This document shows positions 1-61,294 of a stretch of 61,294 bases of DNA, one piece after another. The stretch spans positions 1-61,294 of the forward strand of contig WGCA01000017.1 of the NCBI GenBank assembly GCA_015494065.1, read 5' to 3'. This DNA is from Thermodesulfobacteriaceae bacterium (GTDB lineage: Bacteria; Desulfobacterota; Thermodesulfobacteria; Thermodesulfobacteriales; Thermodesulfatatoraceae). Numbering within the stretch: the stretch's first letter is position 1; the number at the start of each line of letters is the position of its first letter. The position numbers were made by a program, and so were the translations under genes. Under the pieces are notes generated by a model. The model made no database searches. It saw only the letters and a list, made by a program, of their open reading frames with translations, and was not told the origin of the DNA.

Positions 1-425
1 GAATAAACCAGCAATGACCACAAAATGGTAAACAATAAAAACCCTCTGAAGCGTACCCTTTCAGCGAAAGCTCCGGTAATAAGGGCTGGTGTAATTATGG
101 CAAACATGCACTGGTAAATCATGAAAACTAAATGAGGCACGGTGGAAGCGTAATCAGGGCTCGGTTCCTGCCCGACTCCACGTAAAGCCAGGAATTTAAG
201 ACCGCCGACAAAGCCCTTGATATCCGGACCGAACGCCAGGGTATAACCCAGATAAATCCAGACCAAACTGACCAAAGCAATGCAGGCCAGACTCTGCATG
301 ATAGTCCCTAAGACATTTTTTTTGCGCACCAGGCCGCCGTAAAAAACGCTTAAAGCCGGGGTCATCAATAGGACCAAAGCCGCAGACACCAACAAAAAGG
401 CCGTATCAACCGGATTGATATTCAT
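1..425 (-). CDS. amtB: Ammonium transporter AmtB, N-terminal part (cut by window edge)
   Basis: Inner-membrane ammonium channel. About 141 N-terminal residues are visible, starting MNINPVDTAFLLVSAALVLL and running through the family segments ALSVFYGGLVRKKN and IYQCMFAIITPALITGAFAER, which mark Amt/MEP/Rh transporters. Hydrophobic helices alternate with short loops. The ATG at 425 is preceded by a GGGGAGGG Shine-Dalgarno sequence. A sigma-54-like promoter lies about 40 bases upstream, which fits nitrogen control. The rest of the gene, and a possible glnB partner, lie outside the window. Confidence 0.93.
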   Translation of the reverse strand, partial: MNINPVDTAFLLVSAALVLLMTPALSVFYGGLVRKKNVLGTIMQSLACIALVSLVWIYLGYTLAFGPDIKGFVGGLKFLALRGVGQEPSPDYASTVPHLVFMIYQCMFAIITPALITGAFAERVRFRGFLLFTILWSLLVY

Positions 426-463
426 GACACACCCTCCCCAAAAAATTTTTGCTTCCGCTTCTT

Positions 464-479
464 AGCAAAGGCCGGACCA
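464..479 (-). promoter_or_regulatory. Sigma-54 (RpoN)-like promoter of amtB
   Basis: The minus strand reads TGGTCCGGCCTTTGCT, matching 10 of the 12 defined positions of the RpoN consensus TGGCACR-N4-TTGCW. The invariant GG and GC are correctly spaced. It lies about 40 bases before the amtB start, and nitrogen-regulated sigma-54 control is known for amtB in other bacteria. No enhancer site was identified. Confidence 0.65.
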
Positions 480-593
480 ATCACGAAAGAAGCTTTAAAA
501 TACGACTAAGATGACCAATTTACTAAAAATTTTTTTGACATTTATGTTAAGCAACGAGCAAAGAATTAAACAAAAATGTAAAAAAATAATGAG

Positions 594-656
594 AGCCCTT
601 GGCTGAAACTTCAGGCAATTTGTCCTGAAGCAAGCCTCCGATGGAGGATTTGGGCT
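594..656 (-). ncRNA. Unidentified structured element
   Basis: Nested complementary segments: AGCCC (594-598) with GGGCT (652-656), GGCT (601-604) with AGCC (633-636), CTTCAGG (609-615) with CCTGAAG (624-630). CCTCC (635-639) can alternatively pair with GGAGG (643-647), which excludes the 601/633 helix. On the minus strand the outer helix is followed by CTCATTATTTTTTTAC, a U-rich tail, so a small RNA ending in a terminator is possible. It resembles no RNA family I recognise. Strand and function are inferred. Confidence 0.4.
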
Positions 657-714
657 GTGGTTTTGACAGGAGAGAGGTAACATTTTTGCTTGGCAGTTGG
701 GGGCAATTCGCTTA

Positions 715-738
715 GCAATAACAGAATCGCAATAACAG
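715..738. repeat. 10-base direct repeat upstream of tRNA-fMet
   Basis: GCAATAACAG occurs twice (715-724 and 729-738), separated by AATC, giving a period of 14. It ends just before the -35 box of the tRNA-fMet promoter, so it could be a tandem operator or simply a small duplication. Confidence 0.5.
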
Positions 739-741
739 GGG

Positions 742-769
742 TTGACAGGTGTGAAATTAAAGTTAAAGT
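742..769 (+). promoter_or_regulatory. Sigma-70 type promoter of tRNA-fMet
   Basis: A perfect TTGACA (742-747) is followed after 16 bases by TAAAGT (764-769). The tRNA begins at 782, so only a very short 5' leader would be removed by RNase P. The -10 match is moderate. Confidence 0.55.
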
Positions 770-781
770 TAATAGCGCTGA

Positions 782-858
<77 letters not shown>

Positions 859-970
859 ATTCAATTTTTTATTTTGATCCCTTTAAACAACCTACCTCTA
901 GAGAACCGTTTTCATCTTTCTTTAAAACGTTTCAAAGATCAAATCCGTTTTTTCAGACCAAAAAGGGATC

Positions 971-3900
971 TTAAACAACCCCCAGCAGACACGCGGCAAT
1001 ACCCTTCTCAAGGGGCTCCCGCGTTTGCATCCCCTCAAGGAGATGACGCAAACTCTCGGTTTCCAGGGGGTGTTCACGCAAGTGGCGCTTGAGATCTCTG
1101 AGAAGAACGGGTCCCTTCCTTTTGTTGCTCTGCATCAGTTCCAGGAACCTGGGACGCAAGAGATCAAGCCAGAGCTGAGAAAGGAGGTAAAGATCAACGT
1201 TTTCCTGGGTGTAATGGTCCAGACAGTAAAGCAAGCGGTTTAGAATGAGCTTTCGCCTTTCGTCTTTTCTGGTTTTACGCCCATAGCTCCGGAGCACGTC
1301 CCTCAGGACCTCAAGGGCCCGACGCCGTCTGGCGGGAAGTAAAGAAAGCTCCGCTTCTTTAAGCTGGCCGAGGAACTCCTGGAGCAGGCGCTCGGCCTCT
1401 TCCGTCCAGAGACAAGAATCTTCTACCGGGCTCAAGTTCTCCCGAAGTTTCCGGCAGATCTCAAAGATATCGGTAATCGGCGGCCTACCCTTTTCCAAAA
1501 AGAGCCACCTGGGCGCTGTGCCGCGCTTGCGGTCGCCTTTAAGGCAGAGAAAACACCAGGGGCGGCTTGACCTTACCACGCTCACGAAAGTGGTACCGCT
1601 GAGTTTGAGGCCTTTAAACTGTCTGAATATTTCTTTGGGGACCAGAGGGTCATCCCCTTCGACCAGGTCCTTTACGGGCTGAAAGGCGTCGGCAAGGTCA
1701 TCCCAGAAGGAAATCTCCGCACGCTTCCGTTCCCGCTCGTAGAGTTCCAGCATGAGTCTTCCGGAGATATGTTCTTCCTGCCAGCCCTCTACGTAACTAA
1801 GAAACTCCTCCGGGATGGAGATGTTGCTTCCGAGGATGTTTTCCACCAGGAAATGACGTTCCACCAGACGCCGATCAGTCGAGACGCAAAACTCCGGGGA
1901 GTCGTTGGGCCAGTAGATTTCCACCTCCTCGTAGGGACTGTCCAGGCGTTCAATGCGCCCGATACGCTGTTCCGCGAGTCTGATCACCGAAGGAAGGTCA
2001 AAAAACACCACCGCCGAGGCCTGTTGCAGGTTTACCCCCTCGGCCACTGCGTCGGAACACAGGGCCAGAACGTTTTTCTCCTCAGACCCCAGGGAAAAAA
2101 GACGTTTTACCTTCTCTCGCTCTCCCCTCCTATTACCGGTAACCAAGAGGGTCTCTATCTCTGGAGCCAGATCGGCCATCAGTTCCTGAAAATAGGCCAG
2201 GGTAATGAGGCGGCTGTCATAGGCAAGGATCAACCGGTGTTTTTCAAAGAGCTTTTTGACAAAAAGCACCTTGCCCCTTTCCCGCCGATCTGAAATCTCC
2301 CGGGCCAGGGCGACAATCTTCCGGTAAAGCTCCTGCTCGGTCGCCAGAGTCTCGAAAAATTTCTCTTTATCCTCGAGCCACGCCGGGGCCATAAGTTCCT
2401 TGGGCGGTGGTCTGAAGTAGGCTTCGGCCTTTCTTCCCCAAGCTGCAAGGCTGCCCAGGAGATCTCCGGTCACATTTTTGAACTTACCCGTCAGGCCAAA
2501 CACCTTTTGAGCGGCCTCGGTTCCTTCTATGTGCTCCACCAGGGCCACCCGGGAAGAACGTAGCATGGCCTTCACGTTGAATCGGGCCAGGGCCGCCGCG
2601 GCGGAAAGCCTTGCTGAGAGGAACTTTGGATCCAGCGAAACCTTTCTCTGCCACAGGTCAGAAAGGGTTTTCCTCAGCCAGACCAGGCCTTTGAGCTCTC
2701 GGGCAAGGTGGTCTATTTCTCTTGCCAGGGCCCGGTCTTTCTCCGTTTCTTCCGTGGGGTAAAGACGGGAAATTTCTTTAGGGAAACGACAGGGGCGGCC
2801 AAAACGATCCCGGTAGGCGTGGGGCTCCTGTTCAATCAGACGGTTCAGCTCCTTTTTAGTACGACGTACAGTAAAAACCTGTACGTAGCGCTTAAGTTTC
2901 TGAAACTGTGTCGCCGAAAGCCTCTTTCCCGTCTCAAGCTCTCGGCGAATCTGATAGTAAGCGGCAAGGGCCTCATCGGAGAGGTTATCAAGCCCCAGGA
3001 CTTCCATCAGGCGCAGGAGGTCTTCCACGCCGCGGTTAATGGGTGTAGCGGTCATGAGGATGACGTGCTCGGCCGGACTGTTTAACTGAATAGTCTGGGA
3101 ACGGCGGGAAGTACGGGAGAGGTAGTTATGGGCCTCATCGATGAGCAAGATATTGGCCCGCCGAATTTTGTCCAGCGCTCGCCCCCGCGCCGCACTTTCC
3201 GCAATACTTAGAAGCCCCTGGGAGATGGTCTCCAGGAAAAGGGGTACCCCCTCAAAAGAGACCTCTTCTTCCCATTGGTCCTTGACTCCCGGAGGGCAGA
3301 TGATATAGCTGGTAGCCCGCTGAAACTCCTGCCTAGCCCAGAAACGATAATGCAAGGCGCAAAGAAGGGCGATACCCACCTTGGTCTTCCCAGCACCGGT
3401 AGGATCGGCGATGAGTACACTTCCATGGTTATCGAGCACCCAGAGGGCCTGGGCCACGGCCTGACGCTGCGAAGGCCAAAGCTTCAAAGTAGAAAACACC
3501 CGGTTCAGCCCTTCATACGGCTGCAACCAGTCCTCCTCCATGATCTGAAGCACCGCGTAGGCCAACACTTCTTGCCAGGTGGTATAGCGCAGAAGCTCCT
3601 CAAGAAGGGCAATGATCTCCTGCTGGTAGTCCCGGCTGTCCTTAAGAAAATTTTCTACGATAAGGGCAAGTTCCTGGTATCGGGGATCATCCTTTCCGAA
3701 ACGACAATTCGCCTCTTTTTGAAAGCGCAACCCGGCCCGGGAAAAGTTGCTCGAACCGACGACGGCGTGCTTTTCCCCGAAATAAATTTTCGCGTGGACC
3801 CCTTCACCAAGACGAAAACGGATTTTTCCTTCCCGAAGCTGAGAGAGAAAACGCACCAGGGCCCCACACAGAGAGATGGAAACACCCCGCGAAAGCCAGT

Positions 3901-4240
3901 ATTCCTTTATCTCCTGGGCAAGATTTACCTCCGGCCAGGGGCGGCTAAAATCCCGTTCGGTTAGGTCAAGCTCGTGACCGAGGACGACGGTGATCTCTCG
4001 CCCGGAAAAATCCCCCGTGCCGTAAAAGGAAACCAGATGTTCCAAAGAAGAATATCCGGTAATGATCACGTACCGGCGGGAATCCAGGAGATCCTGGCGA
4101 ATAACATCCTCCACTTTGCTGGCCTCAAGATTAAGGGGAAAGCGCTCGGCAGGAGGCCAGCGACGTTCTTGTAGTTTGTCTAGAAGGGAGGGCTGTTTAA
4201 ACACAGAAAACCTCTTGCCACGGAACCAATTATCCGCCAC
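971..4240 (-). CDS. PLD-like nuclease / SNF2-type helicase fusion protein
   Basis: A 1089-residue protein with two recognisable parts. Residues ~40-200 are a phospholipase-D-like domain with one HKD-type motif: H149 and K151 in VHAKIYFG, then GSSN at 162-165. Residues ~250-800 are a superfamily-2 helicase of SNF2 type: Walker A DPTGAGKTK (279-287), DEAH (368-371), TATP (397-400) and motif VI QRIGRIER (758-765). The 290-residue C-terminal part is helical and unassigned. The start is GTG at 4240. It stands alone between tRNA-fMet and a methyltransferase gene. PLD and SNF2 modules recur in phage defence (for example the separate DISARM components) and in DNA repair; a defence role here is inference. 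A chromatin-type remodelling or RNA role cannot be excluded. Confidence 0.85.
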   Translation of the reverse strand: MADNWFRGKRFSVFKQPSLLDKLQERRWPPAERFPLNLEASKVEDVIRQDLLDSRRYVIITGYSSLEHLVSFYGTGDFSGREITVVLGHELDLTERDFSRPWPEVNLAQEIKEYWLSRGVSISLCGALVRFLSQLREGKIRFRLGEGVHAKIYFGEKHAVVGSSNFSRAGLRFQKEANCRFGKDDPRYQELALIVENFLKDSRDYQQEIIALLEELLRYTTWQEVLAYAVLQIMEEDWLQPYEGLNRVFSTLKLWPSQRQAVAQALWVLDNHGSVLIADPTGAGKTKVGIALLCALHYRFWARQEFQRATSYIICPPGVKDQWEEEVSFEGVPLFLETISQGLLSIAESAARGRALDKIRRANILLIDEAHNYLSRTSRRSQTIQLNSPAEHVILMTATPINRGVEDLLRLMEVLGLDNLSDEALAAYYQIRRELETGKRLSATQFQKLKRYVQVFTVRRTKKELNRLIEQEPHAYRDRFGRPCRFPKEISRLYPTEETEKDRALAREIDHLARELKGLVWLRKTLSDLWQRKVSLDPKFLSARLSAAAALARFNVKAMLRSSRVALVEHIEGTEAAQKVFGLTGKFKNVTGDLLGSLAAWGRKAEAYFRPPPKELMAPAWLEDKEKFFETLATEQELYRKIVALAREISDRRERGKVLFVKKLFEKHRLILAYDSRLITLAYFQELMADLAPEIETLLVTGNRRGEREKVKRLFSLGSEEKNVLALCSDAVAEGVNLQQASAVVFFDLPSVIRLAEQRIGRIERLDSPYEEVEIYWPNDSPEFCVSTDRRLVERHFLVENILGSNISIPEEFLSYVEGWQEEHISGRLMLELYERERKRAEISFWDDLADAFQPVKDLVEGDDPLVPKEIFRQFKGLKLSGTTFVSVVRSSRPWCFLCLKGDRKRGTAPRWLFLEKGRPPITDIFEICRKLRENLSPVEDSCLWTEEAERLLQEFLGQLKEAELSLLPARRRRALEVLRDVLRSYGRKTRKDERRKLILNRLLYCLDHYTQENVDLYLLSQLWLDLLRPRFLELMQSNKRKGPVLLRDLKRHLREHPLETESLRHLLEGMQTREPLEKGIAACLLGVV

Positions 4241-4268
4241 CCTTAGCCATTGGGCCTAGCTAAATTTT

Positions 4269-4277
4269 AGTATACCA
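4269..4277 (-). promoter_or_regulatory. Extended -10 promoter of the PLD-helicase gene
   Basis: The minus strand reads TGGTATACT: a TATACT hexamer preceded by an extended TGN element. Transcription would start about 22 bases before the GTG at 4240. No good -35 box is seen at normal spacing, as is usual for extended -10 promoters. Confidence 0.45.
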
Positions 4278-4306
4278 CGTCGGTGGTCTGCTCACTTAAT
4301 CCTGCA

Positions 4307-4331
4307 CGTGGCCTTGACAGAGATGGCCACG
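4307..4331. repeat. Hairpin between PLD-helicase and methyltransferase genes
   Basis: CGTGGCC (4307-4313) and GGCCACG (4325-4331) form a perfect 7-base stem with an 11-base loop. A second stem, GTAGGG/CCCTAC, lies near 4378-4398. Neither is followed by a clear U-run, so a role as terminator of the upstream methyltransferase operon is only possible. Confidence 0.4.
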
Positions 4332-4425
4332 GGTGGCCCGAGGGCCGCTGCGCAATGACCCGCAAAATAGGAGAGAAGTAGGGTTGGCTTCCCCTACCAA
4401 AGGAGACACAAATAGGCAAAAACGC

Positions 4426-5130
4426 TTAAGCCTGGTTTTGGGTATCCCAGGTGGGATGACGTGGGATCAGGCGCGAGATCACGATTTCATGGGTTTCGTC
4501 GTCTGCCCTTAACTTTCGCTGGCTGACCGCTTGTTCGTATTCTTTTTCCGCAAGATAAAGAAAAGGAGCCAGGGTACGCATCCTTTCCTTATCGTGGGCC
4601 AAATAAATCACTCCGCCCGGGGCCAGGTATTTACGGAATATTTTAAAAAGGGGCTCAAATAGACGGCCGCTAAAGACTATCTCCGCCCCCACGATAATCT
4701 GAAATTGCCCCAGCTCTTTCGGTTCTCGCCAATCAAGTTTTTCCACCGTGACGTTTTCTAGCCGGTTATAGGCCGCGTTTAGCCGCAAGAAATCAAGACA
4801 TTCGTCTTCGTAATCCGTGAGTGTGACCTCATGACCAAAGGCGGCGGCGGTAAGCCCCACTACCCCCAGGCCGGCCCCTAGCTCCAGGACCCGCCCCTGG
4901 GGTTTTATGCTGGCCATAAAATCAGCCAAGACCAAAGAGGCCTCCCATATCTTGAGCCAAAAGGGGAAGTTTTCAACCTTCAGGCCCTCATCTGTCAAAA
5001 AATCTTCGATATTACTGGGTTTAATGATCTGGATGGTACGGCCCCGGATATTTAGTGGTTCGACCTCAAGGCGGTATTTACGGGCCAGCTTTTCGTAAAG
5101 GGGTTTTATTTTTTCAGGTACCTTTATCAT
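4426..5130 (-). CDS. Class I SAM-dependent methyltransferase (METTL21/Methyltransf_16-like)
   Basis: A 234-residue Rossmann methyltransferase. The SAM-binding motif I is VLELGAGLGVVGL near residue 80, followed by the acidic ribose-binding TDYEDE and a post-I LDWREP segment. The arrangement, with a preceding FPFWLKIWEASLVLADF helix, resembles the METTL21-type protein-lysine methyltransferase group. The substrate is not evident. Its ATG overlaps the stop of the HtrA-like gene by 4 bases (ATGA), so the two are translationally coupled. No DNA-methyltransferase catalytic motif is present, so it is not an obvious partner of the neighbouring helicase. Confidence 0.8.
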   Translation of the reverse strand: MIKVPEKIKPLYEKLARKYRLEVEPLNIRGRTIQIIKPSNIEDFLTDEGLKVENFPFWLKIWEASLVLADFMASIKPQGRVLELGAGLGVVGLTAAAFGHEVTLTDYEDECLDFLRLNAAYNRLENVTVEKLDWREPKELGQFQIIVGAEIVFSGRLFEPLFKIFRKYLAPGGVIYLAHDKERMRTLAPFLYLAEKEYEQAVSQRKLRADDETHEIVISRLIPRHPTWDTQNQA

Positions 5131-6146
5131 GGCTGAACAAAACTCCTCCTTCCCAGATAAACTTTTACCGACTGCAGCCGTTTACCCCGCCAAATCTTAA
5201 GCTCCACTATCTTACCAGGGGCGGTCACAAAAAGGAGCTTTTCCAGATCCGCCTGAGAAGAAATGGGCACGCCGTTAAAACTTACTAACACGTCTCCCCC
5301 GGAAGGCCAAAGTAGATTACCGAGGGAGGATGTCTTGCGCGCCCCCCGGATCCCTACCACCGCGGCGGGGCTTCCGGGATACACCTTGGTCACCAAAAGC
5401 CCCCTGGAAACTGGCAACCCCAGGGCCTTAACCACCGCCGGGGTGAGGGCCACCCCTTCTAAACCAAGCCAGGGCCAGATAACTTTTTCTTCCTCCAGGG
5501 CCTTTTGGACTACCAGCGCCATCAAATAACCAGGTACCACTTTGACCGTGGTACCTTCAGCCAGATTGGGAAGCGCTAGGGCAAACCCCAGGGCCCTGCC
5601 TTTGGTGTCAAAGAGAGGCGCCGAGCCGAGGCCCTTTAAATCTCCCTCCACCGCAAAAAAACTACCCAGCGTGATGCCACGTGAGATAATCCGCACCGGA
5701 CTTTCACAAACGTAAGCGGACCGCAACACCACCCTGAACCGGGGGCGCCCCACCAGCCAGACCCGCTCCCCGGCTTTGGGGAGATCCTTACGGATGGAGA
5801 CTTCTTGCTTTCCGAAGGGTTTGGTCTTAAGCAGGGCCAGACCGGTTAGCTGATCAAGGGCCAAAATTTTGGCCCCCAGCTGCCGACCGTCCGGCAAAAT
5901 GACATCTATCCACTGGGCCCCTTGCACCAAATAAGAAGGGGCTAGAATGATACCCTTTTTGGCAGAAACGATGAGCCCCGTGCCCACCCCACGGGGGACC
6001 TCAAAAGCGGCCAAAAAGTCCAGTTTGACCGGCCGGGTCACCACCGTGACCACCAAAGCGGCCGGTTTGGCCCCCCTGGCCCCCGCCGGGACCAGAAGGA
6101 ATAAGAACAGGAATAAAATAAAAACGTGCCTTTTTAACCCAGCCAT
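5127..6146 (-). CDS. HtrA/DegP-like PDZ protein lacking the catalytic triad
   Basis: A 339-residue secreted or membrane-anchored protein. A hydrophobic signal segment (about 7-21) is followed by a trypsin-fold domain (about 30-215) and a C-terminal PDZ domain (about 225-332; WLGLEG, GVPISSQADLEKLL). The framework matches HtrA, but all three catalytic positions are replaced: the TNNHVV position reads APSYLV (Y72 for His), the DxxTD position reads DQLTG (G102 for Asp), and GNSGGPL reads GLGSAPL (G174 for Ser). It is probably a non-proteolytic chaperone, scaffold or peptide sensor in the envelope. It overlaps uppP by 13 bases upstream and the methyltransferase gene by 4 downstream. Confidence 0.85.
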   Translation of the reverse strand: MAGLKRHVFILFLFLFLLVPAGARGAKPAALVVTVVTRPVKLDFLAAFEVPRGVGTGLIVSAKKGIILAPSYLVQGAQWIDVILPDGRQLGAKILALDQLTGLALLKTKPFGKQEVSIRKDLPKAGERVWLVGRPRFRVVLRSAYVCESPVRIISRGITLGSFFAVEGDLKGLGSAPLFDTKGRALGFALALPNLAEGTTVKVVPGYLMALVVQKALEEEKVIWPWLGLEGVALTPAVVKALGLPVSRGLLVTKVYPGSPAAVVGIRGARKTSSLGNLLWPSGGDVLVSFNGVPISSQADLEKLLFVTAPGKIVELKIWRGKRLQSVKVYLGRRSFVQP

Positions 6147-6916
6147 TTTAGACCGATGATCGCCCCGGCCAGAAACAGACGATAAACAATAAAAGGGTAA
6201 AAAGTGTGTCGTCTTAAGAAATGTAATAACCAGGCAATTACCAAAAAACCAGCGCCAAAAGCCGCCAAAAATCCAGTCCAGTAAACGGGAAGAAGGGGCT
6301 CCCCGTTCTGGACAAGCTTTAAAGTTTCGTAAGCCCCGGCCCCGGCGATGATGGGGGCTGAGAGGAGGAAAGAAAAGCGCGCTGCGGCCTCCCGCCTAAA
6401 ACCCAGCAGCAAGCCCGTGGCCATGGTTATCCCGCTGCGCGAGGTCCCGGGAAAGATGGCCAGGGCCTGGGCGCAACCGATCAAAAGGGCCTGTAAAAGG
6501 CTTATTTCTTGAAGTTCTTTGTTTTTGGGGGACAAAAGCTCGGCCACAAGGAGGGGAAAAGACATCAAAATCAACAGATAGGCCACCCTTACCGGATCCC
6601 TGAAATGGCGCGCCACCAGGTCTTCCCCCAAAAAACCCACCAGAGCCCCGGGGACGGTGGCCAAAAGAATATAAATGAGGAGTTTCCGGTAGGTTTTTTC
6701 CGCCCGCCAGAAGGTGAACATGGCCCACCAGTCTTTCCGAAAGTAGATCAGCACCGCCAGAAGGGTGCCTAAATGAAGGAAAACATCAAAGGCCAACCCG
6801 GCCCCCTGTACGCGCGCGAAATGTTCGGCCAAAACCAGATGCCCGGAGCTTGAAACCGGCAAAAATTCCGTGGCCCCCTGAAGTATGCCCAAAGCCAGCG
6901 CTTCGGTATGGGTCAT
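6134..6916 (-). CDS. uppP: Undecaprenyl-diphosphate phosphatase UppP (BacA)
   Basis: An integral membrane enzyme that dephosphorylates undecaprenyl diphosphate to recycle the lipid carrier of peptidoglycan synthesis. At 260 residues it has the usual length. Motif 1 is LGILQGATEFLPVSSSGHL (9-27, with E17 and H26) and motif 2 is PGTSRSG (156-162, with R160). Several transmembrane helices are evident. No clear Shine-Dalgarno sequence precedes the ATG. It starts a minus-strand run with the HtrA-like and methyltransferase genes; CorA lies 37 bases upstream. Confidence 0.95.
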   Translation of the reverse strand: MTHTEALALGILQGATEFLPVSSSGHLVLAEHFARVQGAGLAFDVFLHLGTLLAVLIYFRKDWWAMFTFWRAEKTYRKLLIYILLATVPGALVGFLGEDLVARHFRDPVRVAYLLILMSFPLLVAELLSPKNKELQEISLLQALLIGCAQALAIFPGTSRSGITMATGLLLGFRREAAARFSFLLSAPIIAGAGAYETLKLVQNGEPLLPVYWTGFLAAFGAGFLVIAWLLHFLRRHTFYPFIVYRLFLAGAIIGLKWLG

Positions 6917-6953
6917 GAGGGCACTTTAAAATACTAATCAGGAGCTAGCAAAC

Positions 6954-7892
6954 TCAAAAAAGCCTCTTCTTGATGAAGAGCGCCACCACAATGCCCGAAA
7001 GGATAAAGGAAAGGCTCATCAAGATGGCAAAGGCATGGGGAGAATCCTGGAGAGGAAGTTTGATATTCATCCCGTAAATGCTAGCCACCAGATTGGGCAG
7101 CATAAGTACGATGGTCACAGCGGTCAGAAACTTCATCACCACGTTTAGATTGTTCGAGATCACCGAGGCGTATGCGTCCATGGTGCCGGAGAGGATGTCG
7201 CTAAAGATTTTGGCCATCTCGATGGCCTGGCGGTTTTCAATCTGGACGTCTTCCAGAAGTTCTAGATCCTCTTCGGAGAGCCTGAGAAACCTTCCTGACT
7301 GGAGCCTGCTTAAGACGATATCGTTGGCCCGCAGGGCGGTATTAAAATAAACCAGGCTCTTTTCGATGTTTAAAAGCTTGAGCAACTCTTTGTTCCGCAT
7401 GGAACGGTAAAGCTCGGCCTCGTATTCATTTATCAATTTGTCGATAAGGCGCAGGTAACGCAGGTAAAGATTGGCGATACAGAAAAAGAAGTGAAAGAGA
7501 AAAAGGACGGGATATTCTAAATCGAATTGGCGTACCCGGTTGATCGCCATCAGGAAATCTTCGAAAACCGGATTTTCTTTAAGACAGACGGTAACGATGG
7601 CCTCACCCGTTAGGATAATCCCTACCGGGATGGTCTCGTAGCGGATGTAACCCTCTTCATGCCTGGGGTCAGGGACCCGCAAAATGATAAGGAGCTGGTC
7701 CTCTTCCAGCTCCACGCGCGGAGTCTCTTCTTCGTCCAAAGGATATCTTAGATATTCAGGAAAAATCTGAAGGGTCTCCTGGACGTACTGCAGTTCTTCT
7801 TCGGTGGGGTTGGTCAAACACACCCAGCAATGCCGCTCGATTTGCGGGGCCAGAGAAAGAACACCCTTTTCCGTCCGGTAAATGCGCAGCAA
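6954..7892 (-). CDS. corA: CorA-family divalent metal ion transporter
   Basis: A 312-residue Mg2+/Co2+/Ni2+ channel subunit. It has a large cytoplasmic N-terminal domain, a long helix (about 145-250) and two C-terminal transmembrane segments flanking the signature YGMN (GMN at 274-276), ending in a basic KKRLF tail. The start is TTG at 7892 with an AAGAAGG Shine-Dalgarno sequence; no better ATG exists nearby. It diverges from trmD across about 100 bases. Confidence 0.92.
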   Translation of the reverse strand: MLRIYRTEKGVLSLAPQIERHCWVCLTNPTEEELQYVQETLQIFPEYLRYPLDEEETPRVELEEDQLLIILRVPDPRHEEGYIRYETIPVGIILTGEAIVTVCLKENPVFEDFLMAINRVRQFDLEYPVLFLFHFFFCIANLYLRYLRLIDKLINEYEAELYRSMRNKELLKLLNIEKSLVYFNTALRANDIVLSRLQSGRFLRLSEEDLELLEDVQIENRQAIEMAKIFSDILSGTMDAYASVISNNLNVVMKFLTAVTIVLMLPNLVASIYGMNIKLPLQDSPHAFAILMSLSFILSGIVVALFIKKRLF

Positions 7893-7999
7893 GGTATACC
7901 TTCTTCGCTAGGTTGATTATTCAATTTTCAGACCCTGGCCAAAAGTCTTAGAATTTGGTAGTAGCGGTTTACCATGAAAAAACTTTTCCGGCAACGCAA

Positions 8000-8734
8000 A
8001 TGCGTTTTGACGTAATCACCATTTTTCCTGAATATTTTGAAAGCCCTCTCCGCGTGGGGGCCCTGAAAAAGGCCCAGGAACGGGGGCTTATCGAGATCAA
8101 CCTGATTAATCTCCGGGATTTTGCCCTAGACAAACACCGTATGGTAGACGACCGCCCCTTTGGCGGCGGCGAGGGTATGGTCTTTAAGCCCGAGCCCCTT
8201 TACCGGGCTATTTCGTCGTTGCGTCAGCTAGGGACCTCCTACGTGGTCTACCTTTCCCCTCAAGGTCGACTCCTCAACCAGGAAATAGTTAAAGAACTTT
8301 ATGAAAAAGGCCACTTAGTCCTCATCTGCGGCCGCTACGAGGGTATAGACGAACGGATCAGGAAGCATTTTATTGACGATGAGATCTCGATTGGTGATTA
8401 CGTGGTTTTTGGAGGGGAGGTGGCGGCCCTGGTGGTTATTGAGGCGGTGGCCCGTTTGGTCCCCGGCGTGGTGGGCAAACGGGATTCCGTGGAAAAGGAA
8501 TCTTTCAGTCAGGGGTTGCTCAAGTACCCCCAGTATACCCGGCCGCGTGACTTTATGGGTTACAAGGTACCGGAAATACTCCTTTCCGGGGACCACGCGG
8601 CCATCGCCAAGTGGCGCCGAAAAAAGTCTTTGGAAGTCACCTTAAAGAGGCGGCCGGACCTGCTTAAAAAGGCCAAGTTGAGCGAAGAGGACTTAGAATT
8701 TCTACGCCAGTTGGGCTGGCAGGAAGATGAGTAA
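8000..8734 (+). CDS. trmD: tRNA (guanine-37-N1)-methyltransferase TrmD
   Basis: A knotted SPOUT methyltransferase making m1G37 in tRNAs to prevent frameshifting. At 244 residues from the ATG at 8000 it has family length. Motifs: RPFGGGEGM (52-60), ICGRYEGIDERI (109-120) and SIGDYVVFGGE (130-140), which form the knot and SAM pocket. An upstream in-frame TTG at 7955 would add 15 residues with no similarity, so 8000 is preferred, although its Shine-Dalgarno sequence is weak. It starts an operon with the SPOUT methyltransferase, rplS, rnhB and yraN. Confidence 0.96.
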   Translation: MRFDVITIFPEYFESPLRVGALKKAQERGLIEINLINLRDFALDKHRMVDDRPFGGGEGMVFKPEPLYRAISSLRQLGTSYVVYLSPQGRLLNQEIVKELYEKGHLVLICGRYEGIDERIRKHFIDDEISIGDYVVFGGEVAALVVIEAVARLVPGVVGKRDSVEKESFSQGLLKYPQYTRPRDFMGYKVPEILLSGDHAAIAKWRRKKSLEVTLKRRPDLLKKAKLSEEDLEFLRQLGWQEDE

Positions 8735-9350
8735 ATTTTCCTTTTACGTAGCCCTGATCCACTACCCTGTCCTCAATAAAGAAGGGCGCATTATCGCCTC
8801 CTCCACAACAAATCTTGACCTTCACGATATCGCCAGGGTCTGTCGGACTTACGGCGTCAAGCGTTATTACGTGGTGCAACCCTTGAGAGCGCAACGAAAA
8901 CTCGTCACCGAACTTCTTGAATATTGGCAAAAAGGCGCAGGCAGGGTATATAATCCGGATCGTCAGGAAGCACTTAAAATTTTAAGGGTGGTTCCGGCCT
9001 TGACAGTAGCCCTTAGAGAGATTGAAGAAGAAACCACCAGCCCGGTTTTGATAGGCACAGATGCGCGGCCTGAGTACGCCACCCTTACCTATAGCGAGGC
9101 CCGGAAGAGACTGGAAAGCGGCGGCAGTTATCTGCTTCTCCTGGGTACCGCTTGGGGGTTGGCCCCTAAGCTTTTAGCGAATTGTGATTTTGTCCTGGAA
9201 CCTATTAAAGGATGTGCCAGAGACGGTTATAATCATCTTTCGGTACGCTCAGCCGCGGCTATTATTTTAGACCGGCTGCTAGGAGAACCATGGTGGAAAA
9301 GCTTGAAGGAGGAAGAAGATGTTTCCCGTGATCAGAGAGATAGAAAATGA
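8727..9350 (+). CDS. SPOUT-class RNA methyltransferase (Methyltrn_RNA_4 family)
   Basis: A 207-residue protein starting [26 protein letters not shown], characteristic of the small SAM-dependent RNA methyltransferases encoded next to trmD in Thermotoga, Aquifex and deltaproteobacteria. C-terminal segments [15 protein letters not shown] and [26 protein letters not shown] are the SPOUT SAM-binding and trefoil-knot region. The RNA target is not known from sequence. Start and stop overlaps with trmD (8 bases) and rplS (32 bases) imply tight co-expression. Confidence 0.85.
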
Positions 9351-9666
9351 ATATTTACGTAAAGATCTGCCAGATTTCCGCCCGGGAGACACCGTAAAGG
9401 TTTATTTCCGGATTGTCGAAGGAGAAGATAAGGAGAGGACACAGGTTTTCCAGGGAGTAGTTATCAGGAAGCGCGGTTCGGGCACCGGGGCCACTTTTAC
9501 CGTGCGCAAGATCTCTTTCGGTATTGGAGTGGAGCGGACCTTTCCGCTCCATTCTCCAAGACTTGAAAAGATCGAAGTGGTCAAGAGGGGGAAAGTACGG
9601 CGAGCCAGGCTTTACTATCTCCGTGGCCGGACTGGTAAAGCGGCCCGTATAAAGGAGCGGCTCTAG
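9319..9666 (+). CDS. rplS: 50S ribosomal protein L19
   Basis: A 115-residue L19, at the 30S-50S interface. Typical features are [20 protein letters not shown] near the N-terminus, [12 protein letters not shown] and the basic C-terminus [23 protein letters not shown] strong GGAGGAAG Shine-Dalgarno sequence precedes the ATG. The trmD-rplS linkage is conserved across bacteria. Confidence 0.97.
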
Positions 9667-9668
9667 CC

Positions 9669-10337
9669 TTGTTTAAGGTAAACGAACGCTGGGTCAAAGA
9701 AAAACAGTTTTTGCGGGCTTACCGCTACGTTGCCGGGGTGGATGAAGTAGGTCGGGGGGCACTGGCCGGGCCGGTGGTGGCGGCGGCGGTGATTCTCCCG
9801 GCCGATTTCGATCACCCTGAGTTGGCGGATTCTAAATGTCTTAGCGCCGAAAAAAGGGAGGAACTCTTTCAGATTATCACCCAGGAAGCCGTCGCCTGGG
9901 CGGTAGCCCGTATTGAAAACGAAATCATAGACGAGATCGGTATTTTAAAGGCCAGTTTGCGTGCCATGGCCCAGGCCTTAGAAGCCCTGGAACCCAAGCC
10001 CCAGTTGGCCTTGATTGACGGCCGTTTCACCACCCCCTGGGCAGGCTTGCAAAAGGCCATCATTGACGGAGACGCCCTCTGCCGCTCCATCGCCGCCGCC
10101 TCCATCGTAGCCAAGGTGACCAGAGACTATATTATGACTGAGGCGGCCACGGTCTTTCCCCAATACGCCTTCGATAAACATAAAGGTTACGCCACCAAAC
10201 AACACCTCGAAGCCCTGAAAACCTATGGCCCTTGTCCCATCCATCGTCGCTCTTTTAGGCCGGTTTCAGAATACGAAAGACCCGAAGAAATTAGGCCGCC
10301 TAGCCGAAGACCTTTCCGCCTGGTATTTTCGCCTTAA
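9669..10337 (+). CDS. rnhB: Ribonuclease HII
   Basis: Cleaves RNA in RNA:DNA hybrids, including single misincorporated ribonucleotides. GVDEVGRGALAGPVV (23-37) carries D25 and E26; ALIDGRF carries D117; DGDALCRSIAAASIVAKVTRD supplies the remaining acidic site (D135). FDKHKGYATKQH and HRRSFRPV are C-terminal family motifs. The start is TTG, with AAGGAG upstream. The last ~45 codons overlap yraN in another frame, so the tail after HRRSFRPV is unlike other RNases HII. A second RNase H activity is encoded at 33036-34157. Confidence 0.95.
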   Translation: MFKVNERWVKEKQFLRAYRYVAGVDEVGRGALAGPVVAAAVILPADFDHPELADSKCLSAEKREELFQIITQEAVAWAVARIENEIIDEIGILKASLRAMAQALEALEPKPQLALIDGRFTTPWAGLQKAIIDGDALCRSIAAASIVAKVTRDYIMTEAATVFPQYAFDKHKGYATKQHLEALKTYGPCPIHRRSFRPVSEYERPEEIRPPSRRPFRLVFSP

Positions 10338-10641
10338 GGGTTACCGCCTGGTGGCCCGCAACTGGCGTACCCGCTGGGGCGAAATCGACCTTGTGGTTGG
10401 CAAAGGCGACACCCTGGTCTTTGTAGAGGTAAAAGCCAGAAAGAATCTCAGTAAAGGAAGCCCCGAAGAGGCCCTCACCCCTCATAAAAAGAAAAAACTT
10501 ATCAAACTGGCCCAGGCCTTTCTGGCCACCCAAAAGACCGAGGCCTCCCATTTCCGTTTTGATCTCGTGGCGGTTGATTTTTCGCGCACCAAGCCTCAAA
10601 TTAGACATTACCAGGGGATAATCGAAGATGACGGATCGTAA
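10225..10641 (+). CDS. YraN family protein (UPF0102, predicted endonuclease fold)
   Basis: A 138-residue protein of the UPF0102 family, which has the restriction-endonuclease-like core RWGEIDLVV....LVFVEVKAR (the D-ExK pattern of PD-(D/E)XK nucleases). LGRLAEDLSAWYF at about 23-35 is the conserved N-terminal helix. It usually follows rnhB, as here. The ATG at 10225 lies inside rnhB (113-base overlap); the true start could be slightly downstream, but no better start codon precedes the conserved region. Confidence 0.88.
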   Translation: MALVPSIVALLGRFQNTKDPKKLGRLAEDLSAWYFRLKGYRLVARNWRTRWGEIDLVVGKGDTLVFVEVKARKNLSKGSPEEALTPHKKKKLIKLAQAFLATQKTEASHFRFDLVAVDFSRTKPQIRHYQGIIEDDGS

Positions 10642-12478
10642 AGAAAGACAACAGGCCGCTTTAAAGAGCAGGAGGCGCCCCCTCTGGCGCGAAAGACGCC
10701 TGCCCCATTTTCGAGAACTCATCGAGGCCCCTGCCGAAGAAGCCGAGAAAAAGATCGCCGCCCTGCCTCTTAGGGACCAAGTAGAGCTCATCTTACAAAC
10801 CCCCTGGGAACTCAGGGAGCGTCTCATCGTCCTCTCCCCTCAAGCCGAACACTTGGTAAAGGCCCTCCCCCCGCAGGAATTCTTCTGGACTTTAAAGGCC
10901 GTAAGCCCGGAAGAGGCCGTCACTCTGCTTGCTATGGCCAGTGCCACCCAGCTCCAGTTTTTGTTTGACCTGGACTGCTGGCGCAAAGACCGCTTTGTCC
11001 TGGAAAGGGCCCTGGCCTGGCTTACGCTGCTTTTCGAAGCCACGGAAGACACGGTGGCACGCTGGCTAAAAGGGGTTGACTTTGACTTTCTGGTAACCCT
11101 GATGAAGCGCCTGATAGAGGTCTACAAACGGCCCGACGGGGTAGACCTTACCGAAGCCCGGGACTGGCTGCCCCCTTACACCCTGGATGACACCTATTTT
11201 ATCAACTTCCGGCTGGACAAATTTGAACCGCTGACCCGGAGAATAATCGAAATCCTCATAGAGATAGATCCGGCCCGTTACCGGGACCTCATGGAAGCGG
11301 TAATATGGGAGCTTCCTGCCGAAGTGGAAGAGCTTGCCTACCGCTGGCGCCGGGCCAGGTTAGCGGATTGGGGTATTCCTGATTACTACGAAGCCCTCGA
11401 CGTCTACGCCCCTTTGTCTCCAGACCGGATGCGCCAAATAGAACCCTCCTACCTTCCGCCGACCCCAGACGAAGAGACTCCACCGCCGGCCTTTTTGCCC
11501 GCCATTCACCTTGAGGGGGTTGAAATACTGGCGGAGGCGCTAGCCCGGATCACGGACTGGCGCCAGGTGGACCGGCTCAAAAGGGAACTGGCCTGGTTGG
11601 CCAACAAAGTCCTTATGGTAGACGTCGGCACCATTGACGACGTGGAAGAGGCCCGCCGGGTCTTTGACAAGGTAGCAGGCTACCTCAACATAGGGCTCGA
11701 ATACCTTGCCAGAGGCCAGGTTGAGGCGGCCAAACGTCTGCTGGAAACCTACTTTTTGGAAGACCTCTTCCGGGTGGCCCAGGGCCTAATTGTGGACCTC
11801 AGGCGTTACGCTCGGGAAATAACTACCGCCAAAGGTCTGGACGCCCGCCTTTTCCGGCACCTGGACGAACCTTACGCCTCTTATCTTAAGGGAGTGATGG
11901 CCAAAGAAGCCAACCGGATTGTGCTCTTTGTCCCGGAAAAGATAGGGACCGCCGAAGAGTTTCGCCCTTTCCGGCGCCTTGAGGAGATTGACCGGGTAAG
12001 GCGCATCCTTTCTGAAATCGCCTACCTGGCCCCTTTGATCCAGAAAGCCTTCGGGACCCCTCCCCTCTGGCTGGCTGAAATCGCCCTCAAAAAGACCAAC
12101 CTCTTGGAACCCGGGGATCTTAAGTGGAGTACCCTGGTGCTTACCGCTCTGGCCAATTGGCTCACGCGTCAGGAGTTTCGTTTCGAGGCCCTGCCGGTGG
12201 AACTTTGGCCTGAATTTTTGCGCAAGATCTTTACCAAGCTCCCTGGTCAGGAACGCAACGTGGTGCGGGAATCAGTACGCCGGGAGCTCCTGGAAAATTT
12301 TAAAGCACTCGCCAGTCAGCTGGGCCCACCTGAAGAGGACCATTTGCAGAGTTTCCTTAACTTTTGTCTATTCAAAGTGGAAGAGGAATTTGCCTTTGCC
12401 GAACCGGAAAACCCCCCTGACCCCCGTTACGTCCAGGCCCTATTGATCGAACTGACACCCCATGGAAAAAGTGCCTGA
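10628..12478 (+). CDS. DUF6178 family protein, function unknown
   Basis: A 616-residue, probably cytoplasmic, largely helical protein without signal peptide or membrane segment. The segment SPEEAVTLLAMASATQLQFLFDLDCWRKDRF (about residues 90-122) is what I recognise from the DUF6178 family of deltaproteobacteria and Thermodesulfobacteria. No catalytic motif is visible. It overlaps yraN by 14 bases and the Clp1-like kinase by 17, so all three are likely translated together, which suggests a link to nucleic-acid metabolism (inference). Confidence 0.75.
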   Translation: MTDRKERQQAALKSRRRPLWRERRLPHFRELIEAPAEEAEKKIAALPLRDQVELILQTPWELRERLIVLSPQAEHLVKALPPQEFFWTLKAVSPEEAVTLLAMASATQLQFLFDLDCWRKDRFVLERALAWLTLLFEATEDTVARWLKGVDFDFLVTLMKRLIEVYKRPDGVDLTEARDWLPPYTLDDTYFINFRLDKFEPLTRRIIEILIEIDPARYRDLMEAVIWELPAEVEELAYRWRRARLADWGIPDYYEALDVYAPLSPDRMRQIEPSYLPPTPDEETPPPAFLPAIHLEGVEILAEALARITDWRQVDRLKRELAWLANKVLMVDVGTIDDVEEARRVFDKVAGYLNIGLEYLARGQVEAAKRLLETYFLEDLFRVAQGLIVDLRRYAREITTAKGLDARLFRHLDEPYASYLKGVMAKEANRIVLFVPEKIGTAEEFRPFRRLEEIDRVRRILSEIAYLAPLIQKAFGTPPLWLAEIALKKTNLLEPGDLKWSTLVLTALANWLTRQEFRFEALPVELWPEFLRKIFTKLPGQERNVVRESVRRELLENFKALASQLGPPEEDHLQSFLNFCLFKVEEEFAFAEPENPPDPRYVQALLIELTPHGKSA

Positions 12479-13532
12479 TTCCTGGCAAAAGGCCCAGGAG
12501 GTCATCTGGCAAACCCGGCCGAAAAGGGTCTTGATCCTCGGCGGTGTAGATACGGGAAAGAGCAGTTTTTGTTTCTTTGTGGCGGAAAGACTCCTGGCCC
12601 GTGGGGTCCCGGTAGCCCTGCTTGATGCCGACATCGGTCAAAAGGACGTGGGCCCTCCCACCACCATCGGCCTGAAGGTACTTGAACCTGCAGACCTAAG
12701 CCGGCCCAGGCCCTTGCCCGCCGAAGAACTTTATTTCGTGGGCTCTACCACGCCGGTGGGACACCTGCTGCCTTTGGTAGTGGGGACCAAGCTGCTGGCG
12801 GAAAAAAGCCGGGCCCCTATCACCCTCATCAACACTACCGGCCTTATTCGCGGCCCCGGGGTGGCGCTCAAAACCTTTCAGATAGAGAGCCTGGCCCCTG
12901 ATCTCATCGTGGCCTTCGAACGGGAAAAGGAACTCTCCCCCATTTTGGACGGGTTCAGACACCTCCCGGTCTTACGGCTCCCAGTCCCTCTGGAAGTCCA
13001 GCGCAAGGACTTCCGGGAACGCCAAAAAAGGCGGGAGGCGGCTTACCGCCATTATTTTGAGGGCGGGACCCTCCTTGAATTTCCCCTGGGAACCTTAATC
13101 ATTCAACGCCCAAGGAAACTGGTCCCCCACCTGCTATGTGGCGTGAGTAACGGGAAAAGGCACCTGGGCTTGGCCCTCCTGGAAAAGGTCACCTTGGAGG
13201 AGCTCTTCCTCTTCACCCCGGTGGCCCGGGAAGAGATAAAAATCCTTATCTGCGGCAGTATGCTGGTACGTTTGCCTGGCGTTGAACTGAAAAAACTCAC
13301 TGCTGGTAGACCACCTTCCCCATCTCGGAAGCGTCATACCCTCCCAGCTCCTCCACCCGGGACCGGAAGGAAGGGTCTTCCAAAACCGAAGCCAGCACGG
13401 CCCAGAAAGGGCTGGCGAAGAAATCACGCCGGAGTAGCAAGTCGTAGCACTCCTCAAAAAGGGGAACAAAATCCAGCCCCAACAGACGGGCCGCCGCCCG
13501 GATCCCGAGCCCGGCGTCTGCCCGACCGGTAG
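12462..13532 (+). CDS. Clp1/Grc3-like P-loop protein (predicted polynucleotide 5'-kinase)
   Basis: A 356-residue P-loop protein: GGVDTGKSS (27-35) is the Walker A and ALLDADIGQKDVGPPTTIGL (52-71) the DxDxGQ signature of the Clp1/Grc3 RNA-kinase group. INTTGLIRG is another family segment. The product would phosphorylate RNA or DNA 5'-OH ends (family knowledge; specificity unproven). The conserved domain ends near residue 278. The last ~78 codons lie antisense to the 3' end of the MoeA-PBP gene and give a Pro/Arg-rich tail, as if the original stop codon was lost. It is coupled to DUF6178 by a 17-base overlap. Confidence 0.8.
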   Translation: MEKVPDSWQKAQEVIWQTRPKRVLILGGVDTGKSSFCFFVAERLLARGVPVALLDADIGQKDVGPPTTIGLKVLEPADLSRPRPLPAEELYFVGSTTPVGHLLPLVVGTKLLAEKSRAPITLINTTGLIRGPGVALKTFQIESLAPDLIVAFEREKELSPILDGFRHLPVLRLPVPLEVQRKDFRERQKRREAAYRHYFEGGTLLEFPLGTLIIQRPRKLVPHLLCGVSNGKRHLGLALLEKVTLEELFLFTPVAREEIKILICGSMLVRLPGVELKKLTAGRPPSPSRKRHTLPAPPPGTGRKGLPKPKPARPRKGWRRNHAGVASRSTPQKGEQNPAPTDGPPPGSRARRLPDR

Positions 13533-15222
13533 CCACGGCAACCGCTACTCCGAGATGGGTGGTCTCTTCGTCCTCATAGCCTAGCAGCGCAGAAGGATCA
13601 AGACCCAACTTTTTAAGATGGTAATCCAAAAGGACCCTCGTGCCCGCTCCCATCTGGCGGTTGATGAAACGCACCTTTTGGCGGACCAAATCCTCGATAC
13701 TTTTAAGCCCCTTGGGGTTACCTTTGGGTACGATAAGGCCCTGCTGACGGCGGACGAAGTGTACCAACACCACCGGGGTGTCCGGGAGGTATTTCTTAAT
13801 GTAAGGCACGTTGTAGACCCCGGCCTCCGGGTCGAAGAGATGGGTCCCAGCGGCGTGGGCCAACCCGTCACGCACCGCCAGGATTCCGCTGAGACTGCCT
13901 ACGTGGGCCAGGGAGAGCTCGTATTCAGGGTCCTTCTTTTTGACAAATTCAGCCAACACGTCGAGGGCCAAATCGTGGCTCCCTACGATCAGGGCCGTCT
14001 TGGCCAGGTCTTTTTCCGGGCGCAAAAGTTCAAGATAGAGTTCCTCTCCCGCCGGGATCCCCTCCCGATCTTCGGGGATCTCGCAGAGGGCGTCGGCCCG
14101 GGTAAGGGTGGTGATGGCCCCGGCCCCTCGCTTGAGGTTTAAAAAGACCCGGCGCCCTGCGACCTCCCCGACCTTGACCCGCACAAATTCCTTGATCCCC
14201 AGGCGAGAAGGGATTTTACGCCCGGCCCGGGCCAAAATCTTGGGGCGGGCCGGTATCCGTACCCCGAGCATGGCGGAGAAGGCCGGACGCATGAGCTTTT
14301 CAAAGGCCAGGATGGCGGAGACCGGATAACCGGGCACCCCCAGGACCGGACACCCTTGCACTAGGCCGAAGACCGCAGGTTTGCCGGGCATGATACTTAC
14401 CCCGTGAACCAAAAGGGTGCCCTGCTCTTCCACCAGCTGGGCGGTGTAGTCCTTGGCCCCGGCAGAGGAGCCAGCAAGCACCGCTATCAAGTGAAAATCC
14501 TTCACCACGGATAAGATCCGCTCCTTTAGGAGGGCCGGTTTGTCCGGCACAATGGGGAAGACCCGGGCCACGCCACCCCATTCTTCTACCAGGGCGGCCA
14601 GCATGGCGGAGTTAAATTCTACGGTTTTCCCCTGGGCCAGGCGCTCCGGGGTGGCCTCCTCCGGGGGAATTAGTTCGTCTCCGGTAGGAATAATGGCTAC
14701 CCGGGGCCGTTCCTTGACTTTCACCCTCAGGTGTCCCGTGGCCAAAAGGACGCCCAAGTCCCAGGGGGCCAGGAGGTGGGAGGGAGGAAAGAGGAGTTCT
14801 CCTTCCACCACGTCCTCCCCGATTTTGCGCACGTGTTGCCAAGGATAAGCCGGGGCCATGATTTCTACTTCTTCTGTGAATAGCTGGTGTACCTCTTCGA
14901 TCATGATGACCGCGTTGGTTCCGGGAGGCAGAGGCTCCCCGGTATTCACCCAGAAGGCCTCCTGGCCAATCTTCAAGGATAGAGGTCGGTCTTCCCGGGC
15001 GGCAAAGGTCTTTTCCGCCACCACCGCTATGCCGTCCATGGCGGCGGCGTTAAAGGCCGGGACCGAACGTTTAGCGTAAATGGCCTCGGCGGTAACCCGA
15101 CCCCGGGCATCCCTTACGTCCACCTCCTCAGGGGTCAGGGCCTGCGCCCAGGGACAGGCCTTGAGGATGATGGCAACGGCTTCTTCAAGGGCTTTCTTGC
15201 GCAAATAGATACGCCTTTTCAT
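13297..15222 (-). CDS. MoeA-type molybdopterin protein fused to a PBP-like domain
   Basis: A 641-residue fusion. Residues 1-405 are MoeA/gephyrin-like: AAMDGIAV (60-67), PTGDELI (179-185), GSSAGAKDYT (251-260) and LGVPGYPVSA (294-303), for molybdate insertion into molybdopterin. Residues ~411-641 are a periplasmic-binding-like domain (IVGSHDLALDVLAEFV, FINRQMGAGTRVLLDYHL, GRADAGLGIRAAA) without a signal peptide, so cytoplasmic. Such MoeA-PBP fusions are common in sulfate reducers and may serve molybdenum or tungsten cofactor sensing or insertion. AAGGAG precedes the ATG. It converges with and overlaps the Clp1-like gene by 236 bases. Confidence 0.92.
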   Translation of the reverse strand: MKRRIYLRKKALEEAVAIILKACPWAQALTPEEVDVRDARGRVTAEAIYAKRSVPAFNAAAMDGIAVVAEKTFAAREDRPLSLKIGQEAFWVNTGEPLPPGTNAVIMIEEVHQLFTEEVEIMAPAYPWQHVRKIGEDVVEGELLFPPSHLLAPWDLGVLLATGHLRVKVKERPRVAIIPTGDELIPPEEATPERLAQGKTVEFNSAMLAALVEEWGGVARVFPIVPDKPALLKERILSVVKDFHLIAVLAGSSAGAKDYTAQLVEEQGTLLVHGVSIMPGKPAVFGLVQGCPVLGVPGYPVSAILAFEKLMRPAFSAMLGVRIPARPKILARAGRKIPSRLGIKEFVRVKVGEVAGRRVFLNLKRGAGAITTLTRADALCEIPEDREGIPAGEELYLELLRPEKDLAKTALIVGSHDLALDVLAEFVKKKDPEYELSLAHVGSLSGILAVRDGLAHAAGTHLFDPEAGVYNVPYIKKYLPDTPVVLVHFVRRQQGLIVPKGNPKGLKSIEDLVRQKVRFINRQMGAGTRVLLDYHLKKLGLDPSALLGYEDEETTHLGVAVAVATGRADAGLGIRAAARLLGLDFVPLFEECYDLLLRRDFFASPFWAVLASVLEDPSFRSRVEELGGYDASEMGKVVYQQ

Positions 15223-15316
15223 AAGCTCTCCTTTGGGCCCTTACAAAACTAACTAATATAATTTTCAGCTGGCTCGTAAGGATCCGCCCCTTTCCAAAAA
15301 AATAGAACAGATCCTA

Positions 15317-15346
15317 TCGACCAATTGACGAACTCATTAATATAAT
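15317..15346 (+). promoter_or_regulatory. Promoter of the trmH-rluD-coaE-moeA operon
   Basis: A perfect TATAAT at 15341-15346 is preceded after 18 bases by TCGACC (15317-15322), a weak -35 match. The start site would lie near 15353, giving a leader of about 19 bases without a visible Shine-Dalgarno sequence before the ATG at 15372. Confidence 0.5.
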
Positions 15347-15371
15347 GGGAAACAAACCGGCTTAAAAACCA

Positions 15372-16001
15372 ATGACGGACGAATTGCTGGTCATTCCCGA
15401 AAGACTGGCCCGCATCAAGGAGGTCCTTTCCCGGCGGCAACCGGACCTGAGGCTCTTTTTGGAACGGGTGGTAAACTACCACAACGTAAGTGCCATCTTG
15501 CGCACCGCCGACGCCGTAGGCGTCCTACACGTACACTATTTTCATGAAGGAGAGCTGCCCATCAACGACGCCATTACCCGCGGGGCGCACCGCTGGCTTA
15601 TCCTGCACCGGGAAGAAGAGGTAGCCAGCGGACTCAGACTCTTAAAAGAGGCCGGGTTCCAGCTGGTAGGGACGGGACTTTTCCCGGAAACTGTTGATTT
15701 TCGCGAGGTGGATTACACCAAGCCCACGGTGGTCATCGTGGGTCACGAACTTGAGGGGATTTCTGAGACGGTACGTCAAGAAGCGGACCTGATCGTAAAA
15801 ATCCCCATGTACGGTATGGTACAAAGCCTAAACGTGTCCGTGGCCACCGGGGTCATCCTTTATGAGGCCGAAAGGCAACGCCGGCAAAAAGGCTTGTACG
15901 ACGCGCCCCGGCTGAGTTCCGAGGAGATGGAGGCTATCATCAAAGAATGGGCTTACACCCGGGTAATTCAGGAGAAAGCCCGCGGACGACTCAGGCGATA
16001 G
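15372..16001 (+). CDS. trmH: tRNA (guanosine-18-2'-O)-methyltransferase TrmH
   Basis: A SPOUT-family 2'-O-methyltransferase of 209 residues acting on G18 in the tRNA D-loop. Motif 1 is NYHNVSAILRTADAVG (35-50, with R44), motif 2 VIVGHELEGIS (121-131) and motif 3 IPMYGMVQSLNVSVATG (144-160). The C-terminal RVIQEKARGRLRR is basic, as in RNA-binding TrmH. It is the first gene of a plus-strand operon; its last 55 bases overlap the annotated start of the pseudouridine synthase. Confidence 0.94.
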   Translation: MTDELLVIPERLARIKEVLSRRQPDLRLFLERVVNYHNVSAILRTADAVGVLHVHYFHEGELPINDAITRGAHRWLILHREEEVASGLRLLKEAGFQLVGTGLFPETVDFREVDYTKPTVVIVGHELEGISETVRQEADLIVKIPMYGMVQSLNVSVATGVILYEAERQRRQKGLYDAPRLSSEEMEAIIKEWAYTRVIQEKARGRLRR

Positions 16002-16927
16002 CCCAGGAGTTTGTGGTAGAGGTCCGGCCCGAGGAGGCCGGCATGAGGCTGGACGTCTTTCTGGCCGAGAAGATTCCCAGCTTGAGCCGTTCGCAGGCCC
16101 AGAAATTGATCAAGGAAGGGTTGGTAACACTTGCTGGTACTCCGGTCACCAAACCCAAATACCGGGTTCAGGCCGAAGAAAGGTTCAGGGTTATCCTACC
16201 CCCGCCCCAAAAACTGGCCCTCGAACCCCAAGAGGTCCCCTTTGAGATCTTTTATGAAGACCAAGACCTGGTGGTAATCAATAAACCGGCGGGGGTGGTG
16301 GTTCACCCGGCTGCTGGCCATTATGAAAAGACGCTCGTTCACGGGCTGTTGGCTAGGCTTAAGGATCTTTCCGGTATCGGAGGCACTTTCCGCCCTGGAA
16401 TCGTGCACCGGCTGGATAAAGACACTTCTGGGCTGATGGTGGTCGCCAAAAATGACCAGGCGCACGAACGTTTAAGTCACATGTTTAAGGAACGCCGGGT
16501 CAAAAAGGTCTATTTGGCCCTGGTCCACGGGGTTCCCCAAGCCCGCGCCGGCCGGATCGTCAAACCTCTGGGGCGCCATCCGGTTCACCGCAAGAAAATG
16601 GCCGTGGTTCCCGGGGGACGTTTCGCTGAAACCATTTGGCGGGTGAAGGAGACCTTCCGCCGGGCAGCGCTCCTGGAATTGGAACCAGTAACCGGGCGCA
16701 CCCACCAGCTACGCGTCCACCTCGCTTCTATCGGCCACCCCATCGTGGGGGACGTCCTTTACGGCGGGGCCAAACCATACGGCCCCAAAGCCCGAAGACA
16801 GCTTCTGCACGCCTACAAACTGAGTTTTGAACACCCCCGCACTGGGGAAAAGCTTTCCTTCGAAGGGGTCCTACCCCCAGACTTTGAAGAGGTCTTGCAT
16901 GCCCTCAGAGAAGAAAAGGCCCGTTAA
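15947..16927 (+). CDS. RluA/RluD-family pseudouridine synthase
   Basis: An rRNA or tRNA uridine isomerase. An S4 RNA-binding domain (about 32-85, RLDVFLAEKIPSLSRSQAQKLIKEG) precedes the catalytic domain with HRLDKDTSGLMVVAK (154-168; catalytic D157) and the C-terminal GRTHQLRVHLASIGHPIVGDVLYG. At 326 residues it has RluD length. The ATG at 15947 lies 55 bases inside trmH; a GTG at 16013 directly before the conserved VVEVRPEEAG is an alternative start. The exact uridine target cannot be read from sequence. Confidence 0.93.
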   Translation: MGLHPGNSGESPRTTQAIAQEFVVEVRPEEAGMRLDVFLAEKIPSLSRSQAQKLIKEGLVTLAGTPVTKPKYRVQAEERFRVILPPPQKLALEPQEVPFEIFYEDQDLVVINKPAGVVVHPAAGHYEKTLVHGLLARLKDLSGIGGTFRPGIVHRLDKDTSGLMVVAKNDQAHERLSHMFKERRVKKVYLALVHGVPQARAGRIVKPLGRHPVHRKKMAVVPGGRFAETIWRVKETFRRAALLELEPVTGRTHQLRVHLASIGHPIVGDVLYGGAKPYGPKARRQLLHAYKLSFEHPRTGEKLSFEGVLPPDFEEVLHALREEKAR

Positions 16928-17507
16928 AATCGCCGTTACCGGCCCGCCAGCGGCGGGAAAAAGCACCGTTTTGGCCCTTTTGCAAGACTTCGGCGTCCCG
17001 ACCTTTTCCGCAGATGCGGTGGTCAAGGCGTTGTCCAGGCCCTGCCGGGAAGGCTACCACCTCTTTTGCCAGCGGTTCGGCGAAGGTTTCCTCACCGCCT
17101 CAGGAGAGCTTGACCGCCGTCTCATCCTGGAAGCCATGCTGGCTGACCCCCAATTCAAAAAAACCCTTGAAGAAATCTTCCATCCTTTAGTCAAAAAAGA
17201 ATTGTTCAGGTGGTTTGAAAAGGAAAAGGGCGAGGAAGTCCTGGCGGCTGAGATCCCCCTGCTTTACCAGGCAGGTTGGGCGGATTTCTTCGATCAGGTA
17301 ATCTGGGTTGACTGTCCGGAGGAGCTTTTGCTGGCCAGGCTTAAGAAGCGGCTGGGGCGCAAAGATTTGGCCCGCAAACTCCTTGACCAATATCAGGCAG
17401 GGCTTCCCCCAAAAAGGAAGGCCTTTGAACTGGCCGGCTATCTCCCCCGGGAGACACTGGCCGAAAAAATAACAGCCATCTTAAACCAGCTGAAGAGGCA
17501 AAAATGA
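16899..17507 (+). CDS. coaE: Dephospho-CoA kinase
   Basis: Final step of coenzyme A synthesis, phosphorylating the ribose 3'-OH of dephospho-CoA. The P-loop is GPPAAGKST (15-23), then FSADAVVKAL and FHPLVKKELF, with EIPLLYQAGWADFFDQVIWVDCP typical of CoaE. From the ATG at 16899 the protein has 202 residues; a longer in-frame reading from 16827 has an unrelated leader and lies deeper in the previous gene. AGAGG lies at good spacing. Overlaps with rluD and moeA indicate one operon. Confidence 0.95.
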   Translation: MPSEKKRPVKIAVTGPPAAGKSTVLALLQDFGVPTFSADAVVKALSRPCREGYHLFCQRFGEGFLTASGELDRRLILEAMLADPQFKKTLEEIFHPLVKKELFRWFEKEKGEEVLAAEIPLLYQAGWADFFDQVIWVDCPEELLLARLKKRLGRKDLARKLLDQYQAGLPPKRKAFELAGYLPRETLAEKITAILNQLKRQK

Positions 17508-18730
17508 TCGGTTTTCAAAAGGCTTTAGACCTGGTCAGGACCACTCTCAAACCTTTAACCCCGGTGGAGGTCCCTGTAACCGAGGCCGTGGGCCTTATCC
17601 TGGCCGAAGACCTTTACGCCCAGACCGACGTCCCTAAAGAAGCGGTCTCTCTCAAAGATGGTTACGCGGTACGCAGCCGGGACGTGGAAGGAGCAAGTCC
17701 GCAAAACCCAAAGTATTTGACCTTAATGGGGGAAATCTTAGCGGGGGAAGAAAAAGACCTGGCCTTAAAGCCCGGAAGTTGCGTCCGGGTAACCGCTGGC
17801 GCCTTACTTCCCAAGGGCACGGAGGCGGTTTTAGCGGAAGAGTTTGCCGCGCCCGAAGGTAAAAGCATCAAGGCCACCGCCGACGCCCCGCCGGGGAAAA
17901 ACATTTTGCCCCGGGGAGCTGATATTTCAAAGGGAAGTCTTCTTTTGGCGCGGGGGCAGAAGCTCTTTCCGCCAGAGGTGGGCTTGATGGCCGCCGGCGG
18001 CTGGGCCAGGATAAAAGTACATCCCAGGCCCAGGGTATTTCTCCTGGCTACGGGAAGCGAGGTGGTGGCCCCTGGCCATCCTTTAAGGGCCGGGCAGATT
18101 TACGCCAGCAACCTGGTTACCCTTGCGGGTTGGTGCCGTTATTTCGACTTCCCCTGGACCAGCCGGGTCGTTGAGGATGAACCGGCTGCCCTCCAAAAGG
18201 CCTTGGGCGATTTCCTGGCCGGGCCCTGGGAAGTGCTTCTTACCAGTGGTGGGGCCTGGCGGGGACCCAAAGATCTGGTGGTTAAAGGTCTGGACGAGGC
18301 AGGCTGGAAAAAAATATTTCATCGGGTACGCATAGGCCCGGGCAAAGCCGTGGCTTTTGGTCTGTTAAAAGAAAAGGTGGTTTTTTGTCTGCCCGGAGGA
18401 CCCCCTTCCAACCAAATGGCCTTTCTCAATTTGGCCCTGCCGGGACTTTTCATCCTGGCAGGAGAAAAGGACGTACCCTTTCCGGAAATTCCCGTCCGTC
18501 TGACCGAGACAGTGGAAGGGCAAAGGGACTGGACCCAATTTTTCCTGGGGCGTCTTAAAAGAAAAGGAGAAAAGATCGACTTCACTCCTCTCAAACCCCG
18601 AAGCCGGCTTTCTTATCTGGCGTCAGGGGAGGCCTTGCTCACCCTGCCAGAAGGAAAGGAAAGGCTTGCTGCTGGTGAGGAAGTCTGTGTACGGGTCCTA
18701 AAAGAGTGGCCCCCCTGCCCTTTTACTTAA
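17504..18730 (+). CDS. Diverged MoeA-type molybdopterin molybdenumtransferase
   Basis: A 408-residue MoeA paralogue: DGYAV (52-56), LATGSEVVAPG (181-191), TSGGAWRGPKDLV (247-259), LPGGPPSN (296-303). In canonical MoeA the last two read TSGGVSxGExD and PGNPVS, so the molybdopterin/molybdate pocket is altered, although the DGYAV and TGSE sites are intact. It may handle tungstate or a modified substrate, or act with the MoeA-PBP protein 2 kb away (inference). It is the last gene of the trmH operon and overlaps the convergent HEPN gene by 8 bases. Confidence 0.88.
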   Translation: MIGFQKALDLVRTTLKPLTPVEVPVTEAVGLILAEDLYAQTDVPKEAVSLKDGYAVRSRDVEGASPQNPKYLTLMGEILAGEEKDLALKPGSCVRVTAGALLPKGTEAVLAEEFAAPEGKSIKATADAPPGKNILPRGADISKGSLLLARGQKLFPPEVGLMAAGGWARIKVHPRPRVFLLATGSEVVAPGHPLRAGQIYASNLVTLAGWCRYFDFPWTSRVVEDEPAALQKALGDFLAGPWEVLLTSGGAWRGPKDLVVKGLDEAGWKKIFHRVRIGPGKAVAFGLLKEKVVFCLPGGPPSNQMAFLNLALPGLFILAGEKDVPFPEIPVRLTETVEGQRDWTQFFLGRLKRKGEKIDFTPLKPRSRLSYLASGEALLTLPEGKERLAAGEEVCVRVLKEWPPCPFT

Positions 18731-19163
18731 GCCGGTGCTCCAGGAAATTTATGATGATGCGGGCCGCCTCAAACACCCGCCGGGCGTCCTCGACCCCCAA
18801 AGGCCCAAGGTTGAGGTTGACCTCCCGAAAGAGGTCGTCGTGACGGGCCAGACGCCGAAAGTGGTCGAGAAACTTGGCGGCGTCTTTTACGGGCTTGGCC
18901 GCCAGCTGCCCTTCGGGAAACTGGGCCAAAAGCCTTTCTAAAGAAGACTCTGAGAGCCGCCGCCCGGCCTTTTTCTCAAGGGCTTTGAAGGCCTTACGCG
19001 CCGCCTGCCAGGAAAGGAAAGCCGCCAGATCCGGATCTTCCTGAAGCAATTTTTCTGCTTTGGCCAGGTCTTTTAAGGAATCTGCCAGCCAGGCAGAGGA
19101 TTTCTGGCTCGCCAGTGAAGGGGCCTCTTCTCTGCCTTTCTTTTTACGTAAAAACGAAAACAT
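18723..19163 (-). CDS. HEPN-domain-like protein at the end of the flagellar operon
   Basis: A 146-residue soluble helical protein. The pattern SAWLADSLKDLAKAEKLL...AFLSWQAARKAFKALEKKAG...LARHDDLF...ARRVFEAARIIINFLEHRL matches the helix layout of minimal HEPN proteins (PF05168 type). A canonical RxxxxH nuclease motif is not present; the closest is R-x7-H in the last helix. No nucleotidyltransferase partner is adjacent. Its ATG overlaps the stop of the fliK-like gene (ATGA), so it belongs to the flagellar transcript. Family assignment is by eye. Confidence 0.6.
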   Translation of the reverse strand: MFSFLRKKKGREEAPSLASQKSSAWLADSLKDLAKAEKLLQEDPDLAAFLSWQAARKAFKALEKKAGRRLSESSLERLLAQFPEGQLAAKPVKDAAKFLDHFRRLARHDDLFREVNLNLGPLGVEDARRVFEAARIIINFLEHRLK

Positions 19164-19999
19164 CAGACCTCCTGGGCCAAAAGGATTCCCGGGCTCACGC
19201 TTAACTCCTCACATTTTACCACCACTTTAGGCCTTAAAGACCCCAGGGCCGTTTGCAGAAAAGAAAGTTCCTTGCGGGCCAGGCGTAAAGTTTCGGCCCG
19301 GACGAAATAAAGGCCCACCTCCAGAAAATCCCGGGCCCAACCAAAATGGGCCTCCATAAAACCCAGCCGGGGCAAAAAGAGCCGCAAAATGAAAAGAGAA
19401 AAGTCTCCAGCCCTAGAAGGGCATTTTTCCTCGCAGAGATAGCCCCAAGAAACCTTGTCTCCGAAGAGGAAGGGCACCACCAAGAAGTTTTCCTGCCACC
19501 ATTTAAAGAAAAGATCCCGCGTTTCTTTGCTTTTATCCCCCGAAGGATCTCCTTTCTCCGGCCGGTTGGTTACGCTTTCCAGAAACAAGAAAAAACTTTT
19601 GAGGAAGAGCTCCCGAGGCCCGCGCTCGGCAATTTCCCCTTGCAGGTCTGGAGATAAAGGGCCCTTTTGGGGGGTTTCGCGGGCCAGGACCTGCAAAAGG
19701 CGGGGAAGCCATTGCAGAGGGTCCTTTTCTTTGGGGGCTTCATAACTTAAAGAAAGGACCAAGGGGGGCCCGAGTTCCACTACTTTTAGTCTTATTTTTT
19801 GTCCAGGCTTTAGGAGCCGGGGCGGGATACCGTCGCTTAGCAGGGCCTCTAGCCTTTCGTTCCCCACCCAGAGGGTGAGCAGTTTACCGGCCAGGGTTTC
19901 TACCCTGGCAGTAATCACCTCGCCTGGCCGGAAAAGGTCCCTGATGGTATCGGGTACCACCCGGGGCGTGAGGACCGAAGTAATCTTGGGGTTAAACAT
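19163..19999 (-). CDS. FliK-like flagellar hook-length control protein (predicted)
   Basis: A 278-residue protein. The N-terminal part, PGEVITARVETLAGKLLTLWVGNERLEALL...LKPGQKIRLKVVELGPPLVLSL, has the beta pattern seen in FliK-related proteins. The C-terminal part, GFMEAHFGWARDFLEVGLYFVRAETLRLARKELSFLQTALGSL, resembles the Flg_hook domain that binds FlhB to switch export specificity. It is shorter than typical FliK and lacks a Pro/Gln-rich centre. Position in the flagellar operon supports the call; family similarity is weak. Confidence 0.6.
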   Translation of the reverse strand: MFNPKITSVLTPRVVPDTIRDLFRPGEVITARVETLAGKLLTLWVGNERLEALLSDGIPPRLLKPGQKIRLKVVELGPPLVLSLSYEAPKEKDPLQWLPRLLQVLARETPQKGPLSPDLQGEIAERGPRELFLKSFFLFLESVTNRPEKGDPSGDKSKETRDLFFKWWQENFLVVPFLFGDKVSWGYLCEEKCPSRAGDFSLFILRLFLPRLGFMEAHFGWARDFLEVGLYFVRAETLRLARKELSFLQTALGSLRPKVVVKCEELSVSPGILLAQEV

Positions 20000-20387
20000 G
20001 GGCCTTTTTCTTACCGGAAACCGAGAGGATAAGGGCTACCTCACCCTCCTGGAGCCCCGTAACCCGGGCAATCTCGGCCAGATCCTTCCCTTCCTCGGCC
20101 AGGGCAAGGACTTTTTCCTTTAAAGACGAGGCGTCTTTACGAGTATTTTCCCAGGCCACGGCCCCGGTCTTTAAAGCCGACATTAATTTGGTGGAAAGCT
20201 CTTTTTTCTCGGCGAGATTCGCGGACAGACGATCACACAGCTCGTGGGCGGTCTCCAGACGTTTAATAACCTCATCCAGGGGCAGACGCTTAAGCCTTCT
20301 CACCTGAAAATAAAGCAAAAGGACCAGCAAGATCAGCAGAAAATCAAAGACGGTCTGTACCAAGAGAAACAGACTTAAATCGTGCAT
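19992..20387 (-). CDS. DUF2802-type membrane protein of the flagellar operon
   Basis: A 131-residue protein with one N-terminal membrane helix (about 7-27), a coiled-coil middle and a C-terminal helix-turn-helix-like segment, VLALAEEGKDLAEIARVTGLQEGEVALILSV. This layout is that of DUF2802 proteins encoded in polar-flagellum operons near cheY/fliA. Its role is unknown. Overlap with the next gene is 8 bases. Confidence 0.75.
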   Translation of the reverse strand: MHDLSLFLLVQTVFDFLLILLVLLLYFQVRRLKRLPLDEVIKRLETAHELCDRLSANLAEKKELSTKLMSALKTGAVAWENTRKDASSLKEKVLALAEEGKDLAEIARVTGLQEGEVALILSVSGKKKAHV

Positions 20388-20388
20388 G

Positions 20389-20574
20389 TTAGACCACTAC
20401 GTCCACAAAACGGCCTTTTTTGGGAGATGAGGCCGGGGATGACCCCTTTTTGGCCTTCTTTTTCTTTTTTTCAGGGGCTAACTTTCCCTGGCGCTGGGGA
20501 AGGCGCTTGCTTACGTCTTCCACCCGCAAAAACGCGGGCATTACTTTGAAAAGGCCCCGGACATCTTCCGCCAT
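20389..20574 (-). CDS. Small basic protein of the flagellar operon, function unknown
   Basis: A 61-residue protein with a Lys-rich centre (EKKKKKAKKG) and the C-terminal segment KKGRFVDVVV. It is kept as real because its ATG overlaps the fliL2 stop by one base (TAATG) and the next gene follows after one base, so it is embedded in a compact operon. Small DUF-type proteins in this position occur in other deltaproteobacterial flagellar operons. No function can be assigned. Confidence 0.6.
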   Translation of the reverse strand: MAEDVRGLFKVMPAFLRVEDVSKRLPQRQGKLAPEKKKKKAKKGSSPASSPKKGRFVDVVV

Positions 20575-21476
20575 TATTTAAGAATGTAGCCGGTAACCTC
20601 CAGATCTACCGGTACTACACCACCTATCATCTTTTTTGTCAAATATTCTTTGACTTCCCGCTGAATGACTTTGGCTCCCTGTTTACTTTCCCAGACGTAA
20701 AGGGGAGCGTTTTTAAAAAGACGATAGATTTCTTCCCGGTAAAGCTTTTCGTTCTTTTTGGCCTTTTCCCACTCTTTACTGTTGGCGAAATAAAGGAGCA
20801 CCTTGGCCTTTACAAAGACGAATTCCCCGGTCTCTCGCCGGTACGGGATCAAAAAATCCTTAAGAAAAAGGATCTTTCGGTCTTCAACGGCGATGGGAGC
20901 GGTAACCAGCGGGGCTTCCTCGGGTCCTTTTTCGGCCACCTTTTTCCCGGCCGAAGTGGCCGGGGTTTCGGCCTGAATGGAGGCGGGGGATGGTATGAGG
21001 GGGTTGCGGTAAAGGTGATAAAAAGTATAGATTCCCGCCCCGGCCAATATTAACAAGAAAACAGCGGCCAAAACAAAACCCAGGATCCTAAAACGCCCTC
21101 CTTCACGGGCCTGGGGCTCGGTTTCCTCCTCCTCTTCCGCCTCTTCGGTTTCTTCCGCCTCTTCCTCCTCGGGCTCTTCTTCTGTCTCTGCTTCTTCTTC
21201 GTCCAGAATGCTGGCCAGGGGGTCTTCTTCAAACTTTTCGTCTTGCTCTTCTGCTTGAGGTGCCCCTTCTTCAGGCGCTCCCTCTTCGGGGCCACCCTCT
21301 TCTTCTGCCGGAGGCGTTTCCTCTTCCTGGCCCTGGGATTCCTGGGTTTGAGCGGGCTTTACCTCTTCAGCAGACTGCTCCCCAGAGAAAGACGTGGTTT
21401 CTTCTTCCTCTTCTACCAGCCCTGCCAGAGGGTCTTCCTGGGACTCGGCTGCTTGCTTTTTGTCTTCTTCGGCCAT
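20574..21476 (-). CDS. FliL-like protein with long acidic cytoplasmic domain
   Basis: A 300-residue protein. Residues 1-127 are extremely Glu-rich and low-complexity, followed by one membrane helix (131-153) and a periplasmic domain (about 185-300) resembling FliL: FVFVKAKVLLYFANSKEWEKAKKNEKLYREEIYRLF. The motif EDPLA(G/S) followed by an acidic run occurs twice (14-26 and 84-96). A second, ordinary FliL is encoded at 31277-31768, so this is a paralogue perhaps tuned to a different stator. It lies directly after cheY. Confidence 0.75.
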   Translation of the reverse strand: MAEEDKKQAAESQEDPLAGLVEEEEETTSFSGEQSAEEVKPAQTQESQGQEEETPPAEEEGGPEEGAPEEGAPQAEEQDEKFEEDPLASILDEEEAETEEEPEEEEAEETEEAEEEEETEPQAREGGRFRILGFVLAAVFLLILAGAGIYTFYHLYRNPLIPSPASIQAETPATSAGKKVAEKGPEEAPLVTAPIAVEDRKILFLKDFLIPYRRETGEFVFVKAKVLLYFANSKEWEKAKKNEKLYREEIYRLFKNAPLYVWESKQGAKVIQREVKEYLTKKMIGGVVPVDLEVTGYILK

Positions 21477-21486
21477 CTAAAAAATT

Positions 21487-21873
21487 TTAACCGCCGAATA
21501 TTTTCTGGAGCTTTTCCTGTAAGGTTTCAGGGGTAAAGGGTTTTACGATATATTGGCTGACTTTGTACTTTACCGCCTCGATAATATTTTCCTTTTGGGC
21601 CTCGGCGGTGACCATCAGAAAGGGAAGGTCCTTAAAGCGTTCATCGGACCTCACCTTTTTAAGGAGCTCGATCCCCGTCATTTTGGGCATATTCCAGTCA
21701 GAGATAATGAGGTCTACCTTTTCTCCCTTGTCCAATATTTCCCAAGCGGTGGTGCCGTCGTCAGCCTCGAGGATATTTTTAAAACCCAGCTGAAGCAAAA
21801 TGTTTTTAATAATGCGACGCATGGTAGCAAAATCATCCACCACCAAAACTTTCATGTTGGTGTCCAGGGCCAT
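21487..21873 (-). CDS. cheY: Chemotaxis response regulator CheY
   Basis: A 128-residue single receiver domain without output domain. The acidic pocket is D13/D14, the phosphorylation site D59 in SDWNMPKMTG, followed by VTAEAQ and VKPF (conserved Lys). MALDTNMKVLVVDDFATMRRIIKNIL closely matches CheY. Phospho-CheY binds the switch, and both FliM and FliN here carry the docking peptide. It is preceded by a GAGGAGGT Shine-Dalgarno sequence and a sigma-28-like promoter. Confidence 0.95.
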   Translation of the reverse strand: MALDTNMKVLVVDDFATMRRIIKNILLQLGFKNILEADDGTTAWEILDKGEKVDLIISDWNMPKMTGIELLKKVRSDERFKDLPFLMVTAEAQKENIIEAVKYKVSQYIVKPFTPETLQEKLQKIFGG

Positions 21874-21903
21874 CAGCTACCTCCTCTTCCGTTTTCTACC
21901 TTC

Positions 21904-21930
21904 TTATCGGCTAGGGCCTCTTTTTACCTA
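21904..21930 (-). promoter_or_regulatory. Sigma-28 (FliA)-like promoter before cheY
   Basis: The minus strand contains a perfect GCCGATAA (21904-21911), the sigma-28 -10 element. TAAA occurs 11 bases and TAGG 15 bases upstream; the standard spacing is 15, so the -35 is imperfect. The -10 ends 30 bases before the cheY ATG and the promoter overlaps the last codons of fliA. It would let FliA drive cheY and the late genes behind it. Confidence 0.6.
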
Positions 21931-22716
21931 AGTCCCGAGATAGTCCTCCCCCAAACGGTCCTTGAGCTTGGCCCGCAGGCGAGCGATGGCCTTACTGTGG
22001 AGCTGTGAAATCCGGCTTTCGGTATAGCCCAAAATCTCCCCGATCTCCCGCATGGTAAGCCCTTCGTAATAGTAAAGACTCAAGACCAGTTTTTCCTTTT
22101 CCGGCAGTTCGTCGATGGCTTCCGCCAAAACGTCTCTCAGTTCCTTGAGCTCACAGTCTTCAAAGGGGTCAGGCTGATCCGGGTCCTCGATGAGGTCAAA
22201 GATATCTTCTTCGTTGAGGTCGGGGATCTTGCGTTTGATGTTTTCGATATCCACGAAGGAGACGTTTTTGGTCTCTTCCAGCATCTTGTAAAATTCCTCA
22301 AGGGTAACCCCCAGGGCCTCAGCCACTTCGTCGTCCTCTGCCGGCCGACCAAGCTCCTGTTCCAATTCCAGGTAAGCCTTTTCGATCATATTTGCCTTTT
22401 TGCGCACCGAACGCGGCACCCAGTCCAGTGAGCGTAGCTCATCCAGCATGGCCCCGCGGATGCGAAATTCCGCAAAGGTCTTGAACTGGATATTCCGGCT
22501 AGGATCAAAGCGGTTGATGGCGTCGATCAGCCCCATGACCCCGGCACTGATAAGGTCGTTAATATCCACGTTAGGTGGCAGTTTCATGGCCAGGCGTCCC
22601 GCTACGTATTTGATAAGGGGAGCGTACTTGATGATCAGTTCGTTCCGCTTTTGCAACGACAACCCCTCTTTGCGGTCCTCGGTGGTAATTTGTGGTCGGG
22701 CTAAAGGTGCTTTCAT
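21928..22716 (-). CDS. fliA: Flagellar sigma factor FliA (sigma-28)
   Basis: A 262-residue alternative sigma factor for late flagellar and chemotaxis genes. Region 2 is seen in RLAMKLPPNVDINDLISAGVMGLIDAINRFDP and FKTFAEFRIRGAMLDELRSLDWVPRSVR, region 4 in ALPEKEKLVLSLYYYEGLTMREIGEILGYTESRISQLHSKA (approximate). ATG 22716 (GGGGGT upstream) is chosen over the TTG two codons earlier; it overlaps the flhG stop as ATGA. Confidence 0.96.
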   Translation of the reverse strand: MKAPLARPQITTEDRKEGLSLQKRNELIIKYAPLIKYVAGRLAMKLPPNVDINDLISAGVMGLIDAINRFDPSRNIQFKTFAEFRIRGAMLDELRSLDWVPRSVRKKANMIEKAYLELEQELGRPAEDDEVAEALGVTLEEFYKMLEETKNVSFVDIENIKRKIPDLNEEDIFDLIEDPDQPDPFEDCELKELRDVLAEAIDELPEKEKLVLSLYYYEGLTMREIGEILGYTESRISQLHSKAIARLRAKLKDRLGEDYLGT

Positions 22717-23543
22717 GCGCAAACCCCCATAATTTTTCGTCCAAAAAACTGAAGCCCTCCTTCAAAGGGCCTTATTTGCAAACGATCAAGTTCCACCGCC
22801 ACCTGTCTTATGGCCCGGGTAGCCGAAGATTCAGGAAAGAGGGTCACCAGGGGCCTCTGGGCCCTTACGGCCTCAGAGACCTGGCGGTCAAAGGGAATAC
22901 TTCCCAAAAAATTGAGGGAAACACTCCCCAAAAAGCGTTCCACCACCCGCAGGAGTTGCCGGTAGATTTCAGTGGCCTGATTCTTACGGCGCACCCAATT
23001 CACCACCAGGTGGAAATGTTTAACCCCGTAGCGTCGGTAAAGGACCTTGATCAGGGCGTAAACGTCGGTAAGGGCGGTGGGCTCCGGGGTGCAGACCAGC
23101 AACCTTTCATGGGAAGCCAAATTAAAATAGAGGACATTTTCTGAAATCCCTGCCGGCGTATCCAAAAACACCCAGTCAAGCCCCGTGGCCAATTCCTCAA
23201 ATTCTTCCAGTAATAACAGTTTTTCCCCCTCGCTGAGGTGGGTAAGTTTAACGAGCCCCGAACTGGCGGGCAGGATCTTGACCCCGCAGGGGCCGGTGAC
23301 CAGCACGTCGGCCAGCCTGCAACGACCAGCCAGGACGTCACCAATGTGGCGCCGGGGGGTAAGACCAAAAAGGACGTCCACGTTGGCCAGCCCCAGGTCC
23401 CCGTCAAAAATAAGCACCTTGGCTCCGGCTTCCGCCAGAACGCAGGCCAGGTTAGCGGCCAAGGTGGTCTTACCCACCCCCCCTTTTCCGCTGGAAACCG
23501 CAAAAACTCTTGGTCCTTTGGCAAGACCGTCTCTAAACGACAT
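22713..23543 (-). CDS. flhG: Flagellar number regulator FlhG (FleN/MinD-like ATPase)
   Basis: A 276-residue ParA/MinD-type ATPase that limits flagellar number together with FlhF. The deviant Walker A is SSGKGGVGKTT (17-27), followed by LIFDGDLGLANVDVLFGL and a LDTPAG segment. A C-terminal MinD-like amphipathic helix is not obvious. ATG 23543 has the Shine-Dalgarno sequence GGAGGAAT and overlaps flhF by 11 bases; an upstream in-frame start gives six extra residues and is less likely. Confidence 0.95.
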   Translation of the reverse strand: MSFRDGLAKGPRVFAVSSGKGGVGKTTLAANLACVLAEAGAKVLIFDGDLGLANVDVLFGLTPRRHIGDVLAGRCRLADVLVTGPCGVKILPASSGLVKLTHLSEGEKLLLLEEFEELATGLDWVFLDTPAGISENVLYFNLASHERLLVCTPEPTALTDVYALIKVLYRRYGVKHFHLVVNWVRRKNQATEIYRQLLRVVERFLGSVSLNFLGSIPFDRQVSEAVRAQRPLVTLFPESSATRAIRQVAVELDRLQIRPFEGGLQFFGRKIMGVCA

Positions 23544-24537
23544 AAGATTCCTCCATCTCAAGGTTGTGCAGGAGCAAGCCCATCAATCTCTTAGGGGTAG
23601 CCTGCTCAAAATCCTCCGGCACCCTGTCCCCGGTAGAAAGAAAACGCACCGGGGGAAGCCCGGGAAGGAAAAGCCAGAAGAGGGGACCGCCGCAGCCCAT
23701 CGCTTCTACGTGGGTCAAAACCAGGGAGGCCACCGGCAAGACTTTGAGGCGCTGCCACAGGGAAAAGACGTTTTGTGGGGCCTCACAGGCCCTCAACACC
23801 AGGTTTAACGAAACCCGGGGAGAGGCTTCTGCCAGCTCGCGCAAATTTTTTTCGGAAAAAGATGGGGAAAGGGCCGGAGTATCCACCAGTACGTAGTCCC
23901 AGGTCGCCAGCCCTTTGAGGGCGGGGCCGAATTCTTCCGGGCGGGAAAAGCGGAGGGGAAGGTCAAGGAGTTCTGCAAAACGGCTTATTTGTTCCTTGGC
24001 CCCTACCCGTACGGTGTCTAAAGACAGGAGGGCCACTTTATGGCCGTTAAAACGCAACCTGGCCGCCAGTTTAACCAATGAAGTAGTCTTACCCACCCCG
24101 GCCGGGCCGAAATAAACCACCACCTTGGCTAGCTTGGCCGTATCCACCCTCTGAGTCACCCTGGCTTTTAGCTGTTTCAAAAAACCCTCTTTATTAAAAT
24201 CGCCATTACCGCTGAAATTTTTAAGGACCAAGGGTGGCACCCCCTGATGCACCAAAAGCTCGAAAAAAGTCGATCGGGGCGCCATGCTGGCTTCCAGCCC
24301 CTTGAGCAACGATTTCAGCTCCTCAAGTTCTCGCAACACCAGGGAAAACCCTTCCCGGCGGGGAGGAAGACCGGGCTCAGGGGGGTCAAAATCCACCGCC
24401 GCGGTCATTTCATAGAGCCATTTACCGCCTTCTTTGACCCTTCGGGTCGAAAGGATCACCGCCTCCTCCCCAAGGGCCTCTTTTACCTTGGCCAACGCCT
24501 CCATCGATGTGCGGGCGCGGAATTTCTGCACTTTCAT
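23533..24537 (-). CDS. flhF: Flagellar SRP-type GTPase FlhF, with altered G motifs
   Basis: A 334-residue FlhF, which positions flagella at the pole. The N-terminal B domain (MKVQKFRARTSMEALAKVKE) is followed by N and G domains with the P-loop GPAGVGKTTS (144-153) and LSLDTVRVGAKEQ (171-183). The G3 position reads DTPALSP (219-225) instead of DTAGR, and the G4 TKxD position reads THVE (275-278), so GTP hydrolysis or specificity may be changed. It lies between flhA and flhG as usual, with a one-base overlap with flhA. Confidence 0.9.
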   Translation of the reverse strand: MKVQKFRARTSMEALAKVKEALGEEAVILSTRRVKEGGKWLYEMTAAVDFDPPEPGLPPRREGFSLVLRELEELKSLLKGLEASMAPRSTFFELLVHQGVPPLVLKNFSGNGDFNKEGFLKQLKARVTQRVDTAKLAKVVVYFGPAGVGKTTSLVKLAARLRFNGHKVALLSLDTVRVGAKEQISRFAELLDLPLRFSRPEEFGPALKGLATWDYVLVDTPALSPSFSEKNLRELAEASPRVSLNLVLRACEAPQNVFSLWQRLKVLPVASLVLTHVEAMGCGGPLFWLFLPGLPPVRFLSTGDRVPEDFEQATPKRLMGLLLHNLEMEESYVV

Positions 24538-26621
24538 CAGACCAGCCTCACCGTTTCATGGATTTCGACTTGAACCTGGGCCGGGATCTCCGCCTGGGAA
24601 ATGACAGCTGCCTGAGGCAAAGAACGCTCTATCAAGCGCCGGAGGTGGCGCCGGGAAACCGGCCCGGAAAGAAAGACGGGATCAAAACCACGGGCGGCCA
24701 GTCGTTCTGCCGCCTGGCTGCAGGCCGCCACTATGCGGCTGCCTATCTTCGGGTCAAGGGTCAGGAAGACCCCCTGATCGGTCCGCTGTAAGGCACGCCT
24801 TATCGCTTCTTCGATATCTTCCCCGATGGCCACGGCGTGGAGACGACCATCTGCCGCAAGATAGGGTTTCACGATGGCCCGGGCCAAACGCTGCCTCACG
24901 TATTCCGTAAGGAGGTCCGGATCCTTTATTTGCTGGCCGTAGTCAGCGATGGTCTCAACGATGGTAAGGAGATCCCTTATGGATACCCTTTCCCGGACCA
25001 GGTTGTGCAAAACCTTCTGGACCACCCCTAAGTTTACGGTGTTTAAGCATTCTTCCACCGCCTTAGGATAATGTTTGGCCAGGGCGTCCAAGAGTCTCTG
25101 TACTTCCTGACGCCCCAGGAGCTCTTCGGCATTATTTTTAATGACCTCCGCCAGGTGGGTGATGATGACGGTGGAAAGATCCACCACGGTGTAGCCGGCA
25201 AGCTCCGCCTCTTCTTTCTTTTCTTCCGGGATCCAGAGGGCCGGTAAACCAAAGGCGGGCTCAGTAGTGGGAATGCCTTCGATCTTTTGCTTAACGTCTC
25301 CGGGATCCATGGCGAGCAGATGCCCTGGCATGAGTTCCGCCCGCGCCACCTCCACCCCTTTGATCAAGATCACGTATTCCCCGGGCTTGAGTTGCAAATT
25401 ATCCCGTACGTGAAGAGGAGGTACGATGAGCCCCATCTCCTGGGCGAACTGACGCCTCATAGTACGGATCCGCTCCAGCAGATCGCCCCCCTGGGCCTCG
25501 TCCACCAGCGGGATGAGGGCGTAACCCACTTCAAGTTCCAGGATGTCCACCACCAGCAGGTCCTCGACTACGTCCGGGGCCTTAGTCTCCTCTGGAGGAA
25601 TGGTTTCTTTTTCTTCGGTCTTTTCCTCAAGTTCTTTCCTGGTGCGATAGGCCACGTAGGCCAGGCCCATAAAGAAGAGGGCCAAGACGGTAAAAGGGAC
25701 CGTGGGCAGACCGGGCAAGAGGCCGAAAAAGAATACGATGGCGGCGGCCAGGGCCAGGGCCTCTGGGCGGGTGGCGAATTGGCGGGCGAAATCTTGACCC
25801 ATACTGGCTTCCGCCGCCGCGCGGCTGATAATAATGCCCGCAGAGGTAGAGACGATAAGGGCCGGGATCTGGGAGACCAGCCCGTCGCCGATGGTAAGCA
25901 GGGTGTAGCTTTCAGCCGCTTGGGTCAAAGAAAGACCTTTCTGGACCGAACCGATGATAAGGCCGCCAATGACGTTGATGGCCATAATGATAAGGCCGGC
26001 GATGGCTTCACCGCGCACAAACTTGCTCGCCCCGTCCATGGCCCCGTAAAACTCGGCTTCTTTGGCGATCTCTTCCCGGCGCCGTTTGGCCTCGGTTTCG
26101 TCGATGAGGCCGGCGTTTAAATCGGCGTCGATGGCCATCTGTTTGCCGGGCATGGCGTCCAAGGTGAAACGGGCCGCCACCTCCGCGATACGTCCGGCTC
26201 CCTTGGTGATCACGACGAAGTTTATGATCACCAAAATGGCAAAGACGATGGCCCCTACTACGTAATTGCCCCCCACCACAAACTGGCCAAAACTCTTGAT
26301 CACGTGGCCCGCCGCCGAAGGCCCTTCGTGGCCGTGAAGCAGGATAAGCCTGGTGGAAGCCACGTTTAAAGAGAGACGAAAGAGGGTGGTAACCAACAGA
26401 AGGGCGGGGAAGGCTGTAAAATCAAGGGGTTTCCTGATGTACATGGACATCAAAAGGATCAATAAGGCCACGCTGAAACTGAGAGAAATAAGGAAGTCCA
26501 TGAGATAGCGGGGGAGAGGAAAGACCATAATGGTCAAGATGCCCACCACCCCGGCGGCCACCACCAAATTGGTCGGATCTAAGGCCACGTTTCTGGGTAA
26601 AATCAAGGTCTTTTCAGCCAT
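24537..26621 (-). CDS. flhA: Flagellar export gate protein FlhA
   Basis: A 694-residue inner-membrane component of the flagellar type III export gate. About eight N-terminal helices carry the FHIPEP-family segment (FTLDAMPGKQMAIDADLNAGLIDE, approximate 150-175), followed by a large cytoplasmic domain from about 340. The linker (GKELEEKTEEKE type) is acidic. Start and stop overlap flhB and flhF by one base each, indicating coupled translation. Confidence 0.97.
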   Translation of the reverse strand: MAEKTLILPRNVALDPTNLVVAAGVVGILTIMVFPLPRYLMDFLISLSFSVALLILLMSMYIRKPLDFTAFPALLLVTTLFRLSLNVASTRLILLHGHEGPSAAGHVIKSFGQFVVGGNYVVGAIVFAILVIINFVVITKGAGRIAEVAARFTLDAMPGKQMAIDADLNAGLIDETEAKRRREEIAKEAEFYGAMDGASKFVRGEAIAGLIIMAINVIGGLIIGSVQKGLSLTQAAESYTLLTIGDGLVSQIPALIVSTSAGIIISRAAAEASMGQDFARQFATRPEALALAAAIVFFFGLLPGLPTVPFTVLALFFMGLAYVAYRTRKELEEKTEEKETIPPEETKAPDVVEDLLVVDILELEVGYALIPLVDEAQGGDLLERIRTMRRQFAQEMGLIVPPLHVRDNLQLKPGEYVILIKGVEVARAELMPGHLLAMDPGDVKQKIEGIPTTEPAFGLPALWIPEEKKEEAELAGYTVVDLSTVIITHLAEVIKNNAEELLGRQEVQRLLDALAKHYPKAVEECLNTVNLGVVQKVLHNLVRERVSIRDLLTIVETIADYGQQIKDPDLLTEYVRQRLARAIVKPYLAADGRLHAVAIGEDIEEAIRRALQRTDQGVFLTLDPKIGSRIVAACSQAAERLAARGFDPVFLSGPVSRRHLRRLIERSLPQAAVISQAEIPAQVQVEIHETVRLV

Positions 26622-27685
26622 CAGTTAACCTTCCCCTTGAGGCGATAAACGTAAGCCAATACCTCGGCCACCGCCTGGTAAAGTTCCTGAGGGATAAAGC
26701 CTCCTACCTCCACGTCCCGGTAAAGGGCCTGGGCTAAGGGAGGATTCTCTACCACCGGTACGCCGGCCTCCTCGGCGATCTCTTTTATCCGCTGAGCGAG
26801 GTGCCCCTTTCCTTTTGCCAGGACCTGGGGAGCCGGCATCTCCTTTAGCTCGTATTTGAGCGCCACCGCGTAATGGACGGGGTTGGTGATAACCACGTCC
26901 GCCTTGGGTACTTCGGCCATCATCCGCTTCTGGGCCATGGCCCGTTGAATCTGGCGAATTTTGCTTTTGACCCAGGGGTCTCCCTCAGTCTGCTTGAGTT
27001 CTTCCTTGAGCTCTTCTTTGGTCATGCGCAGCTGTCTTTCTGTTTCCCAGCGCTGGAAAAGGAAGTCGAGGATGGCAAGCACCGCTAAAGCCAGAAGGGT
27101 CTTAAAAAACAGGTTGCGGGCCAGCACGAATAGTACCCGCCCCAGTTCCGGCACCTCGGCCCGGGCCAATAAAAGGACCCTTTCTTTCTCGGAGTCCACC
27201 ACCAGATAAGCCACGTAAGAAATCAAAAGGAGTTTCAGAACGGACTTGAGGAGTTCCACCAGGGAGGGCAGGGAAAAGAGCCGCTTAAACCCTTTGATAG
27301 GGTCTATCCTTTCGGCCTTGGGTACCAAGGTCTCCCAGGCCGCAAGCCCGCCCGTCTGGAGATAGAAGGAAAGGAAGGCCACGGGGAGCAAGATGGCCCA
27401 GAGGGGCAAAAGGGCTTTAAGCCCCAGTTTGACCGCCAACTCTAAGAGGCCCTGGGCGGAACGCTGGTCAAGGCCTCTTTCGGGAAAACCAAGAAATACC
27501 CGCCAGAGGCTGAAAAGCTGCCCCAGCATGTAACTGCCTCCCATCACCAGGGAAAGAAGGCTTCCCGAGAGCACGGCCACCGCCGCCACCTCCCGGCTCT
27601 TGGCCACCTGACCACGCTTGCGCGCCTCTTCCCGTCGCCTAGGCGTAGGCTCTTCTGTCTTTTCCTGAAGGGTCTCTTCCGCCAC
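26621..27685 (-). CDS. flhB: Flagellar export specificity-switch protein FlhB
   Basis: A 354-residue export gate subunit with four membrane helices and a cytoplasmic autocleaving domain. The cleavage motif NPTH reads NPVH (268-271), in VVITNPVHYAVAL. The catalytic Asn and Pro are kept, so self-cleavage is still expected, with altered P1' residue. The N-terminal EKTEEPTPRRREEARKRGQVAKS is diagnostic. It is followed by flhA with a one-base overlap. Confidence 0.96.
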   Translation of the reverse strand: MAEETLQEKTEEPTPRRREEARKRGQVAKSREVAAVAVLSGSLLSLVMGGSYMLGQLFSLWRVFLGFPERGLDQRSAQGLLELAVKLGLKALLPLWAILLPVAFLSFYLQTGGLAAWETLVPKAERIDPIKGFKRLFSLPSLVELLKSVLKLLLISYVAYLVVDSEKERVLLLARAEVPELGRVLFVLARNLFFKTLLALAVLAILDFLFQRWETERQLRMTKEELKEELKQTEGDPWVKSKIRQIQRAMAQKRMMAEVPKADVVITNPVHYAVALKYELKEMPAPQVLAKGKGHLAQRIKEIAEEAGVPVVENPPLAQALYRDVEVGGFIPQELYQAVAEVLAYVYRLKGKVN

Positions 27686-27687
27686 GC

Positions 27688-28473
27688 TTAACCCCTAAAG
27701 AATTTCATGACAAAGGGCATAAGCCCCACGGCCCGACCGTAAGCCGGGGCCAGAATCTCGCCCAAAAGTTCGAGTGTTAGCCCGAAAAAGAAGAGCCCCA
27801 CCGCGATGGTCAAAGGAAAACTGACGATCATCACGTTTATCTGGGGCACAAAGCGGCTAACAATCCCCAGGGCAAACTGGATCAGGAGCAATATGACCAG
27901 GGCCGGGGCCATTACCTTAAGCCCCAGGCTGAAAAGCACTGCTCCTTTCAGGGACAGGAATTCAAAAAGGGAGCGCTTTAGCACCAGCGTGCCCAGGGGA
28001 AGGAGTCTAAAGCTCTCTCCCAGCCCCAGTAAGAATAAATGGTGCAGGTCAAGGACCAGAAAGAGTAACAGGGCCACCAGATAGGCAAACTGAGAAAGCA
28101 CCGGCGCCTGGACCCCGGTGGCGGGATCAAGGACGTTGGCCACCCCAAAACCCATCTGAAAGCCCAGCAACTGCCCGCCAAACTGGACCCCCGCAAAGAT
28201 AAGGCGGACAAAAAAGGCCAACGCCACCCCCAGCATGGCCTCGGTTAAGGCCACCCAGAGGAAGGACCAAGTGTCTTTCGGAACCATGGCCTCCGGCAGG
28301 GCCAGGGGGGCAAGGATCAGGGCCAAAATCAAGGCCAGAGAGGCCTTGATCGTCAAAGAGACCATGCGGCTGCCAAAAACCGGCAAAAAAGTCACCAGGG
28401 CTGCGGTCCGCACCAGCACCAGGGCGTATACCACGGCGTAACGGGCCAAAAAGGCGTAAAAATCCCCTTTCAT
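27688..28473 (-). CDS. fliR: Flagellar biosynthesis protein FliR
   Basis: A 261-residue multi-spanning export gate subunit. FVRLIFAGVQFGGQLLGFQMGFGVANVLDP is the family signature, and QINVMIVSFPLTIAVGLFFF the C-terminal helix pair. ATG 28473 overlaps the fliQ stop as ATGA; a 22-residue longer reading would lie inside fliQ and has no hydrophobic start, so it is rejected. Confidence 0.95.
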   Translation of the reverse strand: MKGDFYAFLARYAVVYALVLVRTAALVTFLPVFGSRMVSLTIKASLALILALILAPLALPEAMVPKDTWSFLWVALTEAMLGVALAFFVRLIFAGVQFGGQLLGFQMGFGVANVLDPATGVQAPVLSQFAYLVALLLFLVLDLHHLFLLGLGESFRLLPLGTLVLKRSLFEFLSLKGAVLFSLGLKVMAPALVILLLIQFALGIVSRFVPQINVMIVSFPLTIAVGLFFFGLTLELLGEILAPAYGRAVGLMPFVMKFFRG

Positions 28474-28739
28474 TTCAGGTACCCCGGGATCCCCTCGATA
28501 ATTTGGGTGGTAAAGGCGATCATTTTGTGCATGATCCACGGAAAAGAAAGGAGCAGCGCCACCAGCACCGCCACGATCTTGGGCACGAAGGTAAGGGTCA
28601 TCTCCTGGATTTGGGTAACCGCTTGGAAAATGCTGATGACAAGACCCACCACCAGCCCTGCCGCCAACATAGGCAGCGACACCAAAAGGGTGAGCTCTAT
28701 CGCTTGCCGGGCCAAACCCAAAACCAGACTATCCGTCAT
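28470..28739 (-). CDS. fliQ: Flagellar biosynthesis protein FliQ
   Basis: An 89-residue protein with two membrane helices. SLPMLAAGLVVGLVISIFQAVTQIQEMTLTFVPKIVAV is the family core with the conserved QIQEMTL loop. It forms the export gate with FliP and FliR, which flank it. Confidence 0.96.
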   Translation of the reverse strand: MTDSLVLGLARQAIELTLLVSLPMLAAGLVVGLVISIFQAVTQIQEMTLTFVPKIVAVLVALLLSFPWIMHKMIAFTTQIIEGIPGYLK

Positions 28740-28751
28740 CTTCCCGCTCCT

Positions 28752-29492
28752 TTAAGCAAAACTCCTGACCAAAGAACCCACGAGCAAGTTCCAGCCATCC
28801 ACCAGGACAAAGAGCAAAATCTTAAGGGGCAATGAGACCATGATAGGGGGCAGCATCATCATCCCCATGGAAAGGAGGACGCTCGCCACCACCATATCAA
28901 TGACCAAAAAAGGGATGTAAAGGAGAAAGCCGATCTCAAAGGCCGAACGCAGCTCACTGATCATAAAGGCCGGGATTAAGGTCAGGGTCTGGACGTCTTC
29001 CCTATCCTCCGGTCGGGGGGCGTGGGCGAGTTTGATCATGAGGGCCAGGTCCTTCTCCCGGGTGTTGCGAAACATAAATTCCCTAAAGGGCTTGAGCGCA
29101 CTCTTAAAAAACTCCTGGTCACTTATTTCTCCGTCCAAATAAGGTCTCACGGCCTGCTGATAGGCCTCGTTGAAAACCGGGGCCATTATGAAAAAGGTGA
29201 GGAAAAGGGCGAGAGCAATAAGGATCTGGTTGGGCGGAGTCTGCTGGGTCCCCAGGGCGTGACGGAGCAGGGAAAAGACCACCGCCAGGCGAGTGAAGGA
29301 AGTGATCATGAGCAAAAGGGCCGGCGCCACGGAAAGCACCGTAAGTAACAACAGGATCTGGAGCACAGTGGCCATTTGTTCCGGGCCTTTGGCCTGTTCC
29401 AGGCCTAGACGAACCGTGGGCAGCGTCAAGGCAAAGGCCCAGGAAGGAAAGAAAACCAGTAAAAAGCTCAGCCTAAGAAGCCTGATCATCAT
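28752..29492 (-). CDS. fliP: Flagellar biosynthesis protein FliP
   Basis: A 246-residue protein with a cleavable signal peptide (about 1-22, ending SWAFA) and export-gate helices. SFTRLAVVFSLLRHALGTQQTPPNQILIALALFLT and the C-terminal GMMMLPPIMVSLPLKILLFVLVDGW are diagnostic. It overlaps fliO by 20 bases. A second Met one codon downstream could also be used. Confidence 0.96.
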   Translation of the reverse strand: MMIRLLRLSFLLVFFPSWAFALTLPTVRLGLEQAKGPEQMATVLQILLLLTVLSVAPALLLMITSFTRLAVVFSLLRHALGTQQTPPNQILIALALFLTFFIMAPVFNEAYQQAVRPYLDGEISDQEFFKSALKPFREFMFRNTREKDLALMIKLAHAPRPEDREDVQTLTLIPAFMISELRSAFEIGFLLYIPFLVIDMVVASVLLSMGMMMLPPIMVSLPLKILLFVLVDGWNLLVGSLVRSFA

Positions 29493-29742
29493 CCTTTCCG
29501 AGTTTACAGATGAGTCTGGGCCCCCCTTCCCCGAGCCCGATCAAAAGTTTCTCCCCTTCCACCTCGAGGAGAAAAAGCTGGGCCCGGTGAGAAAGAGACC
29601 TTAGCGCCAGGATCTTGATCCCTTCAGCTCCCGGCCCCTGGCTTAGCCTGGTCTTGCGCAGGAGCCACAGGAAAAGCACCACCCCGGCACACAAAAAGAG
29701 CGCCGTACCGATTACCCTGAGGTAAAGCGCCAGGTCGTTCAT
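29473..29742 (-). CDS. fliO: Flagellar assembly protein FliO
   Basis: An 89-residue protein: one N-terminal membrane helix (about 10-28), then a small cytoplasmic beta domain, IKILALRSLSHRAQLFLLEVEGEKLLIGLGEGG, typical of FliO/FliZ. It assists FliP complex assembly. Sequence is weakly conserved in this family; position between fliN and fliP supports the call. Confidence 0.88.
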   Translation of the reverse strand: MNDLALYLRVIGTALFLCAGVVLFLWLLRKTRLSQGPGAEGIKILALRSLSHRAQLFLLEVEGEKLLIGLGEGGPRLICKLGKDDDQAS

Positions 29743-30293
29743 GACCCCAGTTGCCTCACCCTCTCCTGAGGAGAGATGATTTCCGTAAGCCTTACCGCAA
29801 ACCGGTCGTTGACCACCACCACTTCTCCCCGGGCCATGAGGCGCTGATTGACGTATATTTCTGCCGGCTCGCCGGCCAGTTTGTTCAGTTCGATGATGGA
29901 GCCTTGAGAAAGCTTGAGGAGATCATTGATGATCATTTTGGTGCGCCCGATTTCAACCGAGATTTCAAGAGGGATATCCAGGATAAACTCAAGGCTGGGG
30001 TGACCATCTTCCCCCGGCTCACTCTGGCGAAACTCTTCAAAAGAGGGTTCCGCCGCAGGGGGGGCTTCCTTTTTTGGCTCTTCGGCCCCCTTTTCTTCGG
30101 TTTGGGGTTGGGCCTCCTGGGCCTCTTTCAAGGCCTCCTCCCACTGGGCCAGAAGGTCTGCTTCCGCCTCACCCGTGGCCTCCTGTTCCTGGGCCGCCTC
30201 TTTTGGTTGTTCGTCTTTTTCTTCCGAGGCCTTTTCTTGCGCTTCCTGATTCAAAAGGGCGTCAATGTCGTCTTGCCTGAGTTCTTCACCCAT
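29739..30293 (-). CDS. fliN: Flagellar switch protein FliN with FliM-like N-terminus
   Basis: A 184-residue C-ring protein. The SpoA domain is C-terminal (about 105-180; EFILDIPLEISVEIGRTKMIINDLLKLSQGSIIELNKLAGEP). The N-terminus MGEELRQDDIDALLNQ closely copies the CheY-binding peptide of FliM (MGEILSQEEIDALLSG), as in FliY proteins. A Glu/Gln/Ala-rich linker joins the two. Its start is 3 bases after fliM. Confidence 0.95.
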   Translation of the reverse strand: MGEELRQDDIDALLNQEAQEKASEEKDEQPKEAAQEQEATGEAEADLLAQWEEALKEAQEAQPQTEEKGAEEPKKEAPPAAEPSFEEFRQSEPGEDGHPSLEFILDIPLEISVEIGRTKMIINDLLKLSQGSIIELNKLAGEPAEIYVNQRLMARGEVVVVNDRFAVRLTEIISPQERVRQLGS

Positions 30294-30296
30294 CTC

Positions 30297-31274
30297 TTAC
30301 TCCTCTTTGACGAAATCAATGACCCGGATGGCTTTACGCCCCCGGTAAAGACCAAGCTCCCCGAGGATCTTTTTTAACCCGGCAATGTAGACCGGCAGGG
30401 GCTGTTCTATCTTGGTATCGAGCTGAATAATGTCCCCCTCTTCCAGATCCAAAAGTTCGCGCCCGGTGACTTCCGCCGCCCCCAGGGGGACCAGCAGCTC
30501 TACCGCTACCGAGCGGATGATTTCTTCCAGCTGTTGCCGCCAGTAAGGGTCTGCGTCCTCATCGCTTTGGAAAGGAGAGTAAAGTTTGGCCTTGACCGGC
30601 TGCAGGGTCCCCAGCCCGTAACAGAGGAGGAGCTCTCCCTTTAAGTCCTCCAGTTCCAGGTTAAAGGGACAGACCACCACCGTTTCGTCTGGTTGCATCA
30701 CCCGGGCAAACTGGGGGTTAATTTCGCTGCGCACGTACTGGGGCTTTATGGGATGGATACCGCGCCAGGCCTTTTCCAGTTCCTGAAGGGCGGCCTCCAC
30801 CACCCGCTTGATGAGCCTCTGTTCGATGTGGGTAAATTCCCGGCCCTCGACCCGGGTCATCCTCCGCCCGCTACCCCCCAAAAACCGCTCCACAAAGGCA
30901 AAAACCAGGCGGCTTTCTATATTCATGAGGCACTGGCCCCTTAACGGCTCAAGGCGGAAGAGGTGGAGTGAGGCCGGCACGGGAATGCGGTTCAGAAATT
31001 CTTTAAAACGTTCCATCTTGATGGGCAGCGCCACGATATCCACCACCTCTCGCAACATCGAAGAAAGGGTGCCCCGAAAACCCCGGGCGAAATAATCGTT
31101 CACCACCTCAAGGCCGGGCATCTTGAGCCGGGCCGAGACCGTATAGTTACGAAAATCAAAGGGTTTTACGTCTTCTTCGGCGTAAGCCGGCTCTTGAGGG
31201 GTGGTATCTACTTCCCCCTGGTCAATACCGCTTAAAAGGGCGTCAATTTCTTCTTGGGATAGGATCTCTCCCAT
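30297..31274 (-). CDS. fliM: Flagellar motor switch protein FliM
   Basis: A 325-residue C-ring protein. The N-terminal EILSQEEIDALL (3-14) is the phospho-CheY docking peptide; the middle CheC-like domain includes FLGGSGRRMTRVEGREFTHIEQRLIKRV; the C-terminal SpoA domain (about 245-320) contains LVPLGAAEVTGRELLDLEEGDIIQLDT. It lies directly after fliL in the standard order. Confidence 0.97.
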   Translation of the reverse strand: MGEILSQEEIDALLSGIDQGEVDTTPQEPAYAEEDVKPFDFRNYTVSARLKMPGLEVVNDYFARGFRGTLSSMLREVVDIVALPIKMERFKEFLNRIPVPASLHLFRLEPLRGQCLMNIESRLVFAFVERFLGGSGRRMTRVEGREFTHIEQRLIKRVVEAALQELEKAWRGIHPIKPQYVRSEINPQFARVMQPDETVVVCPFNLELEDLKGELLLCYGLGTLQPVKAKLYSPFQSDEDADPYWRQQLEEIIRSVAVELLVPLGAAEVTGRELLDLEEGDIIQLDTKIEQPLPVYIAGLKKILGELGLYRGRKAIRVIDFVKEE

Positions 31275-31276
31275 AA

Positions 31277-31768
31277 CTACTGCACCACAAACTGGGTAAA
31301 GTAGATATTTTTGACGCTATTGGCCCCGAGCAGGTCATTTAATTTGCGGATAAGCTCCAGCCTAAGCTCAAGTTTCCCCTCCGGGGAAAGCATCTCTTCT
31401 ACGGTCTTGCTGGAAAGGACCATGATGATGGCGTCGTTTATCTGCGGAATCCTTTCGTTGGCCTTCTGGTAGGCCTCGTCATTACGAAATTCCAGGGTGA
31501 TCTTGGCACGCAAATACCGGTGCCCCGTGGGATCAGCCAAATTTACGATAAAGGGGTCAAGCTGGAGGAAAGGGCCCACCTCGGGCTCTGGTGGTGGCTG
31601 TGTCTTTTCTTCCTCTGGAGGAGGTTCACTCTTGGCAAAAAGGAAGAAATAGGCCCCGCCCCCTACCCCGGCCAGGAGCACGACCCCGATAATGATCAAG
31701 AGGAGGAATTTCTTGCCTCCCTTTTTCTCCTCACCTTCCTTGGCCGCTTTTTTTTCCTTGTCCGCCAT
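31277..31768 (-). CDS. fliL: Flagellar basal-body protein FliL
   Basis: A 163-residue stator-associated protein. A short Lys/Glu-rich cytoplasmic tail is followed by one membrane helix (about 22-43) and a periplasmic domain: FLQLDPFIVNLADPTGHRYLRAKITLEFRNDEAYQKANERIPQINDAIIMVLSSKT. It is the first gene of the long flagellar operon and sits 28 bases downstream of a sigma-54-like promoter with a good AAAGGAGG Shine-Dalgarno sequence. Confidence 0.95.
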   Translation of the reverse strand: MADKEKKAAKEGEEKKGGKKFLLLIIIGVVLLAGVGGGAYFFLFAKSEPPPEEEKTQPPPEPEVGPFLQLDPFIVNLADPTGHRYLRAKITLEFRNDEAYQKANERIPQINDAIIMVLSSKTVEEMLSPEGKLELRLELIRKLNDLLGANSVKNIYFTQFVVQ

Positions 31769-31795
31769 GGGAAACCTCCTTTGAGCCCTTCTTTC

Positions 31796-31811
31796 TGCAA
31801 GGAAAATGCCA
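31796..31811 (-). promoter_or_regulatory. Sigma-54-like promoter of the flagellar operon
   Basis: The minus strand reads TGGCATTTTCCTTGCA, matching 10 of the 12 defined RpoN positions with correct GG-GC spacing. It sits 28 bases before the fliL ATG. Sigma-54 control of middle flagellar genes is known for polar flagella (FleQ/FlrC systems). This site would head the transcript that includes fliA. Confidence 0.7.
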
Positions 31812-31889
31812 AAGACAAAAAAGGTTTTCGGGACGCGTTTTGGGAGGGAAGAGATGGGATCTGCTTCTTTAAGGGCTTAAGGTGTCAAT

Positions 31890-32399
31890 CTATTGACTTA
31901 GGGCTCCTTCCAGTTGGAGAAGCCTTCTTTTTATGGCCAGCCCCTGAGAGAAACCGGTCAATCCCTTGGTACCGACAATTCTATGACAGGGCACCAGGAT
32001 GGGAACAGGATTCCTGGCCAAGGCCTGCCCCACGGCCCGATAGGCCCTTGGCCGGCCGATAGTGCGGGCCAGCCAGCCGTAGGAACGTACCTCTCCGTAA
32101 GGGACCTGAGAGGCCGCCTGCCATACCTGGCGCTCAAAGGGTGTTCCCAGGAGCACGTAAGGAAAGGTTGGAGCCTTATTACGCCCCGTCAAATAGGAAG
32201 CGATTTCTTTCTCCAAGGGAGCCACCAACGAGGCGGGGGCCGCAGTGAACTCAACCGAAGAAAAGTGCCTTTTAAGACGCCGAAGAAAAGAAGCCTCGGG
32301 GAAGGCCTTGAAGTTGAGGTGCCACAGGCGGCCTTCCCGGTCCAGGAGGGCGGTGAAGAAAAGACCCCCACAGCTAAAGTGGCCTTTTAAGAATTTCAT
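31890..32399 (-). CDS. ogt: Methylated-DNA--protein-cysteine methyltransferase
   Basis: A suicide repair protein removing alkyl groups from O6-methylguanine. Its 169 residues include the active-site PCHRIVG with C138, preceded by the helix-turn-helix VWQAASQVPYGEVRSYGWLARTIGRPRAYRAVGQALARNP. The N-terminal domain is degenerate, as usual for Ogt. It overlaps the precorrin-2 dehydrogenase gene by 4 bases. Confidence 0.95.
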   Translation of the reverse strand: MKFLKGHFSCGGLFFTALLDREGRLWHLNFKAFPEASFLRRLKRHFSSVEFTAAPASLVAPLEKEIASYLTGRNKAPTFPYVLLGTPFERQVWQAASQVPYGEVRSYGWLARTIGRPRAYRAVGQALARNPVPILVPCHRIVGTKGLTGFSQGLAIKRRLLQLEGALSQ

Positions 32400-33037
32400 C
32401 CCTCAAAAGGGAGGGCCAAGGATTGAGCCAGGGCCTTGACAAGGTCCCGCTCGCCCCTTTTGAGCCAGAGGGGGATAGGGGCCAAGACCAGTTGCTCAAA
32501 AAGCTTTTGCCTTTCGGCCTCGGGAAGTTCCCGGGCCAGTATCTCTTTGCGCCAGGCCGCCATAAGTTCCAAATATTCGGCGTATTCCGGCCCAAAAAGT
32601 TCTTCTAACTGTTCTCGTAAACGTTTGGCCAGGGCAGGACTGGCCCCAGAAGTGGAGATCGCGATCTGAAGCCTACCCCTCTTTACCACCGAGGGTACGA
32701 TAAAGGAACAGAGGGCCGGTTTGTCCACCACGTTGCAGAAAATCTTTCTTTCTTCTGCCTCAGCAAATACCTCCTCCTGGACCTGGGGGTCGTTGGTGGC
32801 CGCGATCACCAAAAAGGCGTCTTTAAGATCTCCTGAACGATAAGGGCGCTCTTCCCAGATAATCTTCCCCTCCCGGGCGAGGGTCTTGATCCTTTCGGTT
32901 ACTTCAGGGGCGATAACTTTGATCCGGGCCCCGGCCTCCAAAAGAGAGGTGATCTTTCTTTCGGCCACCGGCCCGCCCCCTACCACCACGCAGAGCTTCT
33001 GTTCCACCTTCAAAAAAATAGGATAATATAGGGACAT
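32396..33037 (-). CDS. Precorrin-2 dehydrogenase / sirohydrochlorin ferrochelatase (CysG N-domain)
   Basis: A 213-residue NAD-dependent enzyme oxidising precorrin-2 to sirohydrochlorin, and in many homologues inserting iron. [34 protein letters not shown] (approximate 3-36) is the Rossmann start; [41 protein letters not shown] is the active-site region. ATG 33037 has a GGAGGT Shine-Dalgarno sequence; a longer in-frame reading to 33142 lies inside the divergent gene and is rejected. It feeds siroheme to sulfite reductase and to the Ahb heme route (see 36119). Confidence 0.93.
33022..33027 (+). promoter_or_regulatory. -10 box for deoC-rnhA fusion, possibly leaderless
   Basis: GATAAT (5 of 6 to TATAAT) ends 8 bases before the ATG at 33036, so transcription would begin at or next to the start codon. 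The -35 region is poor. The box lies inside the 5' coding part of the divergent precorrin-2 dehydrogenase gene. Confidence 0.4.
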
Positions 33038-34157
33038 GAAAATTACCTCCTTGGAAGAATTGGCCAAGCGGATCGACCTTACTTTACTAAAACCTACGGC
33101 CACTGCCAAAGAGATCGAAAAACTCTGTGAGGACGCACGCACTTATAAGGTGGCTGCCGTATGTGTGGCCCCCACCTTTGTCCCTTACGCCGCTGAGCTC
33201 GTAAAGGGCTCACCGGTCAAGGTCTGTTCGGTGGTAGGTTTCCCCTTAGGATTTCAGCTCACCAGCGTCAAGGCGTATGAGGCCGCGGAACTGTTGGCCT
33301 GCGGGGCCCAGGAACTCGACTTTGTCATCAATTTGCGCTGGGTCAAGGAAAAACGTTTTGAATTTGTCGCGGCAGAGGCTGGAGAAATCCTAGCGGCCTG
33401 CCCCGGGGTGGTGACCAAGGCCATCATCGAATGCGCCTACCTCACCCGGACCGAGATGGAAAAGCTGGTCGACGTCCTGGCAGAAGCCGGGGTGGACTAC
33501 GTAAAGACCTCCACGGGTTTCGGGCCCCGGGGTGCCACGGTGGCAGACGTCCGGCTATTGGCTGAGAGGGCTTACGGCAGGATAAAGGTAAAGGCTGCCG
33601 GGGGTATCCGTACCCTGGCCCAAGCCCTGGCCTTAATCGAGGCCGGGGCCGACAGGCTAGGCACCTCAAGCGGGGTCTCTATCCTGGAAGAATTCCAGCA
33701 GATGGCCGCCGGAGATCGCACCAGGGAGGTAAAAATCTTTGTGGACGGGGCCTGTTTAGGAAACCCCGGCCCCGGGGGTTACGCGGCCATTTTAAAAAGT
33801 GGCGGGCAAGAGAAGGTCATCACCGGGGCCGAACCCCATACCACCAATAACCGCATGGAACTCATGGCCGCCATCAAGGCCCTTGAAAGTTTAAAATACC
33901 CGTGTGTGGTAAAGATCTACACGGATTCTCGCTATCTTATGGACGGGGTGACCAAATGGCTCCCCAGGTGGCTTGAAAACGGATTCCGTACCCGTAATAA
34001 GAAGCCCGTCAAAAACCGGGATCTCTGGGAAAGGTTGGCTGAACTTACTAAACACCACCAGATTGAATGGCACTGGCTGGAAGGTCACGCCGGACACCCG
34101 GAAAACGAACGCTGTGACCGTCTGGCCAGAGAAGCCGCGCGAAGGATAAAGACGTGA
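33036..34157 (+). CDS. Deoxyribose-phosphate aldolase fused to ribonuclease HI
   Basis: A 373-residue bifunctional fusion. Residues 1-225 are DeoC: ELDFVINL (D95), [14 protein letters not shown] (Schiff-base K157) and KVKAAGGIR (K186), which splits deoxyribose-5-phosphate to glyceraldehyde-3-phosphate and acetaldehyde. Residues ~231-373 are RNase HI with a complete site: [16 protein letters not shown] (D237), [10 protein letters not shown] (E275), [10 protein letters not shown] (D297), [12 protein letters not shown] (H351, D361). The linker is only about six residues (AGDRTR). Both parts look intact, so this is a true in-frame fusion rather than debris. ubiX follows with a GTGA overlap. Confidence 0.95.
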
Positions 34158-34714
34158 GGATTTTGGTCGGGATCACCGGGGCCAGCGGCAGTCCCTACGC
34201 CCTCTCCTTCCTCAGATTATTGAAAGAAAAAGGGGTTTCTGTGGAGGTAATCGTCTCAGAGGCCGCCAAAAAAGTCTTTTCCCTGGAAACCGGAAAGGAC
34301 CTTGAAATACTGGCAGAGCTTTCCGAACGCCTTTATGACGAAGACGAAATCGCCGCCCCGCCGGCCAGCGGTTCGGCCCTTTACCACGCCATGGTAATCA
34401 TCCCCTGCACCATGGGGACGCTGGCCGCCGTGGCCCAGGGGCTGGCCAAGAATTTGATCACCCGGGCGGCAGACGTCATGTTGAAAGAAAGGAAACCCCT
34501 GGTCTTGGTAGTTAGGGAGACCCCCCTTAACCTTATCCATTTAAAGAATATGGTTGCTGCCACCGAAGCCGGGGCTATTATTTACCCGGCTATGCCGGCG
34601 TTTTACCACCGGCCACAAAATTTGACCGAAATGGTCGATTTCTTCGCCGCCAGGTTGGCGGAATTTCTAGGCCTAAGAATAGAAGAACTAAAGCGCTGGC
34701 GAGGACTCGGTTAA
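34154..34714 (+). CDS. ubiX: Flavin prenyltransferase UbiX
   Basis: Makes prenylated FMN, the cofactor of UbiD-type decarboxylases. At 186 residues, with [11 protein letters not shown] (FMN-binding N-terminus), [45 protein letters not shown] and [14 protein letters not shown], it is a standard UbiX. The start is GTG overlapping the previous stop. It is grouped with a UbiA prenyltransferase, consistent with quinone (probably menaquinone by the futalosine route) synthesis. Confidence 0.95.
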
Positions 34715-35569
34715 ATGTGGCGGAAACTTAAAATTCTGCTGGAAATGATAAAGTTTGAACACACTATCTTTGCCCTCCCTTTTGCCTACACCGGAGCCTT
34801 CCTCGCTGCAGAAGGGATACCTCCCCTCAAAAAATGTCTCCTTATTCTGGGCGCCATGGTGGGGGCCCGGACCGCGGCCATGACCTTTAACCGCATCGTA
34901 GACCTGCCCTTTGATGCCGAAAACCCCCGTACGCGTACCCGGCCCCTGGTAACCGGGGCGGTTAAATTAAAAGAAGCCTGGGGGCTTTTTATCGTCTCAG
35001 TGCTCCTCTTTTTCCTTTGCGCCTGGGCCCTTAACCCCCTTTCTTTCAAACTGGCCCCGGTCGCCCTTTTCGTTATCCTGGCCTATTCTTACACCAAACG
35101 TTTTACGGCCCTCTGTCACCTCTTTCTGGGGCTGGCCATAGGCCTTTCCCCTCTGGCTGGCTGGATTGCGGTAAGACCCTCTTTTGAGAAAACCCCATTA
35201 TTTCTCTCCCTGGGGGTCCTTTTTTGGGTAGCGGGCTTTGATATCCTTTACGCCTGCCTTGACGAAGAATTTGACCGTCGGCGAGGCCTTTATTCCATTC
35301 CGGCCCGCTACGGGCGCAAAAAGGCCTTTCTAATCTCAGCCCTTTTTCACTCCCTGGCCTTTTTGCTCTTCGCCGCGGTTGGGAAGATGGCCGCCCTTGG
35401 CCTTATCTATTATTTGGGGCTACTCATCACCCTCGGTCTTTTTGTGGCCCAGCGGGTAGTCATCAGCCCCCACGATCTTTCCCGACTCGATCTTTCGTTT
35501 TTTACCTTTAACGGGGCGATAAGTGTGGTATTATTTTTAGCCACAGCTTTGGCCTTGTTCTTTAAGTAA
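34715..35569 (+). CDS. UbiA-family aromatic prenyltransferase
   Basis: A 284-residue membrane enzyme attaching a polyprenyl chain to an aromatic ring during quinone synthesis. The first Asp-rich motif is NRIVDLPFDAENPRTRTRPL (59-78; D63, D67), the second is DILYACLDEEFDRRRGLYSIPARYG. It starts one base after ubiX and the operon ends at the terminator at 35594-35623. In sulfate reducers such UbiA homologues (MqnP) act in the futalosine pathway; assignment to that step is inference. Confidence 0.92.
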   Translation: MWRKLKILLEMIKFEHTIFALPFAYTGAFLAAEGIPPLKKCLLILGAMVGARTAAMTFNRIVDLPFDAENPRTRTRPLVTGAVKLKEAWGLFIVSVLLFFLCAWALNPLSFKLAPVALFVILAYSYTKRFTALCHLFLGLAIGLSPLAGWIAVRPSFEKTPLFLSLGVLFWVAGFDILYACLDEEFDRRRGLYSIPARYGRKKAFLISALFHSLAFLLFAAVGKMAALGLIYYLGLLITLGLFVAQRVVISPHDLSRLDLSFFTFNGAISVVLFLATALALFFK

Positions 35570-35593
35570 AATTTCTTTCAGACGATAAAACAT

Positions 35594-35623
35594 ACACCGC
35601 ACACTAACGTGCGGTGTTTTTTT
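35594..35623 (+). terminator. Rho-independent terminator after ubiA
   Basis: ACACCGCAC (35594-35602) pairs perfectly with GTGCGGTGT (35609-35617) across a 6-base loop and runs into seven T. It ends the deoC-rnhA/ubiX/ubiA transcript just before greA. Confidence 0.93.
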
Positions 35624-35648
35624 ATTAATGCAGTTGTGGAGGTTGGGT

Positions 35649-36119
35649 ATGGAAAGGATCCCCATGACGCGCCAAGGTTACGAAGCCTTGCGGGAAGAAT
35701 TGCGTAGACTCCAGACCACGGAGCGTCAAAAGATCATCAAAGCCATCGAAGAGGCCCGTGCCCACGGTGACATTTCAGAAAACGCCGAATATCAGGCGGC
35801 CAAAGAAAAACAGGCCCACATCGAAGGGCGTATCCAGGAACTTTCGGACCGCTTGGCCCGGGCTGAAGTGGTGGATATCCCCAAAAAGGCCCCTTCCCGG
35901 GTGCAATTTGGGGTCAAGGTGACACTGCTTGACCTGGACACCGACGAAGAGGTGACCTACCAGCTGGTAGGCCCTTTTGAATCAGACGTAGAAAAGGGGC
36001 GCATTTCCGTTACTTCCCCCATCGGACGGGCCCTTATAGGCAAGGAAGAAGGAGACGAGGTAGAGGTTCAGACTCCCAAAGGCCTGCGTGTCTTTGAAAT
36101 CGTAAAGATTGAAGTCTAA
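35649..36119 (+). CDS. greA: Transcription elongation factor GreA
   Basis: A 156-residue factor that rescues backtracked RNA polymerase by stimulating transcript cleavage. The coiled-coil tip region EEARAHGDISENAEYQAAKEKQAHIEGRI carries the conserved acidic DISENAEY; the FKBP-like C-domain includes VGPFESDVEKGRISVTSPIGRALIGKEEGDEV. ATG 35649 is chosen for its GGAGGT Shine-Dalgarno sequence; the in-frame ATG at 35628 abuts the terminator. Confidence 0.96.
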   Translation: MERIPMTRQGYEALREELRRLQTTERQKIIKAIEEARAHGDISENAEYQAAKEKQAHIEGRIQELSDRLARAEVVDIPKKAPSRVQFGVKVTLLDLDTDEEVTYQLVGPFESDVEKGRISVTSPIGRALIGKEEGDEVEVQTPKGLRVFEIVKIEV

Positions 36120-36610
36120 TGCTAGAAGAAATTGACCGCCAAATCCTGGAAAGGATTCAGGATAACTTCCCTTTAACCCCGCGACCTTTTGAGACCCTGG
36201 CGGCAGAGCTGGGGATTTCTGAACAAGAGCTGCTCTGCCGCCTCAAAAATTTGAAAGAAAAGGGCGTCCTTCGCCATTTCGGGGCCAGTATTGATTCCCG
36301 CCGGATCGGCTTTGTCACCACCCTTTGCGCCGTAGCCGCCCCCGAAGAAAAGAAGGAACAGCTGGCCCAACGGATAGCTGCGCGGCCGGAGGTAACCCAT
36401 TGTTATTTGAGAAGACACAGGTTCAATATCTGGTTTACCCTGGTGGCCAGAGATTTTGAAGCGGTAGAAAGGATTTTAAAAGAAATAGAGGCAGAAACCG
36501 GCCTTTGTCCACGCCATTTCCCGGCAGAGAAGAGGTTCAAACTAAGGGCCTTTTTCCAGCTCAAAAAGAACGAGCCTGTTTCCGGCGGTAAAAATAGAGA
36601 TAAACCGTGA
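36119..36610 (+). CDS. Siroheme decarboxylase subunit (AhbA/AhbB, Lrp-like)
   Basis: A 163-residue protein with an AsnC/Lrp-type winged helix (about 1-60, [35 protein letters not shown]) and a ferredoxin-like domain with [19 protein letters not shown], the mark of NirD/L/G/H and Ahb siroheme decarboxylases. It converts siroheme to didecarboxysiroheme on the alternative heme pathway of sulfate reducers. The partner subunit is not in the window, so A versus B is left open. It overlaps convergent dedA by 50 bases. Confidence 0.88.
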
Positions 36611-37184
36611 CCACCATCACGGAAAAAAGGATTAACAGGACGGAGCCCCGTCTCAGCCACGCCTTGAGCAGGGCCTCGTTGGCCCCGATGAGATAACCAG
36701 CCGCCGCCAACACGGTGACCCAGATCCCCGCCCCCAAAGCGGTGTAAAAAGTAAAGAGCCAGAAATTCATCCGCCCAAGCCCCGCCGGCAGACTTATGTA
36801 TTGCCTGATGCCCGGGAGCAGACGGCCTATAAAGGTGCTGATATGTCCGTGACGTTCAAAAAAGCGTTCCACTTTCGCCAGGGTATCAGGGGGAAGGAGA
36901 AAAAATTTGCCGTAACGGATAATTAGCCGGGCCAGCATGGGCCGGCCCAGGCGCAGGGCCAGAAAATAGTTAAACCAGGCGCCCAGAAGGCTACCCAAGA
37001 CCCCGGAGACAATCACCCACCAGATATTAAATTCCCCCTTGGAAGCGAGATAAGCCGCCGGGGGGATCACTACCTCGCTCGGGAAAGGAAAGAAGGAAGA
37101 TTCCAGGGCCATCAGGATAATGATGCCCGGATAACCTAAATGGGCGGTAACCGCCAATAAAAAATTGATTATCTTGGCAAACAT
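36561..37184 (-). CDS. DedA-family membrane protein
   Basis: A 207-residue multi-spanning protein of the DedA/Tvp38 (SNARE-associated) family: [43 protein letters not shown] and [22 protein letters not shown] are family signatures. Members flip undecaprenyl phosphate or phosphatidylethanolamine. The ATG directly touches the T-run of an upstream terminator and has no Shine-Dalgarno sequence, so its expression mode is unclear. Confidence 0.92.
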
Positions 37185-37207
37185 AAAAAAACGGGCCTTG
37201 GCCCGTT
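37184..37207 (-). terminator. Terminator of the fmdB-type gene, abutting dedA start
   Basis: On the minus strand AACGGGCC (37207-37200) pairs with GGCCCGTT (37197-37190) over an AA loop, followed by TTTTTT (37190-37185) and immediately the ATG of dedA. It has the form of an efficient intrinsic terminator. Confidence 0.85.
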
Positions 37208-37246
37208 TGGTTCATCTGGCTGCTTAACTAGCAGCCGCGCCTAAGC

Positions 37247-37468
37247 TCAACCAAACCCAAACCCGGAACCACCGCCACAGGAGCTCTGCCCGAAGCCCCC
37301 AAACCCGGGAGAACCAAACCCCAATCTGCTACTAAAGGTGGAAAGGAGTTTGCTTACCTTTTTGGAGCCACACCGGGGACAGCGTACCTCTTGTAAGTCC
37401 CGCTGGGAAAAACACAGACTTTCAAAGGTGGCCCGACAATCTTTACACACGAATTCATATATAGGCAT
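37247..37468 (-). CDS. FmdB-family zinc-ribbon protein
   Basis: A 73-residue protein starting MPIYEFVCKDCRATFE with a second pair RCPRCGSKKV: two CxxC knuckles that bind zinc. The tail is rich in Gly, Phe and Ser (GFGSPGFGGFGQSSCGGG), normal for this family. It is proposed as a regulatory protein; the function is not proven. It ends at the terminator before dedA. Confidence 0.9.
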   Translation of the reverse strand: MPIYEFVCKDCRATFESLCFSQRDLQEVRCPRCGSKKVSKLLSTFSSRLGFGSPGFGGFGQSSCGGGSGFGFG

Positions 37469-37515
37469 AAAATTCCCCTCCCTTTTAGGATTTGCCTTAG
37501 ATAAGATAGGCCAAA

Positions 37516-37992
37516 ATGGGTCAAAGACAAGACCTTAAAATCATTTATACCCTCGGGACCAGCAACCGGACCCTTGAAGAATTCCTGGCCATTTTGAAAC
37601 AATTTGGCCTCAAACAGGTGATCGATGTCCGCTCCTTTCCCCAAAGCAAGCGGTTTCCCCATTTTGCCCAAAGTCGGCTAGCCGAAGTGCTGACCCAACA
37701 CCAGATCGCCTACCACTGGCTGGGGCCGGAACTTGGCGGTTTTAGGCGGGAAGGATACGAAAATTACGTAAAGACCGAAGCCTTTAAGGAAGGCCTGAAA
37801 AAACTACTTGCGCTGGCGCAAAAAGCCCCGAGCGTAATCATTTGTGCCGAAAGGTTCCCGTGGCGTTGTCACCGTCGCTTTATTAGCCAGAAATTGGCTG
37901 AACAAGGGGCGGAGGTACGCCACATCATTGAGCCGGGGAAGGTTTGGTGCCCGAAGAAACAGATCCGTCCGAAATTAATGTTCCCCTTATAA
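37516..37992 (+). CDS. DUF488 family protein
   Basis: A 158-residue protein: IYTLGTSNRTLEEFLAILKQFGLKQVIDVRSFPQSKRFPHFA near the N-terminus, YHWLGPELGG, and VIICAERFPWRCHRRFISQKL, which are the DUF488 signature segments including the conserved C-x-E and CHR. The function is unknown. A TAAGAT hexamer ends 8 bases before the ATG. It diverges from the FmdB-type gene across 47 bases. Confidence 0.9.
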   Translation: MGQRQDLKIIYTLGTSNRTLEEFLAILKQFGLKQVIDVRSFPQSKRFPHFAQSRLAEVLTQHQIAYHWLGPELGGFRREGYENYVKTEAFKEGLKKLLALAQKAPSVIICAERFPWRCHRRFISQKLAEQGAEVRHIIEPGKVWCPKKQIRPKLMFPL

Positions 37993-38022
37993 GGGCCGAT
38001 ATGAAGGCCAAAGGAGGGAAGC

Positions 38023-38937
38023 ATGATTGAGGGCCGGGCGGAAATAACCTCTAAAAAAGAAAGAAATAAGGCCGAAATATATGATATGGCTCATTTACGA
38101 AGCCCGCACAACAAAATCCTGGAAGTCAAAAAGCTTCCCACGCTGCCCAAAATAGCCTACCGCTTGCTTGACCTGCTTTCCGGTGAACCGGACGTTAACG
38201 AACTGGAAGAGATCATTCGCTACGACCAAGCCCTTACCAGCAAAATCCTTGCGGTAGCCAATTCGGCTTATATCTCCTCCCAGAAAGAAATTAACACCCT
38301 GGAGAGGGCCATCGTCCTCCTGGGTTTTCGCGAAGTAAGTGAAATCGCCTTTAGTATTTGCGTCTTTAGCGTCTTCAAACCCCTTAAAAGCGTCCGAAAC
38401 TTTGACGTCAAAGAATTTTGGCTCCACGCCATCGCCACGGGCATAACCGCCCGGGTGATCGCCCAGGCCCTGGACGTAGAAGACGAAGAATTCTTTTTTA
38501 CCTTGGGGTTACTGCACGACATAGGCCGGTTATTGCTCTTACACCTCTTTCCGGAAAAGTTTGCAGAGATCCTGGCCCAGCAGGAAAAAAGCGGGCGCCA
38601 GCTCCTGGCGGAAGAAATGGAAGCCGGTCTGGCTCATACCTGGATGGGGCGGTGGCTCCTTAAGCGCTGGGGGCTTCCGGAAAAATTTGTCCTGGTGGCC
38701 CGTTTTCACCACAACCCCTTTTATAAGGAAAAATTCCTTTTTGAACCCGCCGTCATAAAGCTGGCAGATCTTATAGTACACAACCTGAGGCTGGCCAAAT
38801 TACCCGGAGGGCAGACCGGAGAGCCAGGCCCCCTCCTTCTCAAACTGGGGCTTTCCGAAGACCTTTACCAGACCATCATCGAACACTTGACCTTTGTGAA
38901 AGAAAGTATCAGTGAGGCCTGGTCTAACGTAATTTAG
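38023..38937 (+). CDS. HDOD-domain signalling protein
   Basis: A 304-residue protein with one HDOD domain (about 35-240): LPTLPKIAYRLLDLLSGEPDVNELEEIIRYDQALTSKILAVANSAYISS and FTLGLLHDIGRLLLLH. The HD-like site is present as HDIGR, but HDOD proteins generally lack phosphohydrolase activity and act in signal transduction, often linked to motility or c-di-GMP. No other domain is attached. GGAGGG precedes the ATG. Confidence 0.9.
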   Translation: MIEGRAEITSKKERNKAEIYDMAHLRSPHNKILEVKKLPTLPKIAYRLLDLLSGEPDVNELEEIIRYDQALTSKILAVANSAYISSQKEINTLERAIVLLGFREVSEIAFSICVFSVFKPLKSVRNFDVKEFWLHAIATGITARVIAQALDVEDEEFFFTLGLLHDIGRLLLLHLFPEKFAEILAQQEKSGRQLLAEEMEAGLAHTWMGRWLLKRWGLPEKFVLVARFHHNPFYKEKFLFEPAVIKLADLIVHNLRLAKLPGGQTGEPGPLLLKLGLSEDLYQTIIEHLTFVKESISEAWSNVI

Positions 38938-38963
38938 GCCTTCGCTTAGGGGCGGCTTCCCGT

Positions 38964-38969
38964 TATAAT
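38964..38969 (+). promoter_or_regulatory. -10 box of the M48 peptidase gene, possibly leaderless
   Basis: A perfect TATAAT ends 7 bases before the GTG start at 38977. TTCGCT lies 17 bases upstream as a weak -35. No Shine-Dalgarno sequence can fit. The box is framed by an inverted repeat GGGGCG/CGCCCC (38949-38954 and 38970-38975). Confidence 0.5.
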
Positions 38970-38976
38970 CGCCCCC

Positions 38977-40761
38977 GTGTTATACACGGACGCCATTTAC
39001 CTGATCCTGGCCCTGATACTCTTTGCGGGATGGCCGGCAGAAAGGCCCCCTTCGCCTGAGGAAGTTTTTTTCCTTTTTGCCCTGAAAGAAATCTTTTTTG
39101 TAGGGGTCGTCTTTTTAAGACTACGTCTGGTAAGAAGCCCCCGGGAATTTTTACGCACCCAGGCCGTCCTCAAATTGTTGGCCTTCTTGGCCTTTGCTGG
39201 TGACGTAATCGGCCTTTCGGTCCCGGCCCTTTTACCTGATCAACCGGATTTTCTAAGGGATATCCTGGGCCTTGGTCTCTTTCTCCACTACTTTTTTATC
39301 ATCTGGTTTTTCTCTGCGCTTTACGAAAAACGCGGCCCTCTGGCCAACCTCTCTCCCCCGGCCTATGTTTGGGCCAATTTCAAACTTCTCCTCCCCTTTC
39401 TAATCCCCTGGTTTTTGGCCAGCCTGGTCTTCTGGGGCCTGGATCATCTTTTACCCTTTAGGGGGATGGGCCGGGAGATCTTCTATCTGATCCTCTTTTT
39501 GGGGGTCCTAATCTTTCTTATGGCCCCCATAGCGGTCCAGACGTGGGAATGCCGCCCCTTGCCAGAGAGCCACCTGCGTACCTTGATTATTTCTTACCTG
39601 AGCCGGGAAAGGACCCGCCTAAAAGAAGTCTATGTCTGGGAGACCTTCGGAGGCAGACTCCTTACCGCAGGCGTAATAGGGGTACTTCCTCGCTTCCGTT
39701 ACCTCCTGCTCTCCACCGGCCTGTTGGCTGCCCTGGAGGAGGAGGAGATCCTTTCCGTGGTAGCCCACGAGGTTGGTCACCTCAAACACCGCCATATGGT
39801 CTGGCTTCTCCTCTTTTTCGTCTTATTCAGCGTACTGATGTATCTTTCTTTTTACCCAGCCTTCCTGGCCCTGCTGGCCTATTTCCCTTACCCTCAATTC
39901 ATAGGCGCCTTATCTCAGACCTTTCTGGTCCCGGAAGCCCTCTTTACCCTGGGCCTCCTTTTGGCGGTCGTCCTCTATTTCCGTTTCTTTTTGGGCTTCT
40001 TTTTGCGTAATTTTGAACGCCAGGCCGATCTCTATTGTCTGGAAAGTTTGGGCACCTCTCAGGGCCTGATCAGGGCCTTTAAAAAGATCGCCGCCCTTTC
40101 AGGGAATACCGAGGATCTACCCAGCTGGCACCACTTCAGCCTCCGCGAAAGGATAACTTTCCTGGAAAAGGCTCAGGCCCATCCCGGGCTGGTTGAGGCT
40201 CACCACCGTAAGGTACGCCGCTGGTTGCTTATCTATTTGGTAAGTTTTTTCTTTTTGGCTGTCATTTTTACCCGTCTCCCGGTTGAGAAAATAGAAAAAC
40301 GTGCTCAATTAAATCTAATGTACGGGACCCTGTTAAAGGAATACGCCATCTTGCCTTCGTTTGAGCTGTGTAAAACCCTGGGAGATTTGGCTTACCAGAT
40401 GGGGCGGGATAAAGAGGCCTTAAAATGGTACCAGAAGGCCCTAGCGGAAAAGGACGACCCGGAACTGGTAAACAACCTGGCCTGGCTCCTTGTCACCACA
40501 CAAAGAAAAGATTTGAGAGATCCCAGAAGGGGGCTCAAACTGGCCCTTCAAGCCACCGCCCGGAAACTCTGTGCCGTCCATTTGGACACCCTAGCTCAGG
40601 CCTTTTGGGCCAATGAAGCGCCTCAAAAGGCCTGTTTTTACGAAATTTTGGCTTTAGAGCGGGCCCATGACGACCTTGACCCTTACCCGGACCTTACCTA
40701 CTACCAACGCCAAAAGAGGAAATTCTGCCATGCTACGGGGCAAACACCAGCGCTACGATAA
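38977..40761 (+). CDS. Membrane M48-family metallopeptidase with C-terminal TPR-like region
   Basis: A 594-residue protein. Five or more membrane helices (residues ~5-190) precede an M48 peptidase domain with HEVGH (264-268) and the third-ligand helix NFERQADLYCLESLG (E347). More membrane helices interrupt this domain, and after a further helix (about 415-430) a TPR-like region follows (LAYQMGRDKEALKWYQKALAEKDDPELVNNLAWLLVT). This gives an inner-membrane protease with a protein-binding tail, probably for membrane protein quality control (inference from Ste24/HtpX). The start is GTG. It overlaps prmA by 32 bases. Confidence 0.88.
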   Translation: MLYTDAIYLILALILFAGWPAERPPSPEEVFFLFALKEIFFVGVVFLRLRLVRSPREFLRTQAVLKLLAFLAFAGDVIGLSVPALLPDQPDFLRDILGLGLFLHYFFIIWFFSALYEKRGPLANLSPPAYVWANFKLLLPFLIPWFLASLVFWGLDHLLPFRGMGREIFYLILFLGVLIFLMAPIAVQTWECRPLPESHLRTLIISYLSRERTRLKEVYVWETFGGRLLTAGVIGVLPRFRYLLLSTGLLAALEEEEILSVVAHEVGHLKHRHMVWLLLFFVLFSVLMYLSFYPAFLALLAYFPYPQFIGALSQTFLVPEALFTLGLLLAVVLYFRFFLGFFLRNFERQADLYCLESLGTSQGLIRAFKKIAALSGNTEDLPSWHHFSLRERITFLEKAQAHPGLVEAHHRKVRRWLLIYLVSFFFLAVIFTRLPVEKIEKRAQLNLMYGTLLKEYAILPSFELCKTLGDLAYQMGRDKEALKWYQKALAEKDDPELVNNLAWLLVTTQRKDLRDPRRGLKLALQATARKLCAVHLDTLAQAFWANEAPQKACFYEILALERAHDDLDPYPDLTYYQRQKRKFCHATGQTPALR

Positions 40762-41539
40762 ACTCTATCTCTACTCCCTTGACCGCCAGCACCCGGCGCT
40801 CCACCACATAGAGGACGAAGATTTTATCGGGTGCTGGGAAGAAGACGACCTGGCGATCCTTTTCTTTCACCGAGACAAAAAGGCCCTGGTGGAAAGGCTG
40901 GCTGCAGATTTGGGGCTAAAACTGGAAGACTCGGCCCAGGTAAGCTACGACGAATGGGGTGAGGGGAGAAAAGTGGGTCCCTTAAAAATCGGGGACGTTA
41001 CTTTAAGACCTGTCTGGCAAGAGGGCCCGGGGCTTGTTTTTGATCCCGGGGTGGTCTTCGGCTCTGGCAACCACCCCACCACCAAACTTTCCCTCAAATG
41101 GATCTACACCCTCTGGAAGCAATTTGGCCCTTTTAATAAAGCCGCGGATCTTGGCTGCGGGGCCGGGCTCTTAAGCCTTCTCCTGGCCCACCTGGGCGCC
41201 GAGGTGTTGGCCGTGGATTTCAACCCGTTATGTGTGGCCTTGACTGAGAAAAACTTGGCCCTCAATCAGCTCTCCGAACGGGCTGAGGTAAGACGGGCGG
41301 ACGTACGTCAGATGCTTCCCCTTACCGCAGAGCTAGTAGTGGCCAATTTATTCAAGGGCATCCTCCTTGATCTTTTCGGTCTGCCCTCTTTCTGGACAGC
41401 CAGGCACTATCTTTTCTCCGGCTTTTCTCCTTCCATGGAAAAAGAACTTAAAGAAGCCCTCTGGTTACGGGCCAAAATTAAGGCCCGCGAGGAACTGGAC
41501 GGCTGGGTTATCTGGCACGTAGAAAACGAGGGAGTTTAA
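40730..41539 (+). CDS. prmA: Ribosomal protein L11 methyltransferase PrmA
   Basis: A 269-residue class I methyltransferase: VVFGSGNHPTTKLSLKWI and the SAM motif AADLGCGAGLLSLLLAHLGAEVLAVDFNPLC, then ELVVANLFKGIL (the catalytic-loop position NI in PrmA). The N-terminal substrate-recognition domain is somewhat short. ATG 40730 has AGAGGA upstream; an in-frame start at 40667 would extend it into the previous gene. The substrate, rplK product L11, is encoded at 59406. Confidence 0.88.
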   Translation: MLRGKHQRYDKLYLYSLDRQHPALHHIEDEDFIGCWEEDDLAILFFHRDKKALVERLAADLGLKLEDSAQVSYDEWGEGRKVGPLKIGDVTLRPVWQEGPGLVFDPGVVFGSGNHPTTKLSLKWIYTLWKQFGPFNKAADLGCGAGLLSLLLAHLGAEVLAVDFNPLCVALTEKNLALNQLSERAEVRRADVRQMLPLTAELVVANLFKGILLDLFGLPSFWTARHYLFSGFSPSMEKELKEALWLRAKIKAREELDGWVIWHVENEGV

Positions 41540-42303
41540 TGATCCTGGCGGTCGACATAGGCAACACCAATACCACCTGCGCCCTCTTTGAAGAGGACCA
41601 AATAAAGGCCCGTTTCCGTTTGAGTACGGACCTGGGGGTTACCCCGGACGAACTAGCAGCTTCTTTGGAGGTGATCCTCAGGCTGGAACGCTTTGAGCTT
41701 AAAAGGATCAAACACGTTCTCCTGGCCTCAGTCGTCCCCCCGCTCACCCTGGTATGGCAGGAGATGTGTCTCAAATATCTGGGTTACGCCCCCCAAATAC
41801 CCTCGCCCCAAAATTTGGGCCTCCCCGTCCTTCTCAAAAACCCGGCGGAAGTGGGCATCGACCGCGTCTTAAACGCCCTGGCGGGGTGGCAAAAATACCG
41901 CACCCAGCTCATCATCGTAGACTACGGGACCGCCACCACCTTTGACTGTGTCTCCGAGAAAGGAGAATACCTCGGGGGAGCAATTGCGCCGGGAATACAC
42001 CTGGCGGCCGAGGCCTTGTTTCAAAAGACCTCCATGTTACCGAGAGTGGATCTCTGGCATCCCCCAGAAAAGGCCATCGGTAAAGATACCTTTGAGGCCC
42101 TGAGGAGCGGAATCCTCTGGGGGTTTGCGGCCTTAACCGACGGCCTGGTAGCCAAACTTTCCCTTGAATTTGAGAAAAAACCACGTATCATAGCCACCGG
42201 GGGTCTAGCTCCGGTGATGCAAAAACTCTCCTACCAGATAGAAAAAGTGGAACCCAATCTCACCTTGGAAGGACTCTTCTTTTGGTTCCAAAAATACCGA
42301 TGA
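41539..42303 (+). CDS. coaX: Type III pantothenate kinase
   Basis: First step of CoA synthesis. Its 254 residues include DIGNTNTTCALF (5-16; phosphate-binding), LPVLLKNPAEVGIDRVLNALAG, IVDYGTATTFDCV and YLGGAIAPGIHLAAEALF, all CoaX signatures of the ASKHA fold. With coaE at 16899 the window holds the first and last CoA enzymes. One-base overlap with prmA; ATGA overlap with the next gene. Confidence 0.96.
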   Translation: MILAVDIGNTNTTCALFEEDQIKARFRLSTDLGVTPDELAASLEVILRLERFELKRIKHVLLASVVPPLTLVWQEMCLKYLGYAPQIPSPQNLGLPVLLKNPAEVGIDRVLNALAGWQKYRTQLIIVDYGTATTFDCVSEKGEYLGGAIAPGIHLAAEALFQKTSMLPRVDLWHPPEKAIGKDTFEALRSGILWGFAALTDGLVAKLSLEFEKKPRIIATGGLAPVMQKLSYQIEKVEPNLTLEGLFFWFQKYR

Positions 42304-43166
42304 TCTTCCCTCCGCCCCTTGGCCCGAAGGCACGCTTGGCGGTTATCTCCCCCGCGGGCAAATCCAAGTCCGGCCTGTTGGAGAAGGGAATTCGTTTTCT
42401 GGCCGCCTGGGGCCTTGAAATATACCTCCCTCAAGAGACTCCCTGTCGCTATCTCGCCGGGCGGGACCAGGAACGAGCGGGGCAGCTGGCCCGTTGCTGG
42501 GGGAATTTTGACGTCTTGTGGGCCAGTCGAGGCGGATACGGTTGTCTCAGGCTCCTTCCGTTTCTGGACGAAATTTTGGCCTCTCCTAAGCGACCTTTCT
42601 GGGTCATTGGCTTCAGTGATATCAGCATCCTTCTCAATTATGTTTATCATCGCTTCGGTATGATCACCCTTCACGCCCCGGTCATTTCTTCTCTTTACGA
42701 AACCAGCATTTGCGCGTTAGGGGCCCTGAAGAACTGCCTCTTTCGCCGGGCCAAAATCCGTCTTCAAGGAAAGACTTTGCACCCGGGAGAAGCCCGGGGG
42801 GCACTGCTTGGGGGAAACCTTACTTCGCTGGTAAGTCTGGTGGGTACCCCCTGGTTCCCGGATCTGGAAGGAAAAATTCTGTTTCTCGAAGAGATTAACG
42901 AAGATTTATACCGGGTGGACCGCCTTTTGACCCAATTGTATCTCACCGGTGTTTTCGAAAAGATAAAAGGACTTTTACTGGGTGATTTTGACCGGATCAA
43001 GACCCATGAACTTCAGGAAATAGTCTCGGAATATTTCAGGGGGCCCACTCTGGCCGAGATACCCGTTGGGCACGGGGTCCATAATTACCCCCTTTTGATC
43101 GGGGCCGATACCTATCTATTGGCGGGAAAAGAGGGGGGCTTTCTGGAACAGAAAAGCCCCCTTTAG
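42300..43166 (+). CDS. LD-carboxypeptidase (peptidase S66, murein recycling)
   Basis: A 288-residue cytoplasmic serine peptidase removing the terminal D-Ala from murein tetrapeptides. GFSDISILLNYVYHRFGMITLHAPV carries the nucleophile Ser of S66 enzymes; FLEEINEDLYRVDRLL supplies the Glu and IPVGHGVHNYPLLIGAD the His. The N-terminal RLAVISPAGK is typical. ATG 42300 overlaps the coaX stop as ATGA; a TTG six codons upstream is less likely. Confidence 0.92.
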   Translation: MIFPPPLGPKARLAVISPAGKSKSGLLEKGIRFLAAWGLEIYLPQETPCRYLAGRDQERAGQLARCWGNFDVLWASRGGYGCLRLLPFLDEILASPKRPFWVIGFSDISILLNYVYHRFGMITLHAPVISSLYETSICALGALKNCLFRRAKIRLQGKTLHPGEARGALLGGNLTSLVSLVGTPWFPDLEGKILFLEEINEDLYRVDRLLTQLYLTGVFEKIKGLLLGDFDRIKTHELQEIVSEYFRGPTLAEIPVGHGVHNYPLLIGADTYLLAGKEGGFLEQKSPL

Positions 43167-43169
43167 TCC

Positions 43170-43559
43170 CTACTCTTTTTTCTTGACCCGAATTATGAAG
43201 GGCACTACGTGTAAATCGGCGTTTATTTGCTCCGTCCAGCCAAGCTCCCAGGCCTGGAGTGCATAACCGTCCCCCAGTAAACGGACGGCGTTTTCCGCCA
43301 CCCCTGCCAGATTCAAAATAGGGTGACGGCGGAAAACATCCGGCAGGCCCGAGGTCAAATTACAGGCCAAACACTTTCCCGGACGGGCGATAAGACGCAG
43401 TTCCAAGGTCAGGACCCCTTTTTCAAGATCCCAATCCCTCAGACCAAGCTCCAGGTGGTAAGCGGGTTCCTCTCCAAAATAAAAGGCTTCGAAAAATTCT
43501 TCTACTTTTTCAGGGGAAAGAAGCCCTTTTATTTTCTGTGCGAGGACCTCGCGCTCCAT
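43170..43559 (-). CDS. Conserved-looking protein of unknown function
   Basis: A 129-residue soluble protein with a predicted beta-rich centre (YHLELGLRDWDLEKGVLTLELRLIA) followed by PGKCLACNLTSGLPDVFRRHPILNLAGVAENA. The C-x-x-C pair is notable. No family is recognised. It starts 2 bases after the CsgG-type lipoprotein gene, so the two are probably co-transcribed. Confidence 0.65.
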   Translation of the reverse strand: MEREVLAQKIKGLLSPEKVEEFFEAFYFGEEPAYHLELGLRDWDLEKGVLTLELRLIARPGKCLACNLTSGLPDVFRRHPILNLAGVAENAVRLLGDGYALQAWELGWTEQINADLHVVPFIIRVKKKE

Positions 43560-43561
43560 GG

Positions 43562-44974
43562 CTAATACCCCGTTACCACGATATCGGTAATTAAAATTTC
43601 CCTTCCTTCGGCAGGATTCGCCCCACCCAGATAAAAGGTTATCTGGTCACGGTTAGAGAGCTTTCCTAAAATACCACGGGCCACCTTCTCCTGGTAGATC
43701 CGTTTGCCATTTACGAAAATTTTCAAACGGCCGTCCTTTTGCTGGACGGCAAAATGGTAGGGGTTGCCGGCCTGTAGCTTGACCGTCTTGATACTCTGGT
43801 TACGCCAACGCGGATAAGCCCAGTCAGAAGCCCAGTGCAAGATCTCTGAAGGCTCCCATTTATCCCGGTAAGGGCCTAGGTAAAAGGCCTGGCTCATGCC
43901 CGTGTAGGAACCACTGAAGTAAATGGTCCATTCCACGGCAAAATTAGCGGGAAGTTTTATCTTTTTGGAAAGGATTACCTTATCACTCAAGGCCCTGAGC
44001 CATTTTTTACCGCTGAACATGGCCACTTCTGCCTGTCCTTTAAGCTTCATGCTCTCGGGAATATCACCGATCTGATAACGAGAAAAATCTTCCTTAAAAA
44101 GGACCATCCGCCCTGGTTTGAAGCTCTCTTCCGCCCCGATAATCGCCCCAGAAGGTTTGGGCGCCGCGGAAACGCCTCCTGCGGCAGAAGCGGCAGGCTG
44201 CGAGGTGACCGGCGGCTGGTTGTAATTAGGGGTGTTTTCGCCCCAGCGGTAGTAATTTTCGGGGACCATCCGGGAAATGGCCTCAACGGCGTTATAAAGC
44301 ATTACCCGGACCGCCTTTTCTAAGGGAGTATTCTTGTAGGCCTCAAGACCGCCTCCCAGGGCCACGTCACCAAGCACGCCCCCCATCAGACCGCCCACTT
44401 TCCAGGAAGAAGCTTTGCCCTCCACGGTGGTGGCGGCGATCACCCTTCCCGTACGCACGTCTACCAGCCTGATATCAGCGGCGATATAGGCCTCTTTCTT
44501 TTTAAACTTGGCCCCTCCCAGGAAGGGAATCTTGTAAGGGACCACGATACCCCCACCCCCCAGGCCCGAAGCTTCCGGCTCAAAGGCGGTAATGGCCCCG
44601 ATCACCAGGATATCCGCCCCTTCCATCTGACCAATTTGAGGGGCGGCTCCGTGTCTTACGTAACCGGATTGGCCCAGGCTCAATTCCTCCTGAACGGCTT
44701 TGAGCCCCTCGCCCCTTTCCAGCACGATGAAACGCCCGGTGCGGAAAAGGGCAGTGGCCAGCATGTCGGCGATCCCTTCTCCGATTTGGCCCGAACACTT
44801 GGCCGCTTTACATTTGAAACTGGCGACCGCAATCCTGGCCTTTGGGCCGGTGTAAGTCAAAACCTGGCCAGGCGCAGGACCGGTGGTATCAACCTGGGTC
44901 TGCACTTGGGTGGAAGTACAGGCCAAAACGAAAAAAAGGAGTATTCCCAAAAGGGCGTGTTTTAATGGAGACAT
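43562..44974 (-). CDS. CsgG-family lipoprotein with C-terminal LamG/lectin-like domain
   Basis: A 470-residue outer-membrane lipoprotein. Signal peptide with lipobox LAC (Cys19). Residues ~40-270 resemble CsgG: RIAVASFKCKAAKCSGQIGEGIADMLATALFRTGRFIVLERGEGLKAVQEELSL and ADILVIGAITAFEPEA. An Ala/Pro linker leads to a ~170-residue beta-rich domain (VLFKEDFSRYQIGDIPESMKLKG...FVNGKRIYQEK) like LamG or DUF1080 sugar-binding folds. ATG 44974 has AAGGAGGAAG upstream. No curli genes are present, so a role in curli export is not implied. Confidence 0.8.
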   Translation of the reverse strand: MSPLKHALLGILLFFVLACTSTQVQTQVDTTGPAPGQVLTYTGPKARIAVASFKCKAAKCSGQIGEGIADMLATALFRTGRFIVLERGEGLKAVQEELSLGQSGYVRHGAAPQIGQMEGADILVIGAITAFEPEASGLGGGGIVVPYKIPFLGGAKFKKKEAYIAADIRLVDVRTGRVIAATTVEGKASSWKVGGLMGGVLGDVALGGGLEAYKNTPLEKAVRVMLYNAVEAISRMVPENYYRWGENTPNYNQPPVTSQPAASAAGGVSAAPKPSGAIIGAEESFKPGRMVLFKEDFSRYQIGDIPESMKLKGQAEVAMFSGKKWLRALSDKVILSKKIKLPANFAVEWTIYFSGSYTGMSQAFYLGPYRDKWEPSEILHWASDWAYPRWRNQSIKTVKLQAGNPYHFAVQQKDGRLKIFVNGKRIYQEKVARGILGKLSNRDQITFYLGGANPAEGREILITDIVVTGY

Positions 44975-44984
44975 GTCTTCCTCC

Positions 44985-45299
44985 TTAAGAACGGGTTTCT
45001 TGCTCAACCCAGGCGATAAAGGCCTGGTTGCCTTTTTCTATCGGCCAAGCAAGCACACATGGACACGAATAAGAATGCCACTCCTTAAGGTGTTCAATTA
45101 ATTTTTCGACCTTATCCGCCCAGGTTTTAAAAATGACGGAGGCTTCCTGATCCTGGTTAAGCTTCCCTTCCCACCAGTAAAAAGAAGTTATCTGAGGATA
45201 AACGTTGGCACAGGCGGCAAGCTTTGCTTCGACGGCCTTTTTGGCCAGGTCTTTGGCCTCTTCCTGGTTGGAAGCCGTAACGTAAACCAGATAAACCAT
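44985..45299 (-). CDS. cutA: Divalent-cation tolerance protein CutA
   Basis: A 104-residue trimeric signal-like protein: LVYVTASNQEEAKDLAKKAVEAKLAACANVYPQITSFYWWEGKL and EWHSYSCPCVLAWPIEKGNQAFIAWVEQET match CutA1. The physiological role in metal tolerance is debated. It is in a minus-strand run between a hypothetical gene and the CsgG lipoprotein gene. Confidence 0.95.
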   Translation of the reverse strand: MVYLVYVTASNQEEAKDLAKKAVEAKLAACANVYPQITSFYWWEGKLNQDQEASVIFKTWADKVEKLIEHLKEWHSYSCPCVLAWPIEKGNQAFIAWVEQETRS

Positions 45300-45308
45300 A
45301 AACTCCTC

Positions 45309-45761
45309 CTATAAAAGTGCCTGCGGGCTAAAGGAAAGGCTCCGAATAAAATCTTCTACCGTCGCCCTATTCACCTCTAAAGCGAGGCCTTTTTCCTTCA
45401 GCTCATCCAGAAAAAGGCGCAAGAATTCGAGCACCTTCTGGCGGACGGCCTCTTTTGAAAAACCCTCCCGCCTAACAAAAAGGGACAAACGCCCCCAATT
45501 GACCATGGCCCGCTCCAAACCGCGGTAGTGTGACTTACCGATATTGGCTACGGTAAGGTCCCGCAAGATAATGGTTAAATATCTCTCTATAACCGCCCTT
45601 TTGAGCAAGCGCTTCTCTTCGTCATTCAACCTTAAACGGGGACCTTCCGGGTCATCTTCTAAATAATAAATGCTATTCCAGTAAGCCACCTCGGGAATTT
45701 CGCCGGAGAAACGAATAATCTCGCTCTCTTCCCAAACCTCTGGTCTAATCCCTTTCATCAA
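45309..45761 (-). CDS. Protein of unknown function linked to scpB
   Basis: A 150-residue, probably helical soluble protein with many charged residues (NDEEKRLLKRAVIERYLTIILRDLTVANIGKSHYRGLERAMVNWGRL). No motif is recognised. The start overlaps scpB by 17 bases, so it is translated with it; a part in chromosome segregation is possible but unproven. It is not an ScpA, which is longer and has a different layout. Confidence 0.65.
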   Translation of the reverse strand: MMKGIRPEVWEESEIIRFSGEIPEVAYWNSIYYLEDDPEGPRLRLNDEEKRLLKRAVIERYLTIILRDLTVANIGKSHYRGLERAMVNWGRLSLFVRREGFSKEAVRQKVLEFLRLFLDELKEKGLALEVNRATVEDFIRSLSFSPQALL

Positions 45762-46284
45762 ACATTTTCTCCAGCTCTTTTAGACTGGGTAATTCAGATA
45801 GATCTTTTAAGGCAAAAACTTCCAAGAATCGCCTGGTAGTAGCGTAAAGCAAGGGCCTGCCCGGCACCTCTTTGCGGCCGGCTATCTTTATCAATCCCTT
45901 TTCAAGCAGACTCTTAAGGGCCCCTGCACTGTCAACCCCCCGAATGGCCTCTATTTCCGCCTTGGTGATGGGTTGCTTATAGGCCACGATGGCCAAAGTC
46001 TCAAGCGCAGCCCGCGAAAGGCGCGGGGGATTGCCCAGCTTGAGCCTGCGGATATAAGGGGCAAACTCGGACCGGGTTTCAAACCGGAACCCACCCGCCA
46101 CTTCTCTTAAGGTAACACCCCGGTCCTGATAATGGTCCTGAAGGGCCTTTAGCGCCTCTTTTACCTCCTCTGAAGACACCTCCAGAATGTGGGCAAGTTC
46201 TTTCAGACTCACCGCCCGCCCCGCGGCAAAAAGCACCGCTTCGATGGCCCAAAGGAGCTTTTGATTCGTCATGTAATATTTCAT
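45745..46284 (-). CDS. scpB: Segregation and condensation protein ScpB
   Basis: A 179-residue kleisin-associated subunit of the SMC-ScpAB condensin. It has two winged-helix domains: AIEAVLFAAGRAVSLKELAHILEVSSEEVKEALKALQDHY and PRLSRAALETLAIVAYKQPITKAEIEAIRGVDSAGALKSLLEKGLIKIAGRKEVPGRPLLYATT. ScpA is not adjacent in this window. The start (46284) lacks a clear Shine-Dalgarno sequence; a Met 4 codons downstream is an alternative. Confidence 0.94.
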   Translation of the reverse strand: MKYYMTNQKLLWAIEAVLFAAGRAVSLKELAHILEVSSEEVKEALKALQDHYQDRGVTLREVAGGFRFETRSEFAPYIRRLKLGNPPRLSRAALETLAIVAYKQPITKAEIEAIRGVDSAGALKSLLEKGLIKIAGRKEVPGRPLLYATTRRFLEVFALKDLSELPSLKELEKMFDERD

Positions 46285-46331
46285 TAAACACGAAAAGAGA
46301 GGCGCTAAAAGGGTGCGAGGTCATTAAACAC
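46281..46331. repeat. Direct repeat TCATTAAACAC around the scpB start
   Basis: TCATTAAACAC occurs at 46281-46291 and again at 46321-46331. On the minus strand it reads GTGTTTAATGA; the copy nearest the gene touches the scpB start codon. It could be a tandem operator or the trace of a small duplication. Confidence 0.5.
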
Positions 46332-46341
46332 TCGTCTTGTA

Positions 46342-46384
46342 GGATCCGTTCCCATTTTTCATTTTGAAAAATGGGAACGGATCC
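46342..46384. repeat. Perfect 20-bp inverted repeat upstream of scpB
   Basis: Arms 46342-46361 and 46365-46384 are exact reverse complements, starting GGATCCGTTCCC and ending GGGAACGGATCC, with a 3-base TTT loop. No T-run follows on either strand, so it is not a normal terminator. It lies in the gene-free stretch 46285-46664 between scpB and ribE, in which no convincing coding frame is seen. Confidence 0.9.
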
Positions 46385-46496
46385 CTGCAGCAAGGGACTG
46401 AAATACGTTCATAAGAACCGCTCTTTTAAAAGGCTATCTGCAATACCGTTTGGAGCCGGAAATCATTTTTCTTTGAATACCGGGAGCGTAACGTCT

Positions 46497-46523
46497 AAAA
46501 AAACACCGAACAGAGCCCGGTGT
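46497..46523 (-). terminator. Intrinsic terminator downstream of ribE
   Basis: On the minus strand ACACCG (46523-46518) pairs with CGGTGT (46508-46503) over a 9-base loop, followed by a run of seven T (46503-46497). It would stop transcription about 250 bases past the ribE stop. Confidence 0.7.
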
Positions 46524-46664
46524 CCAGGGCGCGGCCGTCTGGACGCACCCATTTCCCGAAGTTTTGCCAAAAGAGGTTGAATATTCCACGGTCAGCACCA
46601 ACCAGGGGAAATGACCCTACCCGATTTCAATTTTTTTGATATCAGAAAGAAAGGCTAGGTCAGG

Positions 46665-46772
46665 CTATTTTACCTGGGCGTAGGTGTATTTGACCCGTAC
46701 GTTGAGATAGCCGTCGTCTGGCGGTGTAACGTAAGGGGTGAAGCGAAAAGAGAGCCAGGTGTGGCAAATAAT
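46665..46772 (-). pseudogene. Possible gene remnant after ribE (C-terminal fragment)
   Basis: Directly after the ribE stop, and in the same frame, 35 sense codons run to a TAG at 46665-46667. The reading FRFTPYVTPPDDGYLNV followed by RVKYTYAQVK looks like a genuine beta-strand protein end, but it has no start codon and no upstream part. It may be the tail of a deleted gene; its family is not recognised. It could also be chance. Confidence 0.35.
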
Positions 46773-47417
46773 TTACCAATCAAAGCCATGTTCTTTGAGG
46801 AATTCCAGGGTTAATTTGCGGGTGGGAAGATAAGGGGAAAGGATTTTGGCCACGTATTTTCCGATAAGGTCGGTCTCGATATTAACCCGGTCCCCGGCTC
46901 TCCGAAAACCCATGGTGGTGAGCTTGGCGGTATGCGGAATAATGGCTAGGTGGACCAAATCTCCCTCGATGCTGTTGACCGTAAGGCTTATCCCATCCAC
47001 GGCGATAGAACCCTTGTCAACGACGTAGTTAGAGAGTCCCTCCGGGATGCGAAGGGTGAAAAAAATAAAATCTCCTTGCTCCTTGCGAGAAACTATTTGC
47101 CCTATCCCATCCACGTGCCCGGTGACCAGGTGCCCCCCCAGGCGGTCTCCCAGACGCAGGGCCCTTTCCAGATTAAGCTTGGCCCCTACCCCTTGTTCCC
47201 CCAGGGTGGTGCGGGAAAGCGTTTCGGGAGAAAGGTCCACGCTGAAAACCTGGCCTTCTATTCCGGTCACCGTAAGACAGGCCCCGTTTACCGCAATGCT
47301 ATCCCCCAGCCGGGTATCTTTCAAATCAAAGGGAGCCTTGATAAAAAAACGCTTACCTTTCGCCAATCCGGCTATCTTTACAAGCTCTCCCAGGCCTTCT
47401 ACAATACCCGTAAACAT
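46773..47417 (-). CDS. ribE: Riboflavin synthase, alpha subunit
   Basis: Dismutates two 6,7-dimethyl-8-ribityllumazines to riboflavin. The 214-residue protein has two homologous lumazine-binding barrels: MFTGIVEGLGELV...GDSIAVNGACLTVTGIEG and VTGHVDGIGQIVSRKEQGD...KGSIAVDGISLTVNSIEGD. The N-terminal MFTGIVE is invariant in the family. GGAGG precedes the ATG. Only 13 bases separate it from divergent phoB. No FMN riboswitch is visible, and other rib genes are not adjacent. Confidence 0.96.
   Translation of the reverse strand: MFTGIVEGLGELVKIAGLAKGKRFFIKAPFDLKDTRLGDSIAVNGACLTVTGIEGQVFSVDLSPETLSRTTLGEQGVGAKLNLERALRLGDRLGGHLVTGHVDGIGQIVSRKEQGDFIFFTLRIPEGLSNYVVDKGSIAVDGISLTVNSIEGDLVHLAIIPHTAKLTTMGFRRAGDRVNIETDLIGKYVAKILSPYLPTRKLTLEFLKEHGFDW
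47377..47405 (+). promoter_or_regulatory. Promoter of the PhoB/PhoR-type operon, inside ribE
   Basis: TTTACA (47377-47382) and TACAAT (47400-47405), each 5 of 6 to consensus, are separated by exactly 17 bases. Transcription would start near 47412, inside the antisense 5' end of ribE, giving a ~19-base leader without a Shine-Dalgarno sequence. Confidence 0.6.
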
Positions 47418-47430
47418 ATAGCCTCCGTAT

Positions 47431-48102
47431 ATGTCTGCTCAAATCCTTATCGTAGAAGACGAAGAAGATATTGCAAGGTTAATAGCCCGCACCCTGGAAA
47501 AAGAATCCTTTGAGCCCCTCATCGCCACCAGCCTTTCCGAGGCCCAAAAGATAATCAGCCAGAAGTTGCCGGCTCTGATCATCCTTGACCTCATGTTACC
47601 TGACGGAGACGGCCTGGAACTGTGTAAAAGCTTGCGTTTTCGGGAAGAAAAAGGGATTCCCGTAATCATTCTCACGGCCAAGGGAGAAGAGGTAGACCGT
47701 ATCCTGGGTTTTGAAATGGGAGCTGACGATTATATCGTAAAACCCTTCAGCCCCAGAGAATTGGCCCTCCGGGTAAAAGCTATCTTAAGACGCAGTCAGA
47801 CCCCACCCTCAAGTGTTTTGAAGTTTGGAGAACTGGAAATCTTTCCTGAGCACATGGAAGTTAGGGTCGCAGGCAAGCCCGTAAAATTGACCCGGACGGA
47901 ATTTAATTTACTCCTCACCTTAGCCCAGGCCCAGGGGAAGGTCCTTTCCCGGGAAACGCTCTTGGATAAGGTTTGGGGTTACACCTTTGAAGGCTACGCG
48001 CGCACCGTAGACACCCACGTAAGAAGGTTGCGTAAAAAGCTGGGAAGTGCCGCCAGATATATCGAGACGGTCTGGGGGATTGGCTATCGGTTTAGAAACT
48101 AA
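47431..48102 (+). CDS. PhoB/OmpR-family response regulator
   Basis: A 223-residue transcription factor. The receiver domain (1-120) has ED(D/E) acidic residues at 9-12, phospho-acceptor D53 in LDLMLPDGDG and VKPFSPREL; the winged-helix DNA-binding domain (about 128-223) has RTEFNLLLTLAQAQGKVLSRETLLDKVWGY and TVDTHVRRLRKKLG. Paired with the histidine kinase that follows. PhoB is the nearest subgroup, but the stimulus is not evident from sequence. Confidence 0.93.
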   Translation: MSAQILIVEDEEDIARLIARTLEKESFEPLIATSLSEAQKIISQKLPALIILDLMLPDGDGLELCKSLRFREEKGIPVIILTAKGEEVDRILGFEMGADDYIVKPFSPRELALRVKAILRRSQTPPSSVLKFGELEIFPEHMEVRVAGKPVKLTRTEFNLLLTLAQAQGKVLSRETLLDKVWGYTFEGYARTVDTHVRRLRKKLGSAARYIETVWGIGYRFRN

Positions 48103-49213
48103 ATTGGTTCTATTACTGGTCCTGGCCGCACTCTCGGCCCTGACCCTGGTGATCTTATTTAGATTGAGGCGGCCACGGTCCGCCGCCCCCTCTCCTGCAG
48201 AAAAAAGAGAAGAAACCTTTCCGCACCGGGCCTTTGATGTGCACCCGGTATTAGACCAGTTGGAAGAAGGAATAATAATCTGCCGCAAAGAAGGGCACAT
48301 CTCGTGGCTAAACCAAAAGGCCCGGCAATTTTTTGGACTTAAACCAGGGACCCCTCCAAATCTCTTTGACTTACTAAGGGACCAAAATATAGAAACGGCC
48401 GTAAAAGAAGGAAAGGAGCTAAAAATAAAAAAGGACTTTTATTGGCCCGCCCACCGTTTTGTTGAACTAAACGTCTTCCCGCTTGATAGCACGTCTTCCG
48501 CCCTGATTTTGCGAGATATCACCCCGTTTAAACGGCTCTCAGAGGTAAGACGGGATTTTATCGCCCACCTGGCCCACGAATTTCGCACCCCTCTTACGGC
48601 CATTGAGGGATACACGGAAAACCTCCTGGAAGAGGCCCCTGAAGAACTAAAAGGGGACCTCCACATCATCCTCAAAAACGCCCAGCGTTTGAGCAAACTC
48701 TTGAAAGACCTTCAGGTACTTTCTCGCCTAGAATTACAGGGTATCCCCGCAGAGGATTTCGAAACCGTAGAACTAAAAGAAGTGATCTGGACGGCCCTTG
48801 AGACCCTTTTTCCAGAAGCCGCCAGAAAAGACGTCACGCTAAAATTCACCCCGCCTCAGAAAATGGCCCTTACCCGGGCCAGTTTTGACGATCTCCTGCG
48901 GGCCTTTATTAATCTTATCGAAAACGCCATCAAATTTAGCCCCCGAGGCGGAATAGTGGAAATCAGGCTGGAAGAAGAAGGATCTTACTGGAAAGTGAGT
49001 ATCAAGGACCAGGGCCCCGGGATCCCTGATTCGGAAAAAGAGCGCGTATTCGAACGCTTTTACCGGGGAAAATTCCAGCAGAAGGGAACCGGCTTAGGGC
49101 TTGCCATCGTAAAACACGTAATCAAGGCACACCGGGGCAGGGTAGAGGTGGAAAGTACAGTAGGCCAAGGGACCATCTTTTGCGTTTACCTGCCCAAGGA
49201 AGCCCGACTTTAA
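48047..49213 (+). CDS. PhoR-like sensor histidine kinase
   Basis: A 388-residue kinase: one N-terminal membrane helix (about 18-38), a PAS-like domain (about 67-160), HisKA with FIAHLAHEFRTPLTAIEGYTENLLEE (H177) and HATPase_c with LINLIENAIKFSPRGG and KDQGPGIPDSEKERVFERFYRG. A single membrane segment and no large periplasmic loop suggest cytoplasmic sensing, as in PhoR. The GTG at 48047 overlaps the regulator by 56 bases; TTG codons at 48080 or 48104 are alternative starts. Confidence 0.92.
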   Translation: MPPDISRRSGGLAIGLETKLVLLLVLAALSALTLVILFRLRRPRSAAPSPAEKREETFPHRAFDVHPVLDQLEEGIIICRKEGHISWLNQKARQFFGLKPGTPPNLFDLLRDQNIETAVKEGKELKIKKDFYWPAHRFVELNVFPLDSTSSALILRDITPFKRLSEVRRDFIAHLAHEFRTPLTAIEGYTENLLEEAPEELKGDLHIILKNAQRLSKLLKDLQVLSRLELQGIPAEDFETVELKEVIWTALETLFPEAARKDVTLKFTPPQKMALTRASFDDLLRAFINLIENAIKFSPRGGIVEIRLEEEGSYWKVSIKDQGPGIPDSEKERVFERFYRGKFQQKGTGLGLAIVKHVIKAHRGRVEVESTVGQGTIFCVYLPKEARL

Positions 49214-49246
49214 AAAATAAAAAGCCCGGGCATGGCCCGGGCTTTT
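49213..49246. terminator. Bidirectional terminator between the histidine kinase and rpoC
   Basis: AAAGCCCGGGC (49221-49231) pairs perfectly with GCCCGGGCTTT (49235-49245) over an ATG loop. The minus strand then reads TTTTTATTTTTT, ending the rpoBC transcript; the plus strand has TTTTG. Both convergent operons can stop here. Confidence 0.92.
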
Positions 49247-49249
49247 GTA

Positions 49250-52200
49250 TTAAGCAGCCTGGACTCCTTCCACGGAAGAGGCTTTCTTCTCCTTCATATC
49301 GTAGTAGACGCGCCCTGTACCCGCCGGGATGAGCCGGCCGATAATGATGTTTTCCTTAAGGCCCCTTAGATAATCTACTTTCCCGGCTAGGGAGGCCTCC
49401 GTAAGCACTTTGGTGGTCTCCTGGAAAGAGGCCGCAGCCAGGAAACTCTCTACCGACAGAGAGGCCTTCGTGATCCCGAGGATAAGGGGCTCGGCCACCG
49501 CCGGCCGACCACCCTGGGCCAGGACCCGTTCGTTTTCTTCCTGGAACCGCACCTTATCCACCAGCTCTCCGATCATGAAATTGGTGTCTCCCACTTCCCT
49601 GATCTTTACCTTCTTCAGCATCTGGCGCACGATAATCTCAAAGTGCTTGTCGTTGATCCGCACCCCCTGGAGCCGGTAAACCTCCTGAATTTCCTCCACC
49701 AGGAACCGGGCCAGCCCCTTCACTCCCTTGACCCGCAGAATATCGTGCGGATTGGGCGACCCCTCAATCAAAGGCTCACCGGCCCGCACAAAGTCGCCTT
49801 CGTGTACCGCTATGTGTTTCCCCTTGGGAATCAGATACTCTTTGGGATCCCCGACTTCGGGCTGGATAATAATCTTACGCTTCCCTTTGATCTCTTTGTC
49901 AAAGTGGACCACGCCGTCGATCTCACTGATGATGGCAAACTCTTTGGGTTTACGCGCCTCAAAAAGCTCCGCTACCCGGGGCAGACCACCGGTAATGTCT
50001 TTGGTCTTGGTGGTTTCCCGCGGAATTTTGGCGATAATATCACCCGCCTTTACTTCGTCTCCCTCGTTGACGGTAAGGATAGCCCCTACCGGGAGGAGAT
50101 AGCGGGCGTAGCCCTTACCTGGAATCTTTATGGTACGACCCCTTTCGTCCTTGATTGAAATACGGGGCCTGTAGTCGGTGTGCTTATATTCTCTAACGAT
50201 AATGGAGACCTTACCGGTGATGGGGTCAGTCTTTTCGTCCACGGTCACCCCTTCGATAATGTCCCCGAATTTCACTTTCCCTGAGACCTCGGTAATGATG
50301 GGGATGGTAAACGGATCCCATTCCACCAGGAGATCACCGGGGTTGACCTTTTGTCCTTCCTCCACCAGGATGCGTGCCCCGTAAACCACGGGGTATCTCT
50401 CTTTCTCACGCCCATCCGGGGTGATGATCACGATTTCACCCTGGCGGTTCATGGCAATGAGGTACCCTTCTTCGGTGCGTACGGTGCGCAGGTTCTCAAA
50501 CTTGACGATCCCCTGGCTCTGAGCCCGGTGTTCACTCTGCTCCGCCGCCCTGCTGGCCGTACCACCGATGTGGAAAGTCCGCATGGTAAGCTGAGTCCCC
50601 GGCTCTCCGATGGATTGCGCCGCGATTACCCCTACAGCCTCCCCGATCTCCACCATGCGCCCCGTGGCCAGGTCCCGACCGTAACACTTGGCGCAAACCC
50701 CATATTTACTCTGACAGGTCAATACCGACCTGATGGTCACCTTTTCGATACCCGCGTCCCGCATCCGCGCCACCGCTTCTTCGTCAATCTCTTCGTTGGC
50801 CTTGACCAAGACCTCACCGGTCACAGGATCTACCACGTCTTCCAAAGCCACTCTTCCCAATACCCGGTCCCACACCGGTTCGATGATTTCTCCGCCTTCA
50901 ATCAGGTGGCCGACTTCTATACCGTCAATGGTCTGACAATCCTCTTCGGTGATGGTGCAATCCTGGGCCACGTCCACCAAACGACGGGTAAGGTAACCGG
51001 CGTTGGCCGTCTTAAGGGCGGTGTCAGCCAACCCTTTACGCGCTCCGTGGGTGGAGATGAAGTACTCCAATACCGAAAGCCCCTCTCTAAAATTACTCTT
51101 AATGGGGGTTTCGATAATTTCGCCGGTGGGTTTGGCCATCAAACCCCGCATACCAGCGAGCTGACGAATCTGGTCCTTAGAACCACGGGCCCCAGAGTAG
51201 GCCATGATATAGACCGGGTTCCCGCTGGGACCAACCACCTTCTTGCCGTCCGGGCCCACGTATTCCTTGGTTTCCATCTCTTTAATCATCTCTTCCGTGA
51301 CTTTCTCCGTTACCGTGGCCCAAACGTCTACCACCTTGTTATAACGCTCACCGTCGGTAATGAGACCTTCCTGATATTGACGCCAGATCTCCTGGACCTT
51401 CCGTTCCGCTTCCTCCAGGAGCTCCTTCTTGCGGCTGGGGATGTGAAGGTTATCCACACAGATAGAGAGCGCAGCCTTGGTGGCGAAATAATAGCCCATG
51501 TCTTTCATCCTGTCCGCAAAGATGACCGTCTTCTTCGCTCCAGCCCGCCGGTAAGAAAGATCGATGAGTTTCTGTAGGGCCTTTTTGGCCAGGGGTTTGT
51601 TGTATTCTTCAAACTTGATTTCTTCCGGCACAATGGTGGAAAAGATGACCCTGCCGATGGTAGTATCCACCAGCTTGCCGTTCATCCGGACCTTAACCTT
51701 GGCCTGAAGGTCAACGGCTCCCTCTTCGTAAGCCAGGATGGCTTCTTCACGGCTTGCGAAAACCTTGCCCTCTCCTTTGGCAAAGGGACGTTCTTCCGTG
51801 ATGTAATAAAGCCCCAAGACCATGTCCTGGGTCGGGTAGACCACCGGGATCCCGTTGGCCGGGAGCAGGATATTATTGGTGGATAGGAGCAGGACCCGGC
51901 ATTCCGTCTGGGCTTCCACCGAAAGGGGCACGTGGACCGCCATCTGGTCACCGTCAAAATCGGCGTTATAAGCCACGCAGACCAGAGGATGGAGCTGGAT
52001 GGCCTTAGAATCGATGAGGATGGGCTCAAAGGCCTGGATCCCCAACCGGTGCAAGGTAGGGGCCCGGTTCAGCATAATCGGGTGTTCTTTTACGATCTCC
52101 TCCAGGGCGTCCCAGATAAGGGGATCCTCTTTCTCCACCATCTTCTTGGCGCTTTTGATGGTGGTGACGTGCCCGTTCTTTTCCAGCCAGTGATAAATAA

Positions 52201-53338
52201 AGGGTTTGAAGAGCTCAAGCGCCATCTTTTTGGGCAGACCGCACTGGTGCATCCGCAGCTCCGGACCAACCACGATCACGGAACGACCCGAGTAATCCAC
52301 CCGTTTGCCCAGGAGATTCTGCCGAAAACGCCCCTGTTTCCCTTTGAGCATATCGGAAAGGGACTTAAGCGGCCTGCGGTTCGGACCGGTTACCGGGCGC
52401 CCCCGTCGGCCGTTGTCAAAGAGGGTATCCACCGCCTCCTGGAGCATGCGCATCTCGTTGCGAATGATGATATCCGGGGCCTCGAGGTCAATAAGCCGTT
52501 TGAGACGGTTGTTACGGTTGATCACCCGCCGGTAAAGATCGTTCAGATCAGAGGTGGCAAAACGTCCCCCTTCAAGAGGTACCAGCGGCCTCAGGTCAGG
52601 GGGAATAACCGGTACCACCTCAAGAATCATCCATTCCGGACGGTTACCTGACTCTTTAAGGGCCTCGACAATCCGCAACCGTTTGCCAAGCTTTTTGCGC
52701 TTGGCTTCACTCCGGGTCTTGGCCATTTCTTCCCGGAGTTCCCTGGAAAGCTCGTCCAGATTGAGGTTCTGAAGGAGGATCTTGATGGCCTCGGCCCCGA
52801 TGCCGATCTTAAACCGGGGCCCGTGTACGGCTAAAAGATTCTGATACTCTTCCTCGCTCAAGATCTTCCCTACCGGAACTTCCGGGATTTCGCTCTCCGT
52901 CACCACAAAGCTCTCGAAGTAGAGGACCTTCTCAAGCTCCTTTAAGGTCATGTCGAGCAGGGCCCCTATTTTGCTGGGGATACTGCGCAGAAACCAAATA
53001 TGGGCTACCGGGGCGGCCAGTTCGATGTGACCCATCCGTTCCCGCCGCACCTTGCTCTGGATAACTTCCACCCCGCATTTCTCACAGATAACCCCCCGGT
53101 GCTTCATGCGTTTGTATTTGCCGCAGAGGCATTCGTAATCCTTAACCGGACCAAATATTTTGGCACAGAAAAGCCCATCCCTTTCGGGCTTTAACGTCCG
53201 GTAGTTGATGGTCTCCGGTTTTTTGACCTCCCCGTGGCTCCATTCCCTGATCTTTTCCGGAGAGGCCAACCCAAGCCTCACCGCCTTTATGCTCATAGGG
53301 TCTTTGGGCTTGGTAAAATAAGAAAGGAGATCTTCCAT
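49250..53338 (-). CDS. rpoC: DNA-directed RNA polymerase subunit beta'
   Basis: A 1362-residue catalytic subunit. Zinc-binding [20 protein letters not shown] near the N-terminus, the active-site loop NADFDGDQM with its three catalytic Asp, the bridge/trigger region [20 protein letters not shown] and a second zinc cluster around [13 protein letters not shown] are all present. ATG 53338 (after GAGGGG at ~8 bases) is preferred to the GTG three codons upstream. It follows rpoB by 28 bases. Confidence 0.98.
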
Positions 53339-53366
53339 ATCTCTCACCCCTCAAAAGGTTTAAATT

Positions 53367-56300
53367 TTATTCTTCTTCAATCAGATCCACGTCCAAACAG
53401 AGCCCTTGAAGCTCTTTGACCAGCACCTTAAAGCTTTCAGGAAGCCCGGCCTCCAGGAAGTTATTCCCCTTGACAATACGCTCGTACATCCGGGTCCGAC
53501 CCGTCACATCGTCACTCTTGACGGTAAGGAACTCCTGCAAGGCGTAGGCCGCACCGTAAGCCTCCATCGCCCAGACTTCCATCTCTCCCAAGCGCTGCCC
53601 ACCAAACTGGGCCTTACCACCCAAGGGTTGCTGAGTGATAAGGGAGTAGGGACCAGTGGAACGGGCGTGGATCTTATCGTCCACCAGGTGGTGCAGTTTT
53701 AGCATGTACATATAACCCACCGTTACCGGCTCCCGGAAAGGTTCACCTGACATACCGTCGTAAAGCACCGTCTGACCTGTTTCCGAAAGACCCGCCAATT
53801 TCAGCCACTTCTTGATCTGAGGCTCCTTGGCCCCGTCAAAAACCGGGGTCGCCACCGGGATACCGTCTTTGAAAAGGGCTGCAAACTCAAGGATTTCCTC
53901 ATCGGTCTTGTCTTTGAGGAACTGTTCAAATTCTTCCGGACTAAAAATTTCGGCCAGCATCTGTTTTACCGCTTCTACTTGATAGGCCTGTGCCAGTTCC
54001 GCCACCTTGCGCCCGAGTTCCCGGGAGGCCCAGCCCAGATGGGTCTCCAGGATCTGCCCGATATTCATACGAGAGGGCACCCCCAGGGGCGAAAGGACCA
54101 TGTCTACCGGAGTCCCGTCAGGCAGATAGGGCATATCCTCGATGGGGACCACCTTGGACACCACCCCTTTGTTCCCGTGGCGCCCGGCCATCTTGTCTCC
54201 TGGCTGGAGCTTCCGCTTCATGGCCACGTAAACTTTAACGACCTTGAGCACCCCCGGAGGCAGCTCATCCCCCTTCTTCAAACGGTTAATACGTTCTTCA
54301 AACTGTTTGCGGATCTCAGCCTCCTTGGTCTCATAATCGCGCAAGATGTCCTCTACTACGGCATCTTTCTTGCGCCCACCAGAGGCAAGTTCCCGTACCT
54401 TGGCCAGCGGAATTTTGGCCAAAACTTCGGCGGTAATGGGTTCGCCTTTTTCGATAATCTTCTCTCCCCGCACCTCGATGGTAGCCGCGGCACTCTTACC
54501 CGTCAGGTGTTTTTCCAGGCGCTTGAGGGTGCTGCGCCGCAGGACCTCCAGAAAATCTTCCTGGTCTTTCAAGAGTTTGGCTATCTCCCGGTCCTCTATC
54601 TCCTTGGCCCGGGAGTCCTTCTCAATCCCCTTACGGGTAAAGACCTTGGCGTCTACCACTATCCCTTCAATGCCAGGGGGCACCCTCAAAGAAGTGTCTT
54701 TGACGTCGCTGGCCTTCTCCCCGAAGATGGCCCGCAGGAGCTTTTCTTCCGGAGAAAGCTGGGTTTCCCCTTTAGGAGTCACCTTTCCTACCAGGATGTC
54801 TCCGGGCTTTACGTAAGCCCCAATCTTTATAATACCGCTTTCATCCAGGCGCTCGAGCGCCTCTTCCCCCACGTTGGGGATGTCTCTAGTGATTTCCTCT
54901 TTGCCCAGTTTTGTTTCCCGGGCCACGCATTCAAATTCTTCTATGTGGATAGAGGTGAAGACGTCATCCCGGACGAGGCGTTCGGAAATCACGATGGAGT
55001 CTTCGAAGTTGTATCCCCGCCAGGGCATAAAGGCCACTAAAACGTTACGCCCCAAAGCAATCTCTCCCTTGCTGCAGGATGGACCATCAGCCAGCACTTC
55101 GCCCTTTTTCACCCGCTGGCCGATGCTGACCACCGGCTTTTGGGTAAAAGTGGTGTTCTGGTTGGATTTACGCCATTTGATCAGCTTGTAAATCTTGACT
55201 TCCGGTATTTCATCACCGTTTTCGCTCTCGTAACGCACCACCAACCTAGTGGCGTCAAGATCCTCCACCACCCCGTCTTTTTCCGCCATTATGACCAGCC
55301 CGGAGTCCCGGGCCACTATCTTTTCCATGCCGGTCCCCACCAAGGGGGCTTCGGTCTTTATCAGAGGCACCGCCTGCCGCTGCATGTTAGAACCCATCAG
55401 CGCCCGGTTGGCGTCGTCGTGCTCCAGGAAAGGAATAAGAGAAGAGGAAACACTCACCACCTGGGCCGGTACCAGATCTATGAAGTTGACGTCTTCCTTG
55501 CGGGCCATGATAAACTCACCCGCCTTACGAGCCGGCACCATCTCCTGGATAATGTTCCCCTCTTTGTCAATTTCTATGGTGGCCTGGGCAATGACGTAAT
55601 CCCCCTCGTCAAGGGCACTCATATAGACCACTTCGTCGGTGACCTTTCCGTCTACTACTTTGCGGTAAGGAGTTTCAATGAAACCGTAACGGTTCACTTT
55701 AGCGTAAGTGGTCAGCGAGACAATCAGACCGATATTGGGCCCTTCCGGGGTCTCAATGGGACAAATCCGCCCGTAGTGGGTGTGATGAACGTCACGAACT
55801 TCGAAACCGGCCCTCTCCCGGGTAAGACCCCCGGGACCCAAAGCCGAGAGACGACGCTTGTGCGTCATCATGGAAAGGGGGTTGGTCTGGTCCATGAACT
55901 GGGAAAGCTGGCCCTGGCCGAAAAATTCCCTGAAAGCAGAGGTAACCGGCTTGGGGTTTATTAGGTCGTTAGGCATCAAGGCCTCAACGTCCTGAAGGGT
56001 CATCCTTTCTTTGATGGCCCGTTCCATGCGCACCAGCCCCACCCGGCACTGGTTCTCCACCAGCTCTCCGACCGAGCGCACCCGACGGTTCCCCAGGTGA
56101 TCGATATCGTCCACCGGGCCCTGGGTCTCTTTGAGCTCGATAAGTTGTTTCAAAATGGCCAGAATGTCCTCTCTGGTAAGCACCCGGACGTTCATGGGGA
56201 TATCAAGCCCCAGCCGCTTGTTCATCTTGTAGCGACCGACTTCAGAGAGATCATAGGTGCTGGGGTCGAAAAAGAGGGAGTGGAAATAGGCGCGCGCTAC

Positions 56301-57464
56301 TTCTAAATTGGCTGGGCTTGAAGGTCTTAACCGACGGTAAATTTCTACCAGCGCCTCTTCCTGGGTATGCGCCTTATCCAGGGTAAGGGTATCCCGTAAG
56401 CAGGGGGTGTGGCGGAAAATGTCCATGAAAAGACATTCGACCTCGGTAATTCCTGCTTCCCTGAGCTTTTCCAGGATCTCTTTGGTAATAACCGTGTTAC
56501 AAGAGACAATTACCTCACCGGTGGCAGGGTCGATAATGTCCCGGGCCACTACCTTACCGATAAATTCTTCCTCCGGCACGGGAATGGTCTCAAGCCCCGC
56601 TTCCTGCAGACGACGCAGGGCAGCCTTGGTGATCTTGCGCCCACGCTTAACGATTACCTCTCCGGTCTCTGGATGATGGATATCAAGGGGGGCCTTCTGC
56701 CCGAGCAAGATTTCGGGATCTATCTTCTTTTCAATGCGGTTTTCGGCAATAAGGTATTTTTCAACGGGATAGAAATATGTGAGTATCTCTTCGGTGCTAA
56801 GCCCTAAGGCTTTTAAGAAAGTGGTCACCGGAAAACGCCGCCGTCGGTCAATCCTTACGTAAAGGTAGTCCCGGTGATCAAACTCAAAATCAAGCCACGA
56901 ACCCCGCACCGGAATCACCCGCGCGAAATAAAGGACCTTCCCGCTGGCATGAGACTTTCCCTTGTCATGATCGAAAAATATCCCCGGTGAGCGCTGAAGC
57001 TGATTCACTACCACCCTTTCGGTACCGTTGATGATAAAAATGCCGTCTTCGGTCATCAAAGGGACGGTACCGAAATAGATCTCTTGCTCCTTGATGTCAC
57101 GAATACTCTTGTCCCCGGTATCAGGATCAACATCGTAGGTCAGGAGTCTAACCCTTAAACGCATAGGGGCTTCGTAAGTAAGCCCCTTCTCCCGGCATTC
57201 ATCGGGACTATATTTCGGGGGAAGGATGGTATAGTCGACAAATTCCAATTCACAGGTCCCCGTATAATCCGTGATGGGGAAAACACTCTTTAAGGCCCCT
57301 TGAATCCCTACGTCTTCCCGGGCCTCCGGTGCCACGTCCGCCTGCAAGAAACGCTTGTAAGATTCCTTTTGGATTGCTATGAGATAAGGAACCTCAAGCA
57401 AAGGTTTTACCCGCCCAAAGTTTTTGCGCACACGCCCAGGAATAATGGTAAGCTCGTTTGACAT
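53367..57464 (-). CDS. rpoB: DNA-directed RNA polymerase subunit beta
   Basis: A 1365-residue subunit. The rifampicin region is present as [67 protein letters not shown], with no obvious resistance change. [17 protein letters not shown] and the C-terminal [28 protein letters not shown] are further marks. ATG 57464 with AGGGGAGG upstream is chosen over an in-frame TTG 7 codons earlier. Confidence 0.98.
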
Positions 57465-57500
57465 AGGCTTTTTGCCTCCCCTCAAAAATATATAAACACA

Positions 57501-57540
57501 AGACGGGACCTTCTCCTTCTTTGAGGAGAGGTCCCTGTCT
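57501..57540 (-). promoter_or_regulatory. Hairpin between rplL and rpoB (attenuator or processing site)
   Basis: AGAC-GGGACC (57501-57510) pairs with GGTCCC and GTCT (57530-57540), continued by TCTCC/GGAGA with one-base bulges. The following minus-strand sequence is only moderately T-rich. Partial attenuation or RNase III processing at this site separates ribosomal protein and polymerase expression in E. coli; a similar role is inferred. Confidence 0.6.
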
Positions 57541-57563
57541 TATATACTATAAAACCCTAATTT

Positions 57564-57953
57564 TTACTTAATTTCAACCTTAGCGCCGGCCTCCTCAAGA
57601 CGCTTTTTGAGTTCCTCAGCCTCTTCCTTAGAGACCCCTTCCTTGACCGGCTTGGGCGCGCTTTCAACCAACTCCTTGGCCTCTTTCAGACCAAGACCGG
57701 TAATAGCCCGTACTTCCTTGATAACCTGTATTTTATTCCCTGTTACCCCGGCCAAAATGACGTCAAATTCCGTCTTCTCTTCCGCCGGAGCCGCTTCAGC
57801 CCCAGGGGCTGCCCCCGAAGCCGCTGCTACCGCCGCTACCGGCGCCGCGGCTGAAACCCCGAACTTCTCTTCCAGTTCTTTGATGAACTCGGCCAGTTCA
57901 AGGACCGTCATGTTGCTGATAAATTCGATTACTTCTTCCTTAGTTACCGCCAT
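57564..57953 (-). CDS. rplL: 50S ribosomal protein L7/L12
   Basis: A 129-residue stalk protein: N-terminal dimerisation helix ([26 protein letters not shown]), Ala-rich hinge ([18 protein letters not shown]...) and C-terminal factor-binding domain [45 protein letters not shown]. Located directly after rplJ, as always. Confidence 0.98.
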
Positions 57954-57975
57954 CTTTTCTCCTCCTACTCAAAAT

Positions 57976-58506
57976 TTAGCTGGCCTCTGCGGCCTTCTTT
58001 TCTTTAATAGCGTTCAAGGCGTACAAGAAATTACGCGGCACCGCCGCTAAGAGCTGAACAAACTGGGCCATAGGCGCCTGTAACAGACCAAGGAGTTGCG
58101 CCAGCAAGACCTCCCGCGGAGGCACTTTAGCCAGGGCCTCAAGGGAAGAGGCCTCAAGGGGTTTGCCCCCAAGTACTCCACCACGGTTGATCAGACTCTC
58201 GTGTTCCTTGGCGAACTCCACCAAAACTTTAGCGACCGCCACCGGGTCCTCGTAACAGATGGCAACCCCGGTAGGCCCCTCGATAAACTGCTGCAAGGGC
58301 TCAGCAGGGGTCCCACTACTGGCCAGCCGCAGCAGCGTGTTTTTGACTACCTGATAACGGGCTCCCGCCTCACGTAGAGCCTTACGCAACTGATTACTCT
58401 CTTCGGCCGTCATCTTGTGAAAGGTGGTCACAAAAACGGCGGGAACTTCTTCAAATTCCTTGCGGAGCTTCTGGACAATCTCTTCTTTCTGTTTACGTGT
58501 TAACAA
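57976..58506 (-). CDS. rplJ: 50S ribosomal protein L10
   Basis: A 176-residue stalk base that binds 23S rRNA and carries L12 dimers through its C-terminal helix. RKQKEEIVQKLRKEFEEVPAVFVTTFHKMTAEESNQLRKALREAGARYQVVKNTLLRLA is typical. The start is a TTG at 58506, 4 bases after GGGGGGAG; an ATG at 58510 is in another frame with an immediate stop. Expression is probably autoregulated through the upstream leader. Confidence 0.96.
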   Translation of the reverse strand: MLTRKQKEEIVQKLRKEFEEVPAVFVTTFHKMTAEESNQLRKALREAGARYQVVKNTLLRLASSGTPAEPLQQFIEGPTGVAICYEDPVAVAKVLVEFAKEHESLINRGGVLGGKPLEASSLEALAKVPPREVLLAQLLGLLQAPMAQFVQLLAAVPRNFLYALNAIKEKKAAEAS

Positions 58507-58521
58507 ACATCTCCCCCCTTT

Positions 58522-58675
58522 CCTTTGACATTTAGTATGTCAAAGGCAGAGGCCACCCACGGTCTCGGTAGGCCGGAAGCTATCCTTCCGATTAAACACC
58601 CTGGGTGTACCTACTGTCTTTGACTGGCCGCCTAAACGGCCTGTGACCTCCCGGGGGACCCTGACCGGGAAATCA
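58522..58675 (-). promoter_or_regulatory. Ribosomal protein L10 leader
   Basis: The 176-base gap before rplJ holds the conserved leader with CCTACCGAGAC (58573-58563) pairing to AGTAGG near 58615, hairpins CACCC/GGGTG (58597-58607) and GGAAG/CTTCC (about 58575-58589), and an outer helix. This is the known L10(L12)4-binding autoregulatory element. A 10-base hairpin CCTTTGACAT/ATGTCAAAGG (58546-58522) lies just before the Shine-Dalgarno sequence and competes with the outer helix. Family recognition is by eye. Confidence 0.75.
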
Positions 58676-58682
58676 CTAACCT

Positions 58683-59399
58683 TTAATCACGACCATATTT
58701 TTCCAGCAAGTTTTTGACGTCCGCCGGATCAACCTTAATCCCCGGGCCCATCGTGGTGGAAATAGCAATATTTTTTATGTATTGCCCTTTGGCACCCGAG
58801 GGTTTGGCCTTAATCAGAGCGTCAAAGAAGGCCGCCAAGTTTTCTAATATCTTTTCCGGCCCAAAAGACACCCTGCCCACCGGGGCGTGCACCACGCCCG
58901 CCCGGTCGACCTTAAAATCCACCTTACCGGCCTTGATTTCCTTGACCGCCTTGGCTACGTCCCAGGTTACCGTGCCGGTTTTGGCGCTGGGCATGAGCCC
59001 CCGTGGCCCCAGAATTTTTCCGATCCGTCCCACCAGCGGCATCATATCAGGAGTAGCCACGGCCTTATCAAAATCAAGCCAACCTTCTTGAATCTTCTTG
59101 ATCAAATCTTCCGCCCCCACGTAATCTGCGCCCGCGGCCTCAGCTTCTTTGGCTTTGTCTCCCTTGGCAAAGACCACGACCCGGGGGGATTTGCCGGTAC
59201 CGTGGGGCAAGACCACCGAACCGCGTACCATCTGATCCGCGTGGCGGGGATCAACCCCCAACACCACCGCCACGTCTACACTTTCATCAAATTTGGCGTA
59301 GGCGGTATCTAGCGCCAGTTTGACCGCCTCTTCGAAACTATACCGTTTGGTACGATCTATCTTGGCCCGCGCATCGTTATACCTTTTCCCTCGCGCCAT
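58683..59399 (-). CDS. rplA: 50S ribosomal protein L1
   Basis: A 238-residue protein of the L1 stalk: [52 protein letters not shown], then [46 protein letters not shown]. It binds 23S rRNA and in many bacteria represses its own operon. Six bases separate it from rplK. Confidence 0.98.
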
Positions 59400-59405
59400 A
59401 GCTCA

Positions 59406-59834
59406 TTACCCCTCAACTATTTCTATCCCCATGCTTCTAGCGGTACCCTCAATGGTACGCATAGCCGCCTCAAGGTCCGCTGCCTGTAAATCTGGCATCT
59501 TTATCTTGGCAATCTCCTCCACCTGTTTCCGCGTAACCTTGCCCACGATCTGGCGTTTGGGGTCCGAAGCCCCTTTCTCAATCCCCGCCGCCTTTTTGAG
59601 AAGGACCGAAGCCGGTGGGGTTTTAAGGATAAAAGTAAAGGAACGATCGGCGTAGACGGTAATAACCGCCGGAATGATCATCCCTTCCTGGCCTTTGGTC
59701 TTGGCGTTAAAGGCCTTACAAAACTCCATAATATTTACACCGTGCTGACCAAGCGCAGGTCCTACCGGAGGAGAAGGATTGGCCTGCCCAGCCGGAAGCT
59801 GCAATTTAATTACCGCAATTACCTTCTTGGCCAT
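59406..59834 (-). CDS. rplK: 50S ribosomal protein L11
   Basis: A 142-residue protein of the GTPase-associated centre: [38 protein letters not shown] is the N-terminal thiostrepton-site region, with the C-terminal RNA-binding domain after residue 75. It is the substrate of the PrmA encoded at 40730-41539. Confidence 0.98.
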
Positions 59835-59847
59835 CTTACCTCACCCC

Positions 59848-60375
59848 TTAAATTTTCTGTACGTGCGCAAATTCCAATTCCACGGGCGTCTCCCGCCCAA
59901 AAATGCTCACCAAAACCCGCACCTTCCCTTTATCTGGTTTCACCTCTTCTACCACCCCGTGGAAATTAGCGAAAGGCCCCTGAATCACCCGTACCCGATC
60001 CCCGGGTTCGAACTGATAACGGGGCTTGGGCTTGATCTCTGTCACCCGCAGACGTTCAAGAATCTTCTGGGCCTCTTCTTCCCGCAACGGTTGCGGGCTC
60101 TTACCCCCCATAAAGCCCACCACTTTGTCTACCTTCTGTATGACCTCAAAAACTTCTGGATCCGGTTCAGCGCGGACCAATAAATAACCAGGATAAAATT
60201 TGCGCGCCACCGGCCCTGAAGGAAGACCGATAATTTCAATGATCTTTTCCGGCGGAACCACTATTTCTGAAACTTTATCTTTAAAACCCGCCTCTTCTAA
60301 GGCTTCTTCGATCTTTTTCTTTAACTCTTTTTCAAAACCCGCAAAAACGTGCACTACGTACCACTGCTGCGCCAT
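59848..60375 (-). CDS. nusG: Transcription termination/antitermination factor NusG
   Basis: A 175-residue factor: NGN domain (MAQQWYVVHVFAGFEKELKKKIEE...GYLLVRAEPDPEVFEVIQKVDKVVGFMGG) and KOW domain (FEPGDRVRVIQGPFANFHGVVEEVKPDKGKVRVLVSIFGRETPVELEFAHVQKI). ATG 60375 is used; a longer in-frame reading overlaps secE and is not conserved. The gap to secE is one base and the Shine-Dalgarno sequence is weak, so translation is coupled. Confidence 0.97.
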   Translation of the reverse strand: MAQQWYVVHVFAGFEKELKKKIEEALEEAGFKDKVSEIVVPPEKIIEIIGLPSGPVARKFYPGYLLVRAEPDPEVFEVIQKVDKVVGFMGGKSPQPLREEEAQKILERLRVTEIKPKPRYQFEPGDRVRVIQGPFANFHGVVEEVKPDKGKVRVLVSIFGRETPVELEFAHVQKI

Positions 60376-60376
60376 C

Positions 60377-60658
60377 TTAATAAACCAACCATTGAACAAT
60401 TTTTGAAAGGATCGCGTCCACCATGCCGAGATAGAAAGCAATGAACAAGGTAAAACTGATGACCGCCGTGGTGGTGGCCACCGTCTCCTTACGCGACGGC
60501 CATGTTATCTTTTTAAATTCGACCTTCACTTCATAGAGAAATTGTTTGGCCCGCGTGATAAAGTTGGCTTCCTTTTGCAGGGGAACCACCTTGGCTGACT
60601 TTTCAGCCTCCGGTGGCAACTTTAAGGCCCTTTTTTTGCGCGTCCTTCTCTTGGCCAT
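60377..60658 (-). CDS. secE: Preprotein translocase subunit SecE
   Basis: A 93-residue single-spanning subunit of SecYEG. A Lys/Arg-rich N-terminus (MAKRRTRKKRALKLPPEAEKS) is followed by the amphipathic ARQFLYEVKVEFKKITWPSRKETVATT-type segment (here starting RAKQFLYEV) and a membrane helix (about 62-88). KKITWPSRKE is the family hallmark. Confidence 0.97.
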   Translation of the reverse strand: MAKRRTRKKRALKLPPEAEKSAKVVPLQKEANFITRAKQFLYEVKVEFKKITWPSRKETVATTTAVISFTLFIAFYLGMVDAILSKIVQWLVY

Positions 60659-60682
60659 TTACCTTCCTTTAAACAAGAAAAA

Positions 60683-60759
60683 TGGCAGGCCAGGAGGGAT
60701 TCGAACCCCCAACCCCCGGATTTGGAGTCCGGTGCTCTAGCCGTTCGAGCTACTGGCCT
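60683..60759 (-). tRNA. tRNA-Trp (CCA anticodon)
   Basis: A 77-base cloverleaf on the minus strand: acceptor AGGCCAG pairs with CTGGCCT, G73 and an encoded CCA follow, the anticodon loop reads CTCCAAA with anticodon CCA, and the T-loop is GGTTCGAATCC-like. It sits between rpmG and secE, the usual position for tRNA-Trp in this operon. Confidence 0.97.
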
Positions 60760-60762
60760 GCG

Positions 60763-60933
60763 CTATTTACCCTTAACTTCCCGGTGAACCGTATGTTTAC
60801 GATCCCACGGGCAATATTTTCTAAGCTCTAAACGATCAGGCGTGTTACGCCTGTTCTTAGTGGTCGTATAATTCCGCCGCTTACACTCCGTGCACTGCAG
60901 ATGGATTATAACGCGCACGTCAGATTTTGCCAT
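60763..60933 (-). CDS. rpmG: 50S ribosomal protein L33
   Basis: A short gene of 56 residues: [20 protein letters not shown], then [20 protein letters not shown] and [16 protein letters not shown]. This is a standard L33 with [22 protein letters not shown] conserved. The first zinc knuckle (C14, C17) is intact but the second reads CPWD (C41, D44), so one Cys of the zinc ribbon is missing. It lies between tuf and tRNA-Trp. Confidence 0.95.
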
Positions 60934-60944
60934 CGCTTAACCCT

Positions 60945-61294
60945 CTATTCCAAAATCTTGGTGACTACACCGGCACCTACCGTGCGCCCACCTTCCCGTA
61001 TCGCAAACCTCAACCCCTCCTCCATCGCCACCGGCTTGATCAACTGCACCTCTAACTCCACGTTGTCTCCAGGCATCACCATCTCTACACCCTCCGGCAG
61101 CTGCACTACCCCCGTCACGTCCGTCGTCCGAAAATAAAACTGTGGCCTATATCCATTGAAAAACGGCGTGTGCCGCCCTCCTTCCTCCTTCGTCAATACA
61201 TATACCTCCGCCTTAAAACGCGTGTGCGGCGTTATGCTCCCAGGCTGCGCCAATACCTGCCCACGCTCCACCTCATCCTTACCCACTCCTCTCA
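60945..61294 (-). CDS. tuf: Elongation factor Tu, C-terminal part (cut by window edge)
   Basis: The last ~116 codons of EF-Tu: [45 protein letters not shown] and the C-terminal barrel ending [24 protein letters not shown]. It delivers aminoacyl-tRNA to the ribosome. The reading frame is open to the window edge; the GTPase domain lies outside. Followed by rpmG 11 bases downstream. Confidence 0.97.

Follow-up and report, generated by a model that had tools for sequence, protein, structure and literature searches.

The window (the whole 61,294-nucleotide stretch of DNA analysed) contains two overlapping genes, one encoding a protein of family DUF6178 and the other a Clp1-like polynucleotide kinase, downstream of a cluster of RNA-related genes. 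The question raised by this locus is whether the two products are partners in RNA end processing or merely neighbours on the chromosome. The second reading is preferred here, with a probability of about 0.7: a compact bacterial 5'-hydroxyl polynucleotide kinase of the Clp1 fold and a separate DUF6178 scaffold-like protein, which are neighbours by gene placement. The genes concerned are:

7955-10641, plus strand: trmD, an RNA methyltransferase gene (PF09936), rplS, rnhB and yraN, upstream of the pair; Pfam assignments
10628-12478, plus strand: DUF6178 gene, 616 aa, all-helical; PF19676, E 2e-178; AlphaFold model pLDDT 89.9
12462-12478, plus strand: overlap of the DUF6178 end with the Clp1 start, 17 bases, read from the sequence
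12462-13532, plus strand: Clp1-like open reading frame, 356 aa; CLP1_P (PF16575), E 1.1e-34, full domain
13297-15222, minus strand: convergent gene for MoeA fused to a periplasmic-binding-protein-like (PBP-like) domain; PF03453, PF00994, PF03454 and PF12727

The preliminary description of this DNA reported a two-gene layout with a 17-base overlap; this is confirmed from the open reading frames, and by a full CLP1_P match and a full-length DUF6178 match (PF19676 profile positions 1-561 of 561). The DUF6178 gene ends with TGA at 12476-12478 and the kinase gene begins with ATG at 12462. DUF6178 also shares 14 bases with yraN (UPF0102). The RNA-related genes described upstream are present as stated; TrmD, the RNA methyltransferase (PF09936), L19, RNase HII and YraN are all recognised by Pfam. 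A second MoeA-like gene, without the length of the PBP-like domain, is located at 17504-18730.

Assignment of the second protein to the Clp1-like kinases is upheld by sequence, motifs and predicted fold. The full CLP1_P domain scores 120.4 bits against a curated cut-off of 26.6, and a profile built from 32 relatives matches human Clp1 (E 1.3e-26), C. elegans Clp1, Nol9 and Grc3. Among named records, the nearest to the window is a Thermodesulfatator atlanticus MAG, with 94% identity in the kinase core. The AlphaFold model has a mean pLDDT of 85.4, with values above 90 across most of the core; it aligns with human Clp1 (8hmy_E) at Z 29.4 over 268 residues (rmsd 2.4), with Grc3/Nol9 at Z 20-25 and with other P-loop proteins at Z 10 or less. 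The core and its motifs are placed as follows:

12462-13295, plus strand: conserved core of the Clp1-like kinase, residues 1-278; kinase domain and small C-terminal beta domain
12540-12563, plus strand: Walker A, GGVDTGKS, residues 27-34; GxxxxGK[ST] in 51/51 sequences
12624-12641, plus strand: Walker B region, DADIGQ, residues 55-60; DxDxGQ in 51/51 sequences
12831-12845, plus strand: Clasp region, NTTGL, residues 124-128; published motif TxGW
13020-13034, plus strand: Lid arginines R187 and R191, invariant in a 32-member alignment

The Walker B pattern [D/E]hhQ is present as DIGQ (57-60), which aligns with DVGQ of human Clp1, and both Lid arginines align with arginines of the human protein. 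The N-terminal domain of eukaryotic Clp1 is absent, Walker A starting at residue 27; bacterial members usually have short N-termini (PMC6777427). To call these members poorly described is reasonable but leaves out a 2019 survey, which listed them, found them in 0.9% of complete genomes and demonstrated phosphorylation of RNA 5' ends by Thermus scotoductus Clp1 (PMC6777427).

The Clasp is the exception. Its published motif is [T/S/L]xGW (PMC6777427), while the window protein has TTGL. The Clasp Trp, which is reported to be important for RNA binding, occurs in 0/48 readable sequences (of 51); its place is taken by L, F, Y, M or V. Since Trp is replaced by Leu, substrate binding is probably unlike that of eukaryotic Clp1, and from the sequence RNA binding may differ from that of Clp1 proteins with the Trp. 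Motifs and model make kinase activity likely; due to the variant Clasp, the protein is filed as a CLP1_P-domain protein and not as a proven Clp1/Grc3 RNA kinase. The absent Trp, shared by all 48 readable relatives, could instead mark a Clp1-fold P-loop protein which is not an RNA kinase and acts on some other small or macromolecular substrate. Such a protein would fit gene neighbourhoods that are mostly unrelated to RNA and database entries that labelled such proteins GTPases (PMC6777427). It is nevertheless unlikely given the retained Lid arginines and C-terminal domain, the clustering of Clp1 with archease and RtcB and its fusion to a metallo-beta-lactamase domain (both described below), and the RNA kinase activity of Thermus Clp1 (PMC6777427).

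Bacterial Clp1 genes were counted in 247 genomes of the window's phylum, requested at a completeness of at least 90%. Only full CLP1_P domains were counted and short P-loop-only matches were left out; a divergent fusion in genome G200 is included. On this basis, 38/247 genomes (15%) carry the domain. In G201 (L080:3600-6664, minus strand), Clp1, archease and RtcB genes are adjacent on one strand and form an apparent RNA repair operon; this genome does not contain DUF6178. The G200 fusion (L098:4602-6641, minus strand) joins the divergent Clp1 P-loop domain to a metallo-beta-lactamase domain (PF12706) resembling RNase Z. RtcB is found in 37/38 Clp1 genomes and in 178/209 others, a weak association (p = 0.037) uncorrected for phylogeny. 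In the window genome, RtcB and archease are located on another contig. No RNA family is enriched among the 117 proteins encoded within two genes on either side of Clp1, and most of these neighbourhoods are uninformative; no plasmid-borne Clp1 was found.

Two further features of these genomes can be recorded. Many RtcB genes (G054, G099, G226, G166 and others) carry a single in-frame TGA, suggesting a selenocysteine-containing RtcB. Four genomes from three families (G007:C4, G076:C86, G145:C310 and G246:C3) have DUF763 at a distance of about 0.3-3.2 kb from Clp1; a link between the two is rejected, as DUF763 sits elsewhere in most genomes with both.

For the preferred reading of a compact Clp1-fold kinase, a mechanism can be proposed from the motifs. 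ATP would be bound in the P-loop (K33/S34) and a metal at the DADIGQ motif; Lid residues R187 and R191 would stabilise transfer of the gamma-phosphate to the 5'-OH of RNA, or perhaps DNA. The kinase would then presumably handle 5'-OH RNA ends, and its likely role is in deciding the fate of those left by RNases and toxins, where it may compete with or support RtcB repair. A bolder and rather doubtful proposal is that the bacterial Clp1-like clade without the Clasp Trp gates RtcB/archease ligation by phosphorylating 5'-OH ends, the operon and fusion forms being traces of this function. Should kinases with this altered Clasp prove to act on RtcB substrates, a bacterial gene of patchy distribution and unexplained function would acquire a part in RNA repair.

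The Clp1-like open reading frame is longer than the conserved kinase, which stops near residue 278 (about 13295). The remainder is as follows:

13296-13532, plus strand: C-terminal tail of the Clp1 open reading frame, overprinted in antisense on the 3' end of MoeA-PBP; probably passive

The last ~78 codons are antisense to MoeA-PBP, and the two frames overlap by 236 bases, an arrangement seen again in all seven genus genomes readable there. An overprinted tail of this kind, basic and rich in Arg, Lys and Pro, could be a functional RNA-binding extension of the kinase, and in 7/7 genus genomes readable to the end its frame runs uninterrupted to the same TAG. The tail is, however, found only within the window's genus among the relatives compared, and its pLDDT is under about 60. 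When MoeA codons are shuffled synonymously, the frame stays open to the same extent in 10-69% of trials for each genome, and the overlap scores 0.482 for synonymous codon conservation, a value inside the span seen elsewhere in MoeA (0.405-0.491). A functional tail is unsupported by these two tests and is improbable. Weak selection on the tail is possible because the seven genomes are not independent and openness was judged genome by genome. The most plausible view is that an earlier stop was lost and that the tail arose passively, by read-through.

The relationship between the kinase and DUF6178 was examined by co-occurrence and by gene order. DUF6178 is present in 126/247 genomes and accompanies Clp1 in 19; it occurs in 19/38 genomes with Clp1 and in 107/209 without (Fisher p = 1), which is the background rate. 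The co-occurrence check suggested in the preliminary description therefore speaks against the proposed link.

Gene order links the two families within the window's genus only. All eight genus genomes carry both genes, and the genes are directly adjacent or overlapping in five (G000, G247, G249, G251 and G248, the contig of the last ending within Clp1). In a sixth, G250, both lie at contig ends, which is compatible with adjacency. They are separated by ~3.2 kb in G156, and are found on different contigs in G196, where DUF6178 is well within its contig. Beyond the genus, the genes are side by side in 0/16 co-occurring genomes. The order L19-rnhB-(yraN)-DUF6178 is kept in three families of the order, and the gene that follows DUF6178 differs by family (Clp1, a P-type ATPase or ribonucleotide reductase). 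The DUF6178-Clp1 linkage is consequently a genus-level event. As the pair is kept together in 5 to 6 of 8 genus genomes, in which DUF6178 is 76-98% identical to that of the window, some selection for co-expression is possible. The 17-base overlap is compatible with translational coupling, yet gives no sign of partnership. The kinase gene was probably placed behind the yraN-DUF6178 cluster in the genus ancestor, giving rise to the overlap; co-transcription of yraN, DUF6178 and the kinase is probable. Outside the order, no common theme was found among DUF6178 neighbours. The interval between the genes in G156 (L075:7009-9621) contains a MazF-like toxin gene, beside a 69-aa open reading frame, and a ParA-like gene.

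DUF6178 had been proposed as the RNA-binding partner of the kinase. Its AlphaFold model (mean pLDDT 89.9) is almost wholly helical, and no RNA-binding fold is recognised in it. The only fold match is in the N-terminal part:

10700-11086, plus strand: candidate MgtE-N/FliG-like superhelix at the DUF6178 N-terminus, residues 25-153

By VIA-align, this superhelix scores Z 10.2 against 8gpv and 8.0-8.4 against further MgtE cytosolic domains, with FliG weaker; for helical repeats, values of 8-10 are only suggestive, being below the caution level of ~13, and the comparison mostly covers residues before ~230. Weak MgtE_N sequence matches are found in 2/33 DUF6178 members (best E 0.026). A PDB sequence-profile search gave no significant match, Foldseek found nothing at E 0.001 or better, and DUF6178 is not named in the literature searched. 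An RNA-binding role is unsupported because the superhelix is the sole fold match; the protein is better pictured as a separate helical scaffold-like protein. Short forms in G052, G059, G082, G154, G175 and G126 match approximately positions 1-430 of 561 and lack the C-terminal part. Apparent DUF6178 fusions in long open frames (G192, G238, G152 and others) were discounted: on visual inspection, the additional sequence precedes the likely start and seems to be an artefact of the open frame.

A two-protein RNA-end-processing complex of DUF6178 and the kinase, translationally coupled for stoichiometry, is thus highly improbable: the 17-base overlap would suit it, as would genes that stay adjacent in 5 to 6 of 8 genus genomes, but there is no co-occurrence (19/38 against 107/209, p = 1), adjacency is absent beyond the genus, the genes lie apart in G156 and G196 within the genus, and DUF6178 has no recognised RNA-binding fold. 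The proposed partnership is unsupported because co-occurrence is at background and adjacency is confined to the genus; on these two grounds DUF6178 is rejected as kinase partner. The two proteins are probably not partners, and presumably do not interact physically. This disposes of an attractive idea about DUF6178 that lacked support, and the Clp1-archease-RtcB cluster and the Clp1-metallo-beta-lactamase fusion are better sites for testing bacterial Clp1.

Both proteins can be compared with known systems. DUF6178 residues ~25-153 may form a superhelix like the cytosolic N domain of MgtE and the middle domain of FliG (Z 8-10); unlike in MgtE, no CBS or membrane part is recognised by Pfam. The kinase fold of the window protein is shared with Grc3/Nol9 in complexes with Las1 (6of2, 8puw and 9dun; Z 20-25). 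The nuclease Las1 is the working partner of Grc3; no Las1-type nuclease is recognised beside the window Clp1 gene, and no Las1 match emerged for DUF6178. With human and C. elegans Clp1 (8hmy, 4ohv-4oi1), the window protein shares the fold of the kinase and C-terminal domains (Z 27-29), the P-loop, DxGQ and the Lid arginines; it differs from them in having no N-terminal domain and in the replacement of the Clasp Trp by Leu. It resembles Thermus scotoductus Clp1 (Ts-Clp1, E8PQM6) and other bacterial Clp1 proteins in its short form, CLP1_P domain and Walker A and B motifs (PMC6777427). For Ts-Clp1, activity is demonstrated and the Clasp is reported to be well conserved (PMC6777427), whereas the window protein is a predicted kinase with TTGL in the Clasp.
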